Positions 1 through 34,789 of a stretch of 34,789 nucleotides of DNA are shown in pieces. How positions within the stretch are numbered: the first letter of the stretch is position 1; the number at the start of each line of letters is the position of its first letter. This stretch comes from Halanaerobiales bacterium (GTDB taxonomy: Bacteria > Bacillota > Halanaerobiia > Halanaerobiales > M55B127), in NCBI GenBank assembly GCA_021736945.1, contig JAIPEX010000015.1, forward strand, positions 1-34,789, given 5' to 3'. The translations under genes and the position numbers were made by a program. The notes below the pieces were generated by a model. It was not told the origin of the DNA. It saw only the letters and a program-made list of their open reading frames with translations, and did no database searches.

Positions 1-1
1 A

Positions 2-135
2 TTAATCCCCACATAGGCAGGAAAGTCTTTTTCATCTACAAATATATTATTTTTCACGATTAATGAAATATTTACTGCTGAACTACCAAAAAATTTTATT
101 ATTAAGGATATTTATTTGGACTTTATGGGGATTAA
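2..135. repeat. 10-bp inverted repeat bounding the left edge
   Basis: TTAATCCCCA at 2-11 is the exact reverse complement of TGGGGATTAA at 126-135, with about 114 bases between. No convincing gene lies between the arms; short frames there are open only for 20-45 codons. It could be a remnant of a small mobile element or chance in AT-rich DNA. I see nothing else in 1-150. Confidence 0.25.
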
Positions 136-151
136 CCATAACTTAGGATAA

Positions 152-180
152 TTGCTATCTCAAATATATAGTGATAAAAT
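152..180 (+). promoter_or_regulatory. Sigma-A type promoter for the molybdopterin protein gene
   Basis: TTGCTA at 152-157 and TAAAAT at 175-180 are separated by 17 bases, and TGA directly before the -10 box makes an extended -10. It lies about 65 bases upstream of the first gene's TTG start, whose ribosome binding site AAAGGAGG is at 231-238. Confidence 0.5.
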
Positions 181-244
181 ACTAATAAGACAAATCTTTT
201 TATGAAACTTTAGTCTCTCAAACTATAAGAAAAGGAGGGATATT

Positions 245-883
245 TTGAAAACTAAAATAATTACATTATTATTAGTTTCAATTCTTATTTTCACATTCCA
301 AATAACTATATTTGCTCAAAACGAAGTTGAAGAAGTAGAAATTAATGAATATGAAGGCGAAAAATTAGGCTCAATCGATGATTTTCGGGAAAATTCAATT
401 AAAGGAATTCAAGAAGTAGATATTGAAGAATACAGATTAGTAGTAGAAGGTTTAGTAGAAAACAGGCAAGAATATAAATACTCTACTCTACAAGAAAAGA
501 ACCATATCAAAAAATTAGTTACCCTAAACTGTGTTACTGGCTGGTCAGTAAAAGCATTATGGGAAGGAATACCCTTAACTGAAATATTTAATGATGTAAA
601 AGTTAAAGATGAAGCAAATACAGTAATATTTTATTCACCAGATGGATATAGTACCTCTTTACCTCTATCCTTTATTAAAGAAAATAATATTATAATAGCT
701 GATAAAGTTAATGATGTACAATTACCACCAAGACAAGGATTCCCTTTTCAATTAGTTGCTGAACAAAAATATGGATATAAATGGATCAGATGGATAAACC
801 GTATAGAATTATCTAGTGATTCGGAATTTAGAGGTTATTGGGAATCAAGAGGTTATAGTAATTCAGCAAATATTAATGAATAA
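245..883 (+). CDS. Exported molybdopterin-binding oxidoreductase domain protein (sulfite oxidase/MsrP fold)
   Basis: The 212-residue protein begins with a signal peptide (hydrophobic residues about 5-24, then AQNE). The rest matches the oxidoreductase molybdopterin-binding domain of the sulfite oxidase superfamily. The segment TLNCVTGWSVKALWEGIPL at about 93-111 holds the cysteine that in this family ligates molybdenum, followed by the WxGIPL pattern. The C-terminal part (GFPFQLV, YGYKWIRWINRIEL) is also typical. The start is TTG at 245, fixed by AAAGGAGG eight bases upstream. No twin-arginine motif is visible, which is unusual for an exported molybdoprotein. No MsrQ-like heme partner follows. 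Substrate is unknown; related stand-alone domains include MsrP-like reductases. Confidence 0.8.
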   Translation: MKTKIITLLLVSILIFTFQITIFAQNEVEEVEINEYEGEKLGSIDDFRENSIKGIQEVDIEEYRLVVEGLVENRQEYKYSTLQEKNHIKKLVTLNCVTGWSVKALWEGIPLTEIFNDVKVKDEANTVIFYSPDGYSTSLPLSFIKENNIIIADKVNDVQLPPRQGFPFQLVAEQKYGYKWIRWINRIELSSDSEFRGYWESRGYSNSANINE

Positions 884-917
884 AACTTATTTATTATTTT
901 AACTAGGAGAATAAAAA

Positions 918-1358
918 GTGCGTATTATTATCGATGGTGATGCATGCCCAGTTGTAGATATAACAAAAAATGTTGCTAAACAATTTAATATAAAATTGAT
1001 TCTTTATTGTGATTATAACCATGACATAGACTTAGACTACGGAGAAGTTAGAAAAGTTGATCAAAGTAATCAATCAGTAGATATGGAAATATTAAATAAC
1101 AGCCAGAAAGGTGATCTAGTAGTAACTAATGATTATGGTCTAGCTTCTCTAGTCCTTGGTAAAAATGTATATGCAATCAATGGAAAAGGATTAATATTTA
1201 ATGAAAAAAATATTGATCATTTATTAATGCAAAGACATATTAACTCCAAAATTAGAAGATCAGGGGGAAAACATCCAACAGCTAAAAAACGCGATGAAAA
1301 AGATGATCAACAGTTCGAAAATAAATTAAAATATTTAATAAAAAAATGCAAAACCTAG
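918..1358 (+). CDS. UPF0178 / DUF188 family protein (YaiI/YqxD)
   Basis: A 146-residue soluble protein starting at GTG 918. The N-terminus RIIIDGDACPVVDI and the block DLVVTNDYGLASLVL, with acidic residues after beta strands, are the hallmarks of the YaiI/YqxD family, which has a PIN-like nuclease fold. The C-terminal part contains the family's GGKHPTAKKRD basic stretch. Biochemical function is not established for the family. It follows the molybdopterin protein by 34 bases on the same strand and is probably cotranscribed with it, without obvious functional link. Confidence 0.85.
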   Translation: MRIIIDGDACPVVDITKNVAKQFNIKLILYCDYNHDIDLDYGEVRKVDQSNQSVDMEILNNSQKGDLVVTNDYGLASLVLGKNVYAINGKGLIFNEKNIDHLLMQRHINSKIRRSGGKHPTAKKRDEKDDQQFENKLKYLIKKCKT

Positions 1359-1683
1359 TAATTTAATAGTTGAATTCAGTTTTTGAGCAAATATAGATAT
1401 ATAAAATCCTTTCTGAACTTTTATCTATCCTTATTAGTTTTAATCACCTTTTCTTTTGTTTATAAATTTAAAATATATTGAATAAATACAACTTAACACA
1501 TCCGATATTTGCCTTTAATTATATCAGATTTGATAACAATTTAAATATATAAACTCTTTTCTATCATGAAATTGCAAACTGATATTCTATTAAAAATTTA
1601 TTTCATCATTGTATTAATAACTCATTTATATTATAATATATGCTGTATGTGAATATATTATTTATATAAATGGAGTGTTAATT
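1359..1683. other. Intergenic region, AT-rich, promoter at its right end
   Basis: A 325-base gene-free stretch. I see no open frame with a ribosome binding site, no RNA gene and no strong GC-rich terminator stem. The only supported element is the promoter at 1609-1637. The long gap after the upstream gene suggests the next gene is a separate transcription unit. Confidence 0.6.
1609..1637 (+). promoter_or_regulatory. Sigma-A type promoter for the Gate-domain membrane protein
   Basis: TTGTAT at 1609-1614 and a perfect TATAAT at 1632-1637 are separated by 17 bases. Transcription would start near 1644, giving a leader of about 40 bases with GGAG at 1672-1675 before the TTG start at 1684. Confidence 0.6.
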
Positions 1684-2865
1684 TTGCAAAAAAATAATCC
1701 GGTTATTTCTTTTCAAAAAAAATATAGTGACACTATTATATTTTTAGCTTTAATCTTTTTATTCTTTGGTTATGTTGGATCTCAGATGGGAATAGGAAAC
1801 ATGTTTTCTACTCTTATGGAAACTGCTTACAAATTATTAATGGATACCGTCTTTTACATTATGGCAATAGCAGTTCTTGCAGGGGCTTTTGGTAAAATGG
1901 CTACTGAATTCGGTTTGATATTTTTACTTAATAAACTATTTGCTCCCCTAATGAGACCATTATATAATTTACCAGGAGTTTCTTTTTTAGGTACTATAAC
2001 TACCTATCTTTCTGATAATCCAGCTATTATTTCCTTAGCAAAAGAAGAAGGATATTTGGGATATTTTAAAAAACACGAAATTCCTTCCTTATGTAATCTT
2101 GGGACTGCTTTTGGAATGGGCTTAATACTTACCACCTTTATGGCTGGGCTGGGATTTATGAAAGAAGCTTTAATTGGCAATTTAGGAGCTATTATGGGTA
2201 GTATAGTAAGTGTTAGAATTATGAACTATCGAGTTAAAAAACATATGGGAATTGATAAAAACTATAAAGAACATTTAAATAAAGAAAAATTAGATAATGT
2301 GGAAGAAAGAAACTTTTTAAATAAAAAGAAGCCTAGTGAAGCTAATGAAAATTTTATGGAAAGAGCACTCAGTGCAATGCTAGAAGGAGGAAAGTTAGGA
2401 GTAGACATCGGACTTAGTATTATTCCAGGGGTAGTGGTAATCTGTACAATAATTATGATACTAACCTTTGGTCCACCTGAGGCTGGATATCAAGGCAATG
2501 CATTTGAAGGTGTTAGGTTACTTCCGCAAATTGGAAATATTCTATCACCTATTTTAAAACCACTTTTTGGTTTCAGTAACCCAGAAGCCATTGCTTTTCC
2601 CATAACAGCATTGGGAGCAGTCGGAGCTGCACTCAGTTTAATACCAAAATTCTTAGCAGAAAATATTATAGGACCAAATGAAATTGCTGTGTTTACAGCT
2701 ATGGGAATGTGTTGGAGTGGATTTCTCAGCACTCATGTTGCTATGATGGATGCTCTTAACCGCAGAAAATTAATTTCCACAGCAATTAGTAGTCATTTCA
2801 TTGGAGGACTTGTGGCAGGTATCAGTGCCAATATAATATTCACTGCCATTCAATTTTTCACTTAA
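1684..2865 (+). CDS. Nucleoside-recognition (Gate) domain membrane protein, CD0519/CD1768-like
   Basis: About 393 residues with many hydrophobic spans (near 15-40, 50-75, 125-150, 235-260, 300-320, 370-390) and a charged loop near 190-220. Segments such as YLSDNPAIISLAKEEGY and the paired internal repeats, each with a helix-breaking gate, are typical of nucleoside-recognition Gate proteins of the CD0519/CD1768 type found in clostridia. The transported substrate is unknown. A longer start at GTG 1675 is possible, but that GTG overlaps the GGAG ribosome binding site (1672-1675), so TTG at 1684 is preferred. It is monocistronic and ends at a bidirectional terminator shared with the convergent AIM24 gene. 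Confidence 0.75.
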   Translation: MQKNNPVISFQKKYSDTIIFLALIFLFFGYVGSQMGIGNMFSTLMETAYKLLMDTVFYIMAIAVLAGAFGKMATEFGLIFLLNKLFAPLMRPLYNLPGVSFLGTITTYLSDNPAIISLAKEEGYLGYFKKHEIPSLCNLGTAFGMGLILTTFMAGLGFMKEALIGNLGAIMGSIVSVRIMNYRVKKHMGIDKNYKEHLNKEKLDNVEERNFLNKKKPSEANENFMERALSAMLEGGKLGVDIGLSIIPGVVVICTIIMILTFGPPEAGYQGNAFEGVRLLPQIGNILSPILKPLFGFSNPEAIAFPITALGAVGAALSLIPKFLAENIIGPNEIAVFTAMGMCWSGFLSTHVAMMDALNRRKLISTAISSHFIGGLVAGISANIIFTAIQFFT

Positions 2866-2903
2866 TATATTTTCTCTAACAAAAATATTTTTAAAGAGCA
2901 ACC

Positions 2904-2933
2904 AAAAAGTCCCTTGAAATAAAGGGACTTTTT
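2904..2933. terminator. Bidirectional rho-independent terminator
   Basis: AAAAAGTCCCTT (2904-2915) pairs perfectly with AAGGGACTTTTT (2922-2933) around a six-base loop. T-runs occur on both strands, so it serves the membrane protein gene on + and the AIM24-family gene on -, whose stop codon is at 2947. Confidence 0.85.
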
Positions 2934-2946
2934 GGAAGTTTAAAAA

Positions 2947-3747
2947 TTAAATGAAATTATCACCATCAATAAAACCACCAATTTTACCTAAAACTGATCC
3001 CTCTCCTTTTTTATTACCACTAATTCGAGGGGCGCTCTTAAGTATTCTATCCGCTAATCTTGAAAAAGGTAAACTCTGTAGATAAACCGTGCCTTTACCA
3101 TGTAGCGTTGCTAAAAATAAACCTTCACCACCGAATAACATAGTTTTTAATTTACCCGCTTTTTGAATATTATAATCAATTCCATCTGTAAAACCTACTA
3201 GGCATCCGGTATCAACTTTTAACATTTCACCATCCAATTCCTTTTTAACAACTGTTCCTCCCGCATGAAGAAAAACTCTGCCGTCTCCTGTTATTTTTTC
3301 TAAAATAAAACCTTCTCCCCCAAATAAACCTGAACCTATTCTTTTATTGAAAGTTATATCCAATTTTGTACCTTTGGCTGCACATAGAAAAGCATCTTTT
3401 TGACAGGTAAAAGTTTTATTAGGAAGTTCAGAAAGTTCCAATGGAATTATTTTGCCAGGATATGGAGCTGCAAAAGCAATTTTGCTTTTTATATTTTTCC
3501 TATTTGTAAAATGAGTTAAAAATATTGACTCCCCACTTATTAATCTTTTCCCAGCTCCAAAAACCTTATTTAAAACTGACTTATTAAGTTCTGACCCATC
3601 ACCCATTTTAGCTTCATAGTCAATTCCACTATCCATCCAATTCATTCCACCGGCTTCAGCAATAACTGTTTCCTGAGGGTCTAGTTCAATTTCGACAACC
3701 TGCATATCATCCCCAAGTACTTCATAATCAATAACATCACTTTTCAA
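2947..3747 (-). CDS. AIM24 family protein (TIGR00266-like)
   Basis: A soluble 266-residue protein built of repeated beta-rich segments with many Gly pairs ([35 protein letters not shown]), typical of the AIM24/TIGR00266 family, a tryptophan RNA-binding-attenuator-like fold. Family function in bacteria is not known. The start is placed at TTG 3747 because AAGGGAG lies eight bases upstream (3756-3762) and family members begin just before the [10 protein letters not shown]-like motif. An upstream ATG at 3813 would add a non-family extension. It lies downstream of the riboflavin operon but is separated from it by a terminator at 3835-3871, so it may have its own promoter. Confidence 0.8.
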
Positions 3748-3834
3748 TTTTAAAACTCCCTTCAAAAATGAATTAATATCTATAATTATTATATCACTTT
3801 TTGATTTTAACATCTATAATATTACTTTATGTCC

Positions 3835-3871
3835 AAAAAAAAATGGACTAACTACTATACAGTTAGCCCCA
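3835..3871 (-). terminator. Terminator of the riboflavin operon
   Basis: On the minus strand TGGGGCTAACT (3871-3861) pairs with AGTTAGTCCA (3853-3844), with one bulged G and a G-U pair, and is followed by nine Ts (3843-3835). It sits 18 bases after the ribH stop. Confidence 0.75.
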
Positions 3872-3888
3872 TTATTATATATTGATTT

Positions 3889-4356
3889 TTATTCAATTTC
3901 ATCAAAAAGATTAACCATTTCTATTAATGATAAAGCAGCTTCAAAGCCTTTATTCCCTGATTTAGTACCAGCTCTCGAAATTGCTTGTTCAATTGTATCA
4001 GTTGTAAGAACTCCAAATATAACAGGTGTTTCAGAATCTAAACTTACATTTGCAATCCCTTTAGAAACTTCAGCAGATACATAATCAAAATGTGGGGTTT
4101 CACCTCTAATAACAGCCCCTAAACATATTACTCCATCATACTTACCACTCTTAGCCATTTTTTTTGCGGTCAAAGGTATTTCAAAGGATCCTGGAACCCA
4201 AGCGATTTCGATATCATCTTCATTCACATTATGTCTTTTTAAACCATCAAGTGCTCCTTCTAATAATTTACCTGAGATAAACTCATTAAATCTTCCTACC
4301 ACAATCCCTACTTTCTGGTTATCTCCTACTAATTTTCCCTCATATACTTTTGGCAT
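3889..4356 (-). CDS. ribH: 6,7-dimethyl-8-ribityllumazine synthase
   Basis: Condenses 5-amino-6-ribitylaminouracil with 3,4-dihydroxy-2-butanone 4-phosphate, the penultimate riboflavin step. The 155-residue length is normal. Diagnostic segments are GRFNEFIS near 21-28, [16 protein letters not shown] near 53-68, [16 protein letters not shown] near 78-93 with the catalytic His, and [11 protein letters not shown] near 115. It forms icosahedral or pentameric cytoplasmic assemblies in relatives. It is last in the ribD-ribE-ribBA-ribH operon, 12 bases after ribBA, with GGAGGGTTAAT before the ATG. Confidence 0.97.
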
Positions 4357-4368
4357 ATTAACCCTCCA

Positions 4369-5574
4369 TTAATTATTATTTGAGTCTAGATCTAACAGGT
4401 GACCCATTTTATCTTTTTTAACTTTCAGGTAAAACTCATTTTCTTCATTAGGTTCTATTTCTAATGGAATTCGTTCGGTTATTTTTAAACCATACCCCTC
4501 TAAACCTATAACTTTTTTCGGATTATTTGTAATTAACCTTAAGGTATGAAGTCCAAGTTCAGATAAAATTTGAGCTCCAATACCATAATCTCTTAAATCT
4601 GGTTTAAAACCTAAAGCTTCATTTGCTTCAACAGTATCCATACCTTCATCCTGAAGAGAATAAGCTTTTATTTTATTTTTAAGTCCAATACCTCTACCTT
4701 CTTGCCGCATGTATAAAACTACTCCTTCTCCTTCTTCTTCAATCATTTGAAGGGCAGCAGCTAATTGTTGGCCACAATCACATCTTAGGGAACCAAATAT
4801 ATCTCCTGTTATACATTGTGAATGAACACGAACTAAAACATCTTCCTTACCCTCTACATCTCCTTTTATAATAGCAATGTGCTCTTTATTATCAACTTCA
4901 GTTGTAAAAATCTCTATATGAAAATCTCCAAATTTAGTTGGTAATTCTGCGTCTGCTTCCTTGCGAACTAATTTATCCTTTTTCTTTCTATATTTTATTA
5001 AATCTTCTATTGTAATCATTTTAAGATTATATTGTTCTGAAAATTCTTCTAGTTCTGGCATCCTAGCCATACTGCCATCTTCTTTAATTATTTCACAGAT
5101 AACTCCTGCTGGTTTTAAACCTGCTAATTTAGCAAGATCAACAGCAGCTTCTGTATGACCTGCACGTCTTAATACACCACCTTGCCTGGCGGTTAGGGGG
5201 AAAACATGGCCAGGTCTTTTAAAGTCTCTGGCTTGAGCATTATCATCAGCTAATTTCTTTATTGTAAGTGCTCTCTCGTAGGCTGAAATACCTGTTGTAG
5301 TATCTTTATAATCTACAGAAACAGTAAAAGCCGTTTCATGAGTATCTGTATTATTTTCAACCATTTGTGGTAGATCTAATTCATTTATTCTTTTTTCTTC
5401 TAAAGGTGTACAAACTAAACCCCTAGCTTTTTTAATCATAAAGTTAATACTATCTTTATCAGCTTTTTCAGCCGCCATTACCAGGTCACCTTCGTTTTCT
5501 CTATCTTCATCATCTACCACAATGACCATTTTACCATTTTTTATATCTTCAATAGCTTCTTCAATTTGATCCAT
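4369..5574 (-). CDS. ribBA: Bifunctional 3,4-dihydroxy-2-butanone-4-phosphate synthase / GTP cyclohydrolase II
   Basis: The 401-residue fusion has an N-terminal RibB domain (about 1-200) with the acidic metal-binding loop [16 protein letters not shown] and [24 protein letters not shown]. The C-terminal RibA domain (about 205-395) has the zinc ligands in [15 protein letters not shown], the RQEGRGIGL loop and [11 protein letters not shown]. Together they supply both branches of riboflavin synthesis from ribulose 5-phosphate and GTP. The key residues of both domains are present. It sits between ribE and ribH. The start ATG at 5574 has AAAAGGGGAG upstream. Confidence 0.97.
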
Positions 5575-5589
5575 TATAATCTCCCCTTT

Positions 5590-6243
5590 TTAAATAAACC
5601 CATTTTCTCTTAAAAGGTCTTTAGTTATTTTTTTCTTCTTTTCTTTTTCTTCTTGTTTTTTATTCATTAATTTATTTACATATTTCCCAACAATATCTAC
5701 TTCTATATTTAATTTATCACCTGTCTTAAGGTATTTAAAGTTTGTACTATTCCACGTCTCAGGTATTATTGACACAGTGATAGAATCGTCTTTTATTTCC
5801 GCTATAGTTAAGCTTATGCCATTTAAAGCGATTGAGCCTTTATCAACAATATATTTGGAAACTTCTTCTGAAACTTTTAAATCAATCAATCTAGAATTTT
5901 TCTGTTTTTTAATGCTTTTTACCATTCCAGTACCATCTACATGCCCACTAACAATATGTCCTCCCATAAAATTATAGGGTTGTAATGATTTTTCTAAATT
6001 TAAAGGGGTTCCATTATGGACCTCTTCAATATTCGTAGATTTTACTGTTTCAGGCATTACATCTACTGTAAATGAGTTAGAATTGATTTTAACTACAGTC
6101 AAACATACTCCATTTACAGCTATACTATCTCCAATACTAACATCATCAAGAAAATCTTCAGCCTTTATAACTAATTTATACTTATCACTTGTTTTTACTT
6201 TTCTTTTTAATGTGCCAACTTCCTGAACAATACCAGTAAACAA
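5590..6243 (-). CDS. ribE: Riboflavin synthase, alpha chain
   Basis: Dismutates two 6,7-dimethyl-8-ribityllumazine molecules to riboflavin. The start is TTG at 6243, giving the canonical N-terminus (M)FTGIVQEVG, with AAAGGAG seven bases upstream. A start at 6267 would add eight residues and overlap ribD. Two lumazine-binding repeats are visible, with FTGIVQ and GGHIVSGHVDGTG marking them. After the second repeat there is an extra lysine/glutamate-rich tail of about 25 residues (QEEKEKKKKITKDL), longer than in many homologues. ribD ends at 6248, four bases upstream, so the two are tightly coupled. Confidence 0.95.
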   Translation of the reverse strand: MFTGIVQEVGTLKRKVKTSDKYKLVIKAEDFLDDVSIGDSIAVNGVCLTVVKINSNSFTVDVMPETVKSTNIEEVHNGTPLNLEKSLQPYNFMGGHIVSGHVDGTGMVKSIKKQKNSRLIDLKVSEEVSKYIVDKGSIALNGISLTIAEIKDDSITVSIIPETWNSTNFKYLKTGDKLNIEVDIVGKYVNKLMNKKQEEKEKKKKITKDLLRENGFI

Positions 6244-6247
6244 AATA

Positions 6248-7363
6248 TCACTCCTTTCCAATCTCACCTTTACATAATAAATTACCGTCTAACATTTCAT
6301 ACTCTATATTTTGTAACTCATATGCATTATTCATTTTTTCTACTCCGGAACCATTAAAAGATGCAATCCCATCATTACCACCAAGCAATTTAGGAGCAAT
6401 AAAACAATATACTTTATCAATAAGTCCGGATTTTAAGAAAGAATGATTAACCTTGCCTCCGCCTTCTATTAGAACACTTGTAATTTCTTTTTGATATAAT
6501 TTTTTTAATAACTGATGCAATTCAATTTTCCCGTTTTCATCTTTAGGTAATACAAGTATGTTCAAATTATTTATTTTATCAAGTTTTGCATATTTATCTC
6601 TATCATATTCTTCTGTAGTTATTATAAAAGTGGGGCTCTCCGATTCTTCATTAATTATATTAGCTTCCACAGGGGTTCTAAGTTTACTATCTAATACAAT
6701 TCTAATTGGATCTTTACCTTCTTTTTCCTCTAATCTAGTAGTTAACCTCGGATTATCACTAATAACAGTACCTACCCCAACTAATATTCCATCCACCTTA
6801 TGCCTCAGTTGATGCCCATATTTACGAGCAGCTTCATTAGTAACCCATCTAGAATCTCCCGTTCGAGTAGCTAAATATCCATCAAGAGTCTGGCCTGTTT
6901 TTAAATAAACAAAAGGCTCTTCTTCAGTCATGTATTTGATGAAAATTTCATTAAGTTCTTTTGCTTCTTGTTCTAAGACACCAGTTTTTATTTCAATTCC
7001 GGCTTCTGCAAGATCTTTAATACCTTTTCCTGCTACAACTGGGTTAGGATCTTCCATAGCCACTACCAATCTAGAAATTTTAGAATTTATTATTTTTAAA
7101 GAACAGGCTGGGGTTTTACCCAGATGACAACAAGGTTCTAAATTAACATATAGGGTAGCCCCTTCCGCTTTTTCACCAGCTTGATTAAGAGCATGGACTT
7201 CTGCATGAGGTTCACCAGCCTTTTTATGGTAACCTTTACCAACAATTTCATCATCCTTTACTACAACTGCCCCAACTAAAGGATTGGGACTTGTATAACC
7301 TTCACCTTGAGCTGCTAATTTCAAAGTTTTTTTCATATAATATTCATCATCTCTTTTGTTCAT
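6248..7363 (-). CDS. ribD: Bifunctional riboflavin deaminase-reductase
   Basis: Catalyses deamination of the pyrimidine intermediate and reduction of its ribosyl side chain. The N-terminal cytidine-deaminase-like domain carries the zinc motif HAEVHAL near 54-60 and PCCHLGKTPAC near 78-88. The C-terminal reductase domain (about 150-370) contains KTGQTLDGYLATRTGDSRWV and SVLIEGGGKVNHSFL. Length 371 is normal. It is the first gene of the riboflavin operon; its ATG at 7363 follows GGAGG and lies just downstream of the riboswitch-controlled terminator. Confidence 0.96.
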   Translation of the reverse strand: MNKRDDEYYMKKTLKLAAQGEGYTSPNPLVGAVVVKDDEIVGKGYHKKAGEPHAEVHALNQAGEKAEGATLYVNLEPCCHLGKTPACSLKIINSKISRLVVAMEDPNPVVAGKGIKDLAEAGIEIKTGVLEQEAKELNEIFIKYMTEEEPFVYLKTGQTLDGYLATRTGDSRWVTNEAARKYGHQLRHKVDGILVGVGTVISDNPRLTTRLEEKEGKDPIRIVLDSKLRTPVEANIINEESESPTFIITTEEYDRDKYAKLDKINNLNILVLPKDENGKIELHQLLKKLYQKEITSVLIEGGGKVNHSFLKSGLIDKVYCFIAPKLLGGNDGIASFNGSGVEKMNNAYELQNIEYEMLDGNLLCKGEIGKE

Positions 7364-7392
7364 TTAAATACCTCCAAAATATGTACCAAAAT

Positions 7393-7415
7393 AAAAAAAC
7401 CTTCCACAAGGAAGG
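7393..7415 (-). terminator. Riboswitch expression-platform terminator
   Basis: On the minus strand CCTTCC (7415-7410) pairs with GGAAGG (7405-7400) around a TTGT loop, followed by seven Ts. It lies about 28 bases after the FMN aptamer and 30 bases before ribD, the position expected for FMN-controlled transcription attenuation. Confidence 0.85.
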
Positions 7416-7442
7416 GGTTTTAATTACATACATATATATTAT

Positions 7443-7552
7443 CTAACTCCCTTCCAGACTGTACTGTCGGTACTGGAATTTCACCAGTTCAACTAAATAT
7501 ATTAGCTTGTGGACTCTACCACCGGTATGGAATTTCACCAATCCTCGTTAGC
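7443..7552 (-). promoter_or_regulatory. FMN riboswitch (RFN element)
   Basis: The minus strand carries the conserved RFN blocks in order: GAGGATTGGTGAAATTCC, ACCGGTGGTAGAGTCC, GAACTGGTGAAATTCC, then ACCGACAGTACAGTCTGG. P1 can form between CTAAC (7552-7548) and GTTAG (7447-7443). FMN binding would favour the terminator at 7393-7415 and switch off ribDE-BA-H. All core blocks look intact. Confidence 0.96.
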
Positions 7553-7574
7553 ATATTTATTATTATTTATATTT

Positions 7575-7603
7575 ATATTATCATTATTGACTAAGCTTGT
7601 AAA
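7575..7603 (-). promoter_or_regulatory. Probable promoter of the riboflavin operon
   Basis: On the minus strand TTTACA (7603-7598) and TAATAT (7580-7575) are 17 bases apart. The predicted start would be near 7568, about 16 bases before the FMN aptamer. The -35 box overlaps a hairpin (AAGCTTGTA 7593-7601 with TACAAGTTT 7612-7620) that lies after the CDGSH gene's stop codon. Confidence 0.4.
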
Positions 7604-7640
7604 GATTAAACTACAAGTTTAAATCAAAAACAAAACTTTT

Positions 7641-8300
7641 TTATTCCTCTCCATCAAATTCAATCTGATCTCGATGGCTGCCATCACAAAAGGGCATATT
7701 TTTAGAAGAACCACAACGGCAAAGTGAATAGTGTTCTTCACATTCAGGGGTAAATCCTCTCTTTGATTCTAATTTAATGCCTCCAAAAACATCATAAGGT
7801 CCATTGTCACCATAAGGGTTTGGAGAAACTTTTATCTTTTTCTTGTGTTGAACCGGAGTTTTAATTCTTTCACCGCCCGGTAAACTATAACTTAAAGCCC
7901 CAGAAGGACAAAGTTCACATACTTTCATTATATCTTTAGCATCTGCAGCATCAGGGTCAATCCATTTAAATCTAGTTTTATCAAAAACTTGAGGAAGCAA
8001 ACCAGTACAATAGCCAATATGGCTGCATACTCCTCTATTATCATAAATTGTTATATTATCTCCTTTATAAGCCACAACTTTATCTGGTACCCTATCTTCT
8101 TTTTTGTCATCATTAAAATCGATCTCATTATGTGTGCCATCACAGAAGGGTTTATCATCAGAATGACCACATCTACATAAAACCATTCTAGATGAAGTCT
8201 CTATTTTATTTCCATCTTTACCTATCATTAGTTTTATATTATATGCTATATAAGGACCATCTTCTATAATTTCAATTACTTCTTCCTCATACTCACTCAT
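7641..8300 (-). CDS. CDGSH - mono-cluster ferredoxin - CDGSH iron-sulfur protein
   Basis: The 219-residue soluble protein has three cluster sites. The first CDGSH-type site is CRCGHSDDKPFCDGTH near 42-57. A divergent YjdI-type ferredoxin domain follows (CSHIGYCTGLLPQVF near 92-106, with CELCPSGALSY near 128-138). The second CDGSH site is CRCGSSKNMPFCDGSH near 194-209. CDGSH sites bind a 2Fe-2S cluster through three Cys and one His, and both are complete here. The role is unknown; electron transfer or redox sensing is usual for such proteins. It is transcribed alone, diverging from the UbiA gene. Its start ATG follows AAGGGGGAAAT. Confidence 0.85.
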   Translation of the reverse strand: MSEYEEEVIEIIEDGPYIAYNIKLMIGKDGNKIETSSRMVLCRCGHSDDKPFCDGTHNEIDFNDDKKEDRVPDKVVAYKGDNITIYDNRGVCSHIGYCTGLLPQVFDKTRFKWIDPDAADAKDIMKVCELCPSGALSYSLPGGERIKTPVQHKKKIKVSPNPYGDNGPYDVFGGIKLESKRGFTPECEEHYSLCRCGSSKNMPFCDGSHRDQIEFDGEE

Positions 8301-8367
8301 ATTTATTTCCCCCTTGTTAAAAACATATTGTTTTTATTGAACAATAAATTGATTTATGTAATAATTA

Positions 8368-8396
8368 TTTATAGCGTATGTGAAAAATATTATAAT
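8368..8396 (+). promoter_or_regulatory. Possible promoter of the UbiA-type gene
   Basis: TTTATA (8368-8373) and TATAAT (8391-8396) are 17 bases apart in the 102-base divergent gap. Predicted transcription would begin close to 8403, giving a very short leader, so the real start of transcription needs mapping. Confidence 0.35.
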
Positions 8397-8411
8397 ATCT
8401 AGGTGAAAATA

Positions 8412-9302
8412 ATGAAAATATCAAAAATTTTAAAAGAAATATGGATAGCCTCTCGACCACTGTCTCTATCACTGGCTCTCTATTCGACTACTTTAGGAAT
8501 TGTTATAGCAAATAGAGAACTTAACCTAACTTTAAATAGAGAAAATTTAATAATGATTTCATTAGTAACTATTGCAGGACTATTTGTCCAAACTGCAACT
8601 AATTTTATTAACGATTATTTTGAATGTGAATACAAAAATCTTCATTTTAATGGTAAAAAATATTGGTTTTTAGGTAAGAAAAGAAATTGGTTCCATATCC
8701 TTATATTTAGCCTAGGTATCCTTTGTTTTGGAATTACTGGCTTAATTGGACTTATTTTAATATATTTAAGTACACCAAAATTATTAATTATTGGAATTTT
8801 AGGTATTATAGGTGGATATTCCTATACCGGTGAGCCGATTGTTTATAAAAAAAGAGGCCTTGGTACACCACTTTCGTTTATATTGATGGGACCATTAATG
8901 GTAACCGGGAGTTATTTAGTGTTTACTGGGTACTTCTCTTATAAACCCATTTTATTTAGCCTACCAGTAAGTCTTCTAATACCTGTATTAATGCTAAGTA
9001 ATGAACTCCGGGATTACTGTAGAGACAAAAAGTTAAATATAAAAACATTAACAGTCAGACTAGGTTTTAACACTGGGCAAATATTATATCTACTTTTAAT
9101 AATCACATCTTATCTCTTAACATTAATATTCGTTGTTTTAAATCAATTTCCTGTTTTAAGTTTATTAGTGTTTATTACAATACCACTGGCCTTTAAATCT
9201 TATAACAATGTTGCAGAAGCAGAAAAGGTTGGAGTACCAATTACAAATCAACTACACTTAAGCTTTGGATTAATTCAAATTATTACTTTATTTTTATATT
9301 AA
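8412..9302 (+). CDS. UbiA-family prenyltransferase (MenA-like)
   Basis: About 296 residues with some eight or nine membrane spans. The two polyprenyl-diphosphate/Mg sites of UbiA enzymes are recognisable: NFINDYFECEY near 70-80 and NELRDYCRDKKLNIKTLTVRLG near 197-218. The second is very like MenA, which prenylates 1,4-dihydroxy-2-naphthoate. In the first, the usual last Asp of NDxxD is replaced by Glu (NDYFE). No other quinone gene is nearby, so the substrate is unknown. ATG at 8412 is chosen because AGGTG at 8401-8405 is its ribosome binding site; GTG 8403 overlaps that site. The gene converges on the ABC permease with an 8-base gap. Confidence 0.75.
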   Translation: MKISKILKEIWIASRPLSLSLALYSTTLGIVIANRELNLTLNRENLIMISLVTIAGLFVQTATNFINDYFECEYKNLHFNGKKYWFLGKKRNWFHILIFSLGILCFGITGLIGLILIYLSTPKLLIIGILGIIGGYSYTGEPIVYKKRGLGTPLSFILMGPLMVTGSYLVFTGYFSYKPILFSLPVSLLIPVLMLSNELRDYCRDKKLNIKTLTVRLGFNTGQILYLLLIITSYLLTLIFVVLNQFPVLSLLVFITIPLAFKSYNNVAEAEKVGVPITNQLHLSFGLIQIITLFLY

Positions 9303-9310
9303 TAAGTTTT

Positions 9311-10078
9311 TTAAAATTTTTGTTCCTCTTTGTTGCCCACTTTCACCCAGTGACAATATTTTTCTTCCAAAATATCAATAGCCTTAAAAATTAAAAGCCC
9401 TAAAATACTTATCGCTAAGATACCACTGAACATATCAACATAATTTACCATAATCCAGCTATTCATGATATAATATCCTATACCATATTGAGTTGCAAAA
9501 TTTTCAGCATAAAACAAAACTGCAATACTTGTTCCTACTGTTATTCTTAAAGCAGTTAAGATCTGAGGTAAAATGGCGGGAAATATCACATGCCGATAAA
9601 TTTTCCACCCCTTAACTCCTACTGATCGAGCTGAATAAAAATATTCCGGGTTAATATTTTTAACACTATCTCTCGTTGTAACTATTATTTGAAAAATTAC
9701 TATTACCATAATTAATATGATTTTAGAACTATCACCCAAACCAAATAAAAGCATAAAAATTGGTAAAAAGGCAATTTTGGGTATTGGATATAACAGATAA
9801 ATTACAGGTGAAATAAATTGATCTACATTTTTATTTATCCCAGTTAATAAACCAATTGAAATTCCAGCGATTACTGCTAGAGCAACCGCTGTTATAATTC
9901 GGTATAAACTCATTGCTAAATGTGGTAATAATACCGGTAGTAATTTATGAAAAAAATTTACAATCACAATATATGGGGAAGGAATTACACTGGAATTATA
10001 AAACAAATGCATTATCCACCAAATTGCTATTATAAAAATCGCACCATATAAAGTATTTATACGTCTTTTTTCCATCAC
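9311..10078 (-). CDS. ABC importer permease, SsuC/TauC/ThiX-like
   Basis: A 255-residue inner-membrane permease with about six spans. The BPD-type EAA loop region (SARSVGVKGWKIYRHVIFPAILPQIL, near 150-175) couples to the ATPase. The family imports sulfonates, taurine, nitrate, or thiamine precursors; the substrate cannot be told from this subunit. Its start ATG overlaps the ATPase stop by four bases, so the three genes form one operon, transcribed binding protein, ATPase, permease. Confidence 0.88.
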   Translation of the reverse strand: MMEKRRINTLYGAIFIIAIWWIMHLFYNSSVIPSPYIVIVNFFHKLLPVLLPHLAMSLYRIITAVALAVIAGISIGLLTGINKNVDQFISPVIYLLYPIPKIAFLPIFMLLFGLGDSSKIILIMVIVIFQIIVTTRDSVKNINPEYFYSARSVGVKGWKIYRHVIFPAILPQILTALRITVGTSIAVLFYAENFATQYGIGYYIMNSWIMVNYVDMFSGILAISILGLLIFKAIDILEEKYCHWVKVGNKEEQKF

Positions 10079-10818
10079 AATAAATCATCCTCAGACATCA
10101 TAACTCTCAGTTCTTTACATAATTCAAAAAACTCTTCTTTTTCTCTTAACTTTAAATCTCCAAAATAAGGGTTATCTATCATATGAATAAACTCTCCATC
10201 TTTCATAACTGCAATCTCTTGACCTAAAAATACTGCTTCATCTATATTATGAGTTACTATCAGATAAGATAATTTATTTTCTTTATGGATTTTTAGGATT
10301 AAATTTTGCATTTCTTCTCGAGTAAGTGCATCAAGAGCAGAAAAAGGCTCATCCATTAAAAGTAAATCTGGATTTAAAACAAGAGAACGAGCAATAGCTA
10401 CTCTTTGATTTTGTCCTCCACTTAACTCAGCAGGATACTTATTTTGTAAATTATCTATTCCCATTTTTTCTAACGCTTTTACCACTATTTTATCAACTTT
10501 CTTTTTATCATAGTTTCTTACTTTAAGACCTAAAGCTACATTTGCAAAAACTGTTTTCCAAGGAAAAAGCCCATAATTCTGCAAAATAACACCGGTTTTT
10601 TTTCTGATATTATTAATTATATCACCATTTATTTTAATTGTTCCCTGATTTGGTTTTAATAAACCAGCCAACAAATATATTAATGTAGATTTGCCACAAC
10701 CTGAAGGACCTATTATAGCCAGGCTCTTTCCTTCATTAATCGAAAAGTTGATATTTTTTACTACTTTTTTGTTTTGATAAGAAAAATTTAAATCTGAAAC
10801 TTTAATCATTTTCGACAA
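10075..10818 (-). CDS. ABC importer ATPase, SsuB/TauB-like
   Basis: A 247-residue cytoplasmic ATPase. Walker A is GPSGCGKST near 38-46, the Q-loop is ILQNYGLFPW, the signature is LSGGQNQRVAIARSL near 134-148, Walker B is LLLMDEP, and the H-loop is IVTHNIDEA. All key residues are present, and the best resemblance is to the nitrate/sulfonate/taurine subfamily. Its start lies inside the end of the binding-protein gene (17-base overlap), implying translational coupling. Confidence 0.92.
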   Translation of the reverse strand: MSKMIKVSDLNFSYQNKKVVKNINFSINEGKSLAIIGPSGCGKSTLIYLLAGLLKPNQGTIKINGDIINNIRKKTGVILQNYGLFPWKTVFANVALGLKVRNYDKKKVDKIVVKALEKMGIDNLQNKYPAELSGGQNQRVAIARSLVLNPDLLLMDEPFSALDALTREEMQNLILKIHKENKLSYLIVTHNIDEAVFLGQEIAVMKDGEFIHMIDNPYFGDLKLREKEEFFELCKELRVMMSEDDLL

Positions 10819-11716
10819 ATTTCCCCTCTATCATCTGTTGATAAGAAACTTCTACCTCAATATTTTGTTTATCTTCGACCCAATTGATAACTCTATTTAA
10901 GTATGATTCTGAAGGCACTCTTGCTAATTTATATTCCGGTAAGGAAATTAGTTCCTTTATTTCAGGTTTTAATTTTAACTCCTTTATTAATACATCTCTT
11001 GCTAAACTATCATCTTTTTGTATTTCACGAACAGCTTTATTATATGCTTTATGAAAACGGCTAATTGCTTCAGAATTATTTTCTATTGCTTTTTCAGTAA
11101 AGATCATTGCTTCTGGGGTAAAATCATATTGGTTTTTATAAACTCTTTTTTCTAAGCCAGCTAACTCACCCATTGAGGCTAAAGGTTCAGGGATAATAGC
11201 CATATCTAATTTTCCTGACTTAACCATTTCTAAACGAGCAGGAATCGCTGAAATATATATTTTGTTTAAATCATATTGATCTGACAAAAATTGTTCAGTA
11301 AGAAAATTTGAAACACTAATTTCCATCATCCCAATATCAATTTTCTCTTTTTCTTCGAAGCCTTTTTTAACTAAAAATGGAAAACTACCATCTGTACTAG
11401 TAGTTATTTTTATAGGAAACCCATTATGTACATTATTAACAAAAGCAATCAAGTCAGTCATAGCACCATCAAGTTCTCCGGTCTGTAAAGCACTCTGTCG
11501 ATTTACAGCATTCGTATATATATCTATCTGCATATCTAAATTTTCTTCTTTATAATAACCCTTTTCATGTGCTAATAATATCGGGGCTGAATCAACAGCA
11601 GGCATTATGCCTATTTTTAAAGAAAAATCTTCTGCCATAATTTCACCACCAGAGTTAAATATAATTAGTGAACTAATTAACAAAAAACTTAAAAATAAAA
11701 TAGTATTCTTTTTCAT
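10802..11716 (-). CDS. ABC importer substrate-binding protein (SsuA/ThiY/NMT1-like)
   Basis: A 304-residue exported binding protein: positive N-terminus, hydrophobic core near 5-22, then a possible signal peptidase I site before AEDFSLKIG. The mature part begins with KIGIMPAVDSAPILLAHEKGYYKEENLD, the classic NMT1/SsuA-type first lobe; GELDGAMTDL and KLDMAIIPEP are further family motifs. There is no cysteine at the signal cleavage region, so it is not a standard lipoprotein, which is unusual for a Gram-positive binding protein but ordinary in organisms with an outer membrane. ATG 11716 is preferred over TTG 11725 because AAGGAG is spaced for it. The ligand is not identified. Confidence 0.85.
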   Translation of the reverse strand: MKKNTILFLSFLLISSLIIFNSGGEIMAEDFSLKIGIMPAVDSAPILLAHEKGYYKEENLDMQIDIYTNAVNRQSALQTGELDGAMTDLIAFVNNVHNGFPIKITTSTDGSFPFLVKKGFEEKEKIDIGMMEISVSNFLTEQFLSDQYDLNKIYISAIPARLEMVKSGKLDMAIIPEPLASMGELAGLEKRVYKNQYDFTPEAMIFTEKAIENNSEAISRFHKAYNKAVREIQKDDSLARDVLIKELKLKPEIKELISLPEYKLARVPSESYLNRVINWVEDKQNIEVEVSYQQMIEGKFVEND

Positions 11717-11934
11717 CTTCTCCAACTCCTTATATATTTAATGATTTATCAAATTTTAATTACTGTTTTATATTATATCGATTATATTAATTTTTTTCAA
11801 TTTTATCCTACTTAAATAGAACAAAAATGTGAAATATATTATCAAAATTTAACGATATATTTATAGGCTTGTATAAAAAGGGTTTTCAACTTTTATCTAT
11901 AATATAAAAAACAAATGACAAAGGAGTGATTAAT

Positions 11935-12513
11935 ATGATAGTTAGATGGTTAGGTGAAGCTTGTGTAGAAATAGAAGATGATTTAAACATTTTAATTGAT
12001 CCTAATTATGAAACCCAACCTAAAAATACTCCTGATATAATTTTGGTAACCCATGAACATGATGATCATTTTGACATGGATGTTTTAGAAAAGTATCCTG
12101 ATGCAAAAGTATATGGCCCTCAATCATTCTTTGATAATTTTGACGTCAAAGGTAAGGTTATTGAAAGTGGAGAAACGATTGAAAATAATGTTAAAGTACT
12201 AGATTGCGATTGTTATAATTCTGAAGAATCTGTCTGTTATTTTTACAAGGGTATCTATCATACTGCTGATTCGGCTGATTATCCAAAACCTAAAGAAAAA
12301 GTTGAATTAATGTTTACAGCCAGTTTTAAAGACTTTTTCAATGAATATTTAACTCGTGTTAAAGATATTAAACCAGATATAGTAATCCCTTATCACTTCA
12401 ATTCTCAGTCTGAAGAAAATGTTAAAGAAGCAATGGAATTGAATAAAATATTAAGAGAAGCTGGTTATGATTCAAGATTACTTAAACCAGGTGATTTCAT
12501 TAAAATTAAATAA
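11935..12513 (+). CDS. MBL-fold metallo-hydrolase
   Basis: A 192-residue cytoplasmic protein of the metallo-beta-lactamase superfamily. The zinc motif THEHDDHFD (HxHxDH) is near 41-49. Further metal-ligand candidates are the His/Asp of YHTADSADY near 104-112 and the His of IPYHFN near 156. It resembles the small UPF0173/UlaG-like group whose members cleave diverse esters and phosphodiesters; the substrate is unknown. ATG 11935 follows AAGGAG by eight bases. A GTG at 11926 overlaps that site and is rejected. The gene stands alone and ends at a strong terminator. Confidence 0.85.
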   Translation: MIVRWLGEACVEIEDDLNILIDPNYETQPKNTPDIILVTHEHDDHFDMDVLEKYPDAKVYGPQSFFDNFDVKGKVIESGETIENNVKVLDCDCYNSEESVCYFYKGIYHTADSADYPKPKEKVELMFTASFKDFFNEYLTRVKDIKPDIVIPYHFNSQSEENVKEAMELNKILREAGYDSRLLKPGDFIKIK

Positions 12514-12527
12514 CTTTTTTAAATAAA

Positions 12528-12556
12528 GAAACCGCCGTGAGGCGGGTTCTTTTGTT
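12528..12556. terminator. Bidirectional rho-independent terminator
   Basis: GAAACCGCC (12528-12536) pairs with GGCGGGTTC (12541-12549, one mismatch) around GTGA, followed by a T-rich run on + and an imperfect T-run on -. It separates the metallo-hydrolase from the convergent peroxiredoxin gene. Confidence 0.8.
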
Positions 12557-12600
12557 TTTTTCTATTTAAAATTATCCGGAACTAGTAAAATAGTCTTCCA

Positions 12601-13062
12601 TTATTTTTGAGCTTCTTTAACTGCCGCTAGAACCTCTTCAATATCAGGTAATTCTGGAATGTCATATTCTTTTGCCCAAACCATCTTACCTTCCGGATCA
12701 AGTAATAAATTTGCTCTCCCTGAAATCCCTTTGGATTCTATGAATACATCCATTATTTTAGCTACAAATCCTAAAGGATAAAAATCAGATAATATTTTTA
12801 ATTTCTTTAGTCCAAGATGCTCTGACCATGCTTTCTTAGATGGTACGGGATCAACACTAATTCCAAAAGGAACAGTATTTAACTCTTCTAATTCATCATA
12901 ATGTTCTTCAAGAGCTTTCATCTGTTTAGCACAAACACTTGTCCATGCTAAAGGATGAAAAGAAAGTAATTTAAATTTACCATTATAATCACTTAAATTA
13001 ACATCATTGCCCTCTTGGTCTGGTAAAGTAAACCCATTCGGGTTTTTCCCTTTTCTAATCAT
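12601..13062 (-). CDS. 1-Cys-type peroxiredoxin (AhpC/TSA family)
   Basis: A thioredoxin-fold peroxidase of 153 residues that reduces hydrogen peroxide or organic peroxides. The peroxidatic residue is Cys44 in FHPLAWTSVCAKQM. No second cysteine exists in the protein, so no resolving Cys is present and an external thiol must regenerate it. Conserved downstream segments are FGISVDPVPSKKAWSEHLG and LLLDPEGKMVWAKEY. ATG 13062 is used because AGGGAGGAATTGAGT precedes it; a longer frame from 13128 overlaps the aldo/keto reductase and lacks support. It is the last gene of the five-gene redox/metal cluster. Confidence 0.88.
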   Translation of the reverse strand: MIRKGKNPNGFTLPDQEGNDVNLSDYNGKFKLLSFHPLAWTSVCAKQMKALEEHYDELEELNTVPFGISVDPVPSKKAWSEHLGLKKLKILSDFYPLGFVAKIMDVFIESKGISGRANLLLDPEGKMVWAKEYDIPELPDIEEVLAAVKEAQK

Positions 13063-13084
13063 ACTCAATTCCTCCCTCTTGTTA

Positions 13085-13933
13085 TTAGTCAGTCTTATAA
13101 TATTCATGCTGACCTTTATAAGCATCATCTTTAAATCTTTTTCTTATTTCATCTAACTCTTTTTTACTATATGGTTCGAAATAACGCACAATTTCTAAAT
13201 TCTGTTCCAAAACTTCAAAAGAATCAATCCCGCTAACTAAAGTACTGATTGGCATTGAAAGTGAATATCTGATAGCTTCTTCAACACTAATATCAGTTTC
13301 AAATATACGTCCGGCTGCCAAACTTTTCATTCCAATTACTCCCATATTTTTTTCATTAGCTTGTGGTAAAATCTGATTTTGAAAACTGCGGAAGTGATAA
13401 TCAAGAACATTAAGGGGGAATTGAACAGTATCCCATTCAAAATCAATATCAAGCATTTCCTGATGTAGTGAAGGATATCTGTGACCTGTAAACCCTATAT
13501 ACTTAATTTTCCCCTCTTTTTTGGCTTTTAAAGCTTCTTCTAAAACACCTTCATTTACAATTTTAGTAGGTTCTCCTTTATTAATTATTTCGTGTAACTG
13601 TAAAAGATCTATATAATCTGTATCTAGTCTTTTTAAACTATCTTCTAATTGTTTATTAAATCTTTCTTTTGTACGACCGTGGTTTTTGGTCATTACGAAT
13701 GCTTTTTGTCTATAACCATTCTTAAGTGCTTCTCCCATCAGCTTTTCACTTCGGCCTTGATGGTAACACCAAGCATTATCCATAAAAGTTATACCTTCAT
13801 CTATTGCTTTCCGAATTAATTTTATTGACTCTTCTTTGTCTAATTTACCTATATGGTACCCGCCAAGTCCTAATATCGAAACCTTTTCTCCAGTTTTACC
13901 TAATAATCTTGTTGGAACACCTTTTTTATTCAT
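13085..13933 (-). CDS. Aldo/keto reductase
   Basis: An NAD(P)H-dependent oxidoreductase of 282 residues with a TIM-barrel fold. The catalytic tetrad is visible: Asp in FMDNAWC, Tyr in CYHQGRSEKLMGEAL, Lys in VMTKNHGR and His in LQLHEI. No C-terminal ferredoxin domain is present, unlike some anaerobe homologues. The substrate is unknown, but detoxification of aldehydes fits its place between a metal ATPase and a peroxiredoxin. ATG 13933 follows AAAGGGGTGAG; GTG 13942 overlaps that site. The next gene starts 22 bases after its stop. Confidence 0.88.
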   Translation of the reverse strand: MNKKGVPTRLLGKTGEKVSILGLGGYHIGKLDKEESIKLIRKAIDEGITFMDNAWCYHQGRSEKLMGEALKNGYRQKAFVMTKNHGRTKERFNKQLEDSLKRLDTDYIDLLQLHEIINKGEPTKIVNEGVLEEALKAKKEGKIKYIGFTGHRYPSLHQEMLDIDFEWDTVQFPLNVLDYHFRSFQNQILPQANEKNMGVIGMKSLAAGRIFETDISVEEAIRYSLSMPISTLVSGIDSFEVLEQNLEIVRYFEPYSKKELDEIRKRFKDDAYKGQHEYYKTD

Positions 13934-13947
13934 TAAACTCACCCCTT

Positions 13948-15900
13948 TTAATTTTTATTAATTTTAAGCAGTTTCGCATTAATAGCAACGATCACAGTAC
14001 TTAAAGACATTAAAACAGCACCAAATGCCGGCGAAATCATAATACCATAACCTGCTAATACACCTGCTGCTAAGGGAATTGCAATTGCATTATATCCGGT
14101 AGCCCAAAATAAATTTTGAACTATCTTATTATAAGTTGCTTTACCAAATTCTATTAGTGTTAATACATCAGCCGGATCACTTTCAACTAAAATAATATCC
14201 GCAGTTTCAGCAGCAACATCAGTCCCAGACCCAATTGCTATTCCAACATCAGCATTGGCCAAAGCTGGTGCATCATTCACACCGTCTCCTGTCATTGCTA
14301 CAAACTCTTTTTCTCCTTTGAATTCTTTGATTTTTTCCTGTTTTTCATGGGGTAAAACTTCTGCTAAATATCCATCTAAAGACAGTTCATCACTTACATA
14401 TTTAGCGGTTTGTTCATTATCCCCTGTTAACATCCATACCTTTATACCTTTCTTCTGTAATTTAGCTACAGTTTCTCTTGAAGATTCCCTGATTTTATCT
14501 GATAACGTAATTGCTCCAATGATCTCATTTTCTTCTAATACGAAAGTTATTGTAAAAGGACCAGATTTTTGTTTAAATCCTTTAGGAATTTCCATGTTGT
14601 TTTCTTCTAAATATCCAGGACTTACAACTAAATATTTTTCTCCATTTATTTTACCCTTTACACCTTTTCCTTTAATATTACTAAAATCTTTTATATCATA
14701 GTAATCTATTTCTTTTTCTTCAGCTTCTTTTTCTATACCTCTTGCTATAGGATGTTCGGAATTACTTTCTAAAGAAGCTGCATATTTTATAATATCTTCT
14801 TTGGAATAATTTTCTTTAAAAGATTGAATATCACTTACTCCAAACTCACCTTCTGTTAGAGTACCAGTTTTATCAAATACTATTGTAGAAATTTTTCGAG
14901 AGTTCTCAAAGGCTGTTCTATTTCTAATTAAAAGTCCATTTTGAGCAGAAATAGTAGTAGAAACTGCCACTACTAAAGGAATTGCTAAACCAAGAGCATG
15001 TGGACAAGTAATAACCATAACAGTTGCCATTCTTTCTATTGAAAAAGCAAGATCTCTACCAGCTCCTAACCAAGAAAATAGGGTTATTAACCCAACTGAA
15101 ATAGCAATAATAGTTAGATAAAGTGCTGCTCTATCAGCTAAACCCTGAGTTTTTGATTTAGCTTTTTGGGCTTCTGAAACCAAATTAATAACCTGTGAAA
15201 GATAACTGTCCTCACCGGCATTTTTAATCTCTACCTCAATAGAACTATCTCCATTTATTGAACCACCAATTACTTCATCACCAATATTTTTTTCTACTGG
15301 TTCTGATTCGCCTGTTAACATTGATTCATTAATATAACTTGTTCCTTCAACAATTTCACCATCAGCAGGTAATTTTTCACCCGGACGAACTAATATTTGG
15401 TCCCCTACTTCTAATTCTTTTATCTTAACATCAACAATTTCATCATCTTCAATTAGATGAGCAGTATCTGGCATTAACTTAGCTAATTCTTCAAGTGCAC
15501 GCGATGCACTCATTACTGATCTCATTTCTATCCAATGACCTAAAAGCATAATTACTATTAAAGTAGCAAGTTCCCAGAAGAAAAATCTACCCTCTAAGCC
15601 AAACACAACTGCACTACTGTAAACATATGCAACTGAAATAGCTAAAGCTATAAGGGTCATCATTCCAGGAGTTTTATCACTTAATTCATTATATAGTCCT
15701 TTAAGAAAGGGCCATCCTCCGTAGAAAAAGATAATTGTGGATAAGAAAAACAATAAATAATTACTACCATAAAAAGTGATCTCTATATTTATAAAAGACT
15801 GTATCATAGGAGATAATATTAATATTGGAACCATAAAAACCAATGAAACTAAAAATCTCCTTTTAAAATCTTTTACCATTTCTTTATGATTATTGCCCAT
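13948..15900 (-). CDS. copB: CopB-type heavy-metal P1B-ATPase
   Basis: A 650-residue pump with about eight membrane spans. Motifs in order: actuator loop MLTGESEPVEK near 195, metal-site TCPHALGLAIPLV near 295-307, phosphorylation site DKTGTLTEG near 343, and the hinge GDGVNDAPALANADVGIAIG near 548. The CPH (rather than CPC) transmembrane motif marks the P1B-3/CopB group, associated with Cu(II)/Cu(I)/Ag export. There is no N-terminal CxxC metal-binding domain and no long His-rich tail, shorter than classical CopB. ATG 15900 is chosen over TTG 15903 from the spacing of GGGAGGGAG. It starts 48 bases after the MsrBA gene in the same cluster. Confidence 0.9.
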   Translation of the reverse strand: MGNNHKEMVKDFKRRFLVSLVFMVPILILSPMIQSFINIEITFYGSNYLLFFLSTIIFFYGGWPFLKGLYNELSDKTPGMMTLIALAISVAYVYSSAVVFGLEGRFFFWELATLIVIMLLGHWIEMRSVMSASRALEELAKLMPDTAHLIEDDEIVDVKIKELEVGDQILVRPGEKLPADGEIVEGTSYINESMLTGESEPVEKNIGDEVIGGSINGDSSIEVEIKNAGEDSYLSQVINLVSEAQKAKSKTQGLADRAALYLTIIAISVGLITLFSWLGAGRDLAFSIERMATVMVITCPHALGLAIPLVVAVSTTISAQNGLLIRNRTAFENSRKISTIVFDKTGTLTEGEFGVSDIQSFKENYSKEDIIKYAASLESNSEHPIARGIEKEAEEKEIDYYDIKDFSNIKGKGVKGKINGEKYLVVSPGYLEENNMEIPKGFKQKSGPFTITFVLEENEIIGAITLSDKIRESSRETVAKLQKKGIKVWMLTGDNEQTAKYVSDELSLDGYLAEVLPHEKQEKIKEFKGEKEFVAMTGDGVNDAPALANADVGIAIGSGTDVAAETADIILVESDPADVLTLIEFGKATYNKIVQNLFWATGYNAIAIPLAAGVLAGYGIMISPAFGAVLMSLSTVIVAINAKLLKINKN

Positions 15901-15948
15901 CAAATGCTCCCTCCCAAATCTATTTTTTATTAAAAGGTTTTGAAATAC

Positions 15949-17034
15949 TTATTTTATTATTTCTTTAACTTCTTCAATTTTGTTAGGATAAATAGGACTA
16001 AGATAGGAATTATCAATTATCTGATTTATCTCCTGGTCGGAAATAAAGCCCGAGCGGTAAGAATTTAATTTAGTTGCTATATGAGAATCAATAAATTCCT
16101 GTTCATTTTTAAATATCTCCATAAGTTTATTATATAGATTTTTATTTGACCTAACTTGATATTTTTGATGATAATCTTCTGCCACATAGAATTTATCTAA
16201 TTCTTTTACCTCAAAATATATTTCTTCTGCTTCTCTTCTTTTTGCCTCTACTTCTTTAATATGATCTTTTTGCTTCTCGTTGTCATAAAAAATTATATAT
16301 CTATACTGTCCAGAAATAGGTCTGAAATTAACTTCAGTTATTTCAATATAATAATCCACCAATTCTTCATAGGAAATAACTTCTGGATTATATAGAACTT
16401 TTAATGTCTCAGCATGATTTCCAATCTCCTTATAGGTGGGATTATCAGTTGTACCACCAGCATAACCTACATAAGAATATACTACTCCCTCTAAGGCACC
16501 AAACTGGGCCTCTGTGCCCCAAAATCAGCCTTTAGCAAAATGAGCAGCTTGTAAAAACTGTAAAGAAGCTGAATTCACACAGTACCTTAAACCTGTAGGT
16601 TCAGGACCATCACTAAATAAGTGTCCTAGATGACCACCACACCTTGCACAAATTACCTCTGTACGTTCCATTCCCATACTAGTATCTTTTCTTGTAATAA
16701 CCGAATTATCTGAATAAACATCGTAGAAACTAGGCCAACCACTACCTGAACTATACTTATGCTCTGAATCAAATAAGAAATTTCCACAGGCTGCACAGGT
16801 ATAAATACCTTTTTCTTTATTTCTATAATATTTATTATTGAAAGCAGGTTCTGTATTTCTTTCTTTTAATATACTATACTCCTCATCTGTCAACTTAGAT
16901 TTCCAAAACTCATCAAAAAGCTCTATTGGGTACTCACCTTCTACTTTTAAAGCGCTTATCATTGGAGTCATAAAGATTACAATAAGGAAAACGAGCGACA
17001 ATATAATTAAATAATTATTGTTTCCCAATTTCAT
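15949..17034 (-). CDS. msrBA: MsrB-MsrA fusion, predicted selenoprotein (UGA at the MsrA catalytic site)
   Basis: Predicted 361-residue protein that reduces R- and S-methionine sulfoxides. Residues about 8-28 form a signal peptide or anchor. The MsrB domain (about 35-165) has zinc cysteines 80, 83, 129 and 132 and catalytic Cys152 in RYCVNSASL. Codon 170 (16527-16525) is TGA; reading through gives AKG-U-FWGTEAQFG, exactly the MsrA motif GCFWG with U for Cys. The frame stays open for 191 codons with GYAGG, NPTYKEIGNHAE, GQYRYIIFY and FYVAEDYHQKY, all MsrA hallmarks, then a C-terminal extension. No cysteine follows the UGA, so no resolving Cys. The start may be ATG 17034 or TTG 17028; AGAAGGA spacing favours TTG. 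Without recoding, only MsrB would be made. Confidence 0.85.
16495..16527 (-). promoter_or_regulatory. UGA codon and candidate bacterial SECIS hairpin
   Basis: Reading the minus strand, TGA is at 16527-16525. GGCAC (16518-16514) pairs with GTGCC (16499-16495). After one A-G mismatch, GAG (16512-16510) pairs with TTT (16503-16501) through G-U and A-U pairs, leaving the loop GCCCAG (16509-16504), which begins with G as bacterial SECIS loops do. The loop begins about 15 bases after the UGA, at the short end of the usual range. A competing hairpin, GGGC (16519-16516) with GCCC (16509-16506), is possible. Confidence 0.5.
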
Positions 17035-17047
17035 TCCTTCTTTCTTT

Positions 17048-17332
17048 TTATTTTTTTTCATCCTCCAACTCATCCATAATTTCTCTGATTTTCTTTTTCT
17101 CCCAATTTTCTCCCAAAATCCTACTAACTCCGAAAACTTGGGTCCAATGAACAGCCAAACCAATACCCCAACCTATCAACGGCCAATAAAACCAATAGTT
17201 ACCAGGAGAAACAATATAATTTATAATAAATATTCCAATATTTACAACTATATAGACCAAAAGGTGAGAATAAAAATCTTTTATTTCTTTAACTTTTTCT
17301 TTAGCCTTTTTATATTTTTCATCTTCTTTCAT
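17048..17332 (-). CDS. 2TM domain membrane protein
   Basis: A 94-residue protein with a charged N-terminus (KEDEKYKKAKEKVKEIKDFYSH), two membrane spans near 23-42 and 48-67, and a charged C-terminal tail. HLLVYIVVNIGIFIINYI and WFYWPLIGWGIGLAVH are the signature of the 2TM domain, found alone or on histidine kinases; its function is unknown. ATG 17332 is used; longer frames upstream are not family-like. It is the first gene of the minus-strand cluster leading into msrBA, whose start lies 13 bases after this stop. Confidence 0.75.
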   Translation of the reverse strand: MKEDEKYKKAKEKVKEIKDFYSHLLVYIVVNIGIFIINYIVSPGNYWFYWPLIGWGIGLAVHWTQVFGVSRILGENWEKKKIREIMDELEDEKK

Positions 17333-17494
17333 AATTAGACCACTCCCTCTTGTGTTAATATCTATTATTATAAATTCTTTTATAAGGATAAAAGTCCTGC
17401 AATTCTTTAATGACAAAAATTTGAAATATATAAAGGTTTTTTTATTTTAAATAAGAATAATAATAGTGAACATATACTAAAAGGGTGTGAAAAA

Positions 17495-18733
17495 ATGAAA
17501 TTAAGATATTTTAATTTTGAAAAAGATTTTGATAAAATTTTTAAAATATGGCAGGAAGTAGGCTGGATAAATGATGATGAAAAACAAAACGAAGCTTTAC
17601 AGTATTTTGTAAAAGGTGGCCAGGGTAAAGTTGCATTATTAAAAGATCAAGTTGAAGGATATGTTAATTCTACTCCGGGACATATTCAATACTTAGATGA
17701 AGAATTGTCTCTCCAAGCTATTACTGCTGTTACAATAAGCAGAATTGCAAGAAAACAAGGCATTGCTACCAAAGCAACTGCTGAAGTAATTGCAGAATAT
17801 GCAGCACAAGGAGTAAATGTATCAGCTCTTGGCATGTTTGAACAAGGGTTTTATAATAAGCTAGGATATGGTACTGGTAGTTATGAACATCTTATTAGTT
17901 TTGATCCCGATCATTTAGATTTAAAAGGAAAGGTTCCAGTTCCAGAAAGAATAACATTAGAAGATTTTAAAGACGTTCACAAATCTAGATTAGAACGTCA
18001 AAAAAAGCATGGCTATTGCACCTTATTACCTACAGAAATTACACATGCTGAAATGTTATTTGGTCCAAGCAAACCCTTCGGGCTTGGTTTTCGTGATAAA
18101 AATGATAATATTACCCATCATATGTGGATTAAACCTGAAAATGATTTACATGGGCCATATTTCATCAGGTGGATGGTTTTTAACAATAAAGATCAATTCT
18201 TTGATTTAATGAATTTATTGAGAAATTTAGGAGATCAAGTCCATCTAGTAAAATTATGGGAGCCAGCTGGAATTCAATTTCAAAACTTTATTAAAAAACC
18301 TTATCGCGATTCCCATGTGACAAAAAACAGTAAATTTGAAGTTGCAAATAAAGCTAATGCATACTGGCAGGCTCGAATTTTAAATCTTAAAGATTGTATT
18401 AATAAAACAACTTTTTCTAATAACAAACTAGAATTTAATATTAAGTTAAAAGATCCTATTGAAAAGTATTTAGATAACGACTCTCCATGGCAAGGTTTGA
18501 GTGGAGAATACACTATAAGTTTTGGAAGAACATCTGAAATTAAAAAAGGATTAACCCCACAACTTCCAATTCTCAAAACTAATATAAATACTTTTACAAG
18601 AATGTGGTTAGGAGCAGCTCGCCCTTCTATATTACCATATACTAATTACTTTGAAGCTTCTGAATCACTTATACAAAAATTAGATAACCTTTTTATTACA
18701 ATACCAAAACCTCATATAGATTGGGATTTTTAA
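17495..18733 (+). CDS. Eis-like GNAT acetyltransferase
   Basis: A 412-residue protein with the Eis layout: N-terminal GNAT domain (about 1-130), a second GNAT-like domain, and an SCP2-like C-terminal domain (about 300-412). The acetyl-CoA loop reads SRIARKQGIATKA near 82-94. The probable catalytic Tyr lies in FYNKLGYGTG near 126-135. The protein ends in Phe (DWDF), as Eis enzymes do when the terminal carboxylate serves as base. Eis enzymes acetylate amines including aminoglycosides and other substrates; the target here is unknown. The start ATG follows AAGGGTGTG. The RND exporter gene follows on the same strand. Confidence 0.82.
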   Translation: MKLRYFNFEKDFDKIFKIWQEVGWINDDEKQNEALQYFVKGGQGKVALLKDQVEGYVNSTPGHIQYLDEELSLQAITAVTISRIARKQGIATKATAEVIAEYAAQGVNVSALGMFEQGFYNKLGYGTGSYEHLISFDPDHLDLKGKVPVPERITLEDFKDVHKSRLERQKKHGYCTLLPTEITHAEMLFGPSKPFGLGFRDKNDNITHHMWIKPENDLHGPYFIRWMVFNNKDQFFDLMNLLRNLGDQVHLVKLWEPAGIQFQNFIKKPYRDSHVTKNSKFEVANKANAYWQARILNLKDCINKTTFSNNKLEFNIKLKDPIEKYLDNDSPWQGLSGEYTISFGRTSEIKKGLTPQLPILKTNINTFTRMWLGAARPSILPYTNYFEASESLIQKLDNLFITIPKPHIDWDF

Positions 18734-18755
18734 TATATATTGAATAAAACTTAAC

Positions 18756-18784
18756 TCAAGAACATTATATCATTCCTATATAAT
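18756..18784 (+). promoter_or_regulatory. Possible promoter of the RND exporter gene
   Basis: TATAAT at 18779-18784 is perfect, but the hexamer 17 bases upstream (TCAAGA, 18756-18761) is a weak -35. Predicted transcription would start near 18791, close to the AAGGGTG ribosome binding site, so the leader would be very short. Confidence 0.3.
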
Positions 18785-18806
18785 ATACAAAAGGGTGAAA
18801 ATCATT

Positions 18807-20984
18807 ATGAAAAATTATGTAGAGTTTGTGAAAGATCATAGAAAATTACTATTTATAATATTTATTACTATTAATATATTGGCTATAGTAGGTCTTTTTC
18901 GAATTCAGATAAATCCAGAGTTTAATATATTTATGCCAGAAGGTTCGATATATAAAGAAACTCTAGACAAGATGAGTCGGTATTTTTCCACATCTGATCA
19001 AATTTCCTTTTTAATAGAAACCCAAAATTATGAACTTAATCCTCAAAATATCTCTGAATTTAGAAGCTTCCAAGCTTTCTTAGAAAAACAGAATAATATT
19101 AATTATATAAATGGTCCTACACCAAGAGAAATTCCAGTTGGACGACAAAAAATTGAACTAAATAATATAAATGAAGAAAAAGTTGTCCATTTAAAAAACT
19201 ATTATAATAACATGGGGAAACTAAGCACAATTTATAAAAATAATAATAAACTATATGCATCTTTTACAATTTTCCCAGAATCCAATTTTTCTAACGAAAA
19301 TCTAAACAATATTGAAAACTATTTAGAAGATAATAATATGAATTATTATGCTTCCGGAAATTTATATATGCAGCAAAAAATAATAGATTATATACTATTA
19401 ATATTATTATTCATTCCACCAACTGCTCTAATATTAATATTATTAGTATTTAAAACTCAAATGGGTAGTTTAAAAGCCACCCTATTTTCTATTCTACCAG
19501 CCGGTATCGCTGCTCTCTGGGCATTAGGTGCTGTCGGATGGTCAGGTAATCAAGTTTCTATAATTACAGTTTTAGCACCTATTTTTACTATAGTAATTGG
19601 TAGTGCTGATGGACTTCATTTTGTTTCACATCTCCAAGAATCACAAGATGAGGGAAAAAGTAGAATTGAAAGTATAATAAATACATTAAAAATGATTGGA
19701 ATTCCTATGATAATTACAACAATTACTTCTATGATCGGGTTTCTTTCTCTTTTAGTTATGAATACAGAAGCAATTTATGATCTTGCTATATTTGCTTCCC
19801 TTGGGGTTTTTCTAGCTGGTATTGCAACCTGGTTTGTTCTACCCTTATTCTTATCTGGAAATATTAATTTGCCCTATTATAATAAAGGTAAAAAGTTGTT
19901 TACGTCCCATATAAAAAACCTTTGGGGAAAGCCTAGCATAATCATTTTAATTGGTCTCCTTTTAATTGCTTCATTTGGTATCCCTAAAATTAATACTGAA
20001 TTTAATATGCCTATGGTATATCGGGATTTCACAAGTGTCCATAAAAGCTTTGAAAAAATCAAAGAAATTACTGGCGGAAGTCTACCTTTATACTTATTAG
20101 TAAAAAGTGAAGAAAATCCGTTAAAACCGGAAAACGCAGAACAAATAATAAGTATGCAAAATGAACTAATAGAAAAGGATTTAGCAGCTAAAACCATGAG
20201 TGCTTTTGATATTTATTCCATAATTTATAGTAACTTTTCTAATACTCAAGGAAACCAATATCCCACCAGTTTAAATCAGATAAACATGATAAATCAGATG
20301 GCTTTTTCTGAAAAAGGTTTTAATCCAACAAAACAGTTTATAAACATTGCAGAAAACTATAGCAGAGTAATGATTTTTCCCAATAATTTAGATAATTCAA
20401 CCCTCGAAAAAATTGCTACTTATATAAATGATAAAAATAACAGTTTAGATAAATTAGAGATAAAACTAACTGGTATTCAGTATTTAATGCATGATTTAAA
20501 TCAAAATATGTTATCCAACCAAAAAAATACATTATTTTTAGCTTTCGCCATTGTATTTCTGCTATTGTTTGTATCCTTGAAGAAATTTTTGCCGGCAATT
20601 ATTTCTATTTTACCAATAGGATTTACTGTGTTGATATTATTTGGCTTTTTAGGGCTTAGCACTATTTCCTTAAATCTATTCACAGCTACAATTTTTAGTA
20701 TCACTATTGGTGTAGGAATTGATTATGCTGTACACTTCACTTCAGTTTGGATGAATTTTAAAAAACAAGGATATGAAAACATAAAGGCAGTCAATAAAGC
20801 ATATGACTATACCGCTAGACCAATTATGGCCAATGCCTTTGGATTAGCCATAGGATTAAGTGCTCTTTTGATGTCTCCTCTAAGAATACATCTATATGTA
20901 TCAACCTTAATGTGGGTTTCCATGATTTCAGGAGTATTTTTAAGTTTATCCTTTTTACCTACTTTATTAAAAAAGCTTAAATGA
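18807..20984 (+). CDS. RND superfamily exporter (MMPL/HAE3-like)
   Basis: A 725-residue inner-membrane protein with two repeats, each consisting of one span, a large extracytoplasmic loop and five further spans. Spans lie near 13-33, 190-345, 375-393 and 575-725. Motifs GSADGLHFVSHLQES in the first half and GVGIDYAVHFTSVW in the second carry the intramembrane Asp residues of proton-driven RND pumps. It resembles the HAE3/hopanoid-type single-gene exporters found in Gram-positives and archaea. No membrane-fusion or outer-membrane partner is adjacent, and the substrate is unknown. ATG 18807 follows AAGGGTG; GTG 18795 lies inside that site. Confidence 0.85.
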   Translation: MKNYVEFVKDHRKLLFIIFITINILAIVGLFRIQINPEFNIFMPEGSIYKETLDKMSRYFSTSDQISFLIETQNYELNPQNISEFRSFQAFLEKQNNINYINGPTPREIPVGRQKIELNNINEEKVVHLKNYYNNMGKLSTIYKNNNKLYASFTIFPESNFSNENLNNIENYLEDNNMNYYASGNLYMQQKIIDYILLILLFIPPTALILILLVFKTQMGSLKATLFSILPAGIAALWALGAVGWSGNQVSIITVLAPIFTIVIGSADGLHFVSHLQESQDEGKSRIESIINTLKMIGIPMIITTITSMIGFLSLLVMNTEAIYDLAIFASLGVFLAGIATWFVLPLFLSGNINLPYYNKGKKLFTSHIKNLWGKPSIIILIGLLLIASFGIPKINTEFNMPMVYRDFTSVHKSFEKIKEITGGSLPLYLLVKSEENPLKPENAEQIISMQNELIEKDLAAKTMSAFDIYSIIYSNFSNTQGNQYPTSLNQINMINQMAFSEKGFNPTKQFINIAENYSRVMIFPNNLDNSTLEKIATYINDKNNSLDKLEIKLTGIQYLMHDLNQNMLSNQKNTLFLAFAIVFLLLFVSLKKFLPAIISILPIGFTVLILFGFLGLSTISLNLFTATIFSITIGVGIDYAVHFTSVWMNFKKQGYENIKAVNKAYDYTARPIMANAFGLAIGLSALLMSPLRIHLYVSTLMWVSMISGVFLSLSFLPTLLKKLK

Positions 20985-21011
20985 TTTTATATATTTAACT
21001 TTAAAAAATTA

Positions 21012-21042
21012 AAGAGGTTCTAAATTTAATAGGACCTTTTTT
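21012..21042. terminator. Probable bidirectional terminator
   Basis: AGGTTCTA (21015-21022) pairs with TAGGACCT (21030-21037) with one G-U pair and a seven-base AT-rich loop. T-runs follow on + (21037-21042), and a T-rich stretch follows on -. It lies between the RND gene and the convergent HsdS-like gene. Confidence 0.65.
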
Positions 21043-21064
21043 CTTGTTGTTTTTACAATTTGGT

Positions 21065-22360
21065 TTACTTTTTATTAAAAATATTGTTTTTGTTTATTAG
21101 ATGGATTATTTTTTCATTATGGAACCTCTCAATTATTTTAAATTGATCTATTATACCAGGTATAATGACCGGAATCTTTTTTAAGGATTTAATATTTAAA
21201 TAAGTCATAGACTTATTTTTACTGTATCTATTTAGGTAATAGTCCCCAATAAAACTATTTAAAAACAATGCTAAATATTGAGGCATCACAATATTTTTAT
21301 CTGCTCTAATTCTTGCTATATCGTTATAAAAATGCATTCCTGCTTCTTTTCTAGTTACCAGAGTACAAGGACCAATTTTACCTTTTACCCTGAGCATAAT
21401 ATCATTGTTTTGCAATTGATGTTTTTTTATATTATGGTCAGGGGTTTTATTTTTGTTTTCTAATTTTAATTTCATAACCTCAATATTTTTACCTTTTATT
21501 AGAGATTTTTTATCTATTTTATCTAAATTACGATATTGTAATCCCATAGTTATATCTAAGGCCATTTCATTAAGATTCTTAATTTGATGACTAGTTTTTG
21601 ACTCTAAATTCGAAGTCAATAACTTTTTTATATTCCATGTTTTTTTCTGTTTTAATGTTTTTTTGGAATAAATTTCACTACTTTTATTTTTTAATATATT
21701 ATAATTTATTTCAAAGGTATCTTCAAAAATTTTATCAATAGTATCTTTTAAAGATAATTTGCTAGTTTTTTCTTCAAGAGAACGAAGATAGCTTTTGACA
21801 TTTTTACTCTTCTTTTTTCTTTTAGATTCCTCTAACCATTTAATATTTATCTTTTTAAACTCTTCAATATTTATTTTTTTACCATAACTGCCTTGATAAT
21901 ATGATCTAACTTGTTTTTTTACATAATCATCTTCTAGAGCCCAGTAAATATAATAAGGGTCTGTCATTCTATTATATTTAGGTACCAAAACAGCGAAATA
22001 ATCCGAGACTATATAAGTGTTATTTTTAATAAAAACAGGAGAAATCTTTTTACTTTGGATAGTTGGGAATATAATATCTCCAGGTTTGGCAATCAACCTG
22101 GCTCTTTTAGGTAAGTCCTTAATGCTTTTTATTGATAGTGGTTTTATAATCCTGCCAGTATTCTTATCTATAGATTTTGCTTCTATTAATTTCATGTCTT
22201 CACTTATCTTATTATTACTAAGGTATCTTTTTTCAGGGTTAATATATAATAAGTCAGTTATATTTATTATTTCTGTATCCGGATGTTTAGGTAAATTAAG
22301 ATGTCTTTTAACTGACCACTTATTCTCAAGTTCTTTTTTATTAATAACTATTGAATTCAT
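21065..22360 (-). CDS. HsdS-like DNA specificity protein with two target-recognition modules
   Basis: A 431-residue, Lys/Asn-rich protein with two similar halves, each a target-recognition module followed by a helical spacer as in type I specificity subunits. In the first, KPGDIIFPTIQSKK and SDYFAVLVPKYNRMTDPYYIYWAL (about 94-150) lead to GSYGKKINIEEFKKINI and a charged helix. In the second, LQNNDIMLRVKGKIGPCTLV and YNDIARIRADKNIVMPQYLALFLNS (about 315-375) lead to SMTYLNIKSLKKIPVIIP. Its ATG overlaps the upstream stop (ATGA), so it is translationally coupled to the HsdM-like gene and has no strong ribosome binding site of its own. No restriction (HsdR) gene is in the window. DNA binding is inferred, not shown. 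Confidence 0.75.
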   Translation of the reverse strand: MNSIVINKKELENKWSVKRHLNLPKHPDTEIINITDLLYINPEKRYLSNNKISEDMKLIEAKSIDKNTGRIIKPLSIKSIKDLPKRARLIAKPGDIIFPTIQSKKISPVFIKNNTYIVSDYFAVLVPKYNRMTDPYYIYWALEDDYVKKQVRSYYQGSYGKKINIEEFKKINIKWLEESKRKKKSKNVKSYLRSLEEKTSKLSLKDTIDKIFEDTFEINYNILKNKSSEIYSKKTLKQKKTWNIKKLLTSNLESKTSHQIKNLNEMALDITMGLQYRNLDKIDKKSLIKGKNIEVMKLKLENKNKTPDHNIKKHQLQNNDIMLRVKGKIGPCTLVTRKEAGMHFYNDIARIRADKNIVMPQYLALFLNSFIGDYYLNRYSKNKSMTYLNIKSLKKIPVIIPGIIDQFKIIERFHNEKIIHLINKNNIFNKK

Positions 22361-23274
22361 TCTACCACATCTTTAAAATAAGAGTTGAATTTATTCAGTA
22401 AATTATTTTTCTCTGCTTGTGTATCCTTTTCTAGATGTGCTAAAAAAACTTTATCATTTTTTTCTTTACTATTTTTTATAATTAAAAGGGAAGTATTTAC
22501 TGCCCTATTTTTATATAAGATAGTTTTAGGAAATTCTATAATTGATAACAGATCAAAATTATCTAAAATTCTTTCTCTAAGATCTTCAAATTGTTTGTTA
22601 TTCAAAACTCCATCTTTGACAACACCAAATATATATCCATCGTCTTTTAACCTTTGCAATGTTGCCTGTAAAGCTGCCTCTTTTATATCAACTTTTTTAT
22701 TATTGAAGTCAACCTTTTTACTGTTAAATAATATAGGACTGAATATTAAATCATATTTCCGCTCTAGATCTGTATTTACTATATTCTCTTCAACAAAATT
22801 AACTTCACCTATCTCACCAACTTTATAGAGGTTTTCATATATATTTTTATTGCTTATTTTATCACTATAAATATCAATCTGATCTATATTCATATTATAG
22901 TAAATCCGTTCTAGCAATTCTGGTTCATTGTTAGTTAATAAAATATTCAAGTTTTTTTCTTCTTTAATTATATCTAATTGTTCGGCTATCATCTCTAAAA
23001 TATTTTCAGGGATAAAAATCGGTAATTCTTTTTTATTGATATTGTTATTAATAACTTTTGATAATACCTGAAATTTTTCTTTTGGTCCCAATAAAATCAT
23101 TTCTTTTATTACTTCATAATATGGATTGCTTTTATTTATATTCATTGTATTATTTTGATAATTTATTAATATTTCAAGAATATTTTTTACATCATCTATC
23201 GAATCATTACCACTGTTATTTATATACTCCTGTACTATGTTAATTTCATCAATAATAGAAGTTTTCTCTACCAT
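22357..23274 (-). CDS. HsdM-like protein with degenerate methyltransferase motifs
   Basis: A 305-residue protein, much shorter than normal HsdM (about 500). The region after about 180 aligns by eye with the N6-adenine methylase domain: AALQATLQRLKDDGYIFGVVKDGVLNN, then RERILDNFDLLSIIEFPKTILY and VNTSLLIIKNSKEKNDKVFLAHL, the usual post-catalytic order. However, the catalytic motif IV (N/D-P-P-F/Y) reads DLIFSPILF near 176-184, and the SAM-binding motif I position reads NILLTNNEPEL instead of a glycine-rich DPxxGxG loop. It is therefore probably not an active methyltransferase. It is cotranscribed with the HsdS-like gene. It may act as a scaffold, a DNA-binding regulator, or be decayed. Confidence 0.7.
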   Translation of the reverse strand: MVEKTSIIDEINIVQEYINNSGNDSIDDVKNILEILINYQNNTMNINKSNPYYEVIKEMILLGPKEKFQVLSKVINNNINKKELPIFIPENILEMIAEQLDIIKEEKNLNILLTNNEPELLERIYYNMNIDQIDIYSDKISNKNIYENLYKVGEIGEVNFVEENIVNTDLERKYDLIFSPILFNSKKVDFNNKKVDIKEAALQATLQRLKDDGYIFGVVKDGVLNNKQFEDLRERILDNFDLLSIIEFPKTILYKNRAVNTSLLIIKNSKEKNDKVFLAHLEKDTQAEKNNLLNKFNSYFKDVVE

Positions 23275-23295
23275 CCTCTTCCACCTCTTTTATAT

Positions 23296-23325
23296 ATTAT
23301 ACATATGTTGTGAACATATAATGAA
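23296..23325 (-). promoter_or_regulatory. Promoter with palindromic operator in its spacer
   Basis: On the minus strand TTCATT (23325-23320) and TATAAT (23301-23296) are separated by 18 bases. That spacer is almost entirely filled by the perfect palindrome ATATGTT-GTG-AACATAT (23303-23319 on +). A repressor bound there would block the HsdM/HsdS promoter. The leader is only about 15 bases, and AGAGGTGG at 23288-23281 is the ribosome binding site. Confidence 0.5.
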
Positions 23326-23404
23326 TTATTTTTTGCTTTGTTAGATAATAAAAAATTTTTTCCTCTATAAAAGCTGTCTTTTGATTTGTTAGTATTTTTT
23401 AAAA

Positions 23405-24148
23405 CTATATCCAACCATAAATAACATGCCATACAATATCAGCCCAAAAATGAATACTGATCGCTGCTAATATTCCATACTTTCTAAAATAATAAGCTGC
23501 AGGTATGGATATTAAACTATTTAAAATTAATAACTCAATTATTAAAATCGTTGATAAACCAGAAATTGTTTTTGCACCCACTAAAAACATAATAGAAGGA
23601 AGGTGGGCACCGGCAAATAAAATTGCAGAAATAATAGAAATAATCCAAAAAATAATATTCTTATATTTATCATTTAAAATAACCTTTGAAATTAACCAGA
23701 CCCAAAAAGTTATAAAAAACAATCTAAAAATTAACTCTTCCCCGATCCCTGCTGACAATGAAGCGAAAAAAGATGTAGGAAAAGGGGGATGTACTAATTT
23801 ACCGAATCCATTGAAAAAACTGAAGATATAGTCTAATATAATTAAAAAAACACCAGCTGTTACTCCTAATAATGCAGGATATACCAATTTTTCCTTAACA
23901 TTGTATTTATTATCCCAAAGTTCAGGAAACTCAATCTTTTTAGATAATCTTAAACCAACATAACCTAATCCTCCATATATAATCACCATGATAAAAAAAT
24001 TTACTAATGCAATGATGTTTTTACTGGTGGGGAGTTCTTGCTGTTGTATAGATATCATCTGTCCCTGTGGTAAATAGACTGATATAACTGAAGATATAGT
24101 TAATAAGAAGATTAATATTATATAACCTTTTTGAGATTTTTTATTCAT
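23405..24148 (-). CDS. CPBP-family intramembrane glutamic protease
   Basis: A 247-residue membrane protein with about seven or eight spans. The CPBP motifs are present: GEELIFR near 136-142 (EExxxR), then AGAHLPSI near 173-180, and a later His in SIHFWADIVWH near 231-241. Members include Rce1/CAAX processing enzymes and bacteriocin self-immunity proteins. It is the last gene of a minus-strand run beginning with the NatAB-like exporter, a setting also seen for peptide export and immunity. The start ATG follows AAGGTGAGATAAG. The substrate is unknown. Confidence 0.85.
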   Translation of the reverse strand: MNKKSQKGYIILIFLLTISSVISVYLPQGQMISIQQQELPTSKNIIALVNFFIMVIIYGGLGYVGLRLSKKIEFPELWDNKYNVKEKLVYPALLGVTAGVFLIILDYIFSFFNGFGKLVHPPFPTSFFASLSAGIGEELIFRLFFITFWVWLISKVILNDKYKNIIFWIISIISAILFAGAHLPSIMFLVGAKTISGLSTILIIELLILNSLISIPAAYYFRKYGILAAISIHFWADIVWHVIYGWI

Positions 24149-24175
24149 CTTATCTCACCTTGATTCTAGTTAAAT

Positions 24176-24643
24176 TTAATAAAATCTATATCTTTTAGTA
24201 TTCTTAATACTACCTTTCATAACCAAACGTGTTAACAAGAAAGAAATAGGTATAATAACCATCCACTGCAATAAGGGAAGTAATCCTACTTCAGTACCTA
24301 TCAAAAGTGGCATACTATTACTATAACCCCATCTACCTAAGTATAATGCATTAACCTCAACATAAAAACTTGCTAAAAGGGCAAGCAACAAAATTATAAA
24401 GGTATCTTTTTTATCCCAAATTAAAAACCACTTCCAATCAAAATTAATTATAGACATAAAGATAAATAATATAAGAGTTATTATTACATCTAAGAATATT
24501 CTACCCGTTAGTAAATTATAATTTTCAAAAGAAGCTTCTCCATTTATTGTATAAAATATTCCAGTTTGTCCATATTCCCAAAGACCATTTAAAGCTGTAG
24601 AAATGATTATTAAAACCAATAAAAACAATAGTAGTTTTTTCAC
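24176..24643 (-). CDS. Uncharacterised four-span membrane protein
   Basis: A 155-residue protein with about four hydrophobic spans (near 3-22, 48-68, 80-98 and 118-140) and a positively charged tail (KGSIKNTKRYRFY). I do not recognise the family. Aromatic, polar loops (NGLWEYGQTGIFY; LYLGRWGYSNSMPL) lie between the spans. The start is GTG 24643 with GGGAGG seven bases upstream. It precedes the CPBP gene by 27 bases and is probably cotranscribed. Confidence 0.7.
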   Translation of the reverse strand: MKKLLLFLLVLIIISTALNGLWEYGQTGIFYTINGEASFENYNLLTGRIFLDVIITLILFIFMSIINFDWKWFLIWDKKDTFIILLLALLASFYVEVNALYLGRWGYSNSMPLLIGTEVGLLPLLQWMVIIPISFLLTRLVMKGSIKNTKRYRFY

Positions 24644-24753
24644 TATTAATCCTCCCTAGGTACAGTTATTACTCCTTAATATATATTATTCAGGAAAATT
24701 GATGTTTTTCCTTTTACGAAAAACAGTAAGTAGAAAATATATCGCTTTATTTA

Positions 24754-25077
24754 TCAAGAATAATTAGTAGCAATATAATCAATTATAATACCATAAACTA
24801 TTCCAGCTAAAAATCCAGGCCAGTCCCTAAAACCAGTTGATAAAAAGAAGGCTGTTGTTACTAAAGTTCCTAATAAAAGTCCTCTTAAAATATATCTTTT
24901 TTTCATCCAATTACCTGCTAAACCGATAATAAGGCCCATTATTATTCTATTATACCACATAGCAAATAAATATAATTCATTTCCTGCATAACCCTGACGA
25001 TAACCAACTCCTATTATACAAAAAATACCCAGTATAGCTCCGACTAATAAAGATAATCTTAATCTTTTTGTGAACAT
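24754..25077 (-). CDS. Small glycine-rich membrane protein, uncharacterised
   Basis: A 107-residue protein with four hydrophobic segments (near 7-24, 44-58, 66-80 and 87-103), rich in Gly. The sequence GVGYRQGYAGNELYLFAMWYNRIIMGLIIGLAG contains a conserved-looking aromatic loop. I do not recognise a characterised family. GGAGGG lies before the ATG. It is in the same orientation as the ABC exporter, with 65 bases separating it from the 46-residue gene upstream. Confidence 0.7.
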   Translation of the reverse strand: MFTKRLRLSLLVGAILGIFCIIGVGYRQGYAGNELYLFAMWYNRIIMGLIIGLAGNWMKKRYILRGLLLGTLVTTAFFLSTGFRDWPGFLAGIVYGIIIDYIATNYS

Positions 25078-25142
25078 TAATAACCCTCCATTCTAATATA
25101 TACTCTCTTGGTTTAAACTTCTTTACCTATACCAATCATCCT

Positions 25143-25283
25143 TTATATTTTATTAGTTTTTATTTTTAATTCTTCAATTTCTTCTTCTAACTTGTTAATT
25201 CTATCTTTAAATTTATTTGTTTGTGCAATGGCTGCCAAAGCAAAAACAAAAGCTGGTGCAGCTAAAAACCCTAAAAATTCCAT
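25143..25283 (-). CDS. Small single-span coiled-coil protein
   Basis: A 46-residue protein. Residues about 1-20 are hydrophobic (MEFLGFLAAPAFVFALAAIA) and the rest is a charged heptad-like helix (INKLEEEIEELKIKTN). The start at 25283 follows AAGGTGTTAAT; a longer frame to 25361 overlaps the permease gene and is not needed. It lies 19 bases after the ABC permease and is probably cotranscribed. I do not recognise the family. It could be a small regulator or stabiliser of the exporter, but this is inference from position only. Confidence 0.65.
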   Translation of the reverse strand: MEFLGFLAAPAFVFALAAIAQTNKFKDRINKLEEEIEELKIKTNKI

Positions 25284-25302
25284 ATTAACACCTTCTTTCT
25301 GA

Positions 25303-26517
25303 TTAGAAATCACTACTTCTAGCCCATTTAAATAATTCTTTAAAACTAGCATTCTTACCATACATTAACATTCCAACCCTGAATATTTTAGCAGCTAATT
25401 TAATAAATAAATAATTTGCTACAATCAACAAAACCATGACACCAATAATTTCTAATAACGGAGGATTAGAAAAACCTAATCTAATCAACATTGTAGTGGC
25501 CGAAGTAAAAGGAATATATGTGAATATATAACTGAATAGCCCTTCGGGATTATTAACTATGAAACTTGAGAAATAAAGTGGAATCAGTGGTATCATAACC
25601 ATAAAACCTGTAGATTGGGAACCAGATTGAGCTTCTTTCATACCTGAACCTACAATTGCATTAATTGCAGAGATCAAAACAAAACCCAATACAAAAAAGA
25701 TAAACATATACATAATTTTTATGGTAAATAATGATGTTAATGAAAAATCAAAAACAAATTTTAATACTGTTAAAGCGGAAATGGACCATATGATAATCTG
25801 TATTAAACCAATAATTCCATAACCTAACACTTTTCCCATCATCAAATCCCAAGAATTAATAGATGATAAAATAATTTCAACTATTCTATTGCTTTTTTCC
25901 TTTATAATACTTTGCATTAAAGCTGAACCTGAAAAAATTGCTGCAAAAACCATTAGCATGGCAAAACCAAAAGGCAAAAGCATCTCCATGACATTATTAT
26001 TTGAAGACCCTTGAGAATTTAATGATTTAGATTTTATATTTATTTCTTGAACCAAATTATTAATTTCATTTACATTATAACCGGCCTGTTCTATTCTTAT
26101 TTCTGTAATCAGGGGATTTAAAATGTTTTTTATTCTTTCAGTTTCAACTCCCTGTAAGTCTTTGAAATAATTATCTACTGAATTGTTTTCTATAACCCCT
26201 TGTGGAATAAACAAAAAACTACTAAGGTTGTTTTCATCTATCGTTTTTGCAATTTCATCTTCATTAATATTTTCAAAAAATACAAAGTTTATTGTCTCGG
26301 TTTCTCGCGCTTTAATTTCTTCATTGGTAATAGCTTCTGATTGATTATAAATACCAACTACTAATTTTTCAGTCTCTCCACCACCTGCTGAAAAAAATCC
26401 TATAGCTCCTCCAATAATTAAAATCATGATTGGAACAAAGAATGTCATAATAATAAAGGTCTTATTTTTAATTATTGTTTTTATTTCCCATTTTGCAACT
26501 TTGAAACTATCTTTCAT
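25303..26517 (-). CDS. ABC-2 exporter permease, NatB-like
   Basis: A 404-residue permease with one N-terminal span (near 20-43), a large extracytoplasmic domain (about 45-175) and five or six further spans, the NatB layout. Motifs FSGSALMQSIIKEKSNRIVEIILSS near 193-217 and FMVMIPLIPLYFSS are typical of this ABC-2 group. NatAB exports Na+ in Bacillus, but related pairs export peptides or antibiotics, so the substrate here is open. The ATG shares one base with the ATPase stop (TAATG), and AAAGGAGG precedes it. Confidence 0.88.
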   Translation of the reverse strand: MKDSFKVAKWEIKTIIKNKTFIIMTFFVPIMILIIGGAIGFFSAGGGETEKLVVGIYNQSEAITNEEIKARETETINFVFFENINEDEIAKTIDENNLSSFLFIPQGVIENNSVDNYFKDLQGVETERIKNILNPLITEIRIEQAGYNVNEINNLVQEINIKSKSLNSQGSSNNNVMEMLLPFGFAMLMVFAAIFSGSALMQSIIKEKSNRIVEIILSSINSWDLMMGKVLGYGIIGLIQIIIWSISALTVLKFVFDFSLTSLFTIKIMYMFIFFVLGFVLISAINAIVGSGMKEAQSGSQSTGFMVMIPLIPLYFSSFIVNNPEGLFSYIFTYIPFTSATTMLIRLGFSNPPLLEIIGVMVLLIVANYLFIKLAAKIFRVGMLMYGKNASFKELFKWARSSDF

Positions 26518-27419
26518 TATTCTTTACCTCCTTTAGCTGTATGGACAAAAATTTCATGAAGAGGAGGTTTTACAACTGATATTTCATCAACCTCAATTTT
26601 ATCTGAAATAAACGATAAAAAATCTTTTATATTTACATTATTTTTAATATTAAAAGAAACTTCATTGTCTTCAATTTCAAGATCCGAAACATTGCTCAAA
26701 TTCTTGATAAAATTTAAATTACTTTTAGATTTTATAATGACTTTTTTTTCATTATAATCATCCTTAATATCTTCAATATTGCCATATAATACTTTTTGGC
26801 CGTTGTTTATCATAAAAATCCGACTGCAAATTTCTTCAACCAAATTCATTCTGTGAGAAGACAATAAGATAGTTGTCCCTTCTTTGGTTAAATCACGAAT
26901 AATTTTTTTAAATAATTCTTGGTTTACAGGATCCAACCCAGAAAAGACCTCATCCAAAATTAGTAATTTAGGCTTATGAATAACAGAAATAATAAACTGA
27001 ACTTTCTGCTGCATACCTCGCGAAAGATCTTCAATCTTATTATTTTCAAATTTTGCTAAATCAAATAATTCCAACCATCTATTAGCTTCTTTTTTTGCCT
27101 TCTCTTGCTCCATGTTTTTAAGATCTGCAAAGTATAAGATAGTATCTAATACTTTAGTTGTATCATAAATCCCTCTTTCTTCAGGTAAATAACCTATCTG
27201 TTTTTGATCCTTAATTACATTTTTATTTAAGACAATTTCTCCTTTATCAGGTTGAATAATATCCATAATCATTCTTATTGTAGTAGTCTTTCCGGCGCCA
27301 TTTGGACCTAACAGTCCTAAAACTTCTCCCACCTCAACTTTAAAAGAAATTCTATCAACTGCTTTTGTACTTTGAAATGTTTTCTCTATATTACGAACTT
27401 CCATTACTTGTTTAGTCAT
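26517..27419 (-). CDS. ABC exporter ATPase, NatA-like
   Basis: A 300-residue ATPase. Walker A is GPNGAGKTT near 40-48, the signature is LSRGMQQKVQF near 133-143, Walker B is LLILDEVFSGLDP near 152-164, and the H-loop is SSHRM. The C-terminal DUF4162-like segment (about 215-300) is typical of NatA-type subunits. ATG 27419 is chosen because GGAGG lies eight bases upstream; TTG 27434 lies before that spacing. It is first in a probable operon with the permease, the 46-residue protein, two small membrane proteins and the CPBP protease. Confidence 0.92.
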   Translation of the reverse strand: MTKQVMEVRNIEKTFQSTKAVDRISFKVEVGEVLGLLGPNGAGKTTTIRMIMDIIQPDKGEIVLNKNVIKDQKQIGYLPEERGIYDTTKVLDTILYFADLKNMEQEKAKKEANRWLELFDLAKFENNKIEDLSRGMQQKVQFIISVIHKPKLLILDEVFSGLDPVNQELFKKIIRDLTKEGTTILLSSHRMNLVEEICSRIFMINNGQKVLYGNIEDIKDDYNEKKVIIKSKSNLNFIKNLSNVSDLEIEDNEVSFNIKNNVNIKDFLSFISDKIEVDEISVVKPPLHEIFVHTAKGGKE

Positions 27420-27683
27420 TCTAAGTCCCTCCAACTTATTTCTCTCTCATATTGTTATTTTAATTAATTCAAACTAGTTTATCAAGCAATTTAATTGTTA
27501 TTAATAATTTATTAATATATTTAATAAAAAGATAATATTTTTAAATTGTAAAACATTTACTTTTTTGCAAAATACATATCATATATAATTCTAATTGCAT
27601 GAAGGATATTCACCCTTTTAATTGAATTATATAAAGTAGATAATAACATATAGAAACAACAAATATAAGGAGGTTATATATTA

Positions 27684-28040
27684 ATGTCTGATTATCATGA
27701 ACCCCAAGAAAATATGGATGAAAAGACTCTTGACACCGCACGTATATTAAATAGTTTAAAAGAAGAAATTGAGGCTGTCAATTGGTACAATCAGAGGGCT
27801 TCCGCAACTAATGATCCAGATGTACAAGCAATTTTAGAACACAATCGCGACGAAGAAATAGAACATGCTGCTATGGCATTAGAATGGTTAAGAAGAAATG
27901 TACCAGCCTGGAAAGAAGAATTAGAAACTTATCTTTTTACCAATCAACCAATAACAGAAATTGAAGAAGCTGAAGGTGAAGGAGAAGATGACGATAATGG
28001 TGATGAAAACAAAGGTTTAAATATTGGTAATATGAAATAA
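27684..28040 (+). CDS. Encapsulated ferritin-like protein (EncFtn)
   Basis: A 118-residue cargo protein that oxidises Fe(II) for mineral storage inside an encapsulin shell. The helix pair EEIEAVNWYNQRA and HNRDEEIEHAAMALEWLRR holds the expected ferroxidase residues Glu28, Tyr35, Glu58 and His61, matched by spacing to the Rhodospirillum rubrum EncFtn. The segment YLFTNQPI is also conserved. A Glu/Asp-rich linker (about 92-110) leads to GLNIGNMK, which resembles the C-terminal encapsulin-targeting peptide (LGIGSLK type). A strong AAGGAGG ribosome binding site precedes the ATG. The gene lies 19 bases upstream of the shell gene. Confidence 0.93.
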   Translation: MSDYHEPQENMDEKTLDTARILNSLKEEIEAVNWYNQRASATNDPDVQAILEHNRDEEIEHAAMALEWLRRNVPAWKEELETYLFTNQPITEIEEAEGEGEDDDNGDENKGLNIGNMK

Positions 28041-28059
28041 CATATAAGGAGGTATTAAT

Positions 28060-28851
28060 ATGGATTTATTAAAAAGAAATCAAGCTCCAATCACTCAAAA
28101 AGGATGGGAAGAAATAGATGAAAGAGCTGCTGAGGTTTTCAAAACTCAATTAACAGCACGTAAATCTGTTCACGTAAATGGACCACACGGAATAAACTTT
28201 AATTCAATTTCAGAAGGTAAACTTGGAATTATTAAGGGAAATGAAGATGAAGTAAGAAGTAGCAAATATAAAGTTACTCCACTTATTGAATCACGCTATA
28301 CTTTTGAACTAAATAGATGGGAAATGGATAATTTAGAAAGAGGAGCTAAAGATGTTGATTTAGGTCCTTTAGAAGAAGCAGTAGAAAAAATGGCTGAATT
28401 TGAAGATAATGCAATCTATAATGGCTTTAAAGAAGGAGACATTAAGGGATTAAATAAAGTAGCTAAAAAATCTCTTTCTTTTGGTAAAGAAGATTCTTCA
28501 ATAATGAATTCAGTAAGTGAAGGTATGATAATGTTACAAGATGTATATGCTGATAAACCATATAATTTAATTGTGGGTAAAGAAGCATATTCACGAATCC
28601 AAAAACAGATTAAAGGTTATCCTTTAAATAAAAGAATCGAAGAAACTATTGAGGGCGAGATAATTTTCAGTGAAGAAATTGAAGGAGCACTTTTAATCCC
28701 AAAAGATCATGAAGATTTAGAATTAACTATTGGTCAGGACTTCTCAATTGGATTTGAAGAACATGATGCAAAATCAGTTAAGTTATTTATAAGTGAATCA
28801 TTCATGTTCAGAGTTCTTGATCCTGAAATAATAGTAAAATATACAGTTTAA
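28060..28851 (+). CDS. Encapsulin shell protein (family 1, HK97 fold)
   Basis: A 263-residue protein that self-assembles into an icosahedral nanocompartment around EncFtn. The N-terminus (MDLLKRNQAPITQKGWEEI) and the segments GPLEEAVEKMAEFEDNAIYNG near 107-127 and PYNLIVGKEAYSRI near 167-180 are typical of family 1 shells. The C-terminus RVLDPEIIVKYTV is the conserved beta strand. Length is normal. No fused cargo domain is present. The operon consists of the cargo and shell genes and ends at the terminator at 28874-28902. Confidence 0.95.
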   Translation: MDLLKRNQAPITQKGWEEIDERAAEVFKTQLTARKSVHVNGPHGINFNSISEGKLGIIKGNEDEVRSSKYKVTPLIESRYTFELNRWEMDNLERGAKDVDLGPLEEAVEKMAEFEDNAIYNGFKEGDIKGLNKVAKKSLSFGKEDSSIMNSVSEGMIMLQDVYADKPYNLIVGKEAYSRIQKQIKGYPLNKRIEETIEGEIIFSEEIEGALLIPKDHEDLELTIGQDFSIGFEEHDAKSVKLFISESFMFRVLDPEIIVKYTV

Positions 28852-28873
28852 AATAAATAAAACTAGATTTAAT

Positions 28874-28902
28874 AAAGGGACAGCGATTAGCTGTCCCTTT
28901 TT
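28874..28902. terminator. Rho-independent terminator of the encapsulin operon
   Basis: AAAGGGACAGC (28874-28884) pairs perfectly with GCTGTCCCTTT (28890-28900) around GATTA, followed by more Ts. The mobA gene converges and stops five bases away, so it may also use this hairpin, with a weaker T-run on its strand. Confidence 0.9.
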
Positions 28903-28906
28903 GTAT

Positions 28907-29503
28907 TTATTTAGCTTTAAACTTTTTATATTTAACTAAATCCTCTTTTTTATTAATGTTAAAAAATATTCTTTCTGTATCAGCCACTTTTTTAATTTCT
29001 GATTCAGGAATCTTCTTCACATTAATTGCATTAAATAAATAATCAAAGTTAAGTTGACCTTTTTCGATTAAGTTAAATATTTTTCTTTTTATATTTTTAC
29101 TATAAATTCCCACAAAAGGTTCTAAATAACCGTCTTTTACAGGAATATATGCCTCATAACCACTGTTTTTACTTATATATTCTTTCATGAAATTTAAATA
29201 ATTCTCACAGATAAAAGGCATATCACAGGCCTGGAGGTAATTATATTTGCTATCAGACTTTGAGAGACCAGTATATAATCCTCCTAATGGTCCTTTGTCA
29301 GGAACTATATCTGTTAAATATTCAATTTGTTTTTTAGTTCCATTAAATTCGCGTTTTTTATTCCCTATAATATATATTTTATCAAAAAACATTTCCAGTT
29401 TTTCGACAATGTTTTCTAACATAGGTTTTTGTTCTAATTTATACATAGCTTTATCAGAACCAAATCTTGAACTTTTACCACCTGCTAATATAATAGCATT
29501 CAT
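28907..29503 (-). CDS. mobA: Molybdenum cofactor guanylyltransferase
   Basis: Attaches GMP to molybdopterin to give the MGD-type cofactor used by formate dehydrogenases. The 198-residue protein has the nucleotidyltransferase loop LAGGKSSRFGSDKA near 6-19, DIVPDKGPLGGLYTGL near 66-81 and the metal Asp in QACDMPF near 94-100. Length is normal for MobA. ATG 29503 is preferred over 29512 because GAGG directly abuts the latter. It lies 12 bases downstream of the formate dehydrogenase alpha gene, which needs its product, so the two are probably cotranscribed. Confidence 0.92.
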   Translation of the reverse strand: MNAIILAGGKSSRFGSDKAMYKLEQKPMLENIVEKLEMFFDKIYIIGNKKREFNGTKKQIEYLTDIVPDKGPLGGLYTGLSKSDSKYNYLQACDMPFICENYLNFMKEYISKNSGYEAYIPVKDGYLEPFVGIYSKNIKRKIFNLIEKGQLNFDYLFNAINVKKIPESEIKKVADTERIFFNINKKEDLVKYKKFKAK

Positions 29504-29515
29504 ATAAATCATCCT

Positions 29516-32209
29516 CTAATTTAGCTTTTCTAAACTTACTGCAGTAACTTTTAGTTCTGGTATTTTGGCATCCTCATCTAAAACAGGGTTAGTTAGCCGG
29601 TTAGCAGGGCTTTCCGCATAGTGGAAAGGCATAAAAATCTGTCCTTTACTAACTCTTTCTCCTACTTTTGCATAAGTTTCTACTTCCCCTCTTCTAGAAG
29701 TAACTTTTACTCTATCCTTATTTTCAATACCTAATTCTTCAGCATCTTTCTTATTGATTTCTACATAAGCATCTGGGGAATGATTATCAATTGATTTTGA
29801 ATTTCTTGTCATAGTTCCCGTATGGAAATGATAAAGCATTCTCCCAGTCATCATTATATAGGGATATTCTTCATCAGCTTCTTCAGCTGGAGGTATATAT
29901 GTTACAGAGTTAAATTTACCTTTTCCTCTTGAAAACTCTCCTTCATGTAAAAATTTAGTACCTGGATGATTTTCATCTAAACATGGCCATTGTAATCCCT
30001 GATCACCTAATCTATTTTCTCTTATTCCTCCATAAATTGGAGTTAAATCTGCAATCTCATCTAGTATTTCAGCAGGATTATTATATTCCATTTCATAACC
30101 CATACGATTAGCTATCTCCACTATAATCTCCCAATCAGGTTTTGCTACTCCAGGAGCAGGAACAGCCTTTTCAACTTTTTGAACTCTTCTTTCTGTGTTT
30201 GTAAACGTACCATTTTTTTCAGCAAAACTTGCTGCTGGTAAAACCACATCAGCATATTCAGCTGTATCACTAAGGAATATATCCTGGACAACTAAGAATT
30301 CAACATCTTCTAGAGCTTGCTGGATATGATTTTGATCTGGATCAGAAATCATTGGATTTTCGCCCATTATATATAATCCATGTAAATTACCTTTATTAAC
30401 TTCATTAAAGATCTCGACTACAGTTAATCCTACTTCTGATGATAAGTCATCAACTTCCCAATAGTCACTAAATTTTTCTCTAATTTCGGGGTCTTCGACT
30501 GATTGATAACCAGGGTAAACATTAGATAATGCCCCAAGGTCACAAGCTCCCTGAACATTATTTTGACCTCTTAAAGGATTCACTCCTGTACTTTCAAAAC
30601 CTACATTCCCAGTCAACATTGCAAGATTAGCAACAGATAGAACATTATCAGTACCTGTTCTATGTTGAGTTATCCCCATTGCGAAATATATTGCGGCTTT
30701 ATCAGCTTTTCCAAATATTTTGGCAGCTTTAATAATATCTTCTTTATCGATACCCGTTATTTCTTCTACCTTTTCTGGAGTATATTCTGCCACTACTTCT
30801 TTTACAATCTCAAAATTTTCTGTTCTATCTTTTATATATTTTTTATCATGTAAATCTTCTTTTATTATTACATGCATTAAACCATTTAATAATGCTACAT
30901 CAGTTCCAGGTTTCTGATTTAAAGAAACCGCAGCTAAAGGAGAAAATTCAATGTCTCTGGGATCAGCTACTATTATTTTTGTGCCATTTTTATATGCTTT
31001 TTTAATTTTACTACCTATAACAGGATGGTTTTCCGTAGGATTTGAGCCTGTTATAAATATTACATCTGCTCCCTCAATTTCACCGATAGAATTAGTCATT
31101 GCTCCAGAACCAAAAGCCTTTACTAAACCAGTTACGGTTGAAGCATGACAAAGTCTAGCACAATGATCAACAGAGTTAGTACCAATTACCGCTCTCATAA
31201 ACTTCTGCATTAAGTAATTTTCTTCATTTGTACACTTTGCCGAACTCAATCCGGCCATAGAATCAGGTCCATATTTGTCTTTGATTTCAGTAAATCTTTT
31301 TGCAACATAATCTAAGGCCTCATCCCACTTGCTTTCAACTAATTTACCATTTTTTCTAATTAGTGGTTTTCTTAAACGATCAGGATGACTAACAAATTGA
31401 AGTCCAAATCTACCTTTTACACAAGCTTCACCAGCAGGATTAGGTGTTCCCTCCCTATATACTGAACCAACTTCTATTATTTCATCATCTTTTATTCTTA
31501 ATTCCAACTGACATCCTACTCCACAGTATGGACAGGTTGTTACTACTGTTCTGAAATCTTTTTTCCTTCCTTGCTTTTTAGAAGGAATATAGGTTAAGGC
31601 ACCAGTTGGACACATTTCTACACATTGTCCACAGAAAACACATGTAGATTTTTCAGTATCAAAACCTTGATCCAAAGTAGTACCAACTTTTGTTTGAAAA
31701 CCTCTTTCTATAAAATCAATAGCATCTGAACACTGAACTTCTTTATCAACTCGAATACATTTTCCACACAATATACATTTATTAGGATCTAATTCAATAA
31801 ACTCATTATCTTTATAAAAATCAAAAACTCTATCATTTTCACTATCAAATGAAGATTCCTCTATATTATATTCATAGGCTAAATCCTGTAACTTACAATC
31901 ACCATCAGCTTCACAAGTCATACATTCAATATTATGGTCTGATAACAATAAATCAAGAATTTCCCTTCTTCTATTCCATACTTTTTCACTCTTTGTTTTT
32001 ATATTCATTCCTTCTGTTACAGGAGTTGAACAAGCAGTGGTTAAACTACCATTATCAGTTTCTACCATACACATTCTACAAGCACCTGTAATACTTAAAT
32101 GTGGATCATAACATAACGTGGGAATTTTTATATCATTTTCCTGAGCAATCTCTAAAATAGTCTGGCCAGCACGAGCTTCATATTCATTATTGTCAATAGT
32201 AATATTCAT
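29516..32209 (-). CDS. fdhA: NAD(P)-dependent formate dehydrogenase, alpha (NuoG-fused, molybdopterin) subunit
   Basis: An 897-residue cytoplasmic protein. Domain order: 2Fe-2S ferredoxin (CYDPHLSITGACRMC near 33-47, CST near 60), His-Cys 4Fe-4S site (HNIECMTCEADGDC), two 4Fe-4S sites (CILCGKC, CVFCGQCVEMCP), then the molybdopterin domain opening with CPYCGVGC and ACVKG, and the MopB C-terminal domain near 775-890. The residue at the Sec/Cys position of formate dehydrogenases is Cys in CARLCHASTVTGL, so this is the Cys form. The His after it and the downstream Arg segment are conserved. Start 32209 follows AAAGGAG; ATG 32230 overlaps the upstream stop and lacks a site. It probably works with the NuoF- and NuoE-like subunits. 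Confidence 0.9.
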   Translation of the reverse strand: MNITIDNNEYEARAGQTILEIAQENDIKIPTLCYDPHLSITGACRMCMVETDNGSLTTACSTPVTEGMNIKTKSEKVWNRRREILDLLLSDHNIECMTCEADGDCKLQDLAYEYNIEESSFDSENDRVFDFYKDNEFIELDPNKCILCGKCIRVDKEVQCSDAIDFIERGFQTKVGTTLDQGFDTEKSTCVFCGQCVEMCPTGALTYIPSKKQGRKKDFRTVVTTCPYCGVGCQLELRIKDDEIIEVGSVYREGTPNPAGEACVKGRFGLQFVSHPDRLRKPLIRKNGKLVESKWDEALDYVAKRFTEIKDKYGPDSMAGLSSAKCTNEENYLMQKFMRAVIGTNSVDHCARLCHASTVTGLVKAFGSGAMTNSIGEIEGADVIFITGSNPTENHPVIGSKIKKAYKNGTKIIVADPRDIEFSPLAAVSLNQKPGTDVALLNGLMHVIIKEDLHDKKYIKDRTENFEIVKEVVAEYTPEKVEEITGIDKEDIIKAAKIFGKADKAAIYFAMGITQHRTGTDNVLSVANLAMLTGNVGFESTGVNPLRGQNNVQGACDLGALSNVYPGYQSVEDPEIREKFSDYWEVDDLSSEVGLTVVEIFNEVNKGNLHGLYIMGENPMISDPDQNHIQQALEDVEFLVVQDIFLSDTAEYADVVLPAASFAEKNGTFTNTERRVQKVEKAVPAPGVAKPDWEIIVEIANRMGYEMEYNNPAEILDEIADLTPIYGGIRENRLGDQGLQWPCLDENHPGTKFLHEGEFSRGKGKFNSVTYIPPAEEADEEYPYIMMTGRMLYHFHTGTMTRNSKSIDNHSPDAYVEINKKDAEELGIENKDRVKVTSRRGEVETYAKVGERVSKGQIFMPFHYAESPANRLTNPVLDEDAKIPELKVTAVSLEKLN

Positions 32210-32229
32210 AAATTTATTTCTCCTTTCCA

Positions 32230-34104
32230 TTATGAAATAGCATCTACCGGACAGACGGGTTCACATGAACCACAGACTGTACATATTTCTGGATCTATTT
32301 TATGAGCTTCTTTTGGCTCACCAGATATAGCATCTACTGGACAGACACTAACACACTGAGTACAACCTATACATGCATCTTGATCTATTACATAGCTGTC
32401 TTTTAATTCTTTACACTGTCCAGCCGGACATCTATTTTCTTCTATATGTGCCTTATATTCATCTTTAAAATATCTAAGAGTCGTTAAAACAGGATTAGGG
32501 GCAGTCTTTCCTAAGCCACATAATGAAGTCTCTTTTATAGTATGGGCTAAATTATTCAATTTTTCTAAATCCTCAGATTTACCCTCACCTGCTACAATTC
32601 TTTCCAAAATATCGAGCATTCTTTTTGTACCAATTCTACATGGGGAACATTTCCCACAAGATTCTTTTTGGGTGAAACTTAAAAAGAATCTTGCTACTTC
32701 AACCATACATGTATCTTCATCCATTGCTACCATACCACCAGAACCTATCATGGCTCCTGCTTCCTGTAGTGAATCAAAATCTAAAGATAAATCAAAATGT
32801 TCTTTTGTAAGGCATCCTCCAGAAGGTCCTCCAATTTGAACTGCTTTAAATTTTTTACCTTCTCTAATTCCGCCTCCAATATCATTGATAATTTTTTGCA
32901 AAGTAATCCCCATCGGTACTTCAATCAAACCGGTATTTTGAACATCACCAGTTAAAGCAAATGTTTTTGTTCCAGTACTATTTTTCTGACCTATATTACT
33001 AAACCATTCTGCACCTTTAGAAATTATACTGGGAATATTTGCTATTGTTTCAACATTATTAATATTAGTTGGTTTGCCCCACAATCCGGAATTTGCAGGA
33101 TAAGGAGGTTTGGGTCTGGGCATACCTCTATCTCCTTCTATAGAAGCCATTAAAGCTGTCTCTTCGCCACATACAAATGCACCGGCTCCTTCAGTTATCT
33201 TTATTTCAAAATCAAACCCACTATCAAGTATATTTTTACCAATTAAACCTGCCTCTTTAGCATCTTTAATTGCCTTTCTCAATCTTTTTACAGCTAAGGG
33301 ATATTCTGCCCTTACATAAATATGTCCTTTTGTAGCTCCAATGGCATAACCTGTAATTAGTAATCCTTCTAATACACGGTGCGGATCCCCCTCCATAACA
33401 CTTCTATCCATAAATGCACCCGGGTCACCTTCATCACCATTTACTATAACATATTTCTGATCTGCTTTTGTTTGTCGAGTGAAATTCCACTTAGTGCCTG
33501 TAGGAAATCCTGCTCCACCTCGACCTCTCAATCCAGATTCACTAACAATCTCACAAACTTTTTCTGGTGATAGGTCAAATAAAACTTCACTTAAAGCTTG
33601 ATATCCATCTTCCGCCAGATAATCTTCTATACTTTCAGGATCTATATTTCCACAATTTTCTAATGTAACTCTATTTTGATTTATATAAAAAGGTATTTCA
33701 TTTTCTTTGGAATAATTTTTTCCATCTTGATCTTTGTATAATAAATCTTCAATTAAATTACCTTCTAATAAGGTTTCTTCTATTATATTATCTACATCTT
33801 TTTCTTCAACACCTTTATATAACAATCCAATTGGTTCAACTTTAACTAAAGGACCTTGTTCACAAAAACCGTGGCAACCACTCTTTTTTACTGTAACATT
33901 TTCTTTAGTATTTTCCTCCATTAAGTTAATACTTAAAGGAAGATCTAATTTGTCTATTTTCTTTTTGAGTTCTTCAAAAATTTCAATTGAACCATTAGCA
34001 ACACAACCTGTTCCAGCACAAACTAATACTTTTAAACCTTCCTCACTAATTTGATTCTTAGAAGTATGAATTGCATCATATAATTCTTTTCTTGTTTTAA
34101 ACAC
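32230..34104 (-). CDS. NuoF-like flavin/iron-sulfur subunit of the formate dehydrogenase
   Basis: About 624 residues with four parts. A thioredoxin-like 2Fe-2S domain comes first (VCAGTGCVANG near 27-37 and CHGFCEQGP near 75-83). The NuoF core (about 150-480) holds FMN and NAD(P)H through GRGGAGFPTGTKW, GDEGDPGAFMDRSVMEGDP and FVCGEETALMASIEG. A 4Fe-4S site follows (CGKCSPCRIGTKRML with SLCGLGKTAPNP). Two C-terminal 4Fe-4S sites end the protein (CIGCTQCVSVCP and CTVCGSCEPVCP). The layout matches diaphorase subunits of NAD-linked formate dehydrogenases and electron-bifurcating hydrogenases. The start is GTG 34104, with GGGGGAG eight bases upstream; GTG 34113 overlaps that site. It overlaps the NuoE-like gene's end. 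Confidence 0.88.
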   Translation of the reverse strand: MFKTRKELYDAIHTSKNQISEEGLKVLVCAGTGCVANGSIEIFEELKKKIDKLDLPLSINLMEENTKENVTVKKSGCHGFCEQGPLVKVEPIGLLYKGVEEKDVDNIIEETLLEGNLIEDLLYKDQDGKNYSKENEIPFYINQNRVTLENCGNIDPESIEDYLAEDGYQALSEVLFDLSPEKVCEIVSESGLRGRGGAGFPTGTKWNFTRQTKADQKYVIVNGDEGDPGAFMDRSVMEGDPHRVLEGLLITGYAIGATKGHIYVRAEYPLAVKRLRKAIKDAKEAGLIGKNILDSGFDFEIKITEGAGAFVCGEETALMASIEGDRGMPRPKPPYPANSGLWGKPTNINNVETIANIPSIISKGAEWFSNIGQKNSTGTKTFALTGDVQNTGLIEVPMGITLQKIINDIGGGIREGKKFKAVQIGGPSGGCLTKEHFDLSLDFDSLQEAGAMIGSGGMVAMDEDTCMVEVARFFLSFTQKESCGKCSPCRIGTKRMLDILERIVAGEGKSEDLEKLNNLAHTIKETSLCGLGKTAPNPVLTTLRYFKDEYKAHIEENRCPAGQCKELKDSYVIDQDACIGCTQCVSVCPVDAISGEPKEAHKIDPEICTVCGSCEPVCPVDAIS

Positions 34105-34570
34105 CCTTTTCACTCCCCCGGTATTCCTCTAATACATTTTTTATTTTATCAGGAGTCATTTTACCATATACTTTTTCATTAATGGTAACAACCGGTGCTA
34201 AACCACATGCACCAATACATGAAACTGTTTCCAAAGTAAATAATCCATCTTCAGTACTATTAGTACCTTCTTTAAAATTAAGTTGATCTTTAATTTTGTC
34301 TATTACATCTTGTGAGTCTCTAACATGACACGCAGTACCGTCACAAGCATGAATAACATATTTTCCTTTCGGAACCGTTGAAAATTGGGTATAAAAAGTT
34401 ACAACCCCATAAATTTTGCTTAAGGGTATATTTAGCTCCTTACTTATGTATTCTTGCGCCTCAACGGGTAAATATCCAATTTCCTTTTGTACTTCATTTA
34501 GGATTGGAATTAAACTTCCTTTTTCACCTCTATACTCATCTATTATACTTTTTAATTTATTAAGATTTTA
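34097..34570 (-). pseudogene. NuoE-like 2Fe-2S subunit, start lost to an IS insertion
   Basis: The frame from about 34570 to the stop at 34097 encodes about 155 residues of a complete-looking NuoE-type thioredoxin-fold domain. Visible landmarks are GSLIPILNEVQKEIGYLP, YGVVTFYTQFSTVPKGKY, the 2Fe-2S ligands in ACDGTACHVR and CIGACGLAPV, and a tail ending DKIKNVLEEYRG. No in-frame ATG, GTG or TTG precedes the domain; the first start-type codon is a TTG deep inside. An in-frame TAA (about 34571-34573) lies immediately upstream, at the junction with IS DNA. So the native start and first few residues have been replaced. It may be untranslated, or rarely started at a non-standard codon. Confidence 0.75.
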
Positions 34571-34789
34571 GATTGCAAGGTTTAATGCACGGTTTTTTTG
34601 GTTTTGAACTTGGATAAGCCCGAATTAGACTAGATAACCCCTCTAGCATATTGAAATAACTGCCGTGATGTCTTGAAATCAAACATTTTCCTGGGATAAG
34701 TATTAATAAATTCTTGTATGAATTTAACAAAGTTTCTCGTTATTCCCTTAAAAGACTCTCCTTTGGGAAGAAACCTTCTTATGAATCTG
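34571..34789 (-). mobile_element. End of an IS30-family-like insertion sequence (partial)
   Basis: About 60 bases of non-coding end lie between the truncated NuoE-like gene and the transposase stop. The rest of the element runs off the window. The exact terminal inverted repeat and target duplication cannot be defined because the other end is not present; the junction is placed near 34571 from where the NuoE frame begins. Confidence 0.65.
34630..34789 (-). CDS. IS30-family-like transposase, C-terminal fragment
   Basis: Fifty-two residues and a TAG stop (34632-34630); the gene continues beyond the window. RFIRRFLPKGESFKGI followed by FINTYPRKMFDFKTSRQLF matches the conserved end of IS30-type DDE transposases (the LRxxFPKG and NxRPRKxLxxxTP pattern). 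The fragment is in the same orientation as the formate dehydrogenase genes, so a promoter in the element could drive them. The catalytic acidic residues are mostly outside the window, so activity cannot be judged. Confidence 0.8.
   Translation of the reverse strand, partial: RFIRRFLPKGESFKGITRNFVKFIQEFINTYPRKMFDFKTSRQLFQYARGVI

What the first reader, a model, noticed from the sequence alone, without database searches (positions are those of the whole stretch)
21065..23274. HsdS-like protein coupled to a pseudo-methyltransferase, without HsdR
Seen: the HsdM-like partner keeps the post-catalytic N6-methylase order but has SPIL in place of NPPF/Y and no glycine-rich SAM loop, while the partner has two specificity-type modules. 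The genes overlap at ATGA and no restriction gene is near. Established: active HsdM needs both motifs. Inference: the pair may be a sequence-specific DNA-binding complex repurposed for regulation, chromosome organisation or defence, not modification.
Basis: partly seen in the sequence, partly recalled or inferred. Interest (0 to 1): 0.7.

Follow-up and report, generated by a model that had tools for sequence, protein, structure and literature searches.

The report
Catalytically dead HsdM–HsdS gene pair
A bacterium of the order Halanaerobiales keeps, under selection, a two-gene offshoot of a DNA restriction system whose DNA-reading half is well preserved while its methylating half has lost the residues needed for methylation; distant relatives of the pair lie in anti-virus gene clusters, so it is probably a DNA-binding device derived from restriction and not a methylating one.

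Summary
Confirmed with one correction. M (22357–23274, −, 305 aa) and S (21065–22360, −, 431 aa) overlap at ATGA. M is HsdM-like only after motif IV. All 34 HsdM-type comparison sequences keep NPP[FYW]. S has two specificity modules. The pair is no decaying pseudogene: against a 64%/78%-identical orthologous pair, dN/dS is 0.31 (M) and 0.13 (S; both target domains about 0.11). Relatives were found only in Halanaerobiia: one orthologue pair, one M–S fusion in an integrative element of Halanaerobium saccharolyticum, and three distant pairs in one family. None has NPP[FYW]; five of six also lack a normal motif I. The three distant pairs lie beside nuclease/helicase genes, share a small protein ('Unk_01'), and two sit in islands with BREX or Zorya/DUF499 genes. 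The window pair has no such partner nearby. Its genome also has a complete canonical type I system elsewhere, whose HsdS shows no similarity to this one. Best reading: a restriction-derived, sequence-specific DNA clamp without methylation, of defence ancestry. Whether the solo pair now acts in defence or regulation is undecided. New variant of a known kind.

The parts
22357..23274 (-). M: truncated HsdM-like pseudo-methyltransferase, 305 aa
   Evidence: ORF; PF02384 at residues 199-293 only; profile match to HsdM over residues 68-273, probability 99; dN/dS 0.31 (0.22-0.45) against the G037 orthologue
22912..22953 (-). degenerate motif I (SAM loop position), residues 108-121 NLNILLTNNEPELL
   Evidence: hhalign to canonical HsdM, where the consensus is DPxxGSGGFL; the orthologue has SINLLLTNNNAKLL
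22726..22737 (-). degenerate motif IV, residues 180-183 PILF in place of NPPF
   Evidence: hhalign register; PVLF in the orthologue; 34 of 34 HsdM-type comparison sequences have NPP[FYW]
22396..22680 (-). conserved post-catalytic part of the N6-methylase fold
   Evidence: PF02384 positions 163-260
22357..22360 (-). ATGA stop/start overlap of M and S
   Evidence: sequence
21065..22360 (-). S: HsdS-like specificity protein, 431 aa
   Evidence: PADLOC Specificity_I 9e-26, NCBIfam; dN/dS 0.126 (0.08-0.18)
21836..22270 (-). target-recognition domain 1 (residues about 31-175)
   Evidence: PF01420 hit 21839-22276; 83% identity with G037, 41% with G437; dN/dS 0.108
21641..21835 (-). central spacer (residues about 176-240), assigned as helical/coiled-coil by position
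   Evidence: position between the two TRDs; least conserved part of S apart from its first 30 residues, 66% with G037
21146..21640 (-). target-recognition domain 2 (residues about 241-405)
   Evidence: PF01420 hit 21116-21523; 77% identity with G037; dN/dS 0.110
23296..23339 (-). conserved upstream block with a possible own promoter (TTCATT-N18-TATAAT, 23325-23296)
   Evidence: AAAGCAAAAAATAATTCA and TATAATAT conserved in G037 across otherwise diverged spacers; assigned by eye, not listed by the consensus scan
21011..21041 (.). terminator-like hairpin between the convergent S and MMPL genes
   Evidence: consensus scan, 2 found against 0.7 expected in the region

Best explanation
The pair encodes a sequence-specific DNA-binding complex derived from a type I methyltransferase (HsdM plus HsdS), in which M can no longer methylate and serves as a structural clamp around DNA read by the two target domains of S. 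Shown from sequence: loss of motif I and motif IV, retention of the rest of the fold, two target domains under strong purifying selection, overlapping M and S genes, and a family of relatives that have all lost NPP[FYW]. Inferred: M and S assemble, bind a fixed bipartite site, and neither modify nor cut it. Ancestry is most likely anti-mobile-element defence, where in distant relatives such a module would mark or hold DNA for neighbouring nucleases and helicases. The window pair lacks such a partner nearby and would act alone as a roadblock or regulator, or with a partner elsewhere in the genome.
For: Motif losses in a profile-supported alignment. NPP[FYW] absent in all six relatives: PILF, PVLF, NSPL, IPPL, NPEF, SPMF. 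Intact reading frames and purifying selection in two species, strongest in the target domains. Target domains more conserved than the spacer. A natural M-S fusion of 698 aa in H. saccharolyticum indicates a physical M-S complex; an engineered EcoKI M-S fusion is functional (PMC3510504). Distant pairs lie beside Mre11/Rad50/NurA/HerA (G437), a NERD-UvrD helicase, AddAB-like genes and BrxA (G213), or PD-(D/E)XK, DUF499, DUF1156 and ZorA-like genes (G441). The small Unk_01 protein occurs in exactly those three of 59 class genomes, always in the same cluster. Type I M subunits contact DNA and close a clamp around it (PMC9613975); METTL14 shows that an N6-methylase fold with a degenerate motif (EPPL) can serve as a non-catalytic partner (PMC5023411).
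Against: No binding, structure or phenotype was shown. AlphaFold models with 3-5 sequences were poor (pLDDT 50 and 47), so fold and complex are not confirmed. M lacks the long C-terminal part of HsdM, and deleting the C-terminal tails abolished PacII M1M2S assembly (PMC9613975), so M-S assembly is not assured. The two closest members (window, G037) have no defence gene beside them. The tree has long branches and does not settle one or two origins.
Confidence: 0.5

Rival explanations
1. A host regulator or chromosome-associated protein: the pair binds a few fixed chromosomal sites and controls transcription or organisation, with no defence role left.
For: Orphan pair with possibly its own conserved promoter, at a conserved chromosomal locus in two species; target domains under strong constraint and alike between species, unlike the usual rapid change of HsdS target domains; no nuclease nearby.
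Against: Accessory distribution: G034 and G035 have the same locus with an alpha/beta hydrolase (seen in G034) and no M-S; relatives sit in defence islands or an integrative element. M evolves faster than every neighbour measured (64% identity).
Confidence: 0.27
2. A hetero-methyltransferase: the dead M is a scaffold (METTL14-like) in a complex with S and an active M encoded elsewhere, so S still directs methylation.
For: Type I complexes with two different M subunits exist (PacII M1M2S, PMC9613975); the genome encodes other N6_Mtase proteins, including a canonical HsdM on C19.
Against: The C19 HsdM has its own HsdS and HsdR, and that HsdS has no similarity to the window S. G037 keeps the pair although no other PF01420 protein was found there (genome 79% complete).
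Confidence: 0.12
3. Recent wreck of a type I system: genes left after loss of HsdR and decaying.
For: Catalytic motifs lost; M shorter than HsdM; no HsdR nearby.
Against: Both frames are intact in two species at synonymous divergence about 0.7-0.9; dN/dS 0.31 and 0.13 with bootstrap intervals far below 1; similar degeneration in distant relatives.
Confidence: 0.05
4. An active methyltransferase with unusual motifs.
For: Some HsdM-like proteins carry altered motif IV, for example YtxK with DLPVGYYP and an intact motif I; F183 is retained; G437 keeps a FSGTGAL loop.
Against: In the window protein both the SAM loop and N/P/P are gone, and the G037 orthologue shares the loss.
Confidence: 0.06

Closest known systems
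Type I restriction-modification methyltransferase (HsdM2-HsdS)
   Same: Gene order M-S with overlapping ends; N6_Mtase C-terminal part of the fold; S with two target-recognition domains and a spacer.
   Different: Motif I and motif IV lost; M 305 aa against roughly 500 or more; no HsdR; target domains are among the best-conserved parts of S between species.
MADS (methylation-associated defence system) MAD2/MAD5
   Same: Among the best-scoring defence models for both proteins (mad2 43 bits for M; mad5 45 bits for S in PADLOC, 61 bits in NCBIfam); a distant relative (G437) has a HerA neighbour resembling MAD8.
   Different: Far below curated cut-offs (25.7 against 720 bits; 60.9 against 400); no other MAD gene in the window; MAD2 is annotated as a DNA methyltransferase.
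YtxK family of Firmicutes
   Same: HsdM-like protein of similar length with non-NPPF motif IV (DLPVGYYP).
   Different: Intact motif I (DPAVGTGNLL); separate clade (100/100) in the tree; an S partner was not looked for.
METTL3-METTL14
   Same: Works-like precedent: an N6-methylase fold with a degenerate catalytic motif (EPPL) acts as a non-catalytic partner.
   Different: RNA writer complex with an active partner; different MTase class; no HsdS.
Engineered EcoKI M-S fusion (Type IMS)
   Same: Single-chain M-S like the natural fusion in H. saccharolyticum.
   Different: Catalytically active and assembled with extra HsdM and HsdR.

Membership tests
Type I R-M methyltransferase | Motif I (SAM loop, DPxxGSGGF-type) | tested here: not met
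   LLTNNEPELL at this position
Type I R-M methyltransferase | Motif IV NPP(F/Y/W) | tested here: not met
   PILF; PVLF in the orthologue
Type I R-M methyltransferase | N6_Mtase fold | tested here: inconclusive
   C-terminal part above the Pfam cut-off, profile match over residues 68-273; structure model poor
Type I R-M methyltransferase | HsdS with two target-recognition domains | tested here: met
   Two PF01420 hits just over the cut-off; PADLOC 9e-26
Type I R-M methyltransferase | HsdR partner | tested here: not met
   None found among scanned window proteins; the HsdR on C19 belongs to another complete system
Type I R-M methyltransferase | Sequence-specific m6A activity | not testable with these tools
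   Needs a methylome or an assay
MADS | MAD2 and MAD5 at curated scores, with the other MAD genes | tested here: not met
   25.7 and 60.9 bits against 720 and 400; no other MAD-like gene seen in the window
YtxK | DLP[VI]GYYP with intact motif I | tested here: not met
Type IIB/IIG R-M enzyme | Nuclease domain fused to M | tested here: not met
   M is 305 aa with no other domain found

The most novel reading that the evidence does not exclude
A family of restriction-derived systems in Halanaerobiia in which a catalytically dead M-S complex recognises fixed DNA sites and hands DNA to exchangeable end-processing machines (Mre11-Rad50-NurA-HerA, AddAB-like, PD-(D/E)XK-ATPase), with the small Unk_01 protein as adaptor: sequence-specific targeting without self-methylation, of which the window pair is a solo derivative.
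Probability: 0.2. Interest if true: 0.75.

Novelty: new variant of a known kind. Interest (0 to 1): 0.45.

Why it matters
HsdM–HsdS is a textbook methylating module whose specificity domains normally change quickly. A selected lineage that keeps the reading half constant while losing methylation would be a natural counterpart of nuclease-dead DNA-binding tools. It would also raise the question how such a complex distinguishes self from foreign DNA without a methyl mark. Genome annotation calls such genes 'methyltransferase' and 'restriction subunit S', which would mislead methylome predictions.

Tried and rejected
Searches of viral contigs with the family alignment and with G437 M found no relative. 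Plasmid and phage searches with distant relatives returned only remote matches, annotated mostly as type I M or S subunits or methyltransferases. A wider profile (six M proteins) drowned in HsdM; the 28 canonical loci checked all keep NPP. Whether all the dead M proteins form one clade is undecided: two groups in the tree, one clade not rejected (p-AU 0.23). AlphaFold models of window M and of the fusion were too poor to use. Foldseek of the M model ranked N6-methylases first, but at TM about 0.2–0.27 and E above 0.001, so it is not used as evidence. The 175-aa gene that ends the G437 and G213 clusters also occurs beside BREX, SbcCD and other genes without M–S, so it and the resection genes are not claimed as fixed parts of one system. 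Whether the AddAB-like genes in G213 are an extra copy was not settled.

Full report
Observation. The two minus-strand ORFs are real and overlap by ATGA. M (305 aa) matches N6_Mtase only downstream of motif IV and PADLOC/NCBIfam methylase models at low scores. S (431 aa) is clearly HsdS-like, with two target-recognition modules, each just above the PF01420 cut-off in a six-frame search. Aligning the profile of M and its relatives with canonical HsdM gives probability 99 over residues 68–273 and places PILF (180–183) at NPPF and LLTNNEPELL at the SAM loop. Loenen et al. (PMC3874165) name motifs I and IV as the SAM-binding and catalytic sites of gamma-class methyltransferases.

Is it more than chance or decay? 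All 34 HsdM-type comparison sequences have NPP[FYW]; some were gathered by that motif, but all 28 canonical loci returned by the profile search of 398 phylum genomes had it before selection. An orthologous pair in another species of the genus (G037; CAJXKY010000001, uncultured Halanaerobiales) is intact and shares both losses. dN/dS (Nei–Gojobori) is 0.31 for M (bootstrap 0.22–0.45) and 0.13 for S (0.08–0.18), with about 0.11 for each target domain; neighbours give 0.04–0.19. The pair is therefore maintained, S about as strictly as its neighbours and M less so.

Locus. In G034 and G035 the same neighbourhood is present without M–S; in G034 an alpha/beta hydrolase stands in its place, so the pair is an accessory cassette. 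A block resembling a promoter is conserved upstream of M in the two species. No restriction gene was found among the window proteins scanned. The genome does carry a complete canonical HsdM/HsdS/HsdR on contig C19, whose HsdS has no similarity to the window S. G037 has no other PF01420 protein in its 79%-complete assembly.

Relatives. Beyond G037, three levels were found. (a) Halanaerobium saccharolyticum has a 698-aa natural fusion of M and S in a segment with an integrase, RecT and ArdC-like genes, beside a divergent ResIII-type helicase gene. (b) G437 has a 319-aa M with IPPL but a fairly intact SAM loop (FSGTGAL), and an S, followed on the same strand by Unk_01, Mre11-, Rad50-, NurA- and HerA-like genes; its NurA–HerA junction looks truncated. 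(c) G213 and G441 have longer M (456 and 480 aa; NPEF, SPMF) with overlapping S and Unk_01. In G213 they lie between a NERD–UvrD helicase and AddAB-like genes, with BrxA downstream; in G441 beside PD-(D/E)XK_13, DUF499, DUF1156 and PLD-helicase genes and a ZorA-like gene. Unk_01 occurs in exactly these three of 59 class genomes; PADLOC describes it as an unknown small protein sometimes fused to CARF. The window, G037, fusion and G437 M proteins form one clade (99/96), G213 and G441 another (100/99); a single origin is neither shown nor rejected (p-AU 0.23). Long branches make this tree weak.

Mechanism. In type I complexes both M subunits contact DNA and close a clamp around the site read by S (PMC9613975). 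A dead M can keep that role, as METTL14 does in the RNA writer (PMC5023411). The natural fusion indicates that M and S work as one body, and an EcoKI M–S fusion made in the laboratory is functional (PMC3510504). I therefore favour a sequence-specific, non-modifying DNA clamp of defence ancestry. The steps 'M and S assemble', 'bind a fixed site' and 'act in defence' are inferred. Against easy assembly: M lacks most of the C-terminal part of HsdM, and in PacII deletion of the M C-terminal tails abolished assembly (PMC9613975). The structure models were too poor to help.

Comparison with the known. By membership it fails the catalytic definition of type I methyltransferases and the curated scores of MADS; it resembles both. 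Literature searches of the held library found no description of a dead-M/S pair, but that library is partial. I file it as a new variant of a known kind, interest 0.45.

Noticed in passing
window 27684-28851: Encapsulin (Linocin_M18, PF04454) preceded by a 118-aa ferritin-like protein, probably its cargo.
   Followed up: no
L062 1786-3491 (G437): NurA-like and HerA-like genes next to the M-S cluster seem truncated at their junction (NurA C-terminus and HerA N-terminus missing), either a deletion or an assembly error.
   Followed up: partly
L025 6654-9267 (Halanaerobium saccharolyticum): Three consecutive proteins of 232-242 aa without any Pfam match above cut-off follow the M-S fusion gene; they are alike in length and may be paralogues.
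   Followed up: no
L136 (G406): A 397-aa protein with a short canonical N6-methylase (NPPY) followed by what looks like a single target-recognition domain: an active miniature M-S fusion.
   Followed up: partly
L128-L132, L134, L135: YtxK-type HsdM-like proteins with motif IV DLP[VI]GYYP (SLPVGYYP in one) and mostly a recognisable motif I: another lineage without NPPF.
   Followed up: partly
L028 1983-12619 (contig C19 of the same genome): Complete canonical type I R-M system next to what look like an OLD-type ATPase and a UvrD-type helicase (Gabija-like pair, judged by eye).
   Followed up: no
L124-L126 and L062/L111: A 166-175-aa protein (GTMTAQ...PSHYLFLSE) recurs in Halanaerobiia gene clusters beside BrxA/BrxB, SbcCD- or AddA-like genes and others.
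   Followed up: partly
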